This document shows positions 1 to 64,000 of a DNA stretch of 64,000 nucleotides, in pieces. This DNA is from Synechococcus sp. UW179A (GTDB lineage: Bacteria > Cyanobacteriota > Cyanobacteriia > PCC-6307 > Cyanobiaceae). The DNA lies in assembly GCF_900473965.1 (NCBI RefSeq), contig NZ_UCNJ01000012.1:248001-312000 (forward strand), written 5' to 3'. The notes beneath the pieces are model-generated. The model was given only the letters and a program-made list of their open reading frames with translations. It ran no database searches and was not told where the DNA came from. A program made the translations under genes and the position numbers. Positions within the stretch are counted from its first letter, which is position 1. Each line of letters opens with the position of its first letter.

Positions 1-1564
1 TTTCCTCCTTCGCATCGACGAGTGAGCTGCGTTTTAGTTCTTTGCGCTCCAATGTCTGGGGTGGATGGGTGATCTGCTGTTCATTCACCGTATGTAGGAG
101 ACCAAGCCTTGAAGTTTCCGGCCAGCTTGCCATGGTTTCAAGCATTGCCTTGATCGAGCCTGAGTCAGGATCTGATCCCTGTAACGACCAGACAAAGCGT
201 GGTCGTTCCCACAACGCCAGTAGGCGAGGCCCCTGCTCAGCCTGCAGCTGAATGCCGCTTGTTTCACTGAGCTTTTCCACACGGTGGAGCAGATCAGAAA
301 GAATGCCGTCATCGGTTGAGCTGCTGTCAAGACACAGGACCCAGTGAGAGCCGAATTGGATCGCATCCAGCAGATGCCCCAGCTTTTCTTTTTTGGTTGC
401 CAGATATCTGGCATTGAAATCACCGACAGGTGCTTTCATTGGCACACGATTCACCACCTCAAGGCCATAACCACCTAGGCCTGCGATTTTTCTGGGGTTA
501 TTGGTGAGCAAATTGAGCCGGTGAATTCCTAGGTCACTGAGAATCTGTGCACCGACCCCATAATTGCGCAGATCAGGGGCAAATCCAAGCTTCTCGTTGG
601 CTTCAACCGTGTCCAAGCCGCCTTCCTGCAGGCTGTAGGCCTTTAATTTGTTGATCAGACCGATGCCCCGACCCTCCTGGCGCAGATAGACAACAACTCC
701 TTCGCCTTCTTTTTCGATGTGCTTCATCGCCATATGCAGCTGAGCGCGGCAGTCACATCGCATGGATCCAAAGGCATCACCCGTGAGGCATTCGGAATGC
801 ATCCGTACTAATACTGGTTCGCTCAGGTTGATGGGATCGCCCTTGACCAGGGCGACATGTTCACTGCCATCAAGCGCATTGCAATAACCAATAGCGAGGA
901 AGGAACCAAATTCCGTGGGGAGTGAGCACTGAGCCGATCGCACAACAAAGCGTTCGTTATCGAGTCGGTAGCGAATCAGGTCTTCAATGCTGATCAGCTT
1001 CAGACCGCGTTCACGTGCATAGATCTTCAGTTCCGGAAGCCGTGCCATCGAGCCGTCCGGGTTTTGAATCTCACAGATGACACCGGATGGATAAAGGCCC
1101 GACATCTGGGCAAGATCCACTGCGGCTTCGGTGTGCCCTGCACGCTTAAGAACACCTCCTGGGCGAGCTCTGAGCGGGAAGATATGACCGGGCCTGCGCA
1201 AATCCGATGGTTTGGAACCCGGTCGGATCGCCACCTGGATCGTGCGGGAACGGTCGTCCGCGGAGATTCCTGTGGAGACTCCATTTTCAGGGCCCGCATC
1301 GATGCTCACGGTGAAGGCCGTTTGATTGGAATCGGTATTGCGATCCACCATCAGCGGCAGATCAAGCGCATCCAGGCGCTCTCCCTCCATGGCTAAACAG
1401 ATCAGCCCACGCGCGTCCGTGGCCATGAAATTGATCTGTTCAGGGGTGGCGAACTGGGCTGCACAGATCAGATCCCCTTCGTTCTCCCGGCGTTCATCAT
1501 CCACGACCACTATGCACTCTCCATTTCGGATGGCGGCGAGTGCATCGGGAATCGAATCAAACAT
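1..1564 (-). CDS. ribBA: Bifunctional 3,4-dihydroxy-2-butanone-4-phosphate synthase / GTP cyclohydrolase II (RibBA), 3' end missing
   Basis: Catalyses the two entry steps of riboflavin synthesis: ribulose 5-phosphate to the four-carbon unit, and GTP opening. Reading from the ATG at 1564, the RibB domain comes first, with an acidic [13 protein letters not shown] stretch near residues 20-30 and RRPGHIFPL further on. The RibA domain follows with the zinc-type cysteine pattern [17 protein letters not shown] near residues 258-274 and the RQEGRGIGL motif. The frame stays open to base 1, so the C-terminus lies outside the window. At least 100 residues follow the RibA core (after [14 protein letters not shown]), longer than a minimal RibBA. 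The gene is divergent from argC with about 109 bp between starts. The start is supported by the family-typical N-terminus [12 protein letters not shown]. Family assignment is secure; the role of the tail is unknown. Confidence 0.95.
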
Positions 1565-1673
1565 GGGAGTCGCTACCTCGTTATGAGCTACGGAAACGGC
1601 CACCGTTCCGGGCGTCCTTGAAGCTTTACCCATTATCGACGTCGGTACGATCGACCGATGTGCCTTCGCTGGA

Positions 1674-2738
1674 ATGGGGATTCAACGGGTTGCTGTGGTT
1701 GGTGCCTCCGGGTACGGAGGTCTGCAGACCCTTCGCCTCCTGAGCGCCCATGCAGCGTTTGAAATCACTTACCTGGGAGGGGAGCGTTCCGCAGGTCGCT
1801 CCTGGAGTGAGATCTGTCCGTTCCTGCCGCTCGCTGACGAGCTGACCGTGGACAGTCCAGATCCCGATCGAATTGCTGCGGCAGCTGATTTTGCAGTGTT
1901 GAGTCTTCCCAACGGTCTTGCAAGTCAGCTGGTGCCTCCTCTGCTTGAGAAGGGCGTCAGGGTGGTGGATCTCTCCGCTGATTACCGCTATCGCAGCCTG
2001 GAACAGTGGGCTGCGGTGTACGTGCATGAGGCAAGAACCCATCAGCGCACTGATGCTGATCTCTGTAGAGAGGCTGTTTATGGCCTGCCTGAATGGCATG
2101 GCGCTGAGATTGCTGAAGCCAGGCTGGTTGCGGCTCCTGGTTGTTTCCCAACCACCAGCCTTTTGCCTTTGCTGCCATTCCTCAAACAGGGCTTGATTGA
2201 GACCGAAGGTTTGATCGTTGATGCCAAAACAGGTACCTCCGGTGGAGGGCGTGCTGCCAAGGAGCATCTGCTTCTGGCTGAAGCATCAGAGTCGATCAGT
2301 CCCTATGGCGTCGTGGGTCATCGCCACACGTCGGAAATCGAACAGCTCGCCAGCAGCGTTGCGGGATGCCCCATTCAGATTCAGTTCACCCCTCATCTCG
2401 TCCCAATGGTCAGGGGTCTTCTGTCGACGGTTTACGCCCGATTGAGGGATCCCGGTCTCACCGCTGAAGACTGCACGACGGTTCTCGAAGCTGTTTATCG
2501 CCATCACCCCTGCGTCCGCGTTTTGCCTGTTGGCACCTATCCAGCCACCAAATGGGCCAAGCACACCAATCAGGCTCTTCTGTCCGTTCAGGTGGATGGC
2601 CGCACTGGACGTCTCGTTTTGATGAGTGCTGTTGACAATCTGATGAAAGGCCAGGCTGGCCAAGGGGTGCAGTGTTTGAATCTGATGGCGGGACTGATGG
2701 TCAGTGAAGGACTTCCACTGGCACCCTTCTACCCCTGA
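1674..2738 (+). CDS. argC: N-acetyl-gamma-glutamyl-phosphate reductase
   Basis: Third step of arginine synthesis: NADPH-dependent reduction of N-acetylglutamyl phosphate to the semialdehyde. The 354-residue protein has the N-terminal nucleotide-binding loop VVGASGYGG (residues 8-16) and the catalytic cysteine in APGCFPTT at residue 157. A conserved GTSGGGR segment follows, with HRHTSEIEQ further on. Length is normal for the family. The ATG at 1674 directly precedes the Rossmann strand, and no better upstream start is in frame. Its 3' end overlaps the convergent purN by 10 bp, and it is divergent from ribBA. It appears to be transcribed alone. Confidence 0.96.
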
Positions 2739-3415
2739 GTTTCTCTTGCTGATCTCCAGCGTTGCCCAGCAATGGCTGTCGCCCAGGGAAGCAGCCGGTG
2801 TTCTTGGGTCTGAATGCGGCGGGTGAGTCGCTCCCTGTCGTCATCGCAAAAGATTGGAACGGAAGCCTGAGCAAGGATTGGACCTGCATCAACATCTTTC
2901 AGCACTTCGTGCACCGTGCAACCGGCAATGGTCACGCCTGATTTCAGACACTGACCGATCGCATCCATGCCTTTAAAAGATGGAAGAAGAGAGGGGTGGA
3001 TGTTGATCAATCTGCCTGGGAACGCGTCGATCAACACAGGTGTGACGATGCGCATCCAACCGGCCATCACAACGGCTTCAATGTCCTCGTTTTTGAACGT
3101 ACGCGCCAGCTCCTGATCCATGGCCTCTCTGCTGGCGAATCGGCGGTGGTCTCGGAGCTCACATCGGATCCCCAGGCGCCTGGCTCTCTCACTTGCCCCA
3201 CAGCCGGGATTGTTCACCACCAGAACACGGATTTGGGCATCGAGGTCGCCGCAAGCGATGGCGTCATGAAGGGCCTCGAAATTTGTGCCTGTTCCTGAGG
3301 CCATCACCCCCAGACGCAAAGGTGAATCAAACCTTGGCCATGTCCCGATGGCAGGAACGATCAAAGCGGGATAACACTCGCTGTCCGTCTGGCTAGGGTC
3401 AGATTGCGCGGGCAT
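2729..3415 (-). CDS. purN: Phosphoribosylglycinamide formyltransferase
   Basis: Transfers a formyl group from 10-formyl-THF to GAR in purine synthesis. The chosen start (ATG at 3415, MPAQSDPSQ) gives 228 residues. The frame is open further upstream, but that region lies opposite the coding sequence of ycf35 and the M61 gene and does not look like PurN. The core begins RLGVMASGTGTNFEAL. It contains the catalytic segment INIHPSLLPSFKGMDAI (Asn, His) and the downstream HEVLKDVDAGPIL with the active-site Asp. A shorter start inside LIVPAIGTWPRF cannot be excluded. The 5' end overlaps or abuts the divergent ycf35 start at 3425, so the two genes share a very short promoter region. Confidence 0.93.
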   Translation of the reverse strand: MPAQSDPSQTDSECYPALIVPAIGTWPRFDSPLRLGVMASGTGTNFEALHDAIACGDLDAQIRVLVVNNPGCGASERARRLGIRCELRDHRRFASREAMDQELARTFKNEDIEAVVMAGWMRIVTPVLIDAFPGRLINIHPSLLPSFKGMDAIGQCLKSGVTIAGCTVHEVLKDVDAGPILAQASVPIFCDDDRERLTRRIQTQEHRLLPWATAIAGQRWRSARETQG

Positions 3416-3424
3416 TCCGATTAC

Positions 3425-3766
3425 ATGTCCCATCTGTCCATCCTGCCCACATTGGTGATCGATCTCGACCTGCTTGAGATCGCTTTGCGTAGCGAGGGAT
3501 TCAAGGTCCTCCGAGGAGGAGTCGTGAGTTCCTTCGACAGTTATCAGCTCGTGGATCTGGCTGCTGAGCATCCATCGGGTCTGCAGCTCGGCTGGAGACA
3601 AAGCGACACTCATCCCCATTTCGATCTGGTGGCGGACCTCGCCGCACCTGAGGGTTCGGGAATGACCGAACCCGTTCTGCGACGTGTCTTGCGTCGCTAT
3701 GCCATGAACCAAGCCATGCGGCAGGCGGAGATTTTTGACGCCGAGACGGTTACAGCCGGCATCTGA
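3425..3766 (+). CDS. ycf35: Ycf35-like DUF1257 protein
   Basis: Small conserved protein of cyanobacteria and red-lineage plastids; the function is not established. The start at 3425 gives MSHLSILPTLVIDLDLLEIAL, which matches the typical Ycf35 opening of MSH, a few residues, then a D-L-x-x-L helix. An in-frame start at 3404 would add seven unrelated residues. The protein has 113 residues and no membrane segment. The stop codon shares a base with the next ATG (TGATG), so it is translationally coupled to the M61 peptidase gene. Confidence 0.85.
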   Translation: MSHLSILPTLVIDLDLLEIALRSEGFKVLRGGVVSSFDSYQLVDLAAEHPSGLQLGWRQSDTHPHFDLVADLAAPEGSGMTEPVLRRVLRRYAMNQAMRQAEIFDAETVTAGI

Positions 3767-5463
3767 TGGCCGACGTTCACGTTGCGCTCGATCTCCGCGT
3801 TCCTGCTTCACAGCTTCTCTGGGTCGAGCTCCGCTGGAGTCCCACCCAACCGCGGCAGACCTGGACTCTGCCTGTGTGGACCCCTGGTTCTTACACCGTC
3901 AGGGATCCCTCCCAGCATCTTCACAGCCTCTCCGTTGAGCAGGCCGGTCAGACCCTGGTTGCCCGTCGCCGATCACCGGAGACATGGGAGCTGGAGTGCC
4001 GTGTTTCAGAACCGATCACGTTGCGTTACGCACTGGAAGCGAGGCAGCTGACCGTCCGCACTAATCACGTCGATCCGCTGTTCGCATCACTCTGCCTTTC
4101 CGCAGTGGTGATGTTGGTGGAGGGGCAGCGCTGGAATCAACACCTGTTGCAGGTGTTGCTCCCCACCGCCTGGTCAGTGGTTTGTCCGTTGCCACAGAAC
4201 AACGGTTTCTTTCTGGCCGAAGACTTCGACCATCTTGTCGACGCACCTGTCCATGCCGGCGAGCTTCATGTCGAAACGCTGAGAGTGAGGGAGGTCTCTC
4301 ATGAACTGGTGTTGATTGGCACTCCGCCTGCTGGCTGGTCGAGCACGCTGCCAGCGGAGATCGAATCTATCTGTGCGGCGGTCTGCGCTCTGATGGACTC
4401 TGACCCGCCTTCTCAACAGCCTTATCAGCTAGTCCTGCAATTGTTGGATCAGGGTTACGGAGGCTTGGAGCACGACAACTCCTCAGTAATGCAGTTCCCT
4501 TGGACACGCTTACTGGAGGAAGGAGGAACCAGGAGTTTGTTGCAGCTGATCGGCCATGAATATCTGCATCAGTGGAACGTTCGACGACTTCGACCGAGCG
4601 AATACGTTCCCTACCGCTACGACAAGCCCGTGATTAGTGAGGGCCTTTGGTTCGCTGAAGGCATCACCAGTTATTTCGACCTTGCTCTGCCCCTGCTTTC
4701 AGGATTTTCCAGCCGTCTGGATCTGCTCGAGGATCTGGCCGCAGATCTCTCGCACGTGCTTCTCAATCCAGGGACCCGCATCCAGTCTCTCGCCGACAGC
4801 TCTCGGGAGGCCTGGGTTCGCCTCTACAAACAATCCCCTGCCAATGCCCGCAGTCAGATCAGTTACTACAAGCTGGGAACCGCATTGGCCTTCTGTCTTG
4901 ATGTACGCCTGCGTCAGGCGGGTGGATCCCTGGCTCGAAGCCTGCGTCTGCTGTGGTCACAACTCGGTATCCATGGCAGGGGGTACACGCGCCAGGAACT
5001 GATGGATGTCATCGGTTCCACCTCGCCTGAACTGGCTTCCCAGCTCCACACCTGGCTGGATGACTGCGACTCGATACCGGTCGAGTCCTGTCTGAAAGCA
5101 CTGGGCCTCCAGCTCGAGCCGGTGATGGCAACTCATCCCGATGCGGGATGGATACTGCGTGAAAAAGAGGGAAGTGTCTGGATTGATCGCACGGTGTCGT
5201 CTGGGGCAGCTGAATCTGCTGGCCTGGTCCCCGGTGATGAATTGCTGGCCATCAGGAACTGGCGTTGCCGAAACCTGCAACGAAGCCAGCAGCTGCTGCA
5301 TGGTGCTGATGAATGTCAGGTGTTCTACAGCCGACGTGGCCAGATCGATAGCACGGAGCTATCCCTGAAGAAGGCCGGGGTGGAACGCCACCGATTGGCC
5401 TGGGACCCTGGTGCGACCAGGGAGGCTCGTTTGCTCCGCGATCAATGGTTCCAGATCATCTGA
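3766..5463 (+). CDS. M61-family metallopeptidase with C-terminal PDZ domain
   Basis: 565-residue protein of the glycyl-aminopeptidase (M61) family. The zinc site is clear: HEYLH at residues 264-268, then WFAEGITSYF with the likely third ligand Glu at 298. The N-terminal half is a beta-rich region with WTPGSYTVRD, characteristic of M61. Residues from about 455 to 550 form a PDZ-like domain (GWILREKEGSV, SAGLVPGDELLAI). No signal peptide is evident, so location is uncertain. It is coupled to ycf35 upstream by TGATG and overlaps the following amidase gene by 19 bp, suggesting one transcript. Substrate unknown. Confidence 0.87.
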   Translation: MADVHVALDLRVPASQLLWVELRWSPTQPRQTWTLPVWTPGSYTVRDPSQHLHSLSVEQAGQTLVARRRSPETWELECRVSEPITLRYALEARQLTVRTNHVDPLFASLCLSAVVMLVEGQRWNQHLLQVLLPTAWSVVCPLPQNNGFFLAEDFDHLVDAPVHAGELHVETLRVREVSHELVLIGTPPAGWSSTLPAEIESICAAVCALMDSDPPSQQPYQLVLQLLDQGYGGLEHDNSSVMQFPWTRLLEEGGTRSLLQLIGHEYLHQWNVRRLRPSEYVPYRYDKPVISEGLWFAEGITSYFDLALPLLSGFSSRLDLLEDLAADLSHVLLNPGTRIQSLADSSREAWVRLYKQSPANARSQISYYKLGTALAFCLDVRLRQAGGSLARSLRLLWSQLGIHGRGYTRQELMDVIGSTSPELASQLHTWLDDCDSIPVESCLKALGLQLEPVMATHPDAGWILREKEGSVWIDRTVSSGAAESAGLVPGDELLAIRNWRCRNLQRSQQLLHGADECQVFYSRRGQIDSTELSLKKAGVERHRLAWDPGATREARLLRDQWFQII

Positions 5464-6362
5464 ATCGTGTGTGGCTAAAGGCCCTCGGCCTGCTGCGCAA
5501 TCCAGGAACCGGAATTCTGTTGGCCACAACATCCACGCTGGTGCTGGTCCTGTCGCTTGTTGGCTTCACGGCGGAAAAGTCCACTGAACGCATTGCTCGC
5601 AAGCCTTCCTTACTGGATCTTCTCGATGAAGTCGCTCGCGACTCTGATTCGAAAAAGGTCCTGCCTGGACAGCAACCCGATGCTCCTAAAGCTGAGTCCT
5701 GGTCATCTCCTTTGGCCCAGCAATGTTCAGGCATTGATCAGTCGATGCGCAGCCGGCTCCTGGCCAAGCGCCGCAAACTCCCTCAGTTGCGCCAATCGAT
5801 TCCTGCCGACCCAACCAACTTCGGAGACCGATTCCGCAGCAATCCCTGGGGCCAGGCCATCAACCCTGTTCCGAGGGTTGTCGTTCTGCATGAAACGGTC
5901 TATTCCCTCAGTTCAGCGGTGAACACATTCCTGACCCCCCATCCCCGTGATGAGGATCAAGTCAGTTACCACACATTGGTTGGACTCGATGGATCGATCG
6001 TGGATGTGGTGGATCCACTGAAGCGGGCTTACGGCGCTGGATACTCAGCATTCCTCGGTGAGTGGGCCGTCACCAATGCTGAGTTCGATGGCTCTGTCAA
6101 TAATTTTGCCTTGCATCTCAGTCTTGAAACACCGGATGACGGGCATGGCAGTCACGGCGACCACAGCGGTTATACGGCAGCTCAGTACGACGCATTGGCC
6201 CTTGTTCTGGACGGTTGGCTAGAACGCTTTGAGATCGATCCGGCTGCGATCACAACCCACCGTCATGTTGACCTGGGTGGAGCCAGGGCTGATCCTCGCA
6301 GCTTTTCTTGGTCCGATCTTCAGAAGCGACTTGCTGCTCTAGGCAGTCTCTGCCAGTCGTAG
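5445..6362 (+). CDS. N-acetylmuramoyl-L-alanine amidase (Amidase_2 type), membrane-anchored
   Basis: Probable peptidoglycan amidase of 305 residues. A hydrophobic segment near residues 22-42 (GILLATTSTLVLVLSLVGF) is a signal or anchor. The catalytic domain covers roughly residues 135-300. It includes VVVLHETVYS (first zinc His), a YHTLVGLDGSIV strand, FALHLSLE, and TTHRHVDLGGARADP near the end, which fits the Amidase_2 zinc site and the H-x(8)-D/C pattern of the family. It overlaps the M61 gene by 19 bp and converges with the lysozyme-like gene 17 bp downstream, so the locus looks devoted to the cell envelope. Confidence 0.88.
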   Translation: MVPDHLNRVWLKALGLLRNPGTGILLATTSTLVLVLSLVGFTAEKSTERIARKPSLLDLLDEVARDSDSKKVLPGQQPDAPKAESWSSPLAQQCSGIDQSMRSRLLAKRRKLPQLRQSIPADPTNFGDRFRSNPWGQAINPVPRVVVLHETVYSLSSAVNTFLTPHPRDEDQVSYHTLVGLDGSIVDVVDPLKRAYGAGYSAFLGEWAVTNAEFDGSVNNFALHLSLETPDDGHGSHGDHSGYTAAQYDALALVLDGWLERFEIDPAAITTHRHVDLGGARADPRSFSWSDLQKRLAALGSLCQS

Positions 6363-6379
6363 CTCAACGCTGCTGCTGT

Positions 6380-7168
6380 TCAGATCACAGGAAGCGGTGC
6401 AGGACGGAATGTGGAATAGATCAGTCCATGCAAAGCAGGGTCCTGCATGTAGCGGAGCACCCTGGCGGGATAATCAAGTTTGCCGTTATGCAAATAAGCC
6501 AGGGTGGCGATGGCCTTGGCATCGATGTAGGAACGGCTGGCAATCAGGATTGATTCACGCTCCAGTCCGAGCTCCCCTTTCAGTCTCGCGAGCTTCGCTG
6601 CTAGCAGCTCCACGTTGGCATCCGGTTCCATCAGTAAGTCACGGGCAGCAGCGATCTGCTGAGAGGAGGGATCGGCAGGAAGCCGCCCTTGGTGAATTAG
6701 TTCACTGATGCCGAGTTGCGCAGGACCATGCGTTTCCACAAGACCTGAGTGGACAACGAAGGGCAGATCTTCTCCTGGTTTGGAGTGCTGAATTTCATCA
6801 AACAAAATGGCCGTGATCAACATTGGGTTGATCCTGTGGCGATTGGCTTCTTTCTGGATCACCGGTTTCAGCCTGTTCAATCTCGACAGAGTGTTGGCCC
6901 GCAGTGGCTGGAGTTGATCGACGCCGCGAGTGAACAATTGAGCCAGTTGCGTCTGAGGTCCGTGAACGCCGAATCGGCGTTGCAGATGTTCAAGCTCCTC
7001 GGCACTGAAATCGGTTGGGTCGGGGTCACTGTCCTGAGACAGAGAGGAGGTTGACCTCTCGGGCTCGCGATGGGGATTGGTGCCATGCAGTGGTGGCCAA
7101 ATCGCCAGTGATGCGGCAGAAGCCGTGATCGCCAAAACCGTGAGGCTTGTGATCGCTCTCGGGACCAT
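6380..7168 (-). CDS. Secreted lysozyme/transglycosylase-like protein
   Basis: 262 residues with an N-terminal hydrophobic segment (ITSLTVLAITASAASLAIW), so exported or anchored. The middle contains ITAILFDEIQH followed by GPAQLGISEL. That arrangement resembles lytic transglycosylases, where a catalytic Glu is followed by a G-x-x-Q-(I/L) motif, so I infer a lysozyme-like fold; activity is not proven. The length is typical of single-domain periplasmic enzymes. It converges with the amidase gene. Its promoter region (7169-7286) is shared with the divergent pgi. Confidence 0.62.
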   Translation of the reverse strand: MVPRAITSLTVLAITASAASLAIWPPLHGTNPHREPERSTSSLSQDSDPDPTDFSAEELEHLQRRFGVHGPQTQLAQLFTRGVDQLQPLRANTLSRLNRLKPVIQKEANRHRINPMLITAILFDEIQHSKPGEDLPFVVHSGLVETHGPAQLGISELIHQGRLPADPSSQQIAAARDLLMEPDANVELLAAKLARLKGELGLERESILIASRSYIDAKAIATLAYLHNGKLDYPARVLRYMQDPALHGLIYSTFRPAPLPVI

Positions 7169-7286
7169 TGAGGAGCAGAGACAGAGCCTGTCAGGAAGTA
7201 TTGACGGAGATTAGCGGTGGTGTCTCATTTCATGGGCATTCCGCTGGATCGTGGATAACTTCGACACAGAGAGTTCTCTCCATTAG

Positions 7287-8885
7287 ATGAGTTTTCCGGA
7301 TTTCAGTGCCACGGATGCCCAGATTCAATGGCAGAGATTCTGTGATCTTCTCTGGCACCACGAGGACCTCGGAATGTGGCTGGATATCAGTCGCATGCAT
7401 CTCAACAACGCTCAGCTCGAAGAGCTCACGCCCAGGCTGGAGAAGGCTTTTGAGGCCATGAAAGCCCTTGAGAACGGTGCCATCGCCAATGCCGACGAAA
7501 ATCGTCAGGTGGGTCACTACTGGCTGCGTCATCCTCAACTGGCTCCTGATCCGGACGTGGGTCAGCACATCGCTTCCGAAATTGATGAGATCGAGCAGTT
7601 CGGAAAGGCGGTGATCAACGGGACGATCAAGTCACCGACTGGTCAACCGTTCACGGATGTTCTCTGGATCGGCATCGGTGGCAGTGGACTTGGCCCCCTG
7701 CTGATGATCCGTGCTCTTCAGGACAAGGATGCAGGACTTCCTTTCCACTTCTTCGACAATGTCGATCCCAACGGCATGAGTCGGGTTCTGGCTGAGCTTG
7801 GTGAGGCTCTGCGCACCACCTTGGTGGTGACGGTGAGCAAATCCGGCGGGACCCCAGAGCCCCATCTGGGGATGGAGCAGGCACGCCATCGCCTTGAAGC
7901 CGTTGGAGGCAATTGGTCTGCTCAGGCTGTGGCGATCACCATGGCTGGCAGCAAGCTCGACAAACAGGCTGTTGATGAACAGTGGCTTCAGCGCTTCGAC
8001 ATGTTCGACTGGGTCGGAGGTCGTACAAGCATCACCAGTGCTGTTGGACTTGTCCCAGGAGCTCTGATCGGATCTGATATTCGCAGTTTCTTGGCAGGTG
8101 CTTCTCAGATGGATGAAGCCACTCGCGAGAGTGATGTGCGTCGTAACCCTGCTGCTCTGATGGCGGCAGCCTGGTATACGGCCGGGGGAGGCAAGGGCAA
8201 GCGCGACATGGTGGTGCTCCCTTATCGCGACCGTCTGGAGGTGTTCAGTCGTTACCTGCAGCAGCTTGTAATGGAGTCTCTCGGCAAGCGCCTCGATCGC
8301 AATGGGGATGTGGCCCATCAGGGCATCGCCGTTTACGGCAATAAGGGTTCAACAGATCAACACGCCTACGTTCAACAACTAAGAGATGGTGTTGACAATT
8401 TTTTTGTGACCTTCATCGAAGTGCTTCGGGATGTGGAGGACATTCCCGAGATCAACGGCGAGCGGCCTGGAGACTTCCTGGATGGCTTCGTTCAGGGAAC
8501 CCGGTCGGCCCTGACCGAAGGAGGACGTCAGAGTCTGAGCATCAGCATGCGTCAGTTCGATGCCCGTCGACTCGGCGCTCTCATTGCACTCTTTGAGCGT
8601 GCCGTGGGCTTCTACGGAGAACTGGTCAACATCAATGCTTACCATCAGCCTGGAGTTGAGGCCGGTAAGAAGGCCGCAGCAGCGATCCTCAAGCTCCAAA
8701 GACAGGTGGAGGAGGTGCTCAGCGATGGGGTGTCCCGCTCAGTCGTGGAGATCCAGCAAGCCATTGGAGAGGGACCGGTTGAAGCCGTTTTCTGGATTGT
8801 GCGTCATCTCACGGGTAACAACCGTGGCTATCAGGCACAGGGTGACTGGAACAAACCGGCAACTCTGCGTTTCAGTAAATCCTGA
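7287..8885 (+). CDS. pgi: Glucose-6-phosphate isomerase
   Basis: Interconverts glucose 6-phosphate and fructose 6-phosphate, linking the Calvin cycle to glycogen and the oxidative pentose phosphate pathway. The 532-residue protein contains the phosphosugar-binding loop VTVSKSGGTPEP. It also has IGIGGSGLGPLL near residues 127-138, GGRTSITSAVG, and the C-terminal His-containing stretch NINAYHQPGVEAGKK. Length matches cyanobacterial Pgi. It begins with ATG at 7287, ends 7 bp before the convergent leuS stop, and appears monocistronic. Confidence 0.97.
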   Translation: MSFPDFSATDAQIQWQRFCDLLWHHEDLGMWLDISRMHLNNAQLEELTPRLEKAFEAMKALENGAIANADENRQVGHYWLRHPQLAPDPDVGQHIASEIDEIEQFGKAVINGTIKSPTGQPFTDVLWIGIGGSGLGPLLMIRALQDKDAGLPFHFFDNVDPNGMSRVLAELGEALRTTLVVTVSKSGGTPEPHLGMEQARHRLEAVGGNWSAQAVAITMAGSKLDKQAVDEQWLQRFDMFDWVGGRTSITSAVGLVPGALIGSDIRSFLAGASQMDEATRESDVRRNPAALMAAAWYTAGGGKGKRDMVVLPYRDRLEVFSRYLQQLVMESLGKRLDRNGDVAHQGIAVYGNKGSTDQHAYVQQLRDGVDNFFVTFIEVLRDVEDIPEINGERPGDFLDGFVQGTRSALTEGGRQSLSISMRQFDARRLGALIALFERAVGFYGELVNINAYHQPGVEAGKKAAAAILKLQRQVEEVLSDGVSRSVVEIQQAIGEGPVEAVFWIVRHLTGNNRGYQAQGDWNKPATLRFSKS

Positions 8886-8899
8886 TCGGTCGTCAGGAA
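8881..8899. terminator. Short inverted repeat between pgi and leuS
   Basis: TCCTGA (8881-8886) and TCAGGA (8894-8899) can pair around a seven-base loop exactly between the two convergent stop codons. There is no T-tract, so this may be a weak bidirectional terminator or chance. Confidence 0.3.
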
Positions 8900-11529
8900 G
8901 GCACCAAATTCACCAGCTTCCCTGGCACCACAATCACCCGCCTGGGGGGCTTGCCGTCTAGCCAGCGCTTGGCCACATGGCTGGCCAGCGCCAGAGCCTC
9001 AAGCGTGTCTTTGTCGCATTCAGCTGGAACCTGAATGGTTCCACGGACCTTTCCCTTGATCTGAATCACCAGATCAACAGTGTCTTGCACCAGTGCTTCA
9101 GGGTCATGTAATGGCCAGGGCTGGAGATGAACACTTCCCTGTCCACCAAGTCGGAACCAGAATTCCTCTGCAAGGTGTGGAGCAAACGGTGCGAGCAGCC
9201 TGATCAGCGCCCGCATCGCCTCCTCCTGGACCGGTCTTGATGCCTCCAGCACAGCTCCAGAAAGACTGTTCGAGAGTTTCATCAACTCCGATATCGCTGT
9301 ATTGAACTGGTACTCACCACTGAGGTCCTCACCTACAGCTTGAATAGCTAGATGAACAGCACGTCGAATCTCTGTTTCCGATTCGGACAAATCTGTGGGA
9401 TTGCCTGATGTGTCGTTGCTCAGCAGCTGATCCGGAGCTGTCACCTTGCTGACGCTCTCGACCAGCCGCCAGAGACGTTGAAGGAAGCGGAACTGTCCTT
9501 CCACATCGGCGTCATCCCACTCAAGATCTTTCTCAGGCGGGGCTTTGAAGAGGATGAACATCCGAGCCGTATCCGCTCCATATCGGTCAATCACCAGTGC
9601 CGGATCGACTCCGTTGTGCTTCGACTTGGACATTTTTTCAAACAGCACCTCAAGCTCCCCGCCGTCGTCTGGGTCAGTCGGAGCACCCTGATCGGCCACC
9701 TGAGCGGGAGCAACATATCTCCCCGTTCGTGGGTTGAGGTAAGTCACCCCTTGCACCATTCCCTGAGTCAAGAGCCGCTCAAAAGGCTCATTGATCGAGA
9801 TCAAGCCTCGATCCCTTAATGCTTTGGTGAAAAATCGCGAATAAAGCAAGTGAAGAATGGCGTGCTCAATGCCTCCCACGTACTGCTGAACGGGTAGCCA
9901 ACGCTTGACGACATCCTTGCCAAATGGACGATCGCAGTTGTGAGGATCAGCGAAGCGCAGGAAATACCAGGAGGAACACATGAACGTGTCCATCGTGTCT
10001 GTTTCACGTCGTGCCGGTTTCCCGCAGATTGGACAGGGGACATTCACCCAGTCAGAGAGTGCGGCAAGAGGTGATCCACCTTTGCCAGCAAGATTCACAT
10101 CCTTAGGCAGAGACACCGGTAACTGATCTGCAGGAACCGGTTGGGCGCCGCAATCCGGACAATGAATGATCGGGATCGGGCAACCCCAGTAGCGCTGTCG
10201 TGAGATCAGCCAATCTCGAAGCCTGTATTGCCGCTTGGCTCGCGCCCATCCTTTGGTTGTGCCGTGTTCGGTGATGGCCTGTTTGGCCTGTTCATTGCTC
10301 TGGCCATCGAATGCTCCGCTGTTGACCAGGGTGCCAGGTCCTGTCCATGCTTCACCGTCATTGAGGTGTTCATCAGCGCCAACCACCTGGATGACGCGCT
10401 GCACGGGCAGCTCGTAGGTGCGTGCGAAACGGAAATCGCGTTCGTCATGGGCGGGAACTCCCATCACTGCTCCAGTTCCGTATCCCGCCAAGACGTAGTC
10501 AGCAACCCAGATCGGAACCTTCTGACCGTTGGCCGGATTCACCGCTTCGGCACCGGTGGCGACGCCACGCTTGGGACGATCATCCGCTGTGCGCTCATCG
10601 TTGGAAAGGTCGCTGACCAAATCACGGAATGCTTCAACAGATTCTTTCTGATCCGCAGTGGTGAGAGCATCCACTAATGGATGTTCGGGCGCCAAAACCA
10701 CATAGCTGACACCAAAGAGGGTGTCGGCTCTTGTGGTGAATACGGTGATCGTGTCGTCATGTTGGCCATCGACTTTAAAGTCGATTTCTGCCCCAATGGA
10801 GCGTCCGATCCAGTTCGCCTGCATCGTGCGGACCCTTTCAGGCCATCCCTGCAGCTGATCAAGGTCCTCGAGCAGAGCATCCGCGTACTGGGTGATTTTC
10901 AGAAACCACTGCTTCAGGTTTTTCTGCTCGACCAGCGCACCCGATCGCCAGGAACGCCCCTCGGAATCAACCTGCTCGTTGGCTAGCACCGTCTGGTCGA
11001 TGGGGTCCCAGTTAACAGTTGCTTCTTTCTGGTAGGCCAGACCTGCTGAATGCAACTCAAGAAAAAGCCACTGGGTCCAGCGGTAATAGTCCTCATGGCA
11101 TGTGGCCTGTTCCCGAGACCAGTCGATCGATAGCCCCAGGCGACCAAGTTGATTTCGCATTTGATCGATATTTCGGTCTGTCCAGACGCCGGGGTCCACA
11201 TTGCGTTCGATCGCAGCGTTTTCAGCAGGTAAACCGAAGGCATCCCAGCCCATCGGATGCAGCACAGCATCACCGCGCATCCTTTGTGCTCTAGCGATCA
11301 CATCGGTTATCACGTAGTTCCGGACATGCCCCATATGGAGGCTGCCAGAGGGGTATGGAAACATCGACAGCGCATAAAAGGCCTTTTGCTCAGGCCTGGG
11401 CTCCTGCGTTTGATAAAGCGCTTCTTGCTCCCACTTGTGCTGCCACTGTTCTTCGAGAAGAGAGGGGTCGTAGCGATCGGACAGCCTCGAGCTGGATTCG
11501 GGCATGGACGAGGACTGCGGGGCTGTCAC
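8893..11529 (-). CDS. leuS: Leucyl-tRNA synthetase
   Basis: Class I synthetase charging tRNA-Leu, 878 residues. It carries the HIGH-type motif in [15 protein letters not shown] (near residues 54-68) and KMSKS in [13 protein letters not shown]. The inserted CP1 editing domain includes [20 protein letters not shown] zinc-type segment ([21 protein letters not shown]) lies before the [10 protein letters not shown]-like stretch. The C-terminal domain ends [14 protein letters not shown]. The ATG at 11529 is followed by a low-complexity leader before [12 protein letters not shown]; later starts are not available. hfq lies 70 bp upstream on the same strand. Confidence 0.97.
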
Positions 11530-11599
11530 ATCAGGAGAACACCTGCGAGAGATCGTGACACAGCTTGAGACCTTCCACTTGAAGCAGCCCCGAAGTCGC

Positions 11600-11821
11600 T
11601 CAGGCCAAAGGGCGAATGGTGAGCACCGCCAGGCGGTTGATCAAGACGGGATCGTTGCTGTCGTCCCGTTGCAGTGCGAAGTACTGAGGATCCTGCCAAG
11701 CGAGACGGCCATCCAATCTGCGGCCATCATTCAGCTCGATTCCGAGCACTCGCTGCTCACGAATCCAAGACTGAATCAACCGGATACCGGGCAAGCTGGG
11801 ATCAAAGCCCGTTGAATCCAT
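11600..11821 (-). CDS. hfq: Cyanobacterial-type Hfq
   Basis: 73-residue Sm-like protein read from ATG 11821 ([17 protein letters not shown]); an in-frame ATG 33 bp upstream would add an unlikely leader. The order alpha-helix ([11 protein letters not shown]) then five short strands ([39 protein letters not shown]) matches the divergent Hfq of cyanobacteria. The classical Sm2 residues Tyr-Lys-His of enterobacterial Hfq are absent. In other cyanobacteria Hfq acts with pilus machinery rather than as a general sRNA chaperone (family knowledge). hfq lying back to back with dapF, as here at a distance, is a known cyanobacterial arrangement, which supports the call. Confidence 0.8.
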
Positions 11822-11985
11822 GGTGTGGAAATGAAAAAGGCATGTCTTCTGCACTCCAGCAAAGACGCTTGTCTACGTCAATCAGGCTGAGGAGTGCACG
11901 GTTCTTGGATCGCTTGATCCTGCAGAGTGATGATGAGTTTGTCTGGCGACAACAAGTTGCCTCTTGCTGCCTCCAATAACTGATC

Positions 11986-11990
11986 AAGGA
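11986..11990 (+). promoter_or_regulatory. Ribosome binding site deciding a GTG start
   Basis: AAGGA lies 6 bases before the GTG at 11997 and supports that start over the in-frame TTG at 11964. Confidence 0.6.
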
Positions 11991-11996
11991 CTTGTT

Positions 11997-12227
11997 GTGG
12001 ACTTAAAACCTGAGACAAGAGAGCAATTACTCATCGCGCTCACGAATCAGTGGGCATCCATGTTGGATCAATTGGATGAAGGTGATTTCACGCCTGAAGA
12101 TTTTTATGAGATTCGGAAAGTGGATTCAGATGATGAGCTGATCAGAGAGAGTGGCTGTCTAACGGATCAGGACCTGAATCAATTCATCAATGATTGGTAT
12201 TTCAGTGGGTTCTGGTCTTCTTCTTGA
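11997..12227 (+). CDS. Small acidic hypothetical protein
   Basis: 76 residues from GTG 11997, which follows AAGGA at good spacing. The protein is acidic, mostly helical by eye and ends aromatic-rich (FINDWYFSGFW). It contains EGDFTPEDFYEIRKVDSDDELI, with no recognisable domain, signal peptide or membrane span. It lies in the AT-rich pocket between hfq and dapF. The coherent acidic composition and the good ribosome site suggest a real gene, perhaps specific to marine picocyanobacteria. Function unknown. Confidence 0.6.
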   Translation: MDLKPETREQLLIALTNQWASMLDQLDEGDFTPEDFYEIRKVDSDDELIRESGCLTDQDLNQFINDWYFSGFWSSS

Positions 12228-12443
12228 CCAGAGCGATATTCGGGATCGCGATATTTTGGCTGTGTTTCTTGATTTGTAAGCTCTAGATTTGTTTGAACAA
12301 GATTTAAAACGCATCAATGATGAATCCATAGGCTTGTAGGCTGATAGCTGCTTGAATTATTTCTTACCGATTAGATGTGCTCCGATTTAATATCAGCATT
12401 GTTGGGAATATGAGCTAGGATGTTTCTTCTTTGTCTGAATGGA

Positions 12444-12761
12444 ATGAGCTCTCCAACGAGGTTATTGGGTTTCGCTGTCTTGATTAGCTGCTTAGGCGGT
12501 TGTCAATATTTTATGTCGCCCAAGACAATGATTGAGAGCACTGAGGCTGACGAGCTCTGTTATCAGTGGAAAGAGGAGTCAAGAAAAGAAATCATGAAAT
12601 CCGGAATGACCTATACGCTATTCAATAGGGGATGTAAATTGAATTCTGATCGGTCGATGTATCTTGGTTACGAGGGTGGTTATTTGACAGGTGATCAAAA
12701 GCAGGATGAACAAATTATGGCAAATTGGACTGTCGTGAAGACCTTCAAATTAAAGAATTGA
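12444..12761 (+). CDS. Small lipoprotein of unknown function
   Basis: 105 residues from ATG 12444 (MSSPTRLLGFAVLISCLGGC). The N-terminus is a lipoprotein signal with lipobox L-G-G-C, so the mature protein should be membrane-anchored on the periplasmic side. The mature part has two more cysteines (ELCYQW and NRGCKL) that could form a disulfide, and two Tyr/Gly-rich stretches (YLGYEGGYLTG). An ATG at 12420 is also in frame but would put extra residues before the signal. It resembles small periplasmic orphan proteins; I do not recognise a family. The region is notably AT-rich compared with its neighbours. Confidence 0.65.
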   Translation: MSSPTRLLGFAVLISCLGGCQYFMSPKTMIESTEADELCYQWKEESRKEIMKSGMTYTLFNRGCKLNSDRSMYLGYEGGYLTGDQKQDEQIMANWTVVKTFKLKN

Positions 12762-13148
12762 TTTTGCTTTGCTCTGCAGTCTTCTGATCGTTACTGCCAT
12801 GTTTCAGTTGCTGTCGCTAAATAAATGACTGTTTTGTAGGAACTTTTTGTTAAATCTTCTACCTTTTTTGAACTTGCTTCTGATGGCGATTCTTGGGGGT
12901 TGCGCTGTTCTGTCATCAGTAAGCAGACTCGCGATCTTCATGAGGTTGAGATGAGAAGCAAGGGATCCGCTCAGATTGAGCTGATGTCGAGTTGAGCTTT
13001 GGGTTGTTTGAGTTCCCTGGACCGCGCATGCTTCTGTTCGTTTCATCACATTGCTTCAGAGCGCTACTAACCACAGCTCAGCCCCATTGATAAAGGAATA
13101 TCAGGTCTCGAAATCCTGTAACGTGTTGGTATAACAGGGTTGTACTGA
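12762..13148. other. Gap before dapF without a secure gene
   Basis: About 390 bp, AT-rich. It holds a possible 35-codon lipobox reading frame on the plus strand (12847-12954, listed separately) and a TATAAC box at 13131-13136 just before the dapF start. An 81-codon minus-strand frame at 12804-13049 lacks protein-like character. Nothing else recognised. Confidence 0.5.
12847..12954 (+). pseudogene. Possible tiny lipoprotein or lipoprotein-gene remnant
   Basis: A TTG-initiated frame of 35 residues whose first half is a strong hydrophobic stretch ending in a lipobox (LLLMAILGGC). A short basic tail and a stop follow. It resembles the signal region of the lipoprotein gene just upstream (also ending L-G-G-C). 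This could be a decayed paralogue, a real micro-lipoprotein, or chance. No good ribosome site is visible. Confidence 0.25.
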
Positions 13149-14249
13149 ATGCTGACATTCAGCAAATATCAAGGGCTTGGCAACGACTTCATTTTGATGG
13201 AGGGCCGTTCCGGGCAATTGTCCGCTGAGATTCACACCCCCGATCCAGGCTGGGTTCAACGTCTTTGCGATCGACGCTTCGGAATTGGAGCAGATGGATT
13301 GATTTTGGCTCTGCCTCCGGAAGGTGATGCTGAGCTGCGCATGCGCATTTTCAACGCCGATGGTTCGGAAGCAGAGATGTGTGGCAATGGAATTCGCTGT
13401 CTTGCGCGCTTCCTTGCTGACAGCGACGGGGATGGTCCCGGTCGTCGATGGGCGATCGAAACGCCTGCCGGTCTGATCATTCCGGAACTTCATAACGACG
13501 GTCAGATTCGCGTGGATATGGGAGCTCCGTTTCTTGATCCTGCCTCGGTACCTACCACCCTCGCGGCCAACGCGTCAGGACTTCCGGTGGGTGATCTCAA
13601 CCTTGATGGGCACACTCTTGCCTTGGCGGCGGTTGGCATGGGAAATCCTCATGCAATTGTGCCCGTCGACGATCTCGACTCCATTCCCTTTGAAAGCTGG
13701 GGAGCGGCACTGGAGTGCCACGAGGTTTTCCCGGCCAAGACCAATGTGCATTTTCTAAAGGTGCACGGAGGTTCTCAGCTCGAAATCAGAGTCTGGGAAC
13801 GAGGTGCTGGTCCCACCCTTGCCTGTGGCACCGGCGCTTGCGCCACGCTTGTCGCTGCTGTTCTGCTCGGACTCAGCGATCGGGAGGCCACCGTTGAGTT
13901 GCCCGGTGGCCCTCTTCAGATCAGCTGGGAGACGCCTGGTGCATCGGTGTTCATGACTGGCCCTGCCGTTGCCGTGTTCGACGGTGTTCTCAATCCTGAA
14001 CTCGTCCCGTCTCAGAGCTCAATATCTGATGGAGTATCAGTCGCGATCGCTGAACAAACGGCTTCCCGCAAGGCAGCTAGCGGAGAGTCCGATAAGCCGG
14101 AGCCTGCTGATGCCTGTTCCGAGGAGGAAGCCCAGTCCAGAGTGCAGGAATTCCTTGCTTCCAATTCGCTGGATTCGATGATCAACATCGCCACTGAGTC
14201 CTTGGAACAGCGAACACTTGCGCGACTCCAACGCGATACCCAATCCTGA
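13149..14249 (+). CDS. dapF: Diaminopimelate epimerase with C-terminal extension
   Basis: Converts LL- to meso-diaminopimelate for lysine and peptidoglycan synthesis. The 366-residue protein has both catalytic cysteines: EMCGNGIRCLARF near residue 77 and LACGTGACATLVAA near residue 225. The N-terminus LTFSKYQGLGNDFI is typical. The normal fold ends near residue 285. A further 80 residues (from about NPELVPSQSS), rich in Ser, Glu and Ala, have no relation to the epimerase fold and end in a predicted helix (EEAQSRVQEFLA). A TATAAC box ends 12 bp before the ATG. The next gene starts 5 bp after the stop, so the two are probably cotranscribed. Confidence 0.95.
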   Translation: MLTFSKYQGLGNDFILMEGRSGQLSAEIHTPDPGWVQRLCDRRFGIGADGLILALPPEGDAELRMRIFNADGSEAEMCGNGIRCLARFLADSDGDGPGRRWAIETPAGLIIPELHNDGQIRVDMGAPFLDPASVPTTLAANASGLPVGDLNLDGHTLALAAVGMGNPHAIVPVDDLDSIPFESWGAALECHEVFPAKTNVHFLKVHGGSQLEIRVWERGAGPTLACGTGACATLVAAVLLGLSDREATVELPGGPLQISWETPGASVFMTGPAVAVFDGVLNPELVPSQSSISDGVSVAIAEQTASRKAASGESDKPEPADACSEEEAQSRVQEFLASNSLDSMINIATESLEQRTLARLQRDTQS

Positions 14250-14254
14250 GAGAC

Positions 14255-15415
14255 GTGTTCTATCTCGATGCTTGCGCCACCGCGCCCCTCAGACCTGGGG
14301 TCCTTCAACGCATGGTCGAGACCCAAGATCAGGCCTGGGCTAATCCCTCAAGTCTTCATCAGTTCGGCCTGAAAGCCTCTGAAGCCTTGGAGAGGGCCCG
14401 CTCTCAGATCGCCGCGAAACTCTCTGCAGAACACAGGGAAGTGGTTTTCACCTCCGGTGCCACTGAATCCATTCATCTCGCCCTTCATGGGCTCGCCGCC
14501 TCACGTTCGCCAGGCCGGCTTGTGATCTCTTCGGTGGAACATCCCGCTGTCTCTGGGGCGGCTCGTTTGCTGTCGAAAAGCGGCTGGGACGTGACCGAAT
14601 GGCCTGTTGATCAGCTGGGCAGGATCAGATTGGAACATCTCGATCAACTGCTGGCTCCACCAACCAAGATTGTTTCTTTGGTCTGGGGTCAGGGTGAGGT
14701 CGGCACGATTCAGCCCTTGCTCACCGTTGCAGAGGCTTGCAGAACGAGGGGAATCCCCATCCATACCGATGCCACCCAGATTCTGAGCCAGGCACTTCCC
14801 AGCTGGAAGCATTTACCCGTAGATCTACTCAGCTCCTCGGCCCACAAATGCGGAGGTCCCAGAGGGATCGGCCTGCTGATGACGCGTGAGTCGTATCGCT
14901 CCGCGCTGAAACCGCTCCTATCAGGTGGTGGACAGGAGGGAGGCCTGAGAAGTGGTACCGAATCTGTTGTTCTGGCAGTCGGTATGGCGGCTGCGCTGGA
15001 TCAGATCGAGTGCTGTCCTCCAGATGATCTCGCTCGATCAGGACATGGCATCGCAGATCTCCGCGATGCTTTACGCGACCGGCTGCTCAGAGACCAACGT
15101 CTGATGGTCTGCGGTGATCCACAGGATCGGCTTCCCCACCATCTTTCACTGCTGGTGAGCGATCACAACGGTCAGCCCGTTTCAGGTCGTCAACTCGTTC
15201 GAAGTCTGGATGCGTGTGGTCTGGCCGTTAGCAGCGGCAGTGCTTGTTCATCCGGCAAGGACAGCGACAGTCCTGTTTTGGCCTCCATGGGACTTCCACA
15301 GATGATGCGTCGATCCAGCATCAGAATCAGCCTTGGGCCCTGGATTGAACACAAGGATCTCGATGGGATCGTTCAGCGCTTCCATCAAGGACTCGAGGAG
15401 ACACTCTGCAGTTGA
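14255..15415 (+). CDS. Cysteine desulfurase (NifS/IscS family)
   Basis: PLP enzyme releasing sulfur from cysteine for Fe-S clusters or thiolation, 386 residues from GTG 14255. The opening FYLDACATAPLRPGV corresponds to the usual YLDxxATTP. PLP-binding residues appear in FTSGATES and HTDATQ. The PLP lysine is in SSAHKCGGPRGIG, and the catalytic cysteine loop is SSGSACSSGKDSDSP near residue 330. The start is 5 bp after dapF, indicating an operon. It is one of several desulfurase types in cyanobacteria; which subgroup it belongs to cannot be told by eye. Confidence 0.9.
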   Translation: MFYLDACATAPLRPGVLQRMVETQDQAWANPSSLHQFGLKASEALERARSQIAAKLSAEHREVVFTSGATESIHLALHGLAASRSPGRLVISSVEHPAVSGAARLLSKSGWDVTEWPVDQLGRIRLEHLDQLLAPPTKIVSLVWGQGEVGTIQPLLTVAEACRTRGIPIHTDATQILSQALPSWKHLPVDLLSSSAHKCGGPRGIGLLMTRESYRSALKPLLSGGGQEGGLRSGTESVVLAVGMAAALDQIECCPPDDLARSGHGIADLRDALRDRLLRDQRLMVCGDPQDRLPHHLSLLVSDHNGQPVSGRQLVRSLDACGLAVSSGSACSSGKDSDSPVLASMGLPQMMRRSSIRISLGPWIEHKDLDGIVQRFHQGLEETLCS

Positions 15416-15461
15416 TCACGCAGCGGCTGTACGCTCCGCCCCAGCGATCTAACTAGGCCTG

Positions 15462-16157
15462 GTGAGCGCCGTTCTTCCCGCTGATCTATCCGAAGCTGAA
15501 CAGCGGACATTCGTTGCGTTGAGTGAGGTTCTTGGCTCCAAGCGTCGTGGTCGCTGGCAAATCACCTGGAAGTTCGAGGGGCTTCGTTTGCTCGGACCCT
15601 CAATCCGGCTATCTCAGGCACTCCAAGACAGCGGCATCAGTCTTTTGCTGGCCTGGCCCGATGCAGGTGCTGCAGCACTGGCCAAGCGTGATGGACCTGA
15701 ACTTGCCGAGTGTTGTGTTGATCTCAATCAGCTGCAACGCGATCCTGCCTGGGCCGGACGTGGTGATCTTTTGCTGATTGTTGGTGCTCAACCCAGTGAC
15801 TATGAAACGGTTGAGGCGATCTGTAGTCAGTGGTTTGAACCGGTTGTGCTGCTGAATAGCCGTCTCGAAGACGCTGCTGTAGGGATTGGCAGTGTGGCTC
15901 GTCAACGACGAAAGGGATTCATGTCTATCTGGCAATCGGCCTTTCATTTGGAACCCTTTCTTCAAGGCGCTCTGATGCAAGAACGTCAGCAGCAATGGGA
16001 ACTGTTTCGAATGGACCCGGACGGTTATCGATGGGTCAAGCAATTTGATGCCCGTCCCGATCAAGAACAGATTGACGATGCTCTTGCCAGTGCGGGGGAC
16101 GGTTTAAGGCAGACCCTTGGGGCAATGGATCGCTTCATTGATGATCTGCGTGGTTGA
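15462..16157 (+). CDS. DUF1995 family protein
   Basis: 231 residues from GTG 15462. The pattern includes RWQITWKFEGLRLLGPSIRL, a central LLLIVGAQPSDY strand and WFEPVVLLNSRLED. The tail has a VARQRRKGFMSIWQSAFHLEPF segment with GALMQERQQQWELFRMDP. This matches the DUF1995 family found in cyanobacteria and plastids, where some plant members are linked to photosystem assembly. No signal peptide or membrane span. It stands 46 bp after the desulfurase and 46 bp before DUF4330, compatible with one transcript. Confidence 0.75.
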   Translation: MSAVLPADLSEAEQRTFVALSEVLGSKRRGRWQITWKFEGLRLLGPSIRLSQALQDSGISLLLAWPDAGAAALAKRDGPELAECCVDLNQLQRDPAWAGRGDLLLIVGAQPSDYETVEAICSQWFEPVVLLNSRLEDAAVGIGSVARQRRKGFMSIWQSAFHLEPFLQGALMQERQQQWELFRMDPDGYRWVKQFDARPDQEQIDDALASAGDGLRQTLGAMDRFIDDLRG

Positions 16158-16203
16158 TACCCAGGCTCATCACTTTTAGTGTTGCCGTCTCGAGCTCACT
16201 CCC

Positions 16204-16719
16204 ATGGCCTTCTCGGATCGTCTTCGATCAATGTCCTTCATTGACGTTGCAGCGGCGGTTGTTGCACTGGTGGCTATCGGAGGTGTGTTGTGGAGTCCGA
16301 AGCTCAGCAACACGGTCGCCAGGGCTACAGGGGCGATCAAACCAGTGGAAGTCACTGTGGACGTCCGTAATACCAGTGCTGCTGATCCGGACCAACTGAT
16401 CGCAGAAGCGCTCAAATCCGGCCGTACCTCCCTGGTGATCCGCAACCAGCCTGCTGGAAGCGTGCAACTGATCAGGGTCGACGACATCAGGCGCCAGCTC
16501 GCTTCCGTTCTTCCTGATGGCCGCGTTGTCACGGCCGATGACCCCAATAGGGAGATCCAGGGCATGCTCGATGCCCGATTTGTTCTTCAGGGTGACGCCA
16601 CAGTTACCTCTTCTGGTGTTGTGATGGCAGGCACCAAACTGAAAGTGGGAATTCCTGTAGAACTTGAGGGCCGTTTCTATCGGGTGAACGGAATTGTCAG
16701 TGGAGTCTCCGTCCAATGA
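16204..16719 (+). CDS. DUF4330 membrane-anchored protein
   Basis: 171 residues with one N-terminal membrane segment (IDVAAAVVALVAIGGVLW) followed by a beta-rich soluble part. The features VEVTVDVRNTSAADPDQLI, TSLVIRNQPAGSVQLI and GTKLKVGIPVELEG match DUF4330. Its stop overlaps the dacB start (ATGA), so it is coupled to the carboxypeptidase gene. A role in the envelope is inferred only from that context. Confidence 0.75.
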   Translation: MAFSDRLRSMSFIDVAAAVVALVAIGGVLWSPKLSNTVARATGAIKPVEVTVDVRNTSAADPDQLIAEALKSGRTSLVIRNQPAGSVQLIRVDDIRRQLASVLPDGRVVTADDPNREIQGMLDARFVLQGDATVTSSGVVMAGTKLKVGIPVELEGRFYRVNGIVSGVSVQ

Positions 16720-18014
16720 GAACAATGTTCCTGACCTCTGGACTACTCCTGACACCCCTGGCCATGCCGGTGGCCGCCAATCAGGCAGTTCCATTGATCA
16801 TCCCGCCGCCTCCAACCGAGCAACCATTGCCGCAGTTGCAGCCTGGTCGATCGTGTCCAGCGCTTGATAAGGCCCTCAGAAACAATGTCGGCAGCGAAGC
16901 AAGAGTGTGGTCTGTCACTGTTCTCAATAGCGATGGAGATGTTCTCGGCAACGTGAACGGTGCCGTGCCAAGAATTCCGGCTTCAAATCAAAAGTTGATC
17001 AGCACCGCCTACGCCCTCGATCGGCTTGGCCCGGATTTCCGTTTGAAAACCCGTTTGATCCAGAGGCCAGATGGCTCAATGGAATTAAACGGCCAGGGAG
17101 ATCCCGATCTCGGTATCGCAGGTCTTCAACGATTCGTTCTTGCTGCTCTTCGTCAAGGCGGTGCCAGAGGAAACTCAGCCTCGGGCGTGAAGCTGATGGT
17201 GCGAGAAGAGCCCCGCAGCAACTGGTGGCCCAGCGATTGGCACCCTGCCGATCGTGGTTATGCCTATGGAGCTCCGATCACCCGTTTGGCTCTCACCAGC
17301 AATGCCGTTGGCGGTGCCGTAAGCGATCCGTACTCGCGACTGCAGCGACTGTTTCAACAAGAAGCGATTCGTCGCGGTGGAACGGTCCAGATCCAGAGGG
17401 GGCAACCTCTTGTCGAAGGGATTTCAACTCAGAACCAGGACTCAGTGGTGTTGCATGAGGAAACCTCCGCACCTATGCACGCGTTGCTCAGTCTTGCCAA
17501 CACTGAGAGCCACAATTTCACTGCAGAGGTGCTGATGCGCCAGGCTTCAGGCCTCTGGGACGTCAGAACGGCATCCCGTGCAACAGAACGCTGGATGTTT
17601 GAGCAAGGACTGCCAATTCAGGGGCTGAGAGTGGCCGATGGCAGTGGACTCTCGCGAAACAACCGAGTCACGAGTAACACCATCGCTGCACTGCTGATGC
17701 GCATGGATCAGCATCCGTTCTCGGCGTACTACAAGTCTTCGATGGCCATTGCCGGCCAGAGAGGGACCCTGCGCAATCTTTATCGTGGAACAGTCCTTGA
17801 TGGACGTTTCCGAGGTAAGACAGGAACCATCAGTGGTGTTCGCAGCATTTCTGGTTATCTGCAAACCGTTGATGGGCCCAGGTACGTGAGCATGATTTCC
17901 AACGGATCGGGAAGCCCCAATACGGTGATGGGGCAAATCCTCAGATCTGTTCAGAGGTTCAGCCCATGCCCCTCATCTGTCGCACCCGCGAAGCGGCCCG
18001 ACGTGCTCGGCTGA
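16716..18014 (+). CDS. dacB: D-alanyl-D-alanine carboxypeptidase/endopeptidase, PBP4 type (S13)
   Basis: 432-residue exported penicillin-binding protein acting on peptidoglycan cross-links. It has an N-terminal signal (FLTSGLLLTPLAMPVAA) followed by a Pro-rich linker. The three active-site motifs of S13 are visible: SxxK in PASNQKLIS (near residue 90), SxN in TESHNFTAEV, and KTG in FRGKTGTISG. The ATG at 16716 overlaps the DUF4330 stop. Its 3' end overlaps the convergent DivIVA-like gene by 56 bp. Length is somewhat short for S13 but all motifs are intact. Confidence 0.92.
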   Translation: MRTMFLTSGLLLTPLAMPVAANQAVPLIIPPPPTEQPLPQLQPGRSCPALDKALRNNVGSEARVWSVTVLNSDGDVLGNVNGAVPRIPASNQKLISTAYALDRLGPDFRLKTRLIQRPDGSMELNGQGDPDLGIAGLQRFVLAALRQGGARGNSASGVKLMVREEPRSNWWPSDWHPADRGYAYGAPITRLALTSNAVGGAVSDPYSRLQRLFQQEAIRRGGTVQIQRGQPLVEGISTQNQDSVVLHEETSAPMHALLSLANTESHNFTAEVLMRQASGLWDVRTASRATERWMFEQGLPIQGLRVADGSGLSRNNRVTSNTIAALLMRMDQHPFSAYYKSSMAIAGQRGTLRNLYRGTVLDGRFRGKTGTISGVRSISGYLQTVDGPRYVSMISNGSGSPNTVMGQILRSVQRFSPCPSSVAPAKRPDVLG

Positions 18015-18888
18015 TCGGCACGGTTTTGCCATCCTTCGCCTCAACCTCGGTTGGCTCATGGCGTCCTGTCTGGATCTTCACCAGTTCCTGACGTCCGGCT
18101 AGGACGACCTGAGCCATCTCTTTAAGTCTCTGTTCGAGCTCTCCAAGCGTTTGTTCGGCATAACGGTTTGCTCCGTCCTGAACACTCGCCGCTTCCTGCC
18201 GGCTGCGTTGAATCAACGATTCACACTGCTGCTGGGTCTGCTGTCGGAACTGCAGAGCATCCTGATGCAGTCGCTCCGCTTCAGTCTGAGCTTCCTTCTG
18301 CAGACGCAGTCCTTCGACCCGAATTTGCTCTAGTTCTTGGAGTGACTGCTGCCGATTGCGCTCATGCTGCTCGGTGAGCTGCCGCTTGAGTTCGTTGGCT
18401 TCCTGATCGAGCTGTTGCCGGCGTTGCAGCGACTCCTGTTCAAGCTGTTGGCGACGGGAAGCGAACTGCTGCTCAAGCTGCGCATGCTTTGACTGCATGT
18501 CCTGCTCCATCTGGGCGGACTGCTGGCGAACACCCTGAAGCATCTGTTCGCACTGCTGACGAACCTGCTCACGCATCTCGTTGACCTGACGCTCTGCCTC
18601 CTGACGAATGGATGCCTGGGCTAGAAGCTGTTCACGCTGATGCTGGGCTTTGCTGATGATCTCATCGGCCTGAGTGCGTGCTGTGGAAATGAACTCATCA
18701 CGCTTCAGGAGCAGCTGATCGGCCTGCTCGACCTGGGCGGGCATGGCTTCGCGGACCGCGTCAAGCAGCTCAACAGCATCCTGCTCATTGACGAGCCTTC
18801 CGCCGCTGAAGGGAACGCGACTTCCCTCCAGGACGATTTCCTCGAGCTGGTCGAGCTGGTCGAGTACGGAGAACCGGATCTCGCTCAT
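17959..18888 (-). CDS. Long coiled-coil protein, DivIVA-like
   Basis: 309 residues. Residues 1-75 hold a short conserved head ([20 protein letters not shown], then [13 protein letters not shown]). Residues about 80-275 are nearly continuous Gln/Glu/Arg coiled coil with heptad character and no Pro. The tail is basic ([18 protein letters not shown]). This resembles DivIVA-type cyanobacterial proteins (such as Cdv3) that scaffold division or polar processes, but the head is not decisive. The start ATG overlaps the coaD stop by 4 bp. The 3' end runs 56 bp into the convergent dacB. Confidence 0.6.
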
Positions 18889-19382
18889 CGCTGAGGTTGG
18901 TGGAAAGCCGAATTAAAGAACCTCATGAGGTCTTCCGCCACCACCGGAGGAACCATATGTTCAACAGATCCTCCAAAACGGGCCACTTCCTTGACGACGG
19001 AACTGCTGAGAAAGCTGTAGTGAGCTGACGTGCTGAGGAACACCGTCTCAAAATCTGGATCCAGTGATCGATTTGTATGGGCGATTTGCAGCTCGTACTC
19101 GAAGTCGCTCATCGCACGCAGACCCCGCAGGATCAGTCGTGTGCCATTGGACCTGGCGCATTCAACGGTGAGACCATCAAAACTGATCACACTTACATTG
19201 CTGAGATGATCTGTCGAGAGACGGATCTGATGAAGTCGCTCATCCAGCGAGAAGGCTGGAGACTTCCCAGGGTTTTGAAGCACCGCAACAATCAGTTCCT
19301 CTACTAGGGATGATCCGCGTTCGATCAGGTCAAGATGCCCGAGGGTCAGAGGGTCGAAGCTGCCTGGATAGAGCGCCTTCAT
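18885..19382 (-). CDS. coaD: Phosphopantetheine adenylyltransferase
   Basis: Penultimate step of coenzyme A synthesis. The start at ATG 19382 gives [16 protein letters not shown], the standard N-terminus with the (T/H)xGH nucleotidyltransferase motif. A 61-codon upstream extension in frame lacks family character. The [19 protein letters not shown] and [16 protein letters not shown] segments are diagnostic. Length of 165 residues is normal. It is divergent from uvrC (62 bp between starts) and coupled to the coiled-coil gene by an ATGA overlap. Confidence 0.96.
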
Positions 19383-19444
19383 CGCGACAACCTCAGCGGG
19401 TGCTGGCCGGATCCTATGCACAACAGCATCCCTAGATTCTCGGC

Positions 19445-21403
19445 ATGCCCACCCTGCTCGAGCAACCGGACCGCCTGGAACGTCGGCTGAAGGAAATCCC
19501 GACCGAACCCGGTTGTTACCTGATGCGAGACGCCGAGGATCGTTTGCTGTACGTGGGCAAGTCAAAGAGCTTGCGTAGCCGGGTGCGCAGCTATTTCCGC
19601 AGCCGACACGATCTGAGCCCGCGCATCCGCTTGATGGTGCGTCAGATCAGTGAGATCGAGTTCATCGTGACCGACAGCGAGGCGGAGGCACTCGCGCTGG
19701 AATCCAATCTGATCAAGAACCAGCAGCCGCATTTCAATGTGCTGCTGAAGGATGACAAGAAATATCCCTATCTCTGCATCACCTGGAGTGAGGCCTATCC
19801 GAGAATTTTCATCACGCGGCGTCGACGCTTTCGCAGTCCGTTGGATCGCTTCTACGGCCCCTATGTCGATGTGGGTCTGCTGAGAAGGACGCTGTTCCTT
19901 GTGAAGCGAGTGTTCCCACTCAGACAACGCCCCAGGCCTCTGCATCAGGACCGCACCTGCCTGAACTACAACATCGGACGTTGTCCTGGTGTCTGCCAGG
20001 AGCAAATCAGTTCAGAGGACTACCACCGCACGCTGCGCAAGGTGGCGATGGTGTTTCAGGGGCGAAGTGATGAGCTTCAGAAACTCCTCCATCAACAGAT
20101 GGACCGCTACGCCGAGCGTCTGGATTTCGAAGCAGCCGCGAAAGTGCGTGATCAGCTCAAAGGCCTCGATCAACTCACTGCGGATCAGAAGATGAGCTTG
20201 CCTGATGCCTCCGTCAGCCGTGATGTGATTGCCATGGCGGCCGATGAACGGCTGGCCGCCGTTCAGTTATTTCAAATGCGGGCCGGCAAGCTGGTCGGTC
20301 GACTTGGATATATGGCTGACGCCTCTAATCAGAATCCCGGACAAATCCTGCAGCGGGTGATTGAGGAGCATTACAGCCAAGTGGACGCGGTTGAAATACC
20401 GCCTGAATTGCTGGTTCAGCATCCACTTCTCCAACAAGCTCTGCTTGAGGAGTGGCTGACGGAACAGCGCGAACGCAAGGTTCAGATTCACTGCCCGAAG
20501 CAGCGTCAGAAAGCAGATCTGATTGAACTGGTTCAACGCAATGCCGACTATGAGCTCCAACGGGCGAAACAGGGTCAGGAGCAGCAGGCTCTCGCGACCG
20601 AGGATCTGGCTCAGCTTTTGGAGCTGCCCTCGCCGCCTCGACGGATTGAGGGCTATGACATCAGTCACATTCAGGGCAGCGATGCGGTTGCATCTCAGGT
20701 GGTATTCATTGATGGCCTACCCGCCAAGCAGCACTACCGCAAATACAAGATCCGCAGCAGCAGCATCAGGTCTGGGCACAGCGATGACTTCATGGCTATG
20801 GCTGAAATCATGCGGCGCCGCTTTCGCCGCTGGGCTCGTGCCAAGGCTGAAGGCGTTGATGTTGGAGCCCTGCGTCATAGGGGGGGAAGTGCATTGCAAA
20901 CCGATGGTCTTAACGACTGGCCAGATGTGGTGATGATTGATGGTGGAAAAGGTCAGCTTTCTGCGGTGATGGAAGCTCTCAGAGAGCTGGACCTCCAAGA
21001 GGATCTCAACGTCTGCTCACTGGCTAAGCAGCGGGAGGAAATCTTTCTGCCAGGTGAAAGTGATCCGCTGGAGAGTGAACCCGATCAGCTCGGAGTGGCT
21101 CTGTTGCGTCGTCTTCGCGATGAAGCTCACCGCTTTGCCGTGAGCTTCCATCGACAGCAGAGGGGTGAGCGGATGAAACGCTCCCGACTGTCTGACATTC
21201 CCGGCGTGGGTCCAAAACGGGTGAAGGATCTGTTGGCCCATTTCCATTCCATCGATGCCATTCAGTTGGCATCGGTGCAGGCCCTCGCACAGGCGCCTGG
21301 TGTCGGTTTGGCGCTGGCCCGAGATATCCATCGCTTCTTTCATCCTGATCAGGATCCAGAGCAGGATGGGCAGATTCAAGACCAGGGCTCTCCCACACCA
21401 TGA
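19445..21403 (+). CDS. uvrC: Excinuclease ABC subunit C
   Basis: Dual-incision nuclease of nucleotide excision repair, 652 residues. The GIY-YIG domain is at the N-terminus ([20 protein letters not shown]). A cysteine-containing segment ([13 protein letters not shown]) follows near residue 175. The UVR motif is [14 protein letters not shown] near residue 225. The RNase H-like nuclease is next ([14 protein letters not shown]), then tandem helix-hairpin-helix motifs near the C-terminus ([26 protein letters not shown]). The last codons overlap the next ATG (ATGA). Confidence 0.97.
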
Positions 21404-21699
21404 TCCGTGCTTTCACACTGGCCGCACTGGTGATGGGTCTAGTGATCGGCTTGATATCACCCGCAACGGTTGAGGCCTCACCGGGGCTCTGCACAGGGCC
21501 AGTCTGTGCGGATGACATCACACGCAGTGCCAAGAATCACTGGCAGCTCGTGCTCAAACTCAACGACCAGTTGGGCCATAGAGAAAAGGTTGTGATGAAC
21601 TGCCGAGCTGGTCAGCTCAGCCCCATGTCAGGCCCGGTGGACAGGGCCTATGCCACATCCATCGGACGACGTGCATGTCGTCTGGCCGGGGAGGGCTGA
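21400..21699 (+). CDS. Small secreted protein, function unknown
   Basis: 99 residues with a signal peptide ([23 protein letters not shown]) probably cleaved after VEA. The mature part has four cysteines ([25 protein letters not shown]) that could form two disulfides. Start ATG overlaps the uvrC stop, and the photolyase GTG follows 2 bp after its stop, so it is embedded between two DNA-repair genes. No family recognised. Confidence 0.7.
21688..21695 (+). promoter_or_regulatory. Ribosome binding site for the photolyase gene
   Basis: GGGGAGGG lies 6 bases before GTG 21702 and fixes the photolyase start there rather than at an earlier in-frame ATG at 21675, which lies inside the upstream gene. 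Confidence 0.65.
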
Positions 21700-21701
21700 G
21701 G

Positions 21702-23189
21702 GTGGATCTCACCGTCATCTATCCGAATCAGCTGTTTGCCGAGCATCCCAGCCTGCAACCAGGCAGGCCTGTGGCCCTGATTGAGGATCCGCTCTTCTTC
21801 GGTACAGATCCGCGCTGGCCGATGCAGGTGCACCGTCAGCGTCTGCTGCTGCATCGATGTTCCCTATCTGTTTATGCAGAAGGCCTGCGAGGACGCGGCT
21901 TTACTGTTCTGGAACGACGTCACCACCAAGCCAAAGACACACAGGGGCATCTCCAGGCTCTCTTTGACATGGGATACAGGCATATCCATCTGGCGGATCC
22001 TGTTGACGATGTGCTGAGCAAACGACTGCATCAATTTGCACAGCGGAACGGCTGCAACGTCGAGATCAGCTCAACTCCGATGTTGCTGACGCCGGATTCG
22101 GTGATCAATGAGCACTTCATCGCAGGACGCAAGCCGCTGATGGCCAAGTTCTATGAGATGCAGCGCAAACGTTTGAATATTCTCCTCGAGACCGATGGCG
22201 CTCCCGTTGGCGGTCGTTGGAGTTTTGATGCCGACAACCGCAAAAAGCTGCCAAAAGGAATCGTTGTTCCTCAAGAACCGAAAGCCTGCTCCGCTGCTGT
22301 TGTGGATCGGTCGCGGAAGCAGCTGGAACAGGAAAATCTGCCGCTGATCGGTCAGTGGGATCTGTTCGCCTATCCGCTTGACCATGAGTCCGCAGAAGCT
22401 TGGCTGCAGGACTTTCTCAACCAGCGATTACGAGATTTTGGCGCTTATGAGGATGCCATCAGCACACAGCATCGGGTGATGTGGCACAGCGTGCTCACAC
22501 CGATGCTCAATATTGGTCTGTTGACACCTCAGCAGGTTCTCGACCGCACGCTTGAAAGGGCTGCTGAGGGGGATGTGCCGCTCAATTCACTTGAAGGTTT
22601 GATTCGCCAGATCATCGGCTGGCGCGAGTTCATGGCCGCGATGTACAAGCGCCATGGGGTGGAGATGCGCACCGGCAACTTCTGGAACTTCGATGACAGG
22701 TCTATCCCTGAGGCCTTCTACCAGGGCACAACCGGCCTGCCCCCGATCGATGATGCCATCCACCACGCTCTGGACACTGGCTATTGCCATCACATCGAGC
22801 GTTTGATGCTGCTGGGCAATGTGATGCTGCTTTGCGGCTTTCATCCCAATCGTGTTTACCGCTGGTTCATGGAGCTGTTTGTGGACGCCTACGACTGGGT
22901 GATGGTCCCGAATGTGTATGGCATGAGTCAATTCGCTGATGGAGGCCTGTTCTCGACCAAGCCGTATCTCTCGGGTTCGAATTACGTGCGCAAGATGTCG
23001 GATTACCGCAAAGGAGAGTGGTGCGAGATCTGGGATGGACTGTTCTGGAGTTTCATCAAGACACACGAGGAGTTCTTCCGTGGCCAGTTCCGGTTGGCAA
23101 TGATGGCGCGCAACCTGGACCGTATGGATCCGGAGGTGTTGGTCGCTCATCAGCGCCGGGCTGACGGATTCCTTGACTCGATGACCTGA
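21702..23189 (+). CDS. Cryptochrome/photolyase, FeS-BCP (prokaryotic 6-4 photolyase) type, cluster ligands apparently lost
   Basis: 495-residue FAD photoenzyme, expected to repair UV photoproducts. The N-terminus VDLTVIYPNQLF and LIEDPLFF, the loop QHRVMWHSVLTPMLNIGLL, IRQIIGWREFM, NFWNFDDRS, PNVYGMSQFADGG and AMMARNLDRM place it in the FeS-BCP group and not in the classical CPD class I. In characterised members four cysteines hold a 4Fe-4S cluster, two of them in DYCKGC. Here that site reads SDYRKGEWCEIW. Only a cysteine at residue 362 (TGYCHH) and one at 441 are near the expected positions, and the loop is shortened. It starts 2 bp after the secreted-protein gene. Confidence 0.85.
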   Translation: MDLTVIYPNQLFAEHPSLQPGRPVALIEDPLFFGTDPRWPMQVHRQRLLLHRCSLSVYAEGLRGRGFTVLERRHHQAKDTQGHLQALFDMGYRHIHLADPVDDVLSKRLHQFAQRNGCNVEISSTPMLLTPDSVINEHFIAGRKPLMAKFYEMQRKRLNILLETDGAPVGGRWSFDADNRKKLPKGIVVPQEPKACSAAVVDRSRKQLEQENLPLIGQWDLFAYPLDHESAEAWLQDFLNQRLRDFGAYEDAISTQHRVMWHSVLTPMLNIGLLTPQQVLDRTLERAAEGDVPLNSLEGLIRQIIGWREFMAAMYKRHGVEMRTGNFWNFDDRSIPEAFYQGTTGLPPIDDAIHHALDTGYCHHIERLMLLGNVMLLCGFHPNRVYRWFMELFVDAYDWVMVPNVYGMSQFADGGLFSTKPYLSGSNYVRKMSDYRKGEWCEIWDGLFWSFIKTHEEFFRGQFRLAMMARNLDRMDPEVLVAHQRRADGFLDSMT

Positions 23190-23224
23190 ACCCTGTTTAT
23201 GGTCAATTCATACCGTTCCTTGTG

Positions 23225-23869
23225 ATGTCGCTTCCCCCTGAGGCCTATCTCTGGTTCAAAACACTGCACATCGTTGGTGTGGTGGTTTGGTTTGCAGGCC
23301 TCTTCTATCTCGTGAGGCTGTTCATCTATCACGTGGAGGCGAAAGAGCTGGAACCCGAGCTGCGCGGGCCGTTCCAGCAGCAATACAGCTTGATGGAGAA
23401 ACGCCTTGCCAACATCATCACGACCCCAGGGATGGTGGTCGCGGTTTCGATGGCGATCTGTTTGCTGATTGCCCAGCCTGCCTGGCTTCAGCAGGGCTGG
23501 ATGCACGCCAAGCTTGCTTTTGTGGCAGCTTTGCTGGCTTATCACGCGTTCTGCTACCGGGTGATGGCTCAGTTGCAGGCCGGCACGTTCAACTGGAATG
23601 GAAAACAGTTGAGGGCCCTGAATGAGCTGCCGACGTTGCTGCTGGTGATCGTGGTGATGCTGGTGGTGTTCAAGACCCAGTTCCCCACCAGTGCTGCCAC
23701 CTGGTTCATCGTTGCGCTGGTGGTGTTCATGGCGGGCTCGATTCAGTTTTATGCTCGCTGGCGCCGGCTTCGTGCTGAGGCCGCTGCCCTTGAAGCTGCA
23801 GCGATCAATGCCGCTGGTAATGCTGCTGGAAATGAAGCCTCCTCCACAGAGGCTTCCCATGCCGGCTGA
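23225..23869 (+). CDS. hemJ: Protoporphyrinogen IX oxidase HemJ
   Basis: Membrane oxidase converting protoporphyrinogen IX to protoporphyrin IX for heme and chlorophyll. 214 residues with four hydrophobic segments, beginning YLWFKTLHIVGVVVWFAGLF, where the His is a likely heme ligand. EKRLANIITTPGMVVA and WMHAKLAF are typical. A tail of about 40 residues rich in Ala, Gly and Ser follows the last helix. The ATG at 23225 follows an in-frame GTG by one codon. The 3' end overlaps the PHP gene by about 11 bp. Confidence 0.9.
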   Translation: MSLPPEAYLWFKTLHIVGVVVWFAGLFYLVRLFIYHVEAKELEPELRGPFQQQYSLMEKRLANIITTPGMVVAVSMAICLLIAQPAWLQQGWMHAKLAFVAALLAYHAFCYRVMAQLQAGTFNWNGKQLRALNELPTLLLVIVVMLVVFKTQFPTSAATWFIVALVVFMAGSIQFYARWRRLRAEAAALEAAAINAAGNAAGNEASSTEASHAG

Positions 23870-24515
23870 TCACCATCCGCTGAGGTCTGTCCTGGAGACA
23901 GTTGGACCCGACAGCTGTCCAGGTGAGTTCAATTTTCATTGCCATACCCTCTGCAGTGACGGGAGTCTTGAACCTCTTGCTCTGATCCGGCAGGCGTCCG
24001 CCAAGGGACTCACTCAACTGGCTGTGACCGATCACCATTCCAGTGCGTCCTTCCTACCCATGCAGGACTGGCTCAAAGAGCAGCGTGATCTTGGAGAGAC
24101 GGTTCCGACTCTCTGGAGTGGCATGGAAATTAGTGCAATCATGCGCGGTTGCCTGGTCCACGTTCTTGCACTCGGTTTCGAACCTGCCCACAGGTCACTC
24201 GCTGTTTACAACCACGGTGATGCCGCTGTCGGTGAAGCTCTCAGAGCTGAGAGCGTCTGTAAGGCGATTCATGAGGCAGGAGGTTTAGCGATTCTTGCCC
24301 ATCCAGGCCGCTACAGAGTCGGCTTCGCTGACTTGATTGATGCCGCTGCAGAACTTGGGTTTGATGGTGGTGAAGCCTGGTACGACTACGACATGCAACC
24401 ACGTTGGAGCTGGTCTCCTTTGGTCTGCGAAGCCATTGATCGCCGCTTGAAGAACCTTGGCCTTTTGCGTACGTGTGGAACAGACAGCCACGGCTTGGAC
24501 CTTGAAGGTCGCTAA
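23859..24515 (+). CDS. PHP-domain phosphoesterase
   Basis: 218 residues. The metal-binding motifs of the PHP family are complete: FNFHCHTLCSDG (HxH), LAVTDHHS (Asp-His), WSGMEIS, AHPGR and TCGTDSHG. It resembles the single-domain members related to nucleoside 3',5'-bisphosphate phosphatase and RNase AM; the substrate cannot be told. ATG 23859 (MPADHHPL) is chosen; an ATG at 23832 is also in frame. Both overlap the end of hemJ, so the two are co-translated. Confidence 0.82.
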   Translation: MPADHHPLRSVLETVGPDSCPGEFNFHCHTLCSDGSLEPLALIRQASAKGLTQLAVTDHHSSASFLPMQDWLKEQRDLGETVPTLWSGMEISAIMRGCLVHVLALGFEPAHRSLAVYNHGDAAVGEALRAESVCKAIHEAGGLAILAHPGRYRVGFADLIDAAAELGFDGGEAWYDYDMQPRWSWSPLVCEAIDRRLKNLGLLRTCGTDSHGLDLEGR

Positions 24516-24542
24516 GTTCAACAGACTTCCCTGTCTGCGGGT

Positions 24543-25100
24543 ATGGGCCTTTTCGATCGTCTGCTTAATTCCAGCTCGGATCAAAACGAGCCTCCAAAGG
24601 GCCCGAAGGCCAAGAAGCCGAAACAGGAAGCTTTTTTCCTTGACAGCGACAGCGCCTCATCATTTGGCGATCGCGACTACATGCGTGAGTCCAAGACCAT
24701 CCGCCACACGTTCCCAGGAACTCTTGACAGTCCTGGCATGAAGGAGATGGTCACCGAGGTGGACGCTACGGATCTGAAAGTCGATCGACGCAGTGAGGGT
24801 CTTGGCGATCAGGTCGTTAAAAAGGAATCGGTGAGCGTCAATACGGGCGTGCCCAAGGCGGTGAAGAAAACCTTTGCCGAAACGATGTCGCAATCGGAAC
24901 TGGACGAGCGGCTTAAGGGCAACGCCTTGAAGCAGGCAGGTGTGAATGCTCTTGCTGCTCCAGATGCTGCTCCCCTTGCCCGCAAACAGGAGCTCAAACC
25001 CAAGGAAGAATCGAAGCCTTCCTCTTCAGGTGCTCAGAAAAGCAACAAGCCCGGTTCCATCGATCCATTTCTGTCAATGGTGCGCGATCTCAACAAATAA
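24543..25100 (+). CDS. Hydrophilic protein of unknown function
   Basis: 185 residues, charged and Pro/Ser/Lys-rich. A short conserved-looking head (MGLFDRLLNSSSD) is followed by a Lys/Pro linker. A middle region runs YMRESKTIRHTFPGTLDSPG, and a C-terminal helix has GSIDPFLSMVRDLNK. No signal peptide or membrane segment. The middle and tail look like short linear interaction motifs joined by disordered linkers. I do not recognise the family. It lies 27 bp after the PHP gene and converges with cobN. Confidence 0.72.
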   Translation: MGLFDRLLNSSSDQNEPPKGPKAKKPKQEAFFLDSDSASSFGDRDYMRESKTIRHTFPGTLDSPGMKEMVTEVDATDLKVDRRSEGLGDQVVKKESVSVNTGVPKAVKKTFAETMSQSELDERLKGNALKQAGVNALAAPDAAPLARKQELKPKEESKPSSSGAQKSNKPGSIDPFLSMVRDLNK

Positions 25101-25109
25101 ATCTTCGTC

Positions 25110-28100
25110 TCAGGCGCTGATGCTGCCTCCTTCAACCGCTCGTTCTGAGTCAAGTAACGCGCGTCTGATCTCCTCGAGAAGGGTGGCGTCTGGGTCCCCC
25201 CAGAGACCCCTTGTCGCTGCTTCCAAACAGCGTTCTGCCATGTCTCTCATGACCCATGGATTCCGTTGCAGCAGAAAGTCTCTGACATCTGGATTAAGCA
25301 GCCAGCTTTCAGCGATTTGGCTGTAACACCAATTTGGTACTGCACCGGTGGTGGCGTCGTAGGCGAACAGATAATCAAGGCTTGCACCCATCTCGAAAGC
25401 ACCCTTGTATCCGTGCTGCTTCATCCCCTCGATCCAGCGGGGGTTAAGCAGTCGGCTGCGGACCACCTTGTCAATTTCCCGATCCAGAGGATGAATCCTT
25501 AATCGCTCGCTTCGGGAGTGATCAGCAAAGAACACTTTCGGATCGTTGCCGCTGACTCGGTTCACTGCAGCGGCTAATCCCCCCTGAAACTGGTAGTAGT
25601 CATCGGAATCGAGCAGGTCGTGCTCCCTGTTGTCTTGGTTGTGCAGCACAACCTGAACGTTTTTGAGAGCCTGTTCGAGTCCCACCCGGTCGTCATGGGC
25701 TTTCGCTGCGGCGTTATAGCTCCAGGAACTCCAGGCCAGATAAGCCTCTCCAAGATCATCACGCCCTTCCCACTGACCTGAGTCGATCAAGGCCTGAAGA
25801 CCAGCGCCATAGGAGCCTGGTGCCGATCCGAACAGACGAGCCTGAGGCCCCCGGCTGCGTGTGAGAGCTGCCAAGGGATTGTCCCTGTCGGCTTCATCAA
25901 GCCCAGCCACCATCAACAATGCGCGATCGATCCAGGCCAGCAGCTGTGGAAAGGCATCCCGGAACAGACCCGACATGCGCAGAGTGACATCCACGCGTGG
26001 TCGCTCCAGCAGGCGCAAGGGAATCAACTCAAGATCCACCATGCGTCGTGTCGGGCCATCCCAGACGGGCCGCACGCCGATCAGGGCAAACATCTGCGCG
26101 ATGTCTTCGCCTCCATTGCGCATGGTGGCTGTTCCCCAGACCGATAAGGCCAGGTGCCGCAGGGGTTCGCCCTCCTCGAGTTCGTAAAGATCCAGCAACT
26201 GTTCGGCGCTGCGGCGACCCAGATCCCATGCCGCTTCTGTTGGCAGACCACGAAGATCTACGGAATAGAAGTTGCGCCCTGTCGGCAATACATCATCCCG
26301 TCCACGGGTTGGTGCACCGGAGGGACCGCTGGCGATACGCCGGCCGGCCGCCGCCGCCAGCAAGGCCTGGCGCTCATGACTGGCGGATAGCTGCAATCGG
26401 GGCCAGAGATCAGTCTTGATGAACTGAAGTGGACCTGGCAAGGTCTCTGAGCTCAACAGTTGCTCAAAGCAGTTGTTCAGTGGCTTCGCATCGTGATGCT
26501 GATCCGATGCGTTGCCGTCGATCAGCTGCAGCAGAAGCTGCTCGGCCTGATTTTCGATCCACTCCACTGCATCACTGAGTCGTCTGGGCATGAGGCAGCC
26601 ATGGCGTTCCAGGATGCGCCGATCCTGATCTGACAACAGAGCTCCGTCCTCGTCCTTCCAGGGATCGCATTCCAGGCCGACACTGCGACTCATCCATTGG
26701 GTCAGCCCGGGGCGATCAGACGCCGGGGAGCGGGCGATTGCCAGCAGCAACTCGGCCAGTTGCTTCGGTTGGGGATCATCACCCAGGCGATGCAGGCCGG
26801 TCTTGATCTGCGCTTCCTTGAGTTCGCACAAGTAGGCCTCCACCTGTTCCAGCAGGTCGCCGATGTCTGCAGACGAGCTTTGCTTTGCCTGAATGGTTTG
26901 TATCGATGGCCAGTTCAGTTCGATCAGCAGTTGGATCAACTGGTGTTGGATCTGCTCGCAACGAGAGGCACCGAGTTGCCGCGCTTCGATGTATTCATCC
27001 AGAAGTGACTCCAAAGACAGCATGTGTCCGTGCAGACCAGCCCGGCCGAGGGGAGGGGTGAGGTGGTCCAGGATCACGGCATGCCCTCGGCGTTTGGCCT
27101 GAGAACCCTCGCCTGGATCGTTGACGATGAAGGGATAGAGATGGGGGATCGCACCCAGCGCGAGCCCAGGCGCACAGCATGGACTAAGCCCCACTGACTT
27201 CCCCGGCAGCCATTCAGCACTGCCGTGCTTGCCCACATGCAGCATCAGTTGACAGTGGTGGATCTCCCGCAGCCAGAGGTACTGAGCCAAATAGCGATGG
27301 GGAGGGGGAAGATCCGGAGAATGCAGATCACTGAGCTGATCAGCGTCATAGCCACGACTGGGCTGCACCAAAACAACCACACGGCCGAATTGCACGCCGT
27401 GGATTGCGAAGCCGCAAGGCTCAAGATCAACAGCATCCTTGGGTTCGCCCCAGCGTTTCCGGATCGGTGACTTGGCTTCCTCAGGCAGCGATGTCCACCA
27501 GCGCTGATAGTGAGAAAGCGGTAGGTAGGTAAGTGGTGGCCTGTTGTGACTTTCCGGATCGTTGGTTCGACCGTTGAGCACCTGTTGAATCAGGAGATCA
27601 GAATCCTTCGGTAGAAGCTGCTCACCCAGATCGAACCCGTCCTCGCGAAGCCAGCGCAGGATGTTGAGACAGCTGGCGGGCGTATCGAGACCAACGCCAT
27701 TCGCCAAGCGGCCGTTCCTGAGTGGATAATTCGCCAAGACCAGAGCGAGTGAACGATGTGCGGGTTCCGTTGAACGCAGTTCAACCCAGGCCCTGGCGTG
27801 TTCGGCAATCCAGTTCAGGCCAGCGCTATCAGGCTCCAACCGCTTGACCGCTGTGCACAAACGCTCGTCCGCATGGTCCACTTCGCGGAAGGCGCCAATG
27901 CGCGTTGTGATTCGACCATCCAGTTCCGGCAGAACGACCTGAAGCGATAAATCAATGGGATCAAGTCCTTGAAACGAGTCCTGCCAGCGCTCACGGGAAC
28001 GTCCGGAGCTCAGCATCTGTAGAACAGGACGATCTAGGTCATCCCAGAGAGGTGCACCCAAACCTGCCTCCGAGAACTGAACAGATGCGAATGATGTGGA

Positions 28101-28883
28101 GGTAATCACTAGCTCCACGGATTGTTGCCGGTACAGATCGTTCACAGCCCTCTGTATGGCTGGATCACGCAGGCTGCTCACCCAGAGCGCTTTTGGCACC
28201 AAACCCTGCGCTCGCAGGGTTTCGAGCAGAACATCGCACCAGTGAACATCGGCTGATTGACGATGGGCGCGGTAAAGAAGCACGCCGATTGGCGTCCCTT
28301 CTTCCTGTCGCCAGTCGTAGGGGTCGGGATCGGGGCTGGCCGTGAGCGTCAGTTGGGGAGGATCCATGGCAGATTTCTCGCCTGCTGCCCTGGGGAGAAT
28401 CCATTGCAAACCATCGAGCCAACGCTGCAGGTTGTCTGCTCCTCCTTCCCGCAACAGCAGTGCCATGGCATCACAGAAGGGCTCTGGCTGGCTGCTGAGT
28501 GGGTGCAGGTCTTGGTCCTGTTCCGGCGTGCCTGACAGAACAAGCAGCTGCCGTTCCGGTTGCTTTGAAAGCCATGTGCAGCACTGCTCAAGGCCGTAGG
28601 ACCAGTGACCACGACCGCCGAGCAGTCTGATCACGATCAGCTGCGTCTCGCCCGTGCAGACGGCCAGGTAATGATCGATCTGAGCTGGATGGGAGAGGGC
28701 CTCGAGTGGCAGCGCACGGATGCGGTTCTGCCAGAACACTTGCTTCTGTGTATCCAGAACCCTTGACAGGGCAGAAATGTCCGAGCTGGCGCTGGTGAGA
28801 AACAACACCGGCGCAGTGGGTTGCTCCACGTAGGAGATCGGCCCATCGGTATCCGCCCCCGGCAGGCTACTTAAGCGATGCAT
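25110..28883 (-). CDS. cobN: Cobaltochelatase subunit CobN
   Basis: 1257-residue large subunit that inserts cobalt in cobalamin synthesis. It is related to the magnesium chelatase subunit ChlH but carries CobN-type motifs: HVGKHGSAEWLPGKSVGLS, GRNFYSVDLRGLPTEAAW, SVWGTATMRNGGEDIAQMFALIG and the tail TGAVPNWCYSQIAESWL. Length is at the lower end of the CobN/ChlH superfamily. It starts at ATG 28883, 72 bp from the divergent ilvE. With cobU at 56.2 kb it shows a cobalamin pathway; metH in the neighbourhood is a user. Confidence 0.92.
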   Translation of the reverse strand: MHRLSSLPGADTDGPISYVEQPTAPVLFLTSASSDISALSRVLDTQKQVFWQNRIRALPLEALSHPAQIDHYLAVCTGETQLIVIRLLGGRGHWSYGLEQCCTWLSKQPERQLLVLSGTPEQDQDLHPLSSQPEPFCDAMALLLREGGADNLQRWLDGLQWILPRAAGEKSAMDPPQLTLTASPDPDPYDWRQEEGTPIGVLLYRAHRQSADVHWCDVLLETLRAQGLVPKALWVSSLRDPAIQRAVNDLYRQQSVELVITSTSFASVQFSEAGLGAPLWDDLDRPVLQMLSSGRSRERWQDSFQGLDPIDLSLQVVLPELDGRITTRIGAFREVDHADERLCTAVKRLEPDSAGLNWIAEHARAWVELRSTEPAHRSLALVLANYPLRNGRLANGVGLDTPASCLNILRWLREDGFDLGEQLLPKDSDLLIQQVLNGRTNDPESHNRPPLTYLPLSHYQRWWTSLPEEAKSPIRKRWGEPKDAVDLEPCGFAIHGVQFGRVVVLVQPSRGYDADQLSDLHSPDLPPPHRYLAQYLWLREIHHCQLMLHVGKHGSAEWLPGKSVGLSPCCAPGLALGAIPHLYPFIVNDPGEGSQAKRRGHAVILDHLTPPLGRAGLHGHMLSLESLLDEYIEARQLGASRCEQIQHQLIQLLIELNWPSIQTIQAKQSSSADIGDLLEQVEAYLCELKEAQIKTGLHRLGDDPQPKQLAELLLAIARSPASDRPGLTQWMSRSVGLECDPWKDEDGALLSDQDRRILERHGCLMPRRLSDAVEWIENQAEQLLLQLIDGNASDQHHDAKPLNNCFEQLLSSETLPGPLQFIKTDLWPRLQLSASHERQALLAAAAGRRIASGPSGAPTRGRDDVLPTGRNFYSVDLRGLPTEAAWDLGRRSAEQLLDLYELEEGEPLRHLALSVWGTATMRNGGEDIAQMFALIGVRPVWDGPTRRMVDLELIPLRLLERPRVDVTLRMSGLFRDAFPQLLAWIDRALLMVAGLDEADRDNPLAALTRSRGPQARLFGSAPGSYGAGLQALIDSGQWEGRDDLGEAYLAWSSWSYNAAAKAHDDRVGLEQALKNVQVVLHNQDNREHDLLDSDDYYQFQGGLAAAVNRVSGNDPKVFFADHSRSERLRIHPLDREIDKVVRSRLLNPRWIEGMKQHGYKGAFEMGASLDYLFAYDATTGAVPNWCYSQIAESWLLNPDVRDFLLQRNPWVMRDMAERCLEAATRGLWGDPDATLLEEIRRALLDSERAVEGGSISA

Positions 28884-28955
28884 GTCCCCATTCTCCTGAG
28901 CACAGGACGACCGGTCACTGACGGGTGAGAAGATCTGGTCAACGGACCCTCAGCG

Positions 28956-29873
28956 ATGCACCAGTTCCTTCCCTACGCCTGGTTCCAGGGACGCTGCGTT
29001 CCTTTCGAGGACGCCAAGGTGTCGGTGGCGACGCATGCATTGCATTACGGAACTGGAGCCTTTGGTGGGATGCGGGCCATTCCCGATCCGATCAAACCCG
29101 GAGGAATGCTCTTGTTCCGTGCCGACCGTCATGCTCGTCGGCTGTCTCAGAGCGCCCATCTGTTGATGGCTGATCTCAGTGAAGAGACCGTGATGCAAGG
29201 ACTGACAACCATGCTTCATGCCAACAAGCCCACCACGCCGATTTATCTGAGGCCATTCGTCTACACGAGTGATCTCGGAATCGCGCCAAGGCTGCACAAC
29301 ATCGAAACCGATTTTCTGATCTATGGGCTGGAGCTGGGTGACTATCTCTCTCCGGATGGAGTGAGTTGTCGGATTAGCAGCTGGACCCGCCAGGAAGATC
29401 GCTCACTGCCACTGCGCGGCAAGATTAGCGGTGCCTATATCACCAGCTCGCTGGCCAAGTCTGAGGCTGTCGCCAGCGGCTTTGACGAAGCCCTGCTGAT
29501 GAACACCCGAGGCAAGGTGAGTGAAGCCAGCGGCATGAATCTGTTCATCGTCCGTGACGGCAAACTGATTACCCCAGGTGTGGATCAGGACATCCTCGAG
29601 GGGATCACACGAGCAAGCGTGATCGAACTTGCCAAGGGCATGGGCATCGAGGTGATTGAACGGCCAGTCGACAAGACCGAGCTGTTCATCGCTGATGAGG
29701 TGTTTTTGACGGGAACAGCGGCCAAGATCAGTCCGATTCGCCAGCTGGAATCAACGCTTCTCTCGAAACACAGACCCCTGATGGAGGCGCTGCGCTCCAA
29801 GCTGGTGGCCATCACAGAAGGTCGAGATGAGCACTATGCCCACTGGGTCACACGCATCGATCTGAAGGGCTGA
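28956..29873 (+). CDS. ilvE: Branched-chain amino acid aminotransferase
   Basis: PLP class IV aminotransferase for valine, leucine and isoleucine, 305 residues. The N-terminal part has HALHYGTGAFGGMRA and an RADRHARRL segment. The PLP lysine is in RGKISGAY near residue 155. SEASGMNLFIVRDG and DEVFLTGTAAKISPI complete the signature. Length is typical. It stands alone between cobN (divergent) and metH. Confidence 0.94.
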   Translation: MHQFLPYAWFQGRCVPFEDAKVSVATHALHYGTGAFGGMRAIPDPIKPGGMLLFRADRHARRLSQSAHLLMADLSEETVMQGLTTMLHANKPTTPIYLRPFVYTSDLGIAPRLHNIETDFLIYGLELGDYLSPDGVSCRISSWTRQEDRSLPLRGKISGAYITSSLAKSEAVASGFDEALLMNTRGKVSEASGMNLFIVRDGKLITPGVDQDILEGITRASVIELAKGMGIEVIERPVDKTELFIADEVFLTGTAAKISPIRQLESTLLSKHRPLMEALRSKLVAITEGRDEHYAHWVTRIDLKG

Positions 29874-29949
29874 GGGTCTGTGTCTTTGCCGTTAACACCG
29901 GGGTCCTGAGACCTGCATTTCTTAGGATGGATTGATCGAACCAGTGGTG

Positions 29950-32900
29950 ATGCAGGCAGTTCAGACGAAGTCCATCACTGAATCATCCCGCTTCCTCAAG
30001 CGTCTGCACGATCCCAGTCGCCCTGTTCTGGTGTTTGACGGTGCCACTGGCACCTCCCTTCAGCAGATGGATCTTTCGGCCGATGATTTCGGCGGGGAAG
30101 TGCTTGAGGGTTGTAATGAAAACCTTGTGGTCACGCGTCCTGACGCGGTGCAGGCCGTGCATCGCCAGTTTTTGGAGGCGGGTTGTGATGTGATCGAGAC
30201 GGACACCTTCGGTGCGGCGTCCGTGGTGTTGGCGGAATACGACCTTGAGGATCAGGCTTTCGTTCTCAACAAACGGGCAGCGGAACTGGCACGTGAGATC
30301 GCTGATGAATACAGCACTGCAGAAAAGCCGCGCTTCGTGGCCGGTTCGATGGGGCCCACCACCAAGCTCCCAACCCTTGGCCACATTGATTTCGACACGC
30401 TGAGGGCTTCCTTCCGAGATCAGGCGGCAGGCCTGATTGCCGGCGATGTGGATCTGTTCATCATCGAGACCTGTCAGGATGTTCTCCAGATCAAGGCAGC
30501 ACTTCAGGGCGTTGAGGATGCCTTCTCCGCTAGTGGACAACGACGGCCATTGATGGTGTCCGTGACGATGGAGACCACGGGAACCATGTTGGTTGGCTCG
30601 GATATCGCGGCCGTGGTCTCCATTCTTGAACCATTCCCGATTGATGTGCTCGGTTTGAACTGTGCGACCGGTCCAGAGCAAATGAAGGAACACATCAAGT
30701 ATCTGGCCGAATATTCGCCCTTTGTGGTGAGCTGCATCCCCAATGCCGGTCTTCCGGAGAACATCGGCGGCGTCGCCCATTACCGGCTCACCCCCATCGA
30801 GCTGAAAATGCAGCTCATGCACTTTGTTGAGGATCTTGGTGTTCAGGTGATTGGTGGCTGCTGTGGCACCACACCGGCCCATATCAAAGCGCTGTCAGAA
30901 ATTTCCGATGAACTGAAACCCGCCGACCGGCATGTGAGGACACATCACCTTGAACGGCAGCAGCTGGGCTATGAACCGGCAGCAGCTTCGCTGTACGGAG
31001 CAACGCCCTATTTCCAGGACAATTCCTTCCTGATCATCGGCGAGCGATTGAATGCGAGCGGGTCCAAAAAGGTGCGTGAACTTCTCAATGAAGAAGATTG
31101 GGATGGCCTTGTTGGTCTGGCACGTGGGCAGGTGAAGGAGAACGCTCATGTTCTCGATGTCAATGTCGACTATGTGGGACGCGACGGCGAGAAAGATATG
31201 CATGAACTGGTGACCCGTGTTGTCACCAATGTGAATCTGCCACTGATGCTCGACTCAACTGAGTGGCAGAAAATGGAGGCGGGACTGAAAGTTGCCGGTG
31301 GTAAATGCATCCTCAATTCCACGAATTATGAGGATGGTGATGAGCGTTTTTTCAAGGTGCTTGAACTCGCTCGCCGTTACGGCGCAGCTGTAGTAGTTGG
31401 CACCATTGATGAGGAAGGTATGGCGCGAACGGCTGAAAAAAAAGTCGCCATCGCAAAACGTGCCTACAGAGATGCTGTTGAGTTTGGGATCCCAGCCCGA
31501 GAGATTTTTTACGACCCGCTTGCACTGCCCATTTCAACGGGAATTGAAGAGGACCGCCGCAATGCCATCGAAACAATTGAAGCGATTCGCCAGATTCGCA
31601 GCGAACTTCCAGGAGTTCACGTTGTGCTCGGTGTCTCGAATGTGAGCTTCGGACTTTCTCCTGCCGCCAGGATTACGCTCAATTCCGTATTCCTCCACGA
31701 CTGCTGTGAGGCAGGCATGGATGCTGCAATTGTTTCTCCCGCGAAGATTCTGCCTCTAATCAAGATTGAGGAGGGTCATCAACAGGTTTGTCGCGATCTG
31801 ATCAACGATTCCCGACGATTTGATGGGGATGTCTGTATCTATGACCCCCTAACTGAGCTCACCACACTGTTTGAGGGTGTCAGCACCAAGGAGGCCCGCT
31901 CTTCAGGTCCCTCTTTGGCCGATCTCCCCGTTGAGGAAAGGCTCAAGCAGCACATCATTGATGGAGAACGGATCGGACTTGAGGATGCTCTCAATGAGGG
32001 GCTTGAAAATTACAAACCACTCGAGATTGTTAACACATTCCTTCTCGACGGGATGAAGGTTGTTGGTGAATTATTTGGCTCTGGTCAAATGCAGCTTCCA
32101 TTCGTTTTGCAATCTGCGGAAACCATGAAATCAGCTGTTGCTTTCCTTGAGCCGCATATGGAGAAAAGCGATGGTGCGCGGTCGGCAAAGGCAAAATTTT
32201 TGATTGCCACAGTGAAGGGGGATGTTCATGATATTGGTAAAAATCTTGTTGATATCATCCTCACTAATAACGGATATGAAGTGATTAATTTGGGTATTAA
32301 ACAGGATGTTGGAGCCATTATTGCTGCTCAAGAAGAGCATCAGGCTGACTGCATCGCCATGAGTGGACTTCTTGTGAAATCCACCGCATTCATGAAAGAC
32401 AATCTCTCTGCTTTCAATGAAGCTGGAATCACTGTTCCAGTGGTTCTGGGTGGAGCTGCTCTGACTCCGAGATTTGTCAATAAGGATTGCAGTGAGGTGT
32501 ACAACGGCAAAGTTCTCTACGGAAGAGACGCATTTACAGATCTGCGTTTCATGGATGCCTTTGTGGATGCCCGTCAGTCCGATGCCTGGGACAACGAAAA
32601 GGGATTCCTCAACGGCACCCCCGAGGGCCTTTCGCTTGGGGGTGATTTGGGTTCCAGCTCGGAGCCAGGAACGACCGATGATTCGACGCCAAGCGAAACT
32701 CTGAAGCAGGCCAAGGTCGACTCGGTGCCTGTCAGTTTCGATCGATCGGAAACGGTGCCTGAGGAAGCAGCTGTTCAGCCTTTGTTCCTGGGTCCGAAGG
32801 TGTTGCAGGGAGACGCTGAAATACCTCTGCCGGAGGTGATGGCCTATCTCGATCGACAGGCTCTGTTCGCCGGTCAGTGGCAGATGCGCAAGGTCAAAGG

Positions 32901-33576
32901 TCAGTCACGGGAGGACTATGAGGCTGATCTGCAAGCCAAGGCAGAACCCGTTCTGCAGGCCTGGCTTGAACGCGCAATCGATGAAAGCCTTCTGCACCCT
33001 GCAGTTGCCTATGGCTATTTCCCCTGCGGGCGTGAGGGCAATGATGTCGTGGTCTTTGACCAGGATGGATCACGTCAGCTTGGCCGCTTTTCACTGCCAC
33101 GCCAGCGTGGCGGCAACCGCTACTGCATCGCCGACTTTTACAGGGACCTCGTTGAGGGAGGTCCCAGCGATGTTTTGCCGATGCAGGCGGTCACCATGGG
33201 AGAACAGGCGTCAGTCTTTGCTCAACAGCTGTTCGAGGCAGATTCCTACAGCGACTACCTGTTCTTCCACGGACTGGCCGTCCAGATGGCCGAAGCTCTT
33301 GCCGAATGGACTCATGCCCGCGTGAGGCTTGAATGCGGATTTGCGGATCCCGAAGGGATGCCGCTCAAGGATGTGTTGGCCCAGCGCTACCGAGGCAGTC
33401 GTTACTCCTTTGGCTACCCGGCTTGTCCCAACGTTGCAGATTCACGGCAGCAGCTGCTGTGGCTTGGCGCTGACCGTGTCGGCCTGAGCATGGATGAGGG
33501 CGACCAGCTGCATCCGGAGCAGAGCACCACGGCACTGGTGGCTTTGCACAGCAAAGCCCGCTATTTCAGCGCTTAG
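29950..33576 (+). CDS. metH: Cobalamin-dependent methionine synthase
   Basis: 1208-residue modular enzyme transferring methyl from methyl-THF to homocysteine. Homocysteine domain: residues about 1-330, with zinc cysteines at GLNCATGP (near 238) and [10 protein letters not shown] (near 304). Pterin domain: about 345-620 ([36 protein letters not shown]). B12 cap: about 650-740. Corrinoid domain: has DVHDIGKN near residue 758. A polar linker (around 900-960, rich in Ser, Thr, Glu) precedes the activation domain ([26 protein letters not shown]). The ATG at 29950 is preferred over an in-frame TTG at 29932. No cobalamin riboswitch is seen in the short upstream gap. Confidence 0.96.
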
Positions 33577-33587
33577 GCAGGATCACT

Positions 33588-33602
33588 GCTGCAGACTGCA
33601 GC
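33588..33602. repeat. Perfect 7-bp inverted repeat downstream of metH
   Basis: GCTGCAG-A-CTGCAGC, followed by TTTC. It lies 12 bp after the metH stop and 19 bp before the next start. The one-base centre is too short for a full hairpin, so an operator-like palindrome or a hairpin with a larger loop is possible. Confidence 0.4.
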
Positions 33603-33621
33603 TTTCATCAACCACGTCACT

Positions 33622-33894
33622 ATGGATCTCAGTGGGCCCGGCGCCATCGATGAGGCGATCAATGCAGGGATCGATCTGGATGGATCACCTTTGCCTGCTC
33701 AGATGCTGACGCTTTACAGGGAAGTGATGACCCTTGAAAGCCAGCGCAAGCGCAGCGGTGTACGCAAGTCGATGCGCAATCGGGTGGTCAAGACAGGCGC
33801 CAAGCATTTTGACCAGGAAACGCTGAATCAGCGCCTGATCGATGCTGGATGGGAGGGTCTGAAGGCTAAGGAGATCAGCTTCTTCTACGGCTGA
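33622..33894 (+). CDS. Small conserved-looking protein of unknown function
   Basis: 90 residues, soluble, with a basic central helix (QRKRSGVRKSMRNRVVKTG). An ordered tail (HFDQETLNQRLIDAGWEGLKAKEISFFYG) appears folded. No signal peptide. It lies 45 bp after metH and may be its second gene. I do not recognise a named family. The codon pattern and composition fit the neighbours. Confidence 0.72.
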   Translation: MDLSGPGAIDEAINAGIDLDGSPLPAQMLTLYREVMTLESQRKRSGVRKSMRNRVVKTGAKHFDQETLNQRLIDAGWEGLKAKEISFFYG

Positions 33895-33910
33895 CCCAAA
33901 TCGCTGATGG

Positions 33911-33938
33911 AGCTCTGCCGATCATTCCTGGCAGAGCT
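33911..33938. terminator. 9-bp hairpin between convergent genes
   Basis: AGCTCTGCC (33911-33919) pairs perfectly with GGCAGAGCT (33930-33938) around a ten-base loop. It sits at the 3' ends of the 33622 gene and the convergent 33922 gene, whose stop codon lies in the loop. No T-tract follows, so it may act as a bidirectional stop or as RNA end protection. Confidence 0.5.
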
Positions 33939-34152
33939 TCTCCATCGTGTCGATCACTTCTTGTTGAAATTCCTCGAGGGCGCTGGATTCGCTGAGGTCG
34001 ATCCCCTCTCCAGCAGCATTCTGAGACAGGTCCTGAAAGTGGAATGCCCCCTCCCCATTGGCGAGAAACTCAATCGCCGAGGATTCCCCGCTTTCGCGGA
34101 AGGCGTCGCAGAGGGCGAGGAACGCTGCGTCTTCAGTGAACTCCCAATCCAT
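33922..34152 (-). CDS. Small acidic protein of unknown function
   Basis: 76 residues, strongly acidic (more than a fifth Asp and Glu), helical by eye, with MDWEFTEDAAFLALCDAFRES at the N-terminus. The C-terminus is a likely helix (ALEEFQQEVIDTMEKLCQE). No clear Shine-Dalgarno site precedes the ATG, as is common in this group of organisms. Its composition and fit between neighbours suggest a real gene. Function unknown. Confidence 0.55.
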   Translation of the reverse strand: MDWEFTEDAAFLALCDAFRESGESSAIEFLANGEGAFHFQDLSQNAAGEGIDLSESSALEEFQQEVIDTMEKLCQE

Positions 34153-34263
34153 CGAGGAGGCATAACTGATTGACCTTTAACGCCTCGCCCCCGGGATCCG
34201 TCAACCATCTTGTCGCGCAATGTGCCACTCCTTCGGCAGACTCCCCGTGGATTGCATGGCGTA

Positions 34264-34671
34264 ATGAGCTCTGAAACATCGCCCCAAACCGATTGCCAGG
34301 CCGTTGATCTGAACGTTCTAGGTAAGCCTCTGGAGGTGTGTAGCTGTCAACCAATGACCGGTTGGTTCCGGGATGGACATTGTCGAACCGATGTGGGGGA
34401 TCTCGGACGTCACAGCGTCTGCTGCGTGATGACGGAAAGCTTTCTCAGCTACAGCAGGGCCCAAGGCAATGATCTGAGCACCCCGATGCCCCAGTTTGGT
34501 TTCCCTGGTCTTCAACCTGGTGATCACTGGTGTGTATGCGCCCCTCGCTGGAAGGAAGCCCATGAAGATGGAATGGCTCCGCCGGTTCTCCTGGAGTCCA
34601 CCGAATCCAGCACTGTTGAGATCATTCCACTGGAGATTCTGAAAAAGCATGCTCACCAGGGAATGACCTGA
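34264..34671 (+). CDS. DUF2237 family protein
   Basis: 135 residues from ATG 34264 (MSSETSPQTDCQ). It matches DUF2237: NVLGKPLEVCSCQPMTGWFR, SVCCVMTESFLSYSRAQGND, FGFPGLQPGDHWCVCAPRWK, with five or more conserved cysteines. The biochemical role of the family is unknown. An in-frame ATG at 34210 would add an unrelated leader. The 3' end overlaps the convergent SDR gene by 19 bp. Confidence 0.85.
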   Translation: MSSETSPQTDCQAVDLNVLGKPLEVCSCQPMTGWFRDGHCRTDVGDLGRHSVCCVMTESFLSYSRAQGNDLSTPMPQFGFPGLQPGDHWCVCAPRWKEAHEDGMAPPVLLESTESSTVEIIPLEILKKHAHQGMT

Positions 34672-35381
34672 CCATCCCAGGCGAGAAATCGGCCACTGTC
34701 GGATGGTGTCTGCTGCAGCAGGACATCCAGAAGATGCCCTGCTGCCCTTTCAGGGCTGAACAACTTCTCCTTGGGTACAAAGCTCTGAAAGGGCTTCGAA
34801 AGGGCTGTGTCTGTCGTTCCAGGGTGCAGAAGAGTCACCGTCGCCAGCGGCAAGCGTCGCGCCCACTCAAGACTCAGGCAGCGCAGCATCATGTTTTGTG
34901 CTGCCTTAGCGCCGCGATAGGCGTACCAACCGCCGCTGCCGTTATCGCTAATGCTGCCGACCCTGGCACTCAGGCTGGCGAAATGAAAAGGTCTGTCTCT
35001 GGTCAGAACAGGCTCGACTGACTTGGCAAGCAGCAGAGGTCCGGCTGCGTTGATGGCAAAAGAGTCGAGCAGCGCTGATTGCTCAGCATGTTGCAGCCGT
35101 TTTTCAGGTTGATAGGAGGGACTGTGGAGACGCCCTGTCGCATTGATCACGACTCTCAGAGGAGGAGAGCCAACACTGAGTTGTTCGGTCAGTTTGCTGA
35201 GACTGTCCTGGCATTGGAGGTCAACGCTCCACTCCTCATCCGACAATGGATGGCGGGTCGCCAGCGTCACCAGCAGTGATGGGTGACGGCGAGCCAGTTC
35301 TGCACTCAATGCCCGGCCAATACCACCGCCACCAACCACCAAAGCTCGTCCCTGCCAGCTATCGGTGCACATTTCAGGCAT
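34653..35381 (-). CDS. Short-chain dehydrogenase/reductase
   Basis: 242 residues with a Rossmann loop VVGGGGIGRALSAEL, NATG at VVINATGRLH, and the catalytic Ser-Tyr-Lys (FASLSAR, then YAYRGAKAAQNM). It resembles the C-factor (CsgA-like) group of SDR proteins; the substrate is unknown. The start ATG at 35381 is close to the divergent SpoIID-like gene at 35406, leaving only about 24 bp. Confidence 0.85.
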   Translation of the reverse strand: MPEMCTDSWQGRALVVGGGGIGRALSAELARRHPSLLVTLATRHPLSDEEWSVDLQCQDSLSKLTEQLSVGSPPLRVVINATGRLHSPSYQPEKRLQHAEQSALLDSFAINAAGPLLLAKSVEPVLTRDRPFHFASLSARVGSISDNGSGGWYAYRGAKAAQNMMLRCLSLEWARRLPLATVTLLHPGTTDTALSKPFQSFVPKEKLFSPERAAGHLLDVLLQQTPSDSGRFLAWDGQVIPW

Positions 35382-35405
35382 GATTCCATCTCCGCCACAG
35401 CGGGT

Positions 35406-36350
35406 ATGCGTCTCGTTCGACCACTGTTGCTGACTTTGACGGCGAGTGCGGGGCTGGCCGCATTGATCGCCTGGTCAACCAGTGCTAAGCGGTTCAACAC
35501 AGACAGCCAAGACACAGAGGCTCTTCTCAGCGCACTGTTTGACGCTGAAGCTCAGCTCGATAGCGAGGATCAAACGCACCTAACGGCCAAACGATTGCAG
35601 CAGCGCAGATTTGATCCGTCAGCAGGATCTGTCCCTGCGGTGCCAGCTCCGACTGAAACTGTTGATCCCCAAGTGCGCATCGCCCTGTTGAGTCAGCGAC
35701 CCCTAAGGCAGATCAGCACCAAGGATGGAGCGGCTTGCAGAACTCAGGGAGGAACACCCGTTCAGCCAGGAGTTCTCAACGGGATGCTCGCCGAGGCCAC
35801 CACAGGTTTTGTGAGTTGCGGCAGTACCGGTGGTTCGGTGCTTGTAAACGGCCGTGCCTACGAAGGAACGATTCACCTGCTCAACAGAGGGAATGGATGG
35901 CTTGCCATCAACCAGATCAACCTCGAACGCTATGTGGCTTCCGTTGTCGGCGCTGAAATGCCAAGCCACTGGAACGGTGAGGCTCTCAAGGCTCAGGCCG
36001 TAGCCGCACGCTCCTACGGCCTCGTTCACATGCTCCGACCAGCCAACAGCGACTGGAACCTCGGAGACACCACACGCTGGCAGGCTTACGCAGGAAGATC
36101 CAGCAGCAGCTTGTCAACGATCCAGGCCACTGAAGCGACGCGAGGACTGGTGTTGAGTTTCAAGGGAGGACTGGTTGAGTCGTTGTATGCGTCCACTCAG
36201 GAGATCTCCGATGAAGCGCATGGACATCTCGGTGCAAGCATGAGTCAGCATGGTGCTCAGGAGCTGGCTCAGCAGGGGCTTCGATTCAACGAGATCCTTG
36301 GCAGGTACTACGCCGGGGCATCCCTGGCGAGGATCAAAACCGATGGGTGA
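35406..36350 (+). CDS. SpoIID/LytB-domain protein
   Basis: 314 residues from ATG 35406, with a signal or anchor (RPLLLTLTASAGLAALIAW). The SpoIID domain spans about residues 160-300: GWLAINQINLERYVASVVGAEMP, then LKAQAVAARSYGLVHM, and SMSQHGAQELAQQG near the end. In Bacillus SpoIID is a lytic transglycosylase trimming denuded glycan. In non-sporulating cyanobacteria a role in wall remodelling is inferred. The start is chosen at the signal peptide; the frame is open upstream. It overlaps the next gene by 8 bp. Confidence 0.85.
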   Translation: MRLVRPLLLTLTASAGLAALIAWSTSAKRFNTDSQDTEALLSALFDAEAQLDSEDQTHLTAKRLQQRRFDPSAGSVPAVPAPTETVDPQVRIALLSQRPLRQISTKDGAACRTQGGTPVQPGVLNGMLAEATTGFVSCGSTGGSVLVNGRAYEGTIHLLNRGNGWLAINQINLERYVASVVGAEMPSHWNGEALKAQAVAARSYGLVHMLRPANSDWNLGDTTRWQAYAGRSSSSLSTIQATEATRGLVLSFKGGLVESLYASTQEISDEAHGHLGASMSQHGAQELAQQGLRFNEILGRYYAGASLARIKTDG

Positions 36351-37239
36351 AAAGCAATTCTGGTCGAAGGCGCTGGAGCGCTCCGAACAGGCTCAGAACT
36401 GCGGCGCCCTGATCCCTCTCAGCACCTCCACCATCGAGCTATCAGGCCCCAGGGCAGAACAGTTCGAACTGCGTCAGCTCAATGCGGCTCTTCCTAAGCA
36501 CCACAGACCTGAAGGGCCAAATCCAAATCCCTTTCTTCCATGGGACTCGCAACTCGAGGTCGAGAGGATTCGCAACAACCATGTTTTGATTCTCAACAAG
36601 TATCCCGTTGAGCGTGGGCACATGTTGCTGATCACTCAGGACTGGGCTTCTCAAGTTCACTGGCTACAACCTGATGACTGGCGTGCCCTGGTGCTTGTCG
36701 ACAACGACAGCACAGGTCTTTGGTTCTTCAACAGTGGTCCTAGAGCCGGAGCAAGTCAGCCCCATCGTCACCTTCAGCTGTTGCCCCGTCATCCCGGAGA
36801 GCGCATCTGTCCGCGACTCTCTTGGTTCAAGGAACGTCTGCTAGTGCCTAAAGGATCGACAGGCGACAGATCAATCTTTGATCCGCTGATCAACAGCTGT
36901 GTCATCGCTGAGCGTCCCCTGACGAGCAACCCAGACGATGAGGGGATCATCCTCCATGACCTTTATCGCTCTCTGGCCTCGCAATTGGGGCTCGGTGATC
37001 GTTTCACGCAACAGCCGCCCGCTGTTCCGTACAACCTGTTGCTGACGCGGTCCTGGATGGCGCTGATCAGGCGCAGTCGGGACCGCGTCAAGGGATTCAG
37101 TGTTAACGCACTGGGATTTGCTGGGTACCTGCTGGCGACACAACGCTCTGAGCTGGCCTGGCTTAAGAGCCATGGTGGTGAGCAGTTGCTCAGACAGGTT
37201 GTTCCCAATTGCAGTGGTTCCACGGATGCAGTGAGCTGA
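36343..37239 (+). CDS. ATP adenylyltransferase (Ap4A phosphorylase)
   Basis: 298 residues from ATG 36343. HIT-like fold with the motif HxHxQ in ASQPHRHLQLLP near residue 146, plus NHVLILNKYPVERGHMLLIT and the C-terminal YNLLLTRSWM. This is the Apa-type enzyme phosphorolysing diadenosine tetraphosphate to ADP and ATP, known from yeast and cyanobacteria. It overlaps the SpoIID-like gene by 8 bp, so the two are probably cotranscribed; no functional link is evident. Confidence 0.85.
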   Translation: MGEKQFWSKALERSEQAQNCGALIPLSTSTIELSGPRAEQFELRQLNAALPKHHRPEGPNPNPFLPWDSQLEVERIRNNHVLILNKYPVERGHMLLITQDWASQVHWLQPDDWRALVLVDNDSTGLWFFNSGPRAGASQPHRHLQLLPRHPGERICPRLSWFKERLLVPKGSTGDRSIFDPLINSCVIAERPLTSNPDDEGIILHDLYRSLASQLGLGDRFTQQPPAVPYNLLLTRSWMALIRRSRDRVKGFSVNALGFAGYLLATQRSELAWLKSHGGEQLLRQVVPNCSGSTDAVS

Positions 37240-37288
37240 TCTGAGCTGTCTGCCTGAAGGGGTCCATCAGTTCCTCTTCACGCAACCA

Positions 37289-37882
37289 ATGAACAGACAG
37301 CAGACGAGACGAAATGCACGGGTTGAGCACCACATGCGGCTTGTTGAACCGTTGGCCAGGCGTTATGCAGCAAAAAGCGGTCAGGATCCTGACGATCTCC
37401 AACAAGTTGGATTACTGGGGTTACTGAGGGCAGCTGAACGCTTCGAAGGCCAGAGAGACATTCCTTTTTCAGCCTTCGCTCGACCCCATATCAGGGGAGC
37501 GATCCTGCACTATCTGCGCGACAAAGCCGCAATCATTCGACTTCCCCGTGCAGCCCAGGAGAGTGATCAGGACATCGGCGCAGGGTTCAATGCGGCAACG
37601 CAACGTCGGCGATTCCTGCCCTTAGAAGATGAGTTGATCAGTCATGGCAATGACCACTGGAATGACCTTGATCGAAGGGAGGATCAACAACAACTTGCTG
37701 AGGCGCTCCAAGGGCTCCCCAAACAGGATCAAACCGCGCTCGTTGAAGTGATCCTCAAAGGGCAAAGTCTTAGAGACGTGGCCCGCAGAACCGGGGTCAG
37801 TGCCATGACCGTTCAGCGTCGCGTCAAGCGAGGACTTGCCCTGCTGCGCCAACAGCTGCAAGTTCAGCTGGAGCTGGCCTGA
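37289..37882 (+). CDS. Alternative sigma-70 factor (SigF/B-like, group 3)
   Basis: 197 residues. Region 2 includes HHMRLVEPLARRYA, DPDDLQQVGLLGLLRAAERF and FSAFARPHIRGAILHYLRD. Region 4 is near the C-terminus (LPKQDQTALVEVILKGQSLRDVARRTGVS, then TVQRRVKRGLALLR) with a helix-turn-helix. The length and absence of region 1 fit group 3 sigma factors, in which SigF of other cyanobacteria governs pili or stress. No anti-sigma gene is adjacent. The 3' end overlaps a small convergent gene by 19 bp. Confidence 0.85.
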   Translation: MNRQQTRRNARVEHHMRLVEPLARRYAAKSGQDPDDLQQVGLLGLLRAAERFEGQRDIPFSAFARPHIRGAILHYLRDKAAIIRLPRAAQESDQDIGAGFNAATQRRRFLPLEDELISHGNDHWNDLDRREDQQQLAEALQGLPKQDQTALVEVILKGQSLRDVARRTGVSAMTVQRRVKRGLALLRQQLQVQLELA

Positions 37883-38070
37883 TCCCGTTCGATCTGCTGC
37901 TCAAGGGTGCTAATCGCTGCTGTGACAGCAGCGATCTGTCGTTCGAGTCCGTCACGCCAGAAGCGCATCATGCGCAGTTTGCGCTCCTGGTGATGGCGCT
38001 GCCAGTCGCCATCTGCGCAAGGTGAGCAGCCAAAAGGAGGAAACATCCGAGGGTTGTTAGCTGCGGCCAT
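37864..38070 (-). CDS. Small protein opposite the sigma factor, unknown function
   Basis: 68 residues. The head has MFPPFGCSPC with two cysteines three residues apart. It is followed by a long amphipathic helix (RFWRDGLERQIAAVTAAIST) with a coiled-coil look and an acidic tail. Composition is protein-like and unlike a chance frame. It overlaps the end of the sigma factor gene by 19 bp. Whether it affects the sigma factor is unknown. Confidence 0.62.
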   Translation of the reverse strand: MAAANNPRMFPPFGCSPCADGDWQRHHQERKLRMMRFWRDGLERQIAAVTAAISTLEQQIERDQASSS

Positions 38071-38145
38071 CCTGGCGAGAAAGGGCCGTTGATTGCGTCA
38101 TCGAGAACGCTTGGCGGTTTTTCCTCTGGCGATTAAGTTTGGAAC

Positions 38146-39801
38146 TTGAGCCTGCCCAAGGCCGCCAATCACCAGTCGCGAGTGTCTCACCGAATCCCAC
38201 TACTGGTCTTGATTGGCGTCTCGGCTGGGACGCTTTCGACTGAGTTTGTGAGGCCCGTTGCGGCTTACGTGCCTCTGATGGCTGGTCAGCGAGCCAGGCC
38301 TCTGAACGGCAACTTCAATAACGTTCCAGTTCTGCATTCCAATCAACCGGAGATTGTTAAAGGACCAGGCATCCTGGTGGACACCTCACCGGGTAGTTCA
38401 ATTGCTGCCGAAACCAATCAACCACTGAAGAACTCCACATTCACTTTCAATGGTGAATTTGGCGTTCATATGCATCATAAATATTATCCCCAGGATTCCA
38501 GCAAGCTAGGAGGCCGCAGAGCTCGTGGCCTGCTGACTGTTGCGGCCATTGCGATAAATCCCAGTTCATCCCCCGTCACTTTGCGATTCAAAAGGGGTTC
38601 AGTAAAAAATAGTTTTGAGGCTCCTTATCATCCTAATAAACTGATGGGCGTCAAGCCGTTGGGGCCCAGACCTTGGAACACTGGCCCTGGTGATGCGACG
38701 GCAGTCCAGATTCTTCGTGGCGAGTTGGATCGCAAGCTTTCACGAGAAGTCACTATTCCTCCAAACAGTCGCAAAGTGATTGTGAGCAGTGTTTTGCCTG
38801 CGCGCGGAATCATGAATGGTCTGCTGCGTGGCACTAGTAATGGACCCTTTCAGATGGCTGTGATTGCAGCGGAAGAAACCCAAGACGAACGTGCACTGAT
38901 TGCTGTTCTTGATCGTGGACAACTTGCGCCTGGAAGAATTTATCTCAATCGCATTCGTGAGATTCAGTCAGGTCAGGTTTTTTCACGCGTTGCAGGAGTT
39001 GCACTTGGTGATGAGTACAAAGCTTCAATTCAGCATGACCTCTCTCAAGGTTCATTGCATGTGCCTTTGACCAGCACGCGCAAACATCATTTCGGCACTC
39101 GTGACATTCAGGTCAATCAACTCAGCACACGCATGGTGGATTCCGCAGTTAATAACGTTGGTACTTACGGAGTACGTTTTGATGTTGACCTGAATCTTGC
39201 TGGTGAGGGTGCTCACGAGCTGGTTCTCAGTCATCCGGTTGCCTCCGGCCGCTCATCATTTACGGCTTTCCGTGGATCAATTGGTATCAAAACTGATCAG
39301 GGTTACCAAGAGGTCCATGTTGGTATGCGCTCCGGACAGAGTCTTTCCATTGCTGATCTTGATCTCAAGCGTGGAGCGAATAACCCTGTCACTGTGAGTG
39401 TTGTTTATCCAGCTGATGCCACTCCGGGTCACCTGCTGAGTGTGGTCCCAGTCACTCAGTTGGCCATGTTGCGTCAGCGTGAACAGATGCTGGAAGCGGC
39501 CCGGAAGGCTCAAGCTGAAGCAAAGTCACGCAAGGTCAAGCCAGAGTTGGCTCCACCAGCTGTTAACGCTCAACCGGTTCCCGAGGCGAAGCCTGCCGTA
39601 CCTGTTGCCAGCCCCGCTCTGCGGCCTGTGAGAAGAACCACACCTCCACCGCCTCCTCTGATTGTTTCTCCAAGGGGCGGATCCAATGCCATGCCTCCTG
39701 CCATGATCATGCCTTCCAGAGTGAACAGCAGCCTCGAGCAGCGTTACCGTGACGCGATCCGTGCTCAACAGGAATGGTTGCGTCGCCTACAGGGTCGATG
39801 A
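38146..39801 (+). CDS. DUF3370 family exported protein
   Basis: 551 residues if the TTG at 38146 is used; a GTG at 38182 is also possible. It carries a signal sequence (IPLLVLIGVSAGTLSTEF). The body matches DUF3370, a cyanobacterial family: RARPLNGNFNNVPVLHSNQPE, FNGEFGVHMHHKYY, GRRARGLLTVAAIAINPSS, and LLRGTSNGPFQMAVI. The last 100 residues are Pro/Lys/Ala-rich and low complexity, with PPPPPL. Probably exported; function unknown. No ATG is available near the start. Confidence 0.78.
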   Translation: MSLPKAANHQSRVSHRIPLLVLIGVSAGTLSTEFVRPVAAYVPLMAGQRARPLNGNFNNVPVLHSNQPEIVKGPGILVDTSPGSSIAAETNQPLKNSTFTFNGEFGVHMHHKYYPQDSSKLGGRRARGLLTVAAIAINPSSSPVTLRFKRGSVKNSFEAPYHPNKLMGVKPLGPRPWNTGPGDATAVQILRGELDRKLSREVTIPPNSRKVIVSSVLPARGIMNGLLRGTSNGPFQMAVIAAEETQDERALIAVLDRGQLAPGRIYLNRIREIQSGQVFSRVAGVALGDEYKASIQHDLSQGSLHVPLTSTRKHHFGTRDIQVNQLSTRMVDSAVNNVGTYGVRFDVDLNLAGEGAHELVLSHPVASGRSSFTAFRGSIGIKTDQGYQEVHVGMRSGQSLSIADLDLKRGANNPVTVSVVYPADATPGHLLSVVPVTQLAMLRQREQMLEAARKAQAEAKSRKVKPELAPPAVNAQPVPEAKPAVPVASPALRPVRRTTPPPPPLIVSPRGGSNAMPPAMIMPSRVNSSLEQRYRDAIRAQQEWLRRLQGR

Positions 39802-39836
39802 ACCAACTTGCTTGACGGTCAGAACGACACAGCCCT

Positions 39837-40919
39837 ATGAGCGGCAAGCGCATCAGCCTGGAATTACCCGAGGAGCTCGTTGACCAGATTGATCAGCTTC
39901 GCAAGGACTGGAAGACCCGTTCCAGGGGGGAATGTCTTCGCCGCTTGCTTGAGGAAATCTTTCAACCCGACCTGGATCAGGATGACGCCCCTGTACCCCT
40001 GGTTGATTCACTGGTTAACCAGTCTTCGGAGGGAACAGCTGAACCAACGGGTTCTAAACCTGATAAGAGTTCCAAGGCTTTGCTGGTCACAGAGCCGAAC
40101 CAGCAACCTCAATACGATGAGGATCGAGCCATCGTTTTAGTTGGCTCAGCTGGCGGACTTAACACCACAGGCCAGGAAGACGATCGTCCGGTCTCACCCC
40201 AACCACCGACACGCCATGCAGCACCCGTTGGAGCTGGCATTGATTTGCCCGGCTTTGTTCGCAAGCGAAGCACGTCGATTCGCGAAAGCTTGACACCAAG
40301 GAAGCAACCCAGCACGGAGATTCCCCTCGTACCGGTGATCAGTGACGAACAGATCAAGGACTGGTCTGAAGTTGCTCTGAACCATTGGCTCAACCTTTAC
40401 GGCTCTAACCCAGGCCCGACCGTGATGGAGGCTGTGATGCTGTGGATGGCCCGTGACATTTGGCCCCATATCGATGGATCCGAGGGGCGCACATTCACCT
40501 GGAGTCAGGTCAATCACTCCATGACTGAATTCTGCAAAAGCTGGATGGTTCCTTCTCCTCGCTTCGAGCAGGTGATTGTTGCTGCCGCGGTGCTTGAGGA
40601 TCCGTTCGCGAGCGCTTCAGTTCCAGAACGTATCCCTACTTTGATTCGCCGTTTTGTTAATCGCTTCAAACGCAGCCGAAAGGTCACATCCTTCGAAACG
40701 CTCCAATCCACGATGACTCTGCATGGAGCACTCAAGCAACTGGAGTTGCCCACACAGGCTGGCCAGTCCCTGACATTGCGTTCCATTCGCGACGCCTACA
40801 AACGTAAGGCCGTTGAAGTTCACCCTGACTCCGGTGGTTCAACCGATGCCATGCGTCGCCTCAACGAGGCTTATCAGATGCTGAAAGAGCTTTATCGCCA
40901 GAAAGAGTTATCTCAGTAG
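39837..40919 (+). CDS. Ribbon-helix-helix protein fused to a J-domain
   Basis: 360 residues with an unusual architecture. Residues 1-42 (MSGKRISLELPEELVDQIDQ...) look like a ribbon-helix-helix DNA-binding fold. Residues about 45-165 are a low-complexity, Gln/Pro/Glu-rich linker. Residues about 170-290 form a helical middle region (EQIKDWSEVALNHWLNLYG, VMEAVMLWMARDIWPHIDG). The tail from residue 300 is J-domain-like, with HPD at residues 329-331 followed by SGGSTDAMRRLNEAY. This suggests a DNA-associated factor that could recruit an Hsp70. Start ATG 39837 is firm. It converges on the apcD region. Confidence 0.75.
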   Translation: MSGKRISLELPEELVDQIDQLRKDWKTRSRGECLRRLLEEIFQPDLDQDDAPVPLVDSLVNQSSEGTAEPTGSKPDKSSKALLVTEPNQQPQYDEDRAIVLVGSAGGLNTTGQEDDRPVSPQPPTRHAAPVGAGIDLPGFVRKRSTSIRESLTPRKQPSTEIPLVPVISDEQIKDWSEVALNHWLNLYGSNPGPTVMEAVMLWMARDIWPHIDGSEGRTFTWSQVNHSMTEFCKSWMVPSPRFEQVIVAAAVLEDPFASASVPERIPTLIRRFVNRFKRSRKVTSFETLQSTMTLHGALKQLELPTQAGQSLTLRSIRDAYKRKAVEVHPDSGGSTDAMRRLNEAYQMLKELYRQKELSQ

Positions 40920-41601
40920 TCTGGATTGCGAATCACTTCTGGACTCATCTGTGTTCCCGTGTGAGACCGTTAATACGTCAGATTTTTGTTTTCCTGCTTG
41001 GAAGATCTCAGGCAGTGGCCGAACAACAGTTTCTATCAAGATCAATTTTTTCCATTGTTTTATCTGCAGCCTTGATGTGTTTGTAGTCAAGATGTGACGC
41101 GTCGAAGTTTTGATGATCTCAATCAATACAGGACCGTTTGATTAGAACAAGGCATGTCCAGTGTGCCGATTAGCTTGTCCAAGGAATTGCCTGAAGGACC
41201 TTAAACCCTGTCACAAATGGGTTTCAAGGAGTCGCGTCTCTGCTGTTGACACAGTGACGCAATGATTTTGGACATCGTCAGTGCGGCCTGGGTTCGCTCT
41301 ATGCGACCCAACGCACTCGGGGAGGCGAGCTCGGATCGCCAAGTTCTGGCATCGAATGGCTAACGGTCCAATCAGTCGTTGATCAGACCAATTCAAGACC
41401 CGTTTTCAGTCTTAGATGCAACAGCTGGGTCTCGCGAAAGTGCCGAGAAACGTGCGTCGCGGGGCAAGGTAAGAAAGCAGAGTCATGCATCTCAAGCAAG
41501 ACGCATTCAGAGTCCAGGCCGGAGTCTTGCATGAGACGAATGCGGAAGATTGCGAAAGAACTTGAAGACTGGAGCGGGCAGCGGTCGAGTCTGCTGGCTG
41601 A
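40920..41601. other. 680-bp gap between RHH-J gene and apcD, no secure gene
   Basis: The longest stretch without a gene, between convergent 3' ends. Minus-strand frames of 61 and 72 codons lack protein character. There are no rRNA or tRNA motifs, no tmRNA tag and no RNase P consensus. A strong imperfect hairpin lies at 41281-41316. The last 200 bp before apcD are less AT-rich and could be a small RNA. I recognise nothing by name. Confidence 0.5.
41281..41316. other. Imperfect stem-loop in the apcD-side gap
   Basis: GTGCG (41281-41285) pairs with CGCAC (41312-41316). TGGGT (41289-41293) pairs with ACCCA (41306-41310), and CGC (41295-41297) with GCG (41303-41305). Together they give a stem of about 13 pairs with small bulges and a five-base loop. 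No T-tract, so not an ordinary terminator. Could be part of a non-coding RNA. Confidence 0.45.
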
Positions 41602-42096
41602 TCAGGTGCTGGTCTGCATACCTTTGATCAGATAGTCAAAATAAGGTCCTGCAATCTTCTGCTGCTCCTCTGAAAGCAAAACCAGAGCAGCTTCTCTCAT
41701 GCACCGCATTGCATCCACCATCCCTGGCATGGGAACACCAAGGCTGTTGTACATCTCACGGGCTCCGATCAAGCCGATCTGCTCGATCATGTCGGTGCTG
41801 CCTGCGAGAACTCCATAGGTGACCAGCCTCAGATACCAGCTGTAGTCACGCAGGCACTGAGCCCTTTGCTTTTGGCCATAGGCATTTCCCCCAGGGGCGA
41901 CATATTCAGGTCGCAGGCCGAACAACTGGCGTGCCGATTCATCAACAATCTTCTTTTCGCTGTCTGTGAGGATCCGAACCACTGACAGACGAACGGCACC
42001 CTGACTGAGGTACTCGACCATCGAGCGAAGTTCACCACTGCTCGGGTAACGCAGATCGTCATCCGCCTGGAGGATCAGATCCCTTACAACGCTCAT
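41602..42096 (-). CDS. apcD: Allophycocyanin-B alpha-type subunit (ApcD)
   Basis: 164-residue bilin-binding core subunit of the phycobilisome. From ATG 42096 it starts MSVVRDLILQADDDLRYP. It has GGNAYGQKQRAQCLRDYSWY with the chromophore cysteine, and GLIGAREMYNSLGVPMPGMV. YGQKQ and CLRDYSWYLRLVTYG resemble ApcD more than the major ApcA. ApcD is the far-red terminal emitter associated with energy transfer to photosystem I. An in-frame ATG 12 bp upstream is possible. It stands alone, away from any apc operon in this window. Confidence 0.88.
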   Translation of the reverse strand: MSVVRDLILQADDDLRYPSSGELRSMVEYLSQGAVRLSVVRILTDSEKKIVDESARQLFGLRPEYVAPGGNAYGQKQRAQCLRDYSWYLRLVTYGVLAGSTDMIEQIGLIGAREMYNSLGVPMPGMVDAMRCMREAALVLLSEEQQKIAGPYFDYLIKGMQTST

Positions 42097-42176
42097 GACG
42101 GCTGGCATGCTGGAAACAGTTTAAGGGGCATGAACCCCAGCCATGGGTTGGAACTGAGGGGTGTTACGCCATTGCA

Positions 42177-43577
42177 ATGACAGCGATGAATGAAACACTG
42201 CATCCGGGACAGACCATCGATGTTGTGGGAGAGGATCTTGATCAGCAGGGACGTGGTCTGGCCCGCTGGAATGGCTGGGTGATCGCAGTACCTGAGCTGC
42301 TGCCTGGAGAAGAGGCCAAGGTCAAAGTTCAGCAGCGTCAGAGGCGGATGTGGCTAGCCCGAAGAGTGGAGATCATCTCCTCATCACCCCATGCCCGTCG
42401 ACCACCTTGCATTCTTGCCCGCGACTGCGGTGGTTGTTCATTGCAGCATCTTTCAGTTGAGGCCCAGAACACCTGGAAGCAGGAGCGACTGACCAACACG
42501 TTGACTCGCATCGGCCAGCTGGATCCTGATGTCAATGCCCTGGTGAGTCCCGATCGGGAATCACTGGGCTACAGAAACCGGGCATTGATCCCAGTCCGTC
42601 GTGATGGCCTGAAGGTGCGCCTTGGTTATTACAAGCGTGGCAGTCATCGCATCGTCAATCTCAACCACTGCCCAGTTCTGGATCCTCGACTGGATGACTT
42701 GATTGCTCCGATCAAGAAGGATCTGGAATCAACACGCTGGCCCATGGATTCAGATCTGCAGGGTCAGCCTGGTCTTCGCCATTTGGGATTGAGAATCGGC
42801 GTGCGAACCGGCGAAGTGCTGATCACCCTGATTTCTGCCACTCGGTCGCTTGAGGGAGTTGAGGAGTTGAGCGCGGTATGGATGCGTCGCTGGCCACAGC
42901 TGAAGGGTGTAACGCTCAATCTGCAACCGCAACGCAGTAATGCTGTGTTCGGCGAGCAGACCATTTGCCTTCAAGGTCAGGATTCGGTCGAAGAGCGATT
43001 TTGTGCTCTGTCTCTTGAGCTTGGGACCACCACCTTTTTTCAGGTCAATACACCCCGTGCAGAACGGGTGGTGGAGCAGATCCGCGACTGGCTCACCCGC
43101 GTGGAGGCGAATCAACGCGTGATTGATGCCTACTGCGGCATCGGCACGATTGCCTTACCGCTTGCGGCTGCTGGCCACAGAGTGACCGGCCTAGAAATCA
43201 GCCCCGCATCCGTGCGCCATGCCGGACGCAATGCAGCACGCAACAGGCTCAATACAACACAATTTCTGGATGGCGATGTGGCTCAGCATCTGCAAGATCT
43301 TTTGCCGATGCACGATGCCCTGGTGGTTGATCCACCACGTAAGGGTTTGGAGGCCAACGTACTGGCCATGATCCGTAACCATCCACCAAAGCGGTTGGTA
43401 TATCTGAGTTGTGATCCTGCAACTCTGGCGAGGGATCTCAAACAACTGGCGGGAGATTCAGGTCCTTATCGGATTGAACGTGTCCAGCCAATGGATTTCT
43501 TTCCTCAGACTTCTCACCTGGAATGTCTTGTGTTGATGTCGAGAATCAGCTGCGCAACTGCACCTGAAACTGCTTAA
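42177..43577 (+). CDS. rlmD: 23S rRNA uracil-5-methyltransferase (RlmD/RumA type)
   Basis: 466 residues. An N-terminal TRAM-like domain (LHPGQTIDVVGEDLDQQG) precedes a 4Fe-4S cysteine motif (PPCILARDCGGCSLQHL). The SAM-binding methyltransferase domain has FFQVNTPRAERV, DAYCGIGTIALPLA and LVVDPPRKG. The catalytic cysteine is in VYLSCDPATLARD near the C-terminus. The fourth cluster cysteine is probably CPVLD. An ATG 9 bp downstream (MNETLHPG) is an alternative start. Exact target (U747 or U1939) cannot be told. Its 3' end overlaps the convergent pheT by 32 bp. Confidence 0.85.
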   Translation: MTAMNETLHPGQTIDVVGEDLDQQGRGLARWNGWVIAVPELLPGEEAKVKVQQRQRRMWLARRVEIISSSPHARRPPCILARDCGGCSLQHLSVEAQNTWKQERLTNTLTRIGQLDPDVNALVSPDRESLGYRNRALIPVRRDGLKVRLGYYKRGSHRIVNLNHCPVLDPRLDDLIAPIKKDLESTRWPMDSDLQGQPGLRHLGLRIGVRTGEVLITLISATRSLEGVEELSAVWMRRWPQLKGVTLNLQPQRSNAVFGEQTICLQGQDSVEERFCALSLELGTTTFFQVNTPRAERVVEQIRDWLTRVEANQRVIDAYCGIGTIALPLAAAGHRVTGLEISPASVRHAGRNAARNRLNTTQFLDGDVAQHLQDLLPMHDALVVDPPRKGLEANVLAMIRNHPPKRLVYLSCDPATLARDLKQLAGDSGPYRIERVQPMDFFPQTSHLECLVLMSRISCATAPETA

Positions 43578-46002
43578 CGAGTGCCTTACGCACCTTCTCG
43601 TGCACAGGCTGAATCATGTCATCCGTGAGGGTGCTGTCTTTACCGCGGTAACGCAAACGGAACGCCTGGCTGCACTGATCGGAGCCGAGCTGTCCGCCTT
43701 CAAAACGATCGATCAATTCGACCGACTCCAACAGTGGCTTTCCTGCTTTACGGATGGCCTGCAGAAGATCTCCTGCCGCCAGGCTGCGAGGAACAACCAT
43801 GGCGAGATCTCGTTCTGATGAAGGCAGGGTGGAATAGGCCTTGAACTGCGGACGCCAGCGATTGCTGCGGGTGGCTGCCTCCAGCAGACGTGCCAATTCC
43901 AGATCGAAAAGATAAGTGTCCGCCGGTAGCTCATGGCTTTCACACAGGGCTGGATGCAACTGGCCGAAGCTGCCGAGAGGGCGACCCTCAACAACCACAG
44001 ATGCCGCACGGCCGGGATGAAGACGCCCATCGTCGGAGAGGCGACGGTCCTGGGCCTCGATCCCGAATGCATTCAGAACAGTGGTGAGTAGGCCTCTGGC
44101 TTCGTAGTAACTGAGAGGTTGTGGCTTGCCGCTGGACTGCCATCGCGAAAGGCGACGTTCCCCGCAGATCACCCCCGATAGCCGAGCTTCTTGATCGATT
44201 GCTGCGCCATCGGAGCTGAACACATTCCCGATCTCGAACACCCAGCAACCAGGCTGCGAGGCCTGAAGGTTGCGCTGACAGACCTGAAGATGCTCCATCC
44301 AGAGCGCAGTCCGCAGATGGCTGGTCTCCGCCAACAGAGGATTACTGATGGCAATGCGCGTGGGATCGGCGTCATCCGCCCCGGTAAGAGACAACGTGGT
44401 GATTTCCTGAAGTCCGGCAGCGCTCAGACGCTGACGTAAGCGTCGTTCAGCTTGCTGGATGAGCGTCAGCTGACCGGGCTGTAGCGGGTTCGGGAGATGG
44501 GATTGGAAGCGATCAAATCCCACCAGTCGGGCCACCTCCTCGATTAGGTCAACCTCACGCAATAGGTCCATTCGTCTCGATGGGGGAACGATCACCTCCC
44601 ATCCATCCACACAGGGAGTGAGTTCACAACCGAGTGCTGCGAGACAAGCCTCGACCTGAGCATCAGCAAGCGGCTGATGCAAAGCAGTGCTGTCTGTGGA
44701 TTCGAGTGGTCCGAGCAGGCGATGCAGTGCATTTCGGCGCAGGCTGACGACCGGATCTTCTCCCTGTTCTGCAGCACAAACCCAGGTTTCACCGATCTCA
44801 GCATCAAGCATTTCCCTGAATAGAGATAGAGCGCGGCCTGCTGCGATCAGGGTGATTTCCCTGGGCAAGCCTTTCTCGTAACGACTGCTGGCATCGGTGC
44901 GCTGTCCTGTGGCTCGACTGCCGTTACGGACGGAAGCTGGAGTGAACAGGGCTGATTCCAGCCAGATTCTGCGAGTGCTGTCGGTGACTCCGCTTTCGGC
45001 ACTGCCCATCACGCCGGCCACGGCGACAGCACGATCCCGGCAGGTCACCACTTGAACACGGGGATCAAGCTCGATCTCGCGTCCGTCCAGCCCTTTGAAG
45101 GTTTCCTGTTCATGGGCCTGACGCAGTCCAAAATCTGCTGCTCTGATCGCAGTTCCGCAGAGCGATTCCAATGCATCTGCATCGAAAGCATGCAGAGGTT
45201 GGCCCTGTTCAAGCATCACCAGGTTGGTGATGTCGACCACGGCGTTCACAGGATTCACTCCGGCACGGGTCAACCGTCGCTGCAACCATTGCGGTGAGCG
45301 TGATGCGCCATCGATGCCCTTGACTTCGGTTAGGCCGTAAAGGCCACCGTCCTTCATGGCAGCTGAGGATTGCTGATCGGTTGCCAGCGTTTGAATTTCT
45401 GATGGAGCGGCTGCCTTGGGCAATGAAAGCGGCGCTCCTGTGAGTGCAGCCACTTCCCTGGCAATGCCTGTCATCGAAAGACCATCAGGACGGTTGGCTG
45501 TGATGGCGAGCTCGAGAACGCTGTCGTTGAGACCCAGGGATGGCGCCACGGGCTCTCCCGGAGAGGGTGAGCCAGCGAAGAGATCCTCAAGGATGGCGAT
45601 CCCATCCACATCACTGCTCTGCCCAAGTTCTGACAGCGAACAGATCATTCCCTCACTGCTTACACCACGCAGTTCACCTGCTTTGATCGTGAGGTTCACG
45701 GCAGGAAGAACGGCCCCGACCATGGCAACAGGAACATGAATGCCTGCACGCACATTCTTGGCTCCGCAGACGATTTGCAGGCTCTGGTTAGCACCCACAT
45801 TCACCTTGCAGACACTGAGCTTGTCGGCATTGGGATGCCGATCGCAGGCCAATACTTCACCAACAACGACACCTTGGGCAAGGAGGGAGAGATCCTCCAG
45901 CTCCTCCACTTCAAAACCAGCCATCGACAACCGTTCACCCAGTTGATCAGCGGGCTCATTCACCTGCACCAAATCCTGCAGCCAGGACAGAGAAACCCGC
46001 AT
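43546..46002 (-). CDS. pheT: Phenylalanyl-tRNA synthetase beta subunit
   Basis: 818-residue subunit forming the alpha2-beta2 synthetase. The N-terminal tRNA-binding domain (VVVGEVLACDRHPNADKLSV) is followed by the B3/B4 region (ELAITANRPDGLSMTGIARE, DITNLVMLEQGQPLHAFD). The B5 domain is near residues 400-480, the class II-like core comes next, and the C-terminal FDX-ACB domain runs FKAYSTLPSSERDLAMVV to the end. Length is typical. pheS is not in the window. It ends within the convergent methyltransferase gene by 32 bp and is divergent from rpmG. Confidence 0.97.
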   Translation of the reverse strand: MRVSLSWLQDLVQVNEPADQLGERLSMAGFEVEELEDLSLLAQGVVVGEVLACDRHPNADKLSVCKVNVGANQSLQIVCGAKNVRAGIHVPVAMVGAVLPAVNLTIKAGELRGVSSEGMICSLSELGQSSDVDGIAILEDLFAGSPSPGEPVAPSLGLNDSVLELAITANRPDGLSMTGIAREVAALTGAPLSLPKAAAPSEIQTLATDQQSSAAMKDGGLYGLTEVKGIDGASRSPQWLQRRLTRAGVNPVNAVVDITNLVMLEQGQPLHAFDADALESLCGTAIRAADFGLRQAHEQETFKGLDGREIELDPRVQVVTCRDRAVAVAGVMGSAESGVTDSTRRIWLESALFTPASVRNGSRATGQRTDASSRYEKGLPREITLIAAGRALSLFREMLDAEIGETWVCAAEQGEDPVVSLRRNALHRLLGPLESTDSTALHQPLADAQVEACLAALGCELTPCVDGWEVIVPPSRRMDLLREVDLIEEVARLVGFDRFQSHLPNPLQPGQLTLIQQAERRLRQRLSAAGLQEITTLSLTGADDADPTRIAISNPLLAETSHLRTALWMEHLQVCQRNLQASQPGCWVFEIGNVFSSDGAAIDQEARLSGVICGERRLSRWQSSGKPQPLSYYEARGLLTTVLNAFGIEAQDRRLSDDGRLHPGRAASVVVEGRPLGSFGQLHPALCESHELPADTYLFDLELARLLEAATRSNRWRPQFKAYSTLPSSERDLAMVVPRSLAAGDLLQAIRKAGKPLLESVELIDRFEGGQLGSDQCSQAFRLRYRGKDSTLTDDMIQPVHEKVRKALVKQFQVQLRS

Positions 46003-46130
46003 CGGGAGCTTGAAGTCAGCGCGTGATCCTACGAACTCGCAATCACTGCCGGACGCCTGGAGTGGGGTGAGGTGGACCTGTAAAGTGGATGTTTGTCATT
46101 TCGCTTCGCAACTGCGGCGCTACGTCCTTT

Positions 46131-46331
46131 ATGGCCAAGAACAAGGGCGTCCGGATCGTTGTCACCATTGAGTGCACCGAATGCCGGTCCGTTCCCGCTT
46201 CCGAAAAGCGTTCTCCCGGTGTGTCTCGCTACACGACCGAGAAAAATCGTCGGAATACCACTGAAAGGCTGGAACTGATGAAGTTCTGCCCGCAACTCAA
46301 CAAGATGACTCTCCACAAAGAGATCAAGTGA
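46131..46331 (+). CDS. rpmG: 50S ribosomal protein L33
   Basis: 66 residues from ATG 46131 ([18 protein letters not shown]). The first CxxC pair is present. The second, normally CxxC before the C-terminal basic region, is reduced to a single Cys (FCPQLNKM), so the zinc ribbon is incomplete. The start is fixed by the L33 N-terminus. It is followed by rpsR after 38 bp, the usual L33-S18 pair of cyanobacteria. Confidence 0.95.
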
Positions 46332-46369
46332 GTTTGCTGTTCATCCAGTTTTCCAATCGTTTCTGATTC

Positions 46370-46591
46370 ATGTCCAGCTCCTTCTTCAAGAAGCGCCTTT
46401 CTCCCATCAAGCCCGGCGATCCCATCGATTACAAGGATGTGGATCTGCTGAAGAAATTCATCACAGAGCGCGGCAAAATCTTGCCTCGCCGCCTTACTGG
46501 CCTCACCGCAAAACAGCAGCGTGACCTTACGAATGCTGTTAAGCGCGCAAGGATCGTAGCTTTGCTGCCTTTTGTGAACCCCGAGGGTTGA
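46370..46591 (+). CDS. rpsR: 30S ribosomal protein S18
   Basis: 73 residues, with the S18 pattern [19 protein letters not shown] and [24 protein letters not shown]. Length and basic N- and C-terminal parts are normal. It follows rpmG by 38 bp. The RNase II reading frame opens directly after its stop, so the three genes probably form one transcript. Confidence 0.97.
46583..46587 (+). promoter_or_regulatory. Possible ribosome binding site for a CTG start of RNase II
   Basis: GAGGG inside the last codons of rpsR lies 7 bases before CTG 46595. This spacing fits a Shine-Dalgarno site, and no ATG, GTG or TTG is in frame nearby. Confidence 0.4.
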
Positions 46592-46594
46592 TTC

Positions 46595-48634
46595 CTGGCC
46601 ACTGTTGACTGCAAACCGGGAGATCTGGTCGGCATCAGCGACCTCAAATCATCTCAACTTGCGGTCGTGCTTGCCGTTCAAGGCAGCAAACGTCGTTTAA
46701 GCGTTGGTTTTCGAGGCAAGGAACAAGTTGTTCCAGCCCGGACCATCGATTTAATTCACCCCCTATCTGGTGACCTTGATCCGTCAGCTCGGCTGGGGGT
46801 TTTCCCATGGACATTCAACCAGCAAGACCTTAATCAATCCAGTCCCAACTGTCGCGACTGGGGCGAAGCATGGGTCCTGATTTTGGAATCATCTGAGACT
46901 GTTGATCTCGCTGAATTTGCTGAGTTGGCCTGCGGGTCAGATGCTGCAGTTCACAAAGCTGCCTGTTGGCTGGCTTTGCATGCAGACCAGGATTTTTTCC
47001 GCTGGAAGCAGGGTGCGGTTCAAGCAAGGCCCGCTTCCGAGATCCGCAGCCGACGTGCTGAACGGCGCATGCAGATCAAAGCCGAACGCAGAAGTAAGCG
47101 TTGGATCCAGGTCTTGAAGTCACGTCAACCAGTGGTCTTCAATTCGCTTGATCCTCTTCACCAGTCATGGATTAAGTGCATGCAAGAGCTGGTGGGCGAA
47201 GGCGTTGAAGAGGGCCGACTCGATGCTCAGCTGTTGCAGTCACTGAAAACCGCGCGCGTAGAAGCCAATGCCAGGGAGCTCCGTCATCTGCTGATTCAGC
47301 TTGGCCAGTGGGATGAGCATCAACCTGCATCGATCGCGGGTACGCCCTGGAGCAGTGGATTCAGTGAAAATCTGCTGCTGGAGGCAAGGCAGCTTGTCGA
47401 ACACAGCGACGAGACGTTTCCGGGAGACGAGAACAGACTTGACCTCACAACTCAGGCCTGCGTCACCATCGACGACGTTGAGACGAGTGACATTGACGAT
47501 GCCATTGCTCTGGAACGTCGTCGAGACGGATCCGAACGTCTCTGGATCCATATCGCCGATCCAGGTCGATTGATCCCCGAAGGTTCACCCTTGGATCTTG
47601 AGGCTCGCCGCCGAGGCAGCAGCCTATATCTCTCGAGGGGCAATCTTCCAATGTTCCCCGCCGAGCTCTCCACTGGGCCCTTCAGTCTCAGGGCAGGCCA
47701 GCGTAACCCTGCCTGGAGCACCTGGGTGGATCTCGATAAGTACGGCGATATCAGCGATTTCGGGATCCTGCGCAGCTGGGTCACCCCCCGTTACCGCCTC
47801 ACCTATGACGATGCCGATGAGCTGATTGATTTCGCTCCACCTGAAGAGGCAGATCTTTCGGATCTGCATCAGCTGCTGGAACGTCGACGACGTTGGCGGA
47901 CTGATCAGGGCGCATTGCAGATGGATCTGCCAGAGGGTCGTATCAGATGCCGGGATGGTGAGCTGTCTGTGCAGGTCACGGAACCTGGTGCCGCGAGGAC
48001 GATGGTGGCTGAGGCCATGATTCTTGCTGGTGCCGTTGCCGCCCGATTCGGATCCACTCACAACTTGGCGTTGCCCTATCGCAGTCAGCTTCCTGCCGAA
48101 CTTCCTTCGTCAATGGAGCTTGAGCAGTTACCGGATGGAGCCGTACGATTTGCTGCCATCAAACGTTGCCTCAGCCGAGGTCTAATGGGAACTCAACCCT
48201 CACCTCATTTCAGTCTTGGTCTCAGCGCCTATGCCCAAGCCACCTCACCAATCAGGCGCTATGGAGATTTGGTTGTGCAACGCCAGATCGCTGCTGTGAT
48301 CAACTCTCAAATCCCGCGCAGCATGGAGTCTATGCAAGAGCTGATTGACAGTTTCGATTCAGCTGTTCGCGAAGGGCTCACCATCGCAAGGGAAGATCAA
48401 CGTCACTGGCAACAGGTTTGGTTCGAGCATCACCAGAACCACCAGTGGCCGGTGGATTTCCTGCGCTGGCTGAGACCTCAGGACCGGCTGGGGTTGGTTC
48501 GTCTTGATGATCTAGCCATGGATGTTGCCGCTGAGTGTCCTGCAGGATCACTACCAGGAGATGCTCTTGTGCTGCAGGTTGAACAAGTCGATTCTCAGTG
48601 TGACCAACTCAGGTTGCTTGCCTTGTCCCGTTGA
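46595..48634 (+). CDS. rnb: RNase II/R-family exoribonuclease
   Basis: 3'-5' processive exoribonuclease of about 679 residues. The RNB catalytic segment is TIDDVETSDIDDAI near residue 290, with the four acidic metal ligands. ATSPIRRYGDLVVQRQ is in the C-terminal part of the domain, and an S1-like region closes the protein. The first standard in-frame start (GTG 46667) would cut the conserved N-terminus: the preceding codons read TVDCKPGDLVGISDLKSS, which aligns with the opening of other cyanobacterial RNase II proteins (KxGxLI, then LAVV). I therefore place the start at CTG 46595, 3 bp after the rpsR stop. GTG 46667 remains possible. Confidence 0.88.
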   Translation: MATVDCKPGDLVGISDLKSSQLAVVLAVQGSKRRLSVGFRGKEQVVPARTIDLIHPLSGDLDPSARLGVFPWTFNQQDLNQSSPNCRDWGEAWVLILESSETVDLAEFAELACGSDAAVHKAACWLALHADQDFFRWKQGAVQARPASEIRSRRAERRMQIKAERRSKRWIQVLKSRQPVVFNSLDPLHQSWIKCMQELVGEGVEEGRLDAQLLQSLKTARVEANARELRHLLIQLGQWDEHQPASIAGTPWSSGFSENLLLEARQLVEHSDETFPGDENRLDLTTQACVTIDDVETSDIDDAIALERRRDGSERLWIHIADPGRLIPEGSPLDLEARRRGSSLYLSRGNLPMFPAELSTGPFSLRAGQRNPAWSTWVDLDKYGDISDFGILRSWVTPRYRLTYDDADELIDFAPPEEADLSDLHQLLERRRRWRTDQGALQMDLPEGRIRCRDGELSVQVTEPGAARTMVAEAMILAGAVAARFGSTHNLALPYRSQLPAELPSSMELEQLPDGAVRFAAIKRCLSRGLMGTQPSPHFSLGLSAYAQATSPIRRYGDLVVQRQIAAVINSQIPRSMESMQELIDSFDSAVREGLTIAREDQRHWQQVWFEHHQNHQWPVDFLRWLRPQDRLGLVRLDDLAMDVAAECPAGSLPGDALVLQVEQVDSQCDQLRLLALSR

Positions 48635-50401
48635 TCAGCGCAGTGAGGATGTACGAAACCAACCTCCCCAGGGATTGTGGCTGCCCTGCAACTCGACGCT
48701 TGTCGGTCTGTCGATCGCTTGAAGTCTGTCGTTCACCGCTGGTTCAAGGGTGATCAATTGGCAGGGCTCACTTGCTTCGCATTGAATTCTGTAGCCACCC
48801 TCGTTGTCTGGACTAACCGTTGCCCGCAGTGTTCTGCCTGAGTCCAATGTCTCCGGGTGGGCGGCTGTCAATGGTTTCTGATCCAGTGCTGATACTTGAC
48901 GCTCAAACCACTGACTGTGATGCCACGGTGTGTCCCAGAGCGGTACGACTGCTGACGGAGCCATGGCGTCTCCGATCAGTCGATTCTGCACACTGCGCAC
49001 CGACAGTTCAGAGGGTTGCCGATTGGATTCCACGGCGAGAGCGGAAGCGGCTCCTGCAGCTTGGCCAACATTCAGGATCAACGGTTGCAATCGGGTGGCG
49101 CCATTGGCCATGTGGCTCGTACTGAATGCCTTATCTGCTATTAGGAGATTGTCGACTGCATCACTCAGCAGAGCTCCGAAGGGTATGCAGAAGGGAGTTC
49201 CTGTCCAGCGACCTCCCCAACGACAACTTTTGGGAGCTAATGGCCAGTCATCCCCGGGGTAGTGATGGTCATTGGCGTAATTGCCCACCGCAATCGACTG
49301 CAAAATTGCACTGTCATTGACTGGTGGACCAAGGATGCAAACTCCTTCAGCTAGGGGGAGCAGATCCTGTTCAATGACCGTGGTGCGGCCAACCACGCGC
49401 CGGCCCTCGCGCCAGTAGGGCATAGCAGCGAGCCAGGGTGCTCGACTTTCAGCGCTGCTAGGAAATGCCTCGCCGAGTTGTAGCCATCCATCAGTGGCTT
49501 TGCGCAACTCATCGGCGAAGCAGAGACTGTGTTGCTGCATCTCGCTAAACAGTGCAGCCTCCTGATCTGGATCAGTCAGAAAGGCTCGCTCCAGTCCTCG
49601 GTGCCAGTCATTGCCGTGCAGTGGCCAATTAAGCATCACCAGTCCCGACGGTAAGCGGCCGTAGGTGATGGTTTTTTCCAGACCGAATGTGTCAGAGGCC
49701 CCATAAAAGGGGTCGGGTAGTTGAGAACCAATCGGATGATCACCTTGGCGTTGAGGATTTGGAAGCTGATCGCTCTGAAGCTGGCCCATCACCACCCAAG
49801 TCGGTGACTGCACGGGTTGATGTCTGAAAAAGGGATCGGTGGTCAAGCGTTGCCGTGATGGTGCACTGGGTTCCTGCCACTGTTCCTTGGGTTCCCAACC
49901 GAAACGGAACGGTGCATTCGCCAAAGGCAGCAAATCACCTCGATCGCTGCCATCGATGGCAACGCGGCACGTCACCCTGCGGATTTCTCCATCCACCTCA
50001 ATGCGTAGGCCCGTGATCAGAGAGCCTGCACGCTCAACGCTCAGGAGTTGGCAACCAGGCCACCAAAGCAACCTGGGCTCCTGATGCAGCCAGTTTTGAA
50101 GGATCGACTCCGCTGTTTGCGGTCGGTAGCCGAAACAGCTCACCCAGTTGTGGTCCAGTCCTTCTGGTTCGCGTTGTTCCAGTTCATGCAGAAAAGCTCC
50201 CCAAAGCCCTGTCTGCCATGGGCTCAGTTCGTTGCCATCAGGACAGCACACCCCCGCTGCACTCACCATTCCGCCCAGCCATGCACCAGGGGTGAGTAGC
50301 AGGGTGCTGGCGCCGCCACGGGCCGCCTGAATCGCTGCTGCCGTGCCACCAGTTCCCCCTCCCCAGACCAACACATCCACCGAATCAATGCTGACGGTCA
50401 T
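48635..50401 (-). CDS. FAD-dependent oxidoreductase (FAD_oxidored family)
   Basis: 588 residues from ATG 50401 (MTVSIDSVDVLVWGGGTGG). The FAD-binding loop GGGTGGTAAAIQAARGG near residues 14-30 is clear. LGGMVSAAGVCCPDG resembles the GGxxT/S segment of this family, and the C-terminal part has NLLIADKAFSTSHMANGATRLQP, typical of PF12831-like proteins. Substrate unknown. It abuts the convergent RNase II stop without a spacer. The frame is open 38 codons upstream but without similarity. Divergent from metG. Confidence 0.8.
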   Translation of the reverse strand: MTVSIDSVDVLVWGGGTGGTAAAIQAARGGASTLLLTPGAWLGGMVSAAGVCCPDGNELSPWQTGLWGAFLHELEQREPEGLDHNWVSCFGYRPQTAESILQNWLHQEPRLLWWPGCQLLSVERAGSLITGLRIEVDGEIRRVTCRVAIDGSDRGDLLPLANAPFRFGWEPKEQWQEPSAPSRQRLTTDPFFRHQPVQSPTWVVMGQLQSDQLPNPQRQGDHPIGSQLPDPFYGASDTFGLEKTITYGRLPSGLVMLNWPLHGNDWHRGLERAFLTDPDQEAALFSEMQQHSLCFADELRKATDGWLQLGEAFPSSAESRAPWLAAMPYWREGRRVVGRTTVIEQDLLPLAEGVCILGPPVNDSAILQSIAVGNYANDHHYPGDDWPLAPKSCRWGGRWTGTPFCIPFGALLSDAVDNLLIADKAFSTSHMANGATRLQPLILNVGQAAGAASALAVESNRQPSELSVRSVQNRLIGDAMAPSAVVPLWDTPWHHSQWFERQVSALDQKPLTAAHPETLDSGRTLRATVSPDNEGGYRIQCEASEPCQLITLEPAVNDRLQAIDRPTSVELQGSHNPWGGWFRTSSLR

Positions 50402-50589
50402 GGTCCTTTCCGTTCCCGTACGAGGAAGGTGCCCATAGTCTGCAGATTGTTTGACTGAGAAGCATTCCGCTGAATCAGATCCGACTTCGTCGCATGCGCC
50501 AGGCAGCGGGGTCACTCGTTCAGGGACCTGGAAAGAGGGTCGTTAAGATCCAGCCCCAGAGCCAGGGGCCAAAGGAGAGCGCCGAAGCG

Positions 50590-52134
50590 ATGACTTACAG
50601 CCTCACAACCCCGCTCTACTACGTCAATGCCAAGCCGCATCTCGGCAGCACCTATACGACCATTGCCTGTGACGCTTTGGCTCGTTTCCAGCGTCTTGAG
50701 GGACATCAGGTTCTGTTTGTCACCGGCGTGGATGAGCATGGTCAGAAGATCCAGCGCACGGCTGAGGCTCGCAACATCAGCCCACAGGACCACTGTGATC
50801 TGATCAGTCGCGAATACATCGATCTCTGGTCGCGGTGGGAGATCAGTAACGACCGTTTTGTGCGAACCACAAGCGAGCGTCACCTGCCCCTAGTTCAGGA
50901 ATTTTTCCATCGTTGTGAAGCCTCGGGTCACATTCGTAGCGGCCATCAGGAGGGTTGGTACTGCGTCGATTGTGAGGAATTTAAGGACGATCCTGCCGAT
51001 GCTGAATCTCCTTGCTGTCCGACTCACCGCAAGCCCCTGGAATGGCGCGACGAAGAGAACCTGTTCTTCTGTCTTTCAAAGTTTCAAAAGCCCATCGAGT
51101 CACTGATCTCTACGCCTGGTTTCATCGCTCCAGCAAGTCGTCGCAAAGAGGTTGAAAATTTTGTGGCCGGTGGCCTGCGTGATTTCTCAATCTCTCGGGT
51201 GAATGTGTCCCATGGGCTTCCGGTCCCTGGCCACACCGGCCACACCTTTTACGTCTGGTTTGACGCTCTGCTCGGCTATTTGACAGCTCTGCTGGATGAT
51301 GGAGGTTCAGTGGATCTGGATCGTCTCGGCAGTGCAGGCTGGCCGGTGAGCGTTCACGTGATCGGCAAGGACATCCTGCGTTTTCACGCTGTTTACTGGC
51401 CAGCGATGTTGATGTCGGCAGGTTTGCCATTACCCAAGAGCGTTTTCGGCCATGGCTTTCTGACCCGCGAAGGCCAGAAAATGGGCAAATCGCTGGGCAA
51501 TGTGTTGGACCCTGAACTGTTACTTCAGCGCTGCGGTACCGATGCTGTGCGTTGGTATCTCCTTCGCGACATTCAGTTCGGTGATGACGGTGATTTCCAG
51601 CAGCAGCGGTTTGTGGATCTGGTCAATAACGATCTCGCCAACACGATCGGGAATCTGCTCAACCGCACCTCATCGATGTCCAGGAAATGGTTTGAGAATG
51701 CTCTGCCTCCTGTGGCTGAGACGGTTCGCGACGACCATGCACTTCGCAGCAAGGCAGAGCTGACGATTCAGCAGGTTCGGACGTCAATGCCGGAGCTCAA
51801 TTTTCAAAAGGCTGCCGAAGCGGTGCTTCAGTTGGCAATCGACACCAATGGCTTCCTGAACGAACAGGCTCCCTGGAGTCAGATGAAGCAACCAGGTCAG
51901 GAAGTGCAGGTTGGTGAAGATCTTTATGCCGTTCTGGAATGTTCGCGGATTGTGGGCATTCTTTTGCAGCCGATCGTGCCTGATCTCAGTGAACGTATTC
52001 TCGCCCAGCTAGGTCTCTGCTCGATTTCAGGATCGTGGAATGACCATCTGAACTGGGGCAGGCTGGTTCCCGGATCTCCATTGCCTAAGCCGGAACCTGT
52101 CATGCAGAGGCTCGAGCTCGAATCACCACTTTGA
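50590..52134 (+). CDS. metG: Methionyl-tRNA synthetase
   Basis: 514 residues from ATG 50590 (MTYSLTTPLYYVNAKPHLGS). HIGH motif is HLGS; the second motif is KMGKS in GQKMGKSLGNVLDP, a variant of KMSKS that I believe occurs in related cyanobacteria. Cysteines in YCVDCEEF and SPCCPTHRK form the zinc knuckle. Length shows that the C-terminal tRNA-binding extension of longer MetG is absent. The stop shares a base with the next ATG (TGATG), coupling it to lptC. An upstream in-frame start is unlikely. Confidence 0.95.
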   Translation: MTYSLTTPLYYVNAKPHLGSTYTTIACDALARFQRLEGHQVLFVTGVDEHGQKIQRTAEARNISPQDHCDLISREYIDLWSRWEISNDRFVRTTSERHLPLVQEFFHRCEASGHIRSGHQEGWYCVDCEEFKDDPADAESPCCPTHRKPLEWRDEENLFFCLSKFQKPIESLISTPGFIAPASRRKEVENFVAGGLRDFSISRVNVSHGLPVPGHTGHTFYVWFDALLGYLTALLDDGGSVDLDRLGSAGWPVSVHVIGKDILRFHAVYWPAMLMSAGLPLPKSVFGHGFLTREGQKMGKSLGNVLDPELLLQRCGTDAVRWYLLRDIQFGDDGDFQQQRFVDLVNNDLANTIGNLLNRTSSMSRKWFENALPPVAETVRDDHALRSKAELTIQQVRTSMPELNFQKAAEAVLQLAIDTNGFLNEQAPWSQMKQPGQEVQVGEDLYAVLECSRIVGILLQPIVPDLSERILAQLGLCSISGSWNDHLNWGRLVPGSPLPKPEPVMQRLELESPL

Positions 52135-53321
52135 TGACCTTGACCCATGCCATCGGTCGCCTGAGAGGTGGTCTGCTGATCACCCTGATGCTCCTGTCAG
52201 GCTGTGTCAGTGAAAAACCCGCGTCTACGGTTCAGTCGCCACCCTTCGTGTTTCGATCCCTGAAACTCGAACAGAAGACCAAGCAAGGACTGATGGACTG
52301 GAGTCTGAACAGTCCTGAAGCTCGCTATGAGCTCAATCGTCGTCTTGTTCGTGCCCGCCAGCCTGTCGGTGTTCTCTACCGGAAGGGAAAACCATCATTC
52401 AGGGTGCAGTCGGATCTTGCTCTTGTCGTCAACGATGGCGAACAGATTCTGCTTGAGGGTGATGTCAGGCTGCAGCAACTCAATGGCTCCAAGCTTCTGA
52501 TTCAGGGAGACCGTCTGCGTTGGCGTCCGCAGCAGGGGATTTTGCTCATTGAGCAGCGTCCAAGAGCTACTGACAAGGAGTCTCGAATCAGTGCCACTGA
52601 AGCGCAGCTTCTCCAGACCACCAACGACTTGACTCTCAAGGGTGTCGTCAAGCTTGAGCGTTGGTCTAAGGACTCCGATCCATCCAAACCGGATACGACA
52701 CTTCAAACCGGGCTCGCCCAGTGGAATCTCGATTCCGGCGTGTTGAATGCCGAGGGTCCTGTTCTGGCACAGCGACGCGACCAGGAAGGAACAGTGCTTG
52801 AGCAGCTTCAGGGCATGAGTCTTCAGGGCAACACGCAAGCAGGTGACCTGATGGTGATGGCTCCGGTCGTTGTTCAGATGCCACGTCAGAAGGGGATTCT
52901 CAAGGCTCAGGACACCACGTGGAATTTCCGAACACAGATTGTGCGCAGCGATCAACCCTTCGAAGCGGAACTGGATCGCACCAGGATCTTTGGCAAAGCT
53001 TTTCAGGCTGAGCTGGAGGACAACACGGTTGTGATCAATGGTGATTGCAGGATTGAACAGCCGGGAGAATCGCTCGATGCGACCACCTGTCGCTGGAACT
53101 GGGAGACTGAGGACGTCCTTGCTGAGGGGAATGTGCTGTTAAAACGTGACGCCAACGATCAGTTGACCCGTGCCAGCAAGCTGGCGGGTCAGGTTGGCGA
53201 AAAAGGCAGGATCACCTTTACAGCTCCAGGTGGGAAGGTGGAATCCCAGGTCAGATTCCCTTCGGATCAGTCTGAGGATCAGAGTCCCCGACCACGGAAA
53301 TCAGCTCCAGTTGAGTTCTGA
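52134..53321 (+). CDS. lptC: LPS export protein LptC-like lipoprotein
   Basis: 395 residues. The N-terminus is a lipoprotein signal (LLITLMLLSGCVSEKP), followed by the LptC fold of repeating beta strands: FVFRSLKLEQKTKQGLMDW, LVVNDGEQILLEGDVRLQQ, ATEAQLLQTTNDLTLKGVV. A second block of the same kind (VVINGDCRIEQPGESLDATT, DVLAEGNVLLKRD) gives it double the length of the E. coli protein. It should bridge LPS from the inner-membrane ABC transporter to the outer membrane. It is coupled to metG (TGATG) and overlaps the convergent gene by 71 bp. Confidence 0.85.
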   Translation: MTLTHAIGRLRGGLLITLMLLSGCVSEKPASTVQSPPFVFRSLKLEQKTKQGLMDWSLNSPEARYELNRRLVRARQPVGVLYRKGKPSFRVQSDLALVVNDGEQILLEGDVRLQQLNGSKLLIQGDRLRWRPQQGILLIEQRPRATDKESRISATEAQLLQTTNDLTLKGVVKLERWSKDSDPSKPDTTLQTGLAQWNLDSGVLNAEGPVLAQRRDQEGTVLEQLQGMSLQGNTQAGDLMVMAPVVVQMPRQKGILKAQDTTWNFRTQIVRSDQPFEAELDRTRIFGKAFQAELEDNTVVINGDCRIEQPGESLDATTCRWNWETEDVLAEGNVLLKRDANDQLTRASKLAGQVGEKGRITFTAPGGKVESQVRFPSDQSEDQSPRPRKSAPVEF

Positions 53322-53949
53322 GTCGTTCTGCCCAACCCGCCAGCCAGCGTTCATCCGAGCGGGTGAAGCATCGCTCTGACCAGCCACCAAGCACAATCCA
53401 CCCCCGTTCTCCAAGCGGTTGAACCATCACCGCCGGCAGACCTGGTAGAACAGCATCAAATTCCTGACGGCCAGGGTATAAAGCAGTTCTGACCAGTGAC
53501 ACGAGGGCCTGCCGCTCAGTACTGCGGCGACAGATGTCACCCGGAGAGAACGGATCCTTGGTGATCAGCCCACGCCTGAGCAGCACTGTCTGGTCCCAGT
53601 TCACGAGGATCGTGGCGGCCGAGGTTGCTGTCAGAAACTGGTGGCTTCCCCAGGCCAGTTCAGTGCGCACACTTTCGGATAATCCGGCGGTGATCTCGAG
53701 ACCCTGTTCGCCCTCAAGCTTGACTGCCTTGGGATTGCGCGGAATAGCCCGGGTCCAGAGCACCGCAACAAGCATCAAACCAACCGACGCCATCCCGGAC
53801 AGGACTTCTGCTCGTTGCAAAGCGGGCGTGAGCGTCCCTGCAGTCACAGCATTGAAGATGGCGAGCCCCAGCACCAGCAGTCCGGAGATCAGGCAGAGTC
53901 GCGCGGAGCCTGGCATGGTCTCGAGAGTCCTGCGGTCAGAAGAGCTCAC
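53251..53949 (-). CDS. Cofactor assembly of complex C subunit B (CCB2/CCB4-like)
   Basis: 232 residues. Two hydrophobic segments near the N-terminus (LCLISGLLVLGLAIFNAV and VGLMLVAVLWT) are followed by a soluble domain with ELAWGSHQFLTATSAATILVNWDQTVLLRRG and VQPLGERGWIVLGGWS. This pattern matches the DUF2930/CCB family, which helps attach heme c(i) to cytochrome b6. The ATG at 53949 is used; ATG 53916 is an alternative. The 3' end overlaps lptC by 71 bp, the longest antisense overlap in the window. Confidence 0.7.
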   Translation of the reverse strand: MSSSDRRTLETMPGSARLCLISGLLVLGLAIFNAVTAGTLTPALQRAEVLSGMASVGLMLVAVLWTRAIPRNPKAVKLEGEQGLEITAGLSESVRTELAWGSHQFLTATSAATILVNWDQTVLLRRGLITKDPFSPGDICRRSTERQALVSLVRTALYPGRQEFDAVLPGLPAVMVQPLGERGWIVLGGWSERCFTRSDERWLAGWAERLRTQLELISVVGDSDPQTDPKGI

Positions 53950-53983
53950 TCTTGCTCAAATGGGGCAGCACTGACCAGTGGTG

Positions 53984-54391
53984 ATGACGGACGCAGAAGC
54001 TTTTGCCTCGATCGCCCTCGCTGCGGTGGCTTGCGACGGCACCCTTGGTCGTGAGGAAGCCCATGCCCTGCGACGATCACTGGAGTACCGCACTCCCTAC
54101 AAAGATCGAACGGAACAGGAGATGGGTGCCCTGTTCGATCGGCTTCTGGTCACGCTCCGCGAACAGGGGGTGAACCAATTGGTCACTGAGGCACTGCCGG
54201 CCCTGACCCCTATCCAGCAGGAGACGGCATTGGCTGTGGCTGTTCAACTCACCCATGCCGATAGGGATGTTTCAGCTGCAGAACAGTCGTTCCTCAACCA
54301 ACTCTGCGATCGTCTATCGCTTCCTGATGGCCGTGCTGTTGCTGTAATGGAGGCGATCACGGCCTTACATCGCGACAGCCTTTCCACCTGA
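53984..54391 (+). CDS. TerB-like protein
   Basis: 135 residues, all helical. SIALAAVACDGTLGREEAHALRRSL and QLTHADRDVSAAEQSFLNQL are the two acidic helix pairs of TerB-like domains, which often bind metal. ATG 53984 is preferred over two in-frame GTG codons just before it. Role in tellurite resistance is not implied; cyanobacterial members have unknown function. It is 19 bp before the next gene and divergent from the CCB-like gene. Confidence 0.75.
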   Translation: MTDAEAFASIALAAVACDGTLGREEAHALRRSLEYRTPYKDRTEQEMGALFDRLLVTLREQGVNQLVTEALPALTPIQQETALAVAVQLTHADRDVSAAEQSFLNQLCDRLSLPDGRAVAVMEAITALHRDSLST

Positions 54392-54410
54392 AGGCAGACT
54401 GGCAGCCTCA

Positions 54411-55100
54411 ATGCCCATGACCATGAAGCGTCTGAACCACCTCGTCGGAGGGATTCTGTCTGCTGTGTTCTGTCTTTTGCTCGCGGTTCCAGCGGCGCTG
54501 GCAGTCTCTGCTCAGGATTTTCCGCCGGCTCTGCCCGATGAAGTCGTGTTGGATTCAGCGGATGTGCTGAGCAGAGCCAGCAGGAATGAAATCAGTACAC
54601 GTTTGCAGGAACTTAATCAGTTCCATGTCGATGCCCGTTTGGTGACATTGCGACGACTCGACTACGGACTCAGTCTTTCCGGTTTTGGTGACGAGCTTCT
54701 GGATCGCTGGGGGCAGGAATCCAACCTGACTGACCATCCACTGCTGATCTTCCTCGAGGAAACACAGAGCAAGCAGGCGACAGTTGTTGCGGCTAAGGAG
54801 TTGCTTGAACAATTGCCAGAGTCCCTGTTGCGCAGTACGGGACGGACGACCATGAGTCAGCCGTTACGCGATGGGGATCGCTTTCGACAGGCCACCCTCG
54901 ACGGAGTCAGCCGAATCGAAATTGTTCTCAATGGGGGAGAGGATCCTGGTCCACCAGTGCAGCTGGAACGCACCTCGCTCCCCTCAAATATTCCTACCGC
55001 TGAGGAGACTGAAGACAGCAACGCCTTCACATGGGTTGTCGTTCTTCTAGTCGTCGGCACCATAGTACCTATGGCGACCTGGTGGATTTTCTCCAGCTAA
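54411..55100 (+). CDS. TPM-domain protein, Psb32-like
   Basis: 229 residues. Signal peptide (GGILSAVFCLLLAVPAALA), then a TPM domain (VVLDSADVLSRASRNEI, RLVTLRRLDYGLSLSGFGDEL, HPLLIFLEETQSKQATVVAA) and a C-terminal membrane anchor (TWVVVLLVVGTIVPMATWW). This is the architecture of Psb32, a thylakoid lumen-facing protein associated with photosystem II repair. Start among ATG 54411, 54417 and 54423 is unclear. pxcA follows 7 bp later. Confidence 0.8.
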   Translation: MPMTMKRLNHLVGGILSAVFCLLLAVPAALAVSAQDFPPALPDEVVLDSADVLSRASRNEISTRLQELNQFHVDARLVTLRRLDYGLSLSGFGDELLDRWGQESNLTDHPLLIFLEETQSKQATVVAAKELLEQLPESLLRSTGRTTMSQPLRDGDRFRQATLDGVSRIEIVLNGGEDPGPPVQLERTSLPSNIPTAEETEDSNAFTWVVVLLVVGTIVPMATWWIFSS

Positions 55101-55107
55101 CGACACG

Positions 55108-56256
55108 ATGGCAGGACGTAACTGGCTTGGGACCTTCGGCGGAACCAAATCTTTCAATGCAAATTCAGAACTGGATCGTGGTTACGAAGCCGCGCTTCTG
55201 ATTCAAAGTCTCGAGCTTGAATATTACGGTGACCGCCCAATTCGTCCAGATCTTGAACTCTCCGTCCCAGCAACTGTTCAGGCCACGATCCTTCGTAAGT
55301 TCAGGGCCGCCATTAACGTCTGTCGCTCATCACTCGATAAACTTGAGTATCAACGTGCACAGTTTGACACCCAGGAACTTAGACAGCTTCAACTGATTGA
55401 AAGCGTTGTCAATCGCTATAGCCCCAGGCGTTCAGCATCAGCGCCAACGATCAGTCGAGCACCTGATCCGCTTCCACGCTCCTTACTAGGCATCTTCGAC
55501 ACGTTGCGTCGACAACTCAATCCTGCGGCGGAAGCGACGCTTGTGGCAGGTTTCCGACGTCGCAGGGATTCAACACTGATCTCCCTGAAGGTGCTGCTTC
55601 TGTTGATTCTTGTGCCGTTGTTAGTTCAACAGGTCAGCCGCACTTACATCATCAGCCCAGCGGTTGATCACTTCGCTCCAGATCTTCCTTTTCTGAGCTA
55701 TCCAAAGCCTCAGCTCGAGGAACAGGCCGTTGAAAAACTAAGGGTCTTCAAGGCTGAAATTGAATTTGATGCTCTCCTGCGCGGTGATTCCATTCCAACT
55801 CAGGAGGAACTTCAGCAGAAACTCTCTGCTAAAGCCGAAGAATTAAAAGAAGAGGCTGATTCAGAAAGCACCCATGCAGTGAAAAACGTCTTAGCTGATC
55901 TTGCAGCAACTGTGGCATTCGTTGTTGTTTGTTTGTTCAGTCGCGAAGAGCTGAGAGTGCTGCGTGGATTCTTTGATGAAGCGGTTTACGGACTCAGTGA
56001 TTCAGCCAAGGCTTTTGCCATCATTCTATTCACCGATATTTTTGTTGGGTTCCACAGTCCTGAGGGATGGACGGTTCTTTTGGATGGAATCGCCAATCAC
56101 TTTGGCTTCCCAGCAAGAGAAAATTTCATCCTTCTCTTCATTGCCACGTTCCCAGTCATCCTTGCCACCATTTTCAAGTATTGGATCTTCCGTTATCTCA
56201 ATCGTGTCAGTCCGTCCTCTGTTGCCACACTGCGCGGCATGAACGGAGGTGGTTAA
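55108..56256 (+). CDS. pxcA: Proton extrusion protein PxcA (CotA/CemA family)
   Basis: 382 residues. An N-terminal soluble part (RNWLGTFGGTKSF, RGYEAALLIQSLELEYYGDR) precedes four hydrophobic segments: LKVLLLLILVPLLVQQ; VLADLAATVAFVVVCLF; AKAFAIILFTDIFVGFHSPEG; and the last near FILLFIATFPVILATIFKYW. This is the PxcA topology, linked to light-induced proton efflux and relatives of plastid CemA. It starts 7 bp after the Psb32-like gene and overlaps cobU by 8 bp, so it is part of a transcript through trmL. Confidence 0.93.
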   Translation: MAGRNWLGTFGGTKSFNANSELDRGYEAALLIQSLELEYYGDRPIRPDLELSVPATVQATILRKFRAAINVCRSSLDKLEYQRAQFDTQELRQLQLIESVVNRYSPRRSASAPTISRAPDPLPRSLLGIFDTLRRQLNPAAEATLVAGFRRRRDSTLISLKVLLLLILVPLLVQQVSRTYIISPAVDHFAPDLPFLSYPKPQLEEQAVEKLRVFKAEIEFDALLRGDSIPTQEELQQKLSAKAEELKEEADSESTHAVKNVLADLAATVAFVVVCLFSREELRVLRGFFDEAVYGLSDSAKAFAIILFTDIFVGFHSPEGWTVLLDGIANHFGFPARENFILLFIATFPVILATIFKYWIFRYLNRVSPSSVATLRGMNGGG

Positions 56257-56800
56257 GCCTTTAGATGGACTTGTGCTCGTCACCGGTCCAAGCCGTGGTG
56301 GCAAAAGCCGCTGGGCCGAACATCTCGTTGCTGAACACAGTCCTGTCAGTTACGTAGCGACTTCCGATGCACGACCGGATGACAGTGCATGGCAGCAGAG
56401 AATTCGCCTTCATCGTGAACGGCGACCCTCTGACTGGGAGGTGATTGAAAGTGGAGCTGATCTGTCGATGGCTCTGAACAGCATTCCCACCCATCACACC
56501 GTTTTGGTTGATGCTCTGGGAGCATTTACCGCGTGGCATCTTGAAGCGTCTCCCAATGACTGGGCGCAGCTTGAAGCAGATTTGATCAAAAGCGTTCAGG
56601 AGCGACAACGACCCGTTGTTTTGGTGATTGAGGAGACAGGCTGGGGAGTAGTGCCAGTAACAGCCATTGGCGGACGATTTCGTGATCGTCAAGGCCGGCT
56701 CGCTCAACAACTGGAAACCATCGCCTCCGCAAGTTGGCTCGTTATCCAAGGAAGGGCTCTTGATCTTCATGCCCTTGGATCTGCCGTACCCCAGGAATGA
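56249..56800 (+). CDS. cobU: Adenosylcobinamide kinase / adenosylcobinamide-phosphate guanylyltransferase
   Basis: 183 residues from GTG 56249. P-loop GPSRGGKSRWAE at the N-terminus, then RIRLHRERRPSDWEVIES with the guanylylated histidine, and LVDALGAFTAW. The segment VIEETGWGVVPVTAIGGRFRD is typical. It activates cobinamide in assembly of the lower ligand of cobalamin. It overlaps pxcA by 8 bp and trmL by 4 bp (ATGA), though its function is unrelated to either. Together with cobN and metH it implies corrinoid synthesis and use. Confidence 0.92.
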   Translation: MVKPLDGLVLVTGPSRGGKSRWAEHLVAEHSPVSYVATSDARPDDSAWQQRIRLHRERRPSDWEVIESGADLSMALNSIPTHHTVLVDALGAFTAWHLEASPNDWAQLEADLIKSVQERQRPVVLVIEETGWGVVPVTAIGGRFRDRQGRLAQQLETIASASWLVIQGRALDLHALGSAVPQE

Positions 56801-57291
56801 CTCTGGCTTCCACACCATTGAGGGTTGCGCTGTTTGAACCCAGGATCCCCCCCAACACCGGGAGTATCGCGCGGACATGTGCAGCCTTCGGTTTACCTCT
56901 TGCCTTGATCGAGCCACTCGGTTTTTCGATTGATGACCGCCATCTCAAACGTGCTGGGCTGGATTACTGGCCTTTTGTGGATCTCTCCGTCCACAAGGAT
57001 TTTGACCATTTCCTGAACAGCCTTCCTCAGCCGTCACGGTTGATTGGTTGCAGCCGTCGCGGTGGGCAGACTCTTCAGACCCTCCGTTTTCAACAGGGCG
57101 ATGTTCTCTTGTTCGGACGAGAGGATCTCGGACTACCTGATCCGATCAGGGCTCAGTGCGATCAAATTGCCACCATTCCGATGCCATGCAGCGCGGCGGA
57201 GGATGGCCGTGGAGGTGTTCGCAGTCTGAACCTGTCGGTCGCCTGCGGAATCGTTAGTTATCACGCAGGATGGCAGCTTCAGTTGTGGTAA
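56797..57291 (+). CDS. trmL: tRNA (cytidine/uridine-2'-O-)-methyltransferase TrmL
   Basis: 164 residues, a minimal SPOUT methyltransferase. LRVALFEPRIPPNTGSIARTC at the N-terminus, VLLFGREDLGLPD and VRSLNLSVACGIVSYH at the C-terminal knot are diagnostic. It should modify the wobble base of tRNA-Leu isoacceptors (family knowledge). ATGA overlap with cobU. The next gene is 107 bp downstream. Confidence 0.92.
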   Translation: MTLASTPLRVALFEPRIPPNTGSIARTCAAFGLPLALIEPLGFSIDDRHLKRAGLDYWPFVDLSVHKDFDHFLNSLPQPSRLIGCSRRGGQTLQTLRFQQGDVLLFGREDLGLPDPIRAQCDQIATIPMPCSAAEDGRGGVRSLNLSVACGIVSYHAGWQLQLW

Positions 57292-57398
57292 TTGCAGATC
57301 TGCCACGAAAGCCCTTGCGATGTTGTGTTCCACTCGCTACTTTCAGCCGATCCCGGGTTGTGGCGGCTCCATCGGGAATGACCCTCAAGCATGCCTGA

Positions 57399-58391
57399 AT
57401 GAAGCCCCTCTTCTTAGCTGTTACCGCGATCACTTCCAGCAGTGCGCTGTTCGCGGTTTCACAGCTTTCAGGGTATGCCGACTCCGACCACTACAGCCCA
57501 CAACAGCTCCTCTCCGCTTTGCCCAACGTCAACCCTTTGATTTGGGTTGAGCTTGCAGCAGATAGCGATCTGAGTGTGATTGCCAGAGAGCTTGATCTCT
57601 CTTTAAACGAACTTTCAGAACTGAACGAACAGTCAGCTGGAGCCATTCTTAGAGAAGGTACCTGGCTGGTTCTACCTGAAGCTAGTCGTGGTGATGTTGC
57701 TGACTCATCTCGATTTGTGCCTGGATCACTGCGCACCAACGCCCCTCTCAGTTCGCCACCTACTCCTAAAGACGTCGTCGAGATCAAATCAGATCAATCC
57801 CTGTCGTCTTTCGTCAGGGACCATGGCATCACTCTTCAGCAATTGAGGGATCTAAATCCTGGAGTTCAGCTCTCCAAAATGTTGGTTACAGGTAGCAAAG
57901 TCAGGGTTGCCCAAGCGCGTCCTTTGCTGGGAATGCGTCCTCTGAGATCAGGGGGCGCGAGCTGGCCCGATCTTCCTCGCTTTTCAGGATCTGACGGCTT
58001 TCACGCTTCCCAGACTTTTATCTGGCCTACTAAAGGTGTTTTCACTTCCGGTTATGGATGGAGATGGGGTCGGATGCATAAGGGCATCGATATCGCCAAC
58101 AATGTTGGCACTCCTATTTTTGCTGCCAAGGATGGTTTGATCGCCTTTGCTGGTTGGAGCAGTGGTTACGGCTATCTCGTTGAAATGTCTCACGCCGACG
58201 GTTCGTCCACTCGCTATGCACACAACAGCCGTCTGCTGGTTAGAAAGGGTCAGATGGTCCCGCAGGGCTCCCGTATTTCATTGATGGGGAGCACCGGCCG
58301 TAGTACAGGCCCCCACCTTCATTTTGAAATTCGTCGTCCAGGTGGCGCCGCTCTGGATCCAATGGCCATGCTTCCCGCACGCCGCATCTGA
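57399..58391 (+). CDS. M23 peptidase with LysM-like domains
   Basis: 330 residues, exported (FLAVTAITSSSALFAVSQL). Two LysM-like segments occur: SDLSVIARELDLSLNELSELN and LSSFVRDHGITLQQLRDLNP. The M23 domain starts near residue 200: TSGYGWRWGRMHKGIDIANN with HxxxD, then TRYAHNSRLL and GPHLHFEIRRPGG with HxH. It should cut peptide cross-links of peptidoglycan or act as a regulator of an amidase, as EnvC/NlpD do. It ends 102 bp before a tRNA gene. Confidence 0.9.
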   Translation: MKPLFLAVTAITSSSALFAVSQLSGYADSDHYSPQQLLSALPNVNPLIWVELAADSDLSVIARELDLSLNELSELNEQSAGAILREGTWLVLPEASRGDVADSSRFVPGSLRTNAPLSSPPTPKDVVEIKSDQSLSSFVRDHGITLQQLRDLNPGVQLSKMLVTGSKVRVAQARPLLGMRPLRSGGASWPDLPRFSGSDGFHASQTFIWPTKGVFTSGYGWRWGRMHKGIDIANNVGTPIFAAKDGLIAFAGWSSGYGYLVEMSHADGSSTRYAHNSRLLVRKGQMVPQGSRISLMGSTGRSTGPHLHFEIRRPGGAALDPMAMLPARRI

Positions 58392-58493
58392 ACCCTACAT
58401 CGAACTATTTGTTTTTCTAGAACTTCAAATTAATGCCAATATTACCTATTGAATAATCAACAAGTTGTTCAGTAGATTTGTTTTTAAATGAAT

Positions 58494-58566
58494 GTCAGAG
58501 GAGAGACTTGAACTCTCGACCTCAGGGTTATGAATCCTGTGCTCTAACCAGCTGAGCTACTCTGAC
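58494..58566 (-). tRNA. tRNA-Met (CAU), elongator type
   Basis: On the minus strand the 73-nt sequence folds with a 7-bp acceptor stem (GTCAGAG with CTCTGAC) and a D arm (GCTC/GAGC). The anticodon loop is TTCATAA with CAU, and the T arm is GAGAG TTCAAGT CTCTC. The acceptor ends lack the initiator signature (unpaired first base), so it is the elongator. A CAU anticodon can also belong to tRNA-Ile2, but the body resembles Met. No CCA is encoded. The last anticodon-stem pair is A-C, a mismatch. Confidence 0.93.
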
Positions 58567-58617
58567 GAAAGGCCCTCAGGCCAGTCACCATCATACATCT
58601 TGAGATGTCCTGAAGTA

Positions 58618-58899
58618 CTAGCGCATCTCGATGGCGTTGAGACGTTCTCTGAAGGATTTCGGTGATGGCTGCGCTGTTCCCTCATCATCCGTCAAAGTCA
58701 CATGACCTTCGGGAATCGCATTGGGACGTCGTTGTTGCCTAACTGGTTGGCCACGGTGCGGCCGAGCTTTGAGCAACAGTGCCCTTGTTATTGGATCACG
58801 TTCTAGAGGTTGGCTGCTCAGCTCACTACGCACCTGATTCAGAAGTCGGAAATGACCGGTGCTGCTGAATTTTCGGAGAAGTGCTGGATCCCAGCTCAT
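58618..58899 (-). CDS. Small basic protein of unknown function
   Basis: 93 residues from ATG 58899 (MSWDPALLRKFSSTGHFRLL); an in-frame ATG 15 bp earlier is possible. It is basic and Arg/Gln-rich in the middle (KARPHRGQPVRQQRRPN) and ends with a helix (SFRERLNAIEM). The ordered N-terminus and strong basic charge look like a small nucleic-acid-binding protein, but that is inference. It is next to a tRNA gene. I do not recognise a named family. Confidence 0.72.
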   Translation of the reverse strand: MSWDPALLRKFSSTGHFRLLNQVRSELSSQPLERDPITRALLLKARPHRGQPVRQQRRPNAIPEGHVTLTDDEGTAQPSPKSFRERLNAIEMR

Positions 58900-59066
58900 G
58901 GATGAGTGAATCATCTCTCGATAATAAGAGTTGGGCGTGCTCAGACAGAAGCCCAGTCTTGCCGCAGTCTCTAGGTCAGCCGTGATAACTTGTCGCGAGC
59001 ATTAGGAAGTCGGAACGACTACGACCTAGGCCAGTTCACTTCCTTGCCAAACCTCGCATCACCAAC

Positions 59067-59660
59067 ATGTCTTCGCTGCGCGTGGGCCAAAAGGCCCCCG
59101 ATTTCACTGCAACAGCAGTGGTTGACCAGGAGTTTAAGGAAATTGCTCTCTCGCAGTATCGCGGCAAGTACGTCGTGCTGTTCTTTTATCCGTTGGATTT
59201 CACCTTTGTGTGTCCCACTGAGATCACCGCATTCAGTGATCGCTACTCAGATTTCTCCTCCAAAAACACGGAAGTGCTAGGTGTTTCAGTCGACAGTCAA
59301 TTTAGCCACCTTGCATGGATCCAGAGTCCTAGGAACCAGGGTGGACTTGGTGATATCAATTATCCCCTAGTGGCAGATCTAAAGAAAGAGATTGCCACTG
59401 CCTACAACGTGCTCGATGAAGCCGAAGGTGTAGCACTGCGTGGATTATTCATCATTGATCCAGAGGGTGTGATTATGCATTCAACCATCAACAATCTTCC
59501 TGTTGGCCGAAACGTTGATGAGACTCTGCGTGTTCTTCTGGCCTTCCAGTACGTTCAGTCCAACCCAGATGAGGTTTGCCCTGCAAACTGGACTCCAGGA
59601 GAAAAGACCATGAAGCCTGACCCCGTTGGCAGCAAAGAATTCTTCGCTGCGATCAACTGA
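59067..59660 (+). CDS. 2-Cys peroxiredoxin
   Basis: 197-residue thioredoxin-dependent peroxidase, typical Prx1/AhpC group. The peroxidatic cysteine is in [13 protein letters not shown] near residue 50, and the resolving cysteine in DEVCPANW near residue 170. [10 protein letters not shown] and the C-terminal YF-like helix region (SKEFFAAIN) are typical of sensitive eukaryote-like Prx. It begins at ATG 59067 and has a strong terminator right after its stop. Divergent from the small basic gene. Confidence 0.96.
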
Positions 59661-59686
59661 ATTCACACAATACCCTTTGATGTCTT

Positions 59687-59714
59687 AAAGGTCCGCTTAA
59701 AGCGGACCTTTTTT
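59687..59714 (+). terminator. Rho-independent terminator after the peroxiredoxin gene
   Basis: AAAGGTCCGCTT and its complement AAGCGGACCTTTTTT form a 10-bp or longer hairpin with a two-to-four-base loop and a run of T. It also touches the stop of the convergent UPF0182 gene (59713), so it may terminate both genes. Confidence 0.9.
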
Positions 59715-62523
59715 ATGGTATTTCGTCTCCTTCCTGCCTTTGCTTATCGAGGAGTGACTGCAAGCCATTATCCAAATCAGCAGCCATTGCGACGCGGCGT
59801 CCATCGCTTACCACGATTCTGGTCAGTGTCGGCAGCCCTCCCTGCTGAGCTCGTAGATAAATCGGTTCCACGTACAAAAGCGAATCACCAACAGGAACAA
59901 CCAGTAGATTTCCTTGCACAACTTGCGAGCCTGCCCGATCCCAGAGAGCGAATTGTTGACTGATTTCAGGATTTTGATTGATCAGTGCTTGAACCTGTTC
60001 GGGACCAAAAATTGGAACATCGCTAGGGAATCGAAGGAGAGTAAGTTCTCCATAATGCTCACCATCATTGCGTGCAGCTAACCAGGCTGACAGATTGGGA
60101 CGTGCTAGTGGAGTGAGAGGTTGAAGCAAAAGAAACTCTGAATTCTGACTCGATTTGATTTGAGCAGTGATTCGGTACGGAGCTACAGGAATCTGATTTT
60201 TTCCGTACAACTCCATCGGTACTTGCCAGACATCGTCTCCGCTGTAAAAAATTCGAGGATTTGTAACGTGGTAACGAAGTAGTTGCTGCACTTGCAATTC
60301 AAACTGTGCTTTAGGGACCATCATGTGTCGTCTCAGGTTGCTAGGCATCTCTTCCAGAGATTCAAACAGCGAAGGGAAAACCTTTGCCCAACCTTGAATG
60401 ATTGGATCATTCGGTTCATTGATATAAAGATGAACTTTGCCGTTATAGGCATCAACCACTGCTTTGACGGAATTGCGGAGATACCGCAAAGGTCGACCAT
60501 CAGGAAGCGTTGCTGCGTAGGGAACTGTTCTAGATGAAGTGAACCCATCAACAATCCAGTATTGGTGTTGGTTTTGCTGATAGCTACTGGATGCATCATC
60601 AATGGGAACGGAGACAAGATAAGGGTCTCCCATTAGATCAAGAAATGGTGCAAGAGTTTTGACTCTTGCTTTGACATCACGACGCAGGAGTAATCGAGAC
60701 TCAGTTGTTAGAGCTCCCGTATTTAGAAAGCGAGGATCAGCAAGATACGTTGCAGCGGTAATTCTTTGCCATAGATGCTCAAGCGAAACACCGGCTGAGC
60801 CTGAGTAATGGTTGTAGGTATTGTCATCACCCTCGGGGTAATCAAATTCCTCGATGCGTGTTGGTGCTACTGCATAGGGCGAATGGAGTGCTCCAAAGTA
60901 AAGTGCGGCTCGGCCTATCGGTACTTCACGCTCAACATCTTCCTTGGTAATACCCAGCGACTCATTTCCTTGAATTTGTGTGGATTGCCCCAGGTCGCTG
61001 ATGAAGTAAGCCGGGAGACCATCAGGTTCACTTGTATTAACAGGATTCAGTGTGAAGCCAAAACCATGAGTGAACACAAAATGACGATTCTGCCAAGTTC
61101 GCGAACGCTTAGGAAGTGAAGCTTGATCCAATTCGCGTGCTGAAATAATCACCTGTTGATTTTCATTGCTTTCTTCATTGAGCGGATACCGATCAACGGA
61201 GGCATTCGCGAATTGGTAGTAAACCCTTAGTTGCTGCAGCTGACGATTGGTGTCCAGCATTGGTTGACTGTCCCAGAGCCTGATGTTTTGCAGCGTGCTT
61301 GCTCCTTTGACCAGGTCCTGCTCACTGATCTCTTGAGTTGGCGTGCTGCCCCGGGCCCTGATGGAATCCAGTTGATAGGCCTGACGTGTTGCAGAGATTG
61401 AGCGACTGATATAAGGAGTTTCGATTTGTAGTTCTTTTGGCCGGACGACTATCCACTGAACAATTGGAGAAAGCAGCAGTTCCGCGAGGACGGCGACTAA
61501 AGCAAGTGTGAACAGTGCTGTTCTCAGCCGTCGTCGCGGTTGTTGTCTTGCTCCCGGCCATGGCAGGAATGTGCAGGCCATCAGCACCAGCAGAAGCGCC
61601 ACGCACTGACGCAAAGGCAGCCGCAAATGGATATCAAGCCAGCCTGCACCAGCAACCAATCCGCTCTGGGTCCAGAGCAGTTGATGACGTACAAGCCATG
61701 TGAGTGCAGCCAGCACAAGCAGCAGCAGGGCTAGTGCAGGTCGTAACAACGCTCGTTCCTGTTTGTTCCAGCCTGGAAAGCCCCAGTCACTCAGGCAGGG
61801 AGAGCGGGTCAAGCGAGCCCAGGCCGAGGTGCTTAGGGTCAGCAGGATCTGCAGCAACAACAGCTCAAGGAGCAGCGCGATTGCTGAAAAGCGACCTAAT
61901 CCGAAACTGAGATCTGCGCCCAGCAGTGGATCCATCGTTCCTGCATCAGGGATTGTGATGGCTAGTGCCCAGAGGCCCCAGCTGCGACCCGCCACAACAC
62001 AGATGCAAAGGCTTCCGTAAAGGAAGGAGAGGTTGATGCGTCCCCTGCGTCCAAGGCCAATCGTGATCAGCAGGATCAGCAGAACGCTGATGATTAGAAC
62101 GGTCCATTCCGGTTGAAACGGAACACTCCACCAGTGGGCTAAGAGAAAAGGCTGCTTCCAAGCCAGCCAGGCAAGCCGAGTTGTGATGCCAAGAACGCTC
62201 AGAAGGACTGTCAGGCAGGCGAGCAATGAAATGGAATAGACGCCCCCTCGCAATGCGGGGATCTCACCACGTGGTGTAGGGACATAGGCCAGCATCCATC
62301 GGTGTCGCCACCAGGCGGAGATCAGCACCAGCAACAGCGCAAAACCAGCTCCGAGGATTTGAAAGCCGAGTCGCTCGACGTAGATCCCCTCGTGCCCGAA
62401 CTGGGAAAACCACGACCACTCAACCTGAAGCCTGGCGAACAGCCAGAAAGCTGGAAACACCAGCAGCAGCCACGCCGCTGATGGACGCAATAGGGAGGAA
62501 AGTCCCCGTTTGAGCAGGCTCAA
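59713..62523 (-). CDS. UPF0182 family membrane protein
   Basis: 936 residues. The first 330 residues hold seven or more hydrophobic segments (starting [17 protein letters not shown]). The remaining 600 form a large outer domain with [36 protein letters not shown] and [21 protein letters not shown]. This is UPF0182 (COG1615), found in actinobacteria and cyanobacteria; function unknown. It starts with TTG 62523, four-base overlap with the ftsH stop (TTGA), so it is translated after ftsH. No other start is available near the signal. Confidence 0.88.
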
Positions 62524-64000
62524 GCCCCAGCCGGCAACTGATCCAGGCTAGAGCTCCTGGTGGGTACGTCGATACCTGCAAGAACGTGAAAACGATCAGA
62601 CTGCAAGGTCTCTTCCTCAATGAGTGCCTCGACAAGACGATCCATCAGCTGCCTCCTTGATTTGAGTAGGTCAATGGCCTGCTGCAGTGCTTCTTGAGCC
62701 AAGGCACGCACGCGACGATCAATTTCTCGACCGGTGCTTTCGGCATAGGACTGCCTGGTGTTGACCAGATCTCGTCCAAGGAAAACTTCCTGATCTTGGC
62801 CTTCAAGAGCAACGGGGCCCAGATCAGAAAATCCGAAACGCGTCACCATTTCTCTCGCAAGCTGGGACACCATCTGGAGATCGCCGCTGGCTCCCTGTGT
62901 TACTTCAGAGTCTCCGAAAACCACAATCTCTGCTGCACGACCCCCTAAGGCCGTCACCAGTCGTGCTCTCAGATAGGCACGTGTCACGAGGCCGGAGTCA
63001 ATGATTTCCTCGTCAGGAAAGAAACGGGTGAACCCTCCCACACCACCACTGCGTGGCAGCAAAGTAACTTTGTCGACCGGGTCGGCATGGGGAGTCAATG
63101 CCGCCACCAATGCATGGCCGATTTCGTGATAAGCGATCAAACGCTTCTTTGCTCCGTCTTGGAGTGGGGCTGCAGTGAGGCCCATGGTGATGCGCTCCAG
63201 TGCTTCCTCAAGTTCTTTGTTTCCGAGAAACGATGCTTCATGTCGCGCGGTGAGAATGGCTGCTTCGTTGAGAAGATTTGCCAGATCTGCGCCTGAAAAG
63301 CCAGGTGTTCTGCTTGCCCAGTCAGCGAGGGAAACCTCATCTGACAAGGGTCGTGTTCTTGCATGAACAGCGAGTATCGATTCGCGACCGCGGCGATCGG
63401 GAAGACCTACCTGAATGCGTCGGTCGAACCGTCCTGGACGCATCAGTGCCGTGTCCAGAACATCAGGACGGTTCGTAGCTGCTAGGAGGATGACCCCGGA
63501 GTTATCGGCGAATCCATCCATTTCGGTCAGCAACTGATTCAGTGTTTGCTCCCGTTCATCGTTTCCACCACCAATGCCCGCACCTCTTTGGCGACCGACA
63601 GCGTCGATTTCATCGATAAACACGATGCAGGGAGCTTTTTCCTTGGCCTTTCGGAATAGATCTCTCACCCTGCTGGCTCCGACCCCTACAAACAATTCAA
63701 CGAATTCAGAGGCTGCGATAGAGAAAAAGGGAACACCGGCTTCACCTGCGATCGCTTTGGCAAGAAGAGTTTTTCCGGTTCCGGGAGGGCCGATCAACAG
63801 AACACCTCGAGGTATTCGGGCTCCAAGCTTGATGAAGGTCTCCGGCTGTTTCAGAAAGGTGACTACTTCCTGCAGCTCTTCTTTGGCCTCACCGATCCCT
63901 GCGACGTCTTCAAAGCGAACCGTAATTTCATCCTGAGGGCTGGTTCTCGCCTGGCTACGTCCAAACCCCATCGCCTTGTTGGCAGCCTGCGCAGAACGTC
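62520..64000 (-). CDS. ftsH: ATP-dependent zinc metalloprotease FtsH family, 5' end missing
   Basis: The C-terminal 490 residues of an FtsH protease, running off the right edge. The AAA+ module has Walker [14 protein letters not shown], Walker [15 protein letters not shown] and the arginine finger [11 protein letters not shown]. The zinc site HEIGH is in [15 protein letters not shown], and the third ligand is in [10 protein letters not shown]. Membrane segments lie outside the window. It may be an FtsH of the thylakoid or cytoplasmic membrane; the subgroup cannot be told. The stop overlaps the UPF0182 TTG start. Confidence 0.95.

Follow-up and report, generated by a model that had tools for sequence, protein, structure and literature searches.

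The window analysed here, a 64,000-nt stretch of the genome of Synechococcus sp. UW179A, carries on its forward strand a predicted cluster-free prokaryotic (6-4) photolyase of the subgroup M, Phr2/PromaPL type (positions 21702–23189), with 495 residues counted from a GTG codon. An alternative in-frame ATG at 21675 gives the 504-residue frame P0001, whose numbering we use throughout; residue numbers in the earlier sequence-only reading of this DNA equal those of P0001 minus 9. Judging from the start codons and upstream stops of relatives, GTG 21702 is probably the right start: all 21 loci compared from the two nearest genera, the window's own among them, have ATG, GTG or TTG at its place, and 12 of these loci carry an in-frame stop 0–5 codons 5' of it. 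For the homologues in our alignments a fixed rule placed each start close to where it was expected, and the resulting lengths are no evidence about starts. The 5' flank is formed by a plus-strand gene (19445–21403) that we, like the earlier reading, take to be uvrC, and between it and the photolyase lies a 99-residue ORF, orf99 (21400–21699, plus strand), which overlaps uvrC by 4 nt and has no match in Pfam or NCBIfam. A hemJ-like gene (23225–23869, plus strand; TIGR00701, 164.5 bits against a cut-off of 138.05) forms the 3' flank. The full order is coaD-like (minus strand), uvrC, orf99, photolyase, hemJ-like, PHP-like ORF, orf185 and cobN-like (minus strand), where coaD-like, PHP-like and cobN-like are presumptive names. 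The shared strand, the overlap of uvrC with orf99 and the order kept in relatives are consistent with cotranscription of the photolyase with uvrC, which had been stated as a fact and as such is not supported. No sigma-70-like site was detected in 19200–24000, a result that says little because only 1.5 would be expected by chance.

The domain content of the protein is that of the prokaryotic 6-4 photolyases (PhrB-like, DPRP), with matches to both PF04244 (DPRP; 148.3 bits, cut-off 22.1) and the photolyase FAD domain PF03441 (30.3 bits, cut-off 27). Its best matches in the PDB are to PhrB (E about 1e-73), and the eight distinct PDB sequences found comprise PhrB and two of its mutants, a Vibrio enzyme, a Caulobacter enzyme and one mutant, the S. 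elongatus enzyme and CryB. Structure modelling, one of the checks proposed at the outset, predicts the fold of the PhrB group: an AlphaFold2 model built from 55 sequences (mean pLDDT 94.6, pTM 0.93) has 4dja (PhrB) as its best PDB match (Z 48.9, rmsd 1.9 over 485 residues), and Foldseek also ranked the PhrB group first. Placement among the CPD photolyases (class I or class II) by fold failed, as the PhrB group is far closer (Z 43.5–48.9, compared with 29.7 for the first structure outside it). Four orthologues from the window's own genus (L110–L113, in genomes G075, G101, G123 and G034) are about 27 residues shorter and lack the linker near window residues 203–233. Over residues 1–160 they are on average 34–51% identical to the window protein, and over residues 161–200 and 241–480 they reach 72–92%.

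Mapping the four cysteine columns against PhrB and other homologues, also proposed as a check, showed that none of the four is conserved in the window protein. In a MAFFT alignment the PhrB cluster cysteines C350, C438, C441 and C454 correspond to Pro357, a deletion, a second deletion and Glu451. The protein therefore falls outside the FeS-BCPs, which carry cysteine at all of PhrB 350, 438, 441 and 454, and its original assignment to that group stands only as far as the PhrB family, to which PF04244 and the PDB matches tie it. The main proposal, that this is a photolyase of the PhrB type lacking a 4Fe-4S site, was borne out, with zero of four cysteines in the alignment with PhrB, as was the remark that the CxxC loop is shorter than in cluster-type members. 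The shortened cluster loop, SDYRKGEWCEIWDGLFW (22998–23048, plus strand), has the CxxC pair inside its deletion and counts 14 residues against 24 in PhrB (PhrB 437–460), 10 fewer. With its ligands missing, the window protein would contain no 4Fe-4S cluster. Two cysteines had been proposed as remnants of the site, C362 and C441 in the earlier numbering. We reject both, since neither stands on a cluster column: C362 (Cys371, in GYCHHI) aligns with PhrB Ala364 and not with C350, and C441 (Cys450, in EWC) lies one column before C454, where the window protein has Glu451.

This pattern extends to the homologues. We gathered 188 distinct ones and set aside a 200-residue fragment (L109), leaving 187. 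Searching 151 family genomes gave 30 loci and afterwards 40 selected regions, and searching 386 genomes from across the phylum added 18 new loci and afterwards 20 selected regions; from a search of other bacteria with a cluster-free alignment, the best 80 of 588 confirmed loci were taken. All 37 FeS-type proteins have the four cysteines, all 150 M-type proteins have none of them, and not one of the 187 full-length homologues gathered has one to three. The stretch equivalent to PhrB 437–460 measures 24 residues in 36 FeS-type proteins and 29 in one; in M-type proteins it measures 14 (145 proteins) or 17 (five proteins). The 37 FeS-type proteins all come from the window's phylum, the outside references being PhrB and the Vibrio enzyme only. 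Likewise, the absence of the cysteines from 80 of 80 loci of other bacteria (the best 80 of 588) gives no estimate of frequency, because the query was itself a cluster-free alignment. The five proteins L145, L146, L160, L162 and L206 have Trp at the PhrB C438 column together with the intermediate 17-residue loop, and they form a sub-branch of four actinobacterial strains and one Saccharibacteria MAG.

It might be supposed that a cluster is still bound through other ligands, such as Cys371, Cys387 and Cys450, and the presence of Cys450 in 115 of 150 M-type proteins and of Cys387 in 130 of 150 speaks for this. However, Cys450 is replaced in the other 35 by Gln, Asp, Glu, Ser and others and is thus not required, and only 60 of 150 have Cys371. 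In addition, Cys371 and Cys387 flank a 14-residue helix (373–386), which by an estimate from helix geometry would hold them roughly 20 A apart. We regard a cluster with alternative ligands as very improbable.

The relationships among these proteins were examined in a tree of 68 sequences from which the cluster columns were left out (a quick search with SH-aLRT support only and no outgroup, in which 40 rows deviate in letter make-up). One branch (SH-aLRT 100; one change) divides cluster-free from cluster-type proteins. The tree is unrooted and does not tell cluster gain from cluster loss, and an ancestral cluster rests on the PriL argument made in the introduction of PMC4619345. Lying outside the FeS clade and carrying none of the four cysteines, the window protein belongs to subgroup M as these two features define it. 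It groups with L010 and L011 (97), which are Prochlorococcus-like (this label and Cyanobium-like were assigned in the present analysis); genomes of this kind represent PromaPL in the tree. The group is joined by L170, from an uncultured bacterium (96), which is the nearest row outside the family and 52% identical to the window protein, rows of other bacteria being drawn from the best 80 of 588 loci. A 23-row clade (100) unites the window protein with Bacteroidota, Planctomycetota, Ignavibacteriota, candidate phyla and the cyanobacterial L090 and L092, and the cluster-free branch as a whole spans many phyla, SAR11 being among its members in the best 80 of 588 loci. The cluster-free enzyme of the Cyanobium-like L023 groups with L148 of Bdellovibrionota (95), and the family's four-Cys proteins group with those of other cyanobacteria. 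A single common acquisition of the family's cluster-free genes, considered as a candidate history, is unsupported: forcing L002, L010, L011 and L023 together was rejected (p-AU 0.004).

The position of the gene adds a second line of evidence. All 13 M-type loci of the two nearest genera that were fetched with 11 kb of context have uvrC upstream and hemJ downstream by tblastn with the window's proteins (14 of 14 with the window), and these represent 14 of the 21 M-type genomes known to us from those genera. The gap from the uvrC match to the photolyase match is 275–401 bp. An FeS-type enzyme sits between the same uvrC and hemJ in 16 of 23 FeS loci of the family, with one flank present at five others (L061, L063, L064, L069 and L070) and neither at two (L062 and L067). 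The uvrC gap is 201–830 bp in 13 of the 16 FeS slots and 1.8–3.1 kb in L050, L051 and L053, where other sequence may lie between. Relatives of orf99 adjoin uvrC in FeS-slot and M-slot genomes alike. They are also still found beside uvrC at L214–L216, L225 and L226, where the photolyase is gone.

Elsewhere in the family the M-type gene lies away from this slot. None of the slot neighbours was found at seven Prochlorococcus-like and Cyanobium-like loci in a long-context fetch (L121–L127), nor within the stretch fetched at 17 M-type loci (L032–L048). We searched for uvrC in 22 genomes and took the region from 20. Sixteen of the 20 carry an M-type gene elsewhere, and in 15 of these hemJ comes after uvrC with no photolyase match between; in five of five Prochlorococcus-like genomes examined, hemJ likewise follows uvrC without an intervening photolyase, which lies elsewhere. 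In the sixteenth genome (L226, genome G099) no hemJ was detected, and orf99 is followed at a distance of about 5 kb by the M-type gene. The remaining four of the 20 genomes have no DPRP gene; hemJ follows uvrC in three and was not found in L233. In two of the 15, L223 and L224, about 1.8 kb separate uvrC from hemJ, and in the Cyanobium-like L223 the slot holds an ORF on the opposite strand (3957–5411, minus strand) that is presumably glutathione reductase-like. A UvrC tree gathers the M-slot genomes in one group (92) and places the FeS-slot genomes, along with emptied slots, in a group of 26 rows (98); its Prochlorococcus-like rows are long and their placement is unsure. Among the 87 family genomes with a match, 46 were typed by sequence as M (47 loci) and 23 as FeS, the untyped ones having FeS-like identity (11) or fragments or weak matches only (seven). 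Genomes of both kinds occur within each of the genera g6, g31 and g45, and none of the 69 typed family genomes (46 M, 23 FeS) shows both kinds among the matches of the 151-genome search.

Occupation of the same chromosomal slot as the FeS enzyme of related genomes is what one would also see if the resident four-Cys gene had lost its cluster in place by mutation, with no horizontal replacement. Four comparisons count against this history. The window-type proteins are nested in the cross-phylum M branch, within the 23-row clade supported at 100. FeS-type genes of the family are only 31–36% identical to the window protein, compared with 52% for L170. When the protein was divided into 13 blocks, mean identity to the family's FeS-type proteins was below that to the M-type proteins of other bacteria in 12, with a large gap over residues 321–480 and a gap of one point at 201–240; the exception, residues 41–80, favours the family's FeS-type by one point. 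Finally, forcing the FeS-type and window-type rows of the family into a common clade was worse by 310 log units and was rejected (p-AU 2.5e-5), with the test group having been chosen after inspection of the tree. In-place decay is therefore improbable, and since the occupants of the slot belong to different clades, the cluster was most likely lost through a swap of the resident gene for a foreign cluster-free enzyme. The earlier statement that the photolyase has lost its cluster site is right in that the site is absent, but not in implying decay of the window gene, which the tree nests in a cross-phylum cluster-free branch.

The residues at the active site bear on the substrate. All 187 homologues share the PhrB residues D179, R183, D254, H365, H366, R369, L370, Y424 and Y430, and the window protein thus has the (6-4) residues of PhrB, with His372, His373, Tyr431 and Tyr437 at the places of His365, His366, Tyr424 and Tyr430. 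The invariant pair His372-His373 is encoded at 22788–22793 (plus strand), and the PhrB H366A mutant loses repair (PMC4619345). Four places in the window genome match the photolyase FAD domain, and the window protein provides the only His-His at the PhrB 365–366 positions: the Phr4-like gene and a 509-aa frame nearby have HN, and a 501-aa frame on contig 5 has IN. On the basis of these residues, we favour (6-4) repair over CPD repair for the window gene.

A CPD function has been proposed for Phr2 without a cluster in marine Synechococcus (PMC9426592), where it was deduced from the missing cysteines; it is consistent with the UV-B sensitivity of a phr2 mutant of Synechococcus RS9916, whose survival under UV-B was about 1000-fold below the control. 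The same paper predicts (6-4) repair for Phr4/5 from the presence of the cluster residues. However, the invariance of His365-His366, Tyr424 and Tyr430 across all 187 homologues takes no account of the cluster, whereas the genome's other photolyase-family genes carry Asn at the second His. The window enzyme also occupies the slot of a four-Cys enzyme, and the lack of any genome with both kinds among the 69 typed suggests that the two are equal in function. PromaPL belongs to the same branch and is referred to as a (6-4) photolyase (cited in PMC9178010 and PMC9426592), and PMC9426592 itself equates Phr2 with PromaPL, a (6-4) photolyase without a cluster. Nor is the cluster tied to (6-4) repair, as SPL proteins combine a cluster with CPD activity (cited in PMC9649867). 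A CPD role is unlikely in our judgement, and the published labels Phr2 (CPD) and Phr4/5 (6-4), drawn from the presence or absence of the cluster, may be reversed. It is also very unlikely that the protein is mainly a light sensor (cryptochrome) like CryB of R. sphaeroides. CryB is among the homologues and regulates gene expression (cited in PMC9178010), but the repair residues are conserved in all 187, the RS9916 phr2 mutant is UV-sensitive, and E. coli carrying phr2 survives nearly 10-fold better after UV-B and white light (PMC9426592).

Other features of the FAD domain vary. The electron chain is altered in the window protein, with Tyr349 at PhrB W342 and Phe398 at Y391 and with W390 kept; Phe at the Y391 column is usual in both the M-type and the FeS-type sets. 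At the PhrB Glu403 column, Met occurs in all 150 cluster-free proteins and in 34 of the 37 cluster-type ones. In the window protein this residue is Met410 (22902–22904), and the S. elongatus enzyme also has Met (PMC9178010). The title of the S. elongatus structure 8ijy reports covalently linked FAD. Our literature search found no paper on covalent FAD in SePhrB. By analogy, covalent FAD is possible in the cluster-free branch.

Taken together, we consider it likely that the window gene encodes a flavin-dependent (6-4) photolyase, that this enzyme belongs to subgroup M, the cluster-free branch already known, and that it was acquired by replacement within its slot. In the mechanism we propose, FAD in the C-terminal domain, once reduced and excited by blue light, would pass an electron to the (6-4) lesion, which His373 (PhrB His366) would protonate, with Tyr431 and Tyr437 (PhrB Tyr424 and Tyr430) aiding lesion binding and repair. 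A loop 10 residues shorter would take the place of the cluster and make stability independent of iron. Cysteine mutants of PhrB are insoluble or not expressed (PMC4619345), so that life without a cluster should need compensating changes. A ready-made cluster-free gene from another bacterial lineage would have displaced the resident four-Cys enzyme in the order uvrC-orf99-[photolyase]-hemJ. More broadly, we think it likely that the picocyanobacterial slot holds a native four-Cys enzyme, a foreign cluster-free one, or none, with a different cluster-free enzyme elsewhere, and that the cluster was shed at least twice by whole-enzyme exchange, no intermediate having been seen.

The suggestion that a cluster-free enzyme would serve to save iron in a surface-ocean cyanobacterium is unnecessary. 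Surface-ocean lineages (SAR11, SAR86, PS1 and Actinomarina) appear often among the best 80 of 588 loci from other bacteria, but the branch crosses phyla and in the same 80 loci includes strains of Dyadobacter, Chryseobacterium, Microbacterium and Segetibacter, which are not known as surface-ocean organisms. In addition, a photolyase-family gene whose four cysteines follow the Phr4 pattern is retained in the window genome. An iron advantage of the cluster-free enzyme may exist but is not needed as an explanation. The retained gene resembles a split Phr4/Phr5 (L212:1168–2109 and 2113–2541, on contig C18 of the same genome from about 105.9 kb). Its four cysteines lie in the FAD part; its second ORF, of 142 residues and without a Pfam match, begins 3 nt past the TAA of the first in the same frame, and the published Phr4/Phr5 pair is described with seven G-C pairs and a frameshift between the ORFs (PMC9426592).

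As to the antenna, an 8-HDF chromophore like that of SePhrB is unlikely in the window protein, because CofH (FO synthesis, TIGR03551) gave no match at E 0.001 in the window genome, which is 99.97% complete. In a control, 11 of 14 genomes matched TIGR03551, including S. elongatus but also E. coli, so that a match alone proves little. The antenna-site pattern of subgroup M is described as complex and its cofactors as diverse (PMC9178010), and our guess would be DMRL, the riboflavin precursor.

PhrB-type photolyases without a cluster site are real and already known as a kind: subgroup M makes up 20 of 110 sequences in PMC9178010, with PromaPL cluster-free. What is added here is the comparison of loci and the residue argument on substrate. 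A literature search, covering the titles and opening lines of the abstracts of openly accessible papers, found no description of a shared slot or of replacement, and the main text of PMC9426592 contains none of the words horizontal, lateral and replace. The function of the cluster in prokaryotic (6-4) photolyases has been called yet unknown (PMC12082625), and it could not be removed from PhrB by mutation (PMC4619345), yet a large natural branch does without it. A family in which either kind occupies one locus offers a clean comparison of cluster and no cluster in the same operon of related cells. If the exchange is as we propose, the slot would supply naturally matched pairs of enzymes with which to probe the role of the cluster.

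Among the closest known systems is Phr2 of RS9916, a cluster-free PhrB-like enzyme also encoded downstream of uvrC (PMC9426592), which is in all likelihood the direct orthologue of the window protein. Phr2 has been reported from every Synechococcus of subcluster 5.1 and from three of the six Cyanobium strains, in two subclades of which one has the cysteines (PMC9426592). The two interpretations differ in that the absence of the cluster led the authors of the Phr2 paper to predict CPD repair, whereas the residues of the window protein point to (6-4) repair. That paper also states that the cysteines are absent from the Phr2-like protein of Vibrio cholerae, which the sequence of PDB 7ykn, with all four, contradicts. 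PromaPL of Prochlorococcus marinus and subgroup M (PMC9178010) share with the window protein the family and the absence of cluster cysteines; the Prochlorococcus-like L010 and L011 group with it (97), but in the five Prochlorococcus-like genomes examined the gene lies outside the uvrC-hemJ slot. SePhrB of Synechococcus elongatus (PDB 8ijy) is likewise a prokaryotic 6-4 photolyase with Met at the PhrB Glu403 position, but it possesses both a cluster and 8-HDF as its antenna (PMC9178010), in contrast to a window protein without cluster cysteines in a genome without a CofH match. Finally, PhrB of Agrobacterium fabrum (PDB 4dja) and the FeS-BCPs have the fold, the FAD-domain residues and the antenna-domain family in common with the window protein, and differ from it in their four cluster cysteines, a loop 10 residues longer and a separate clade.
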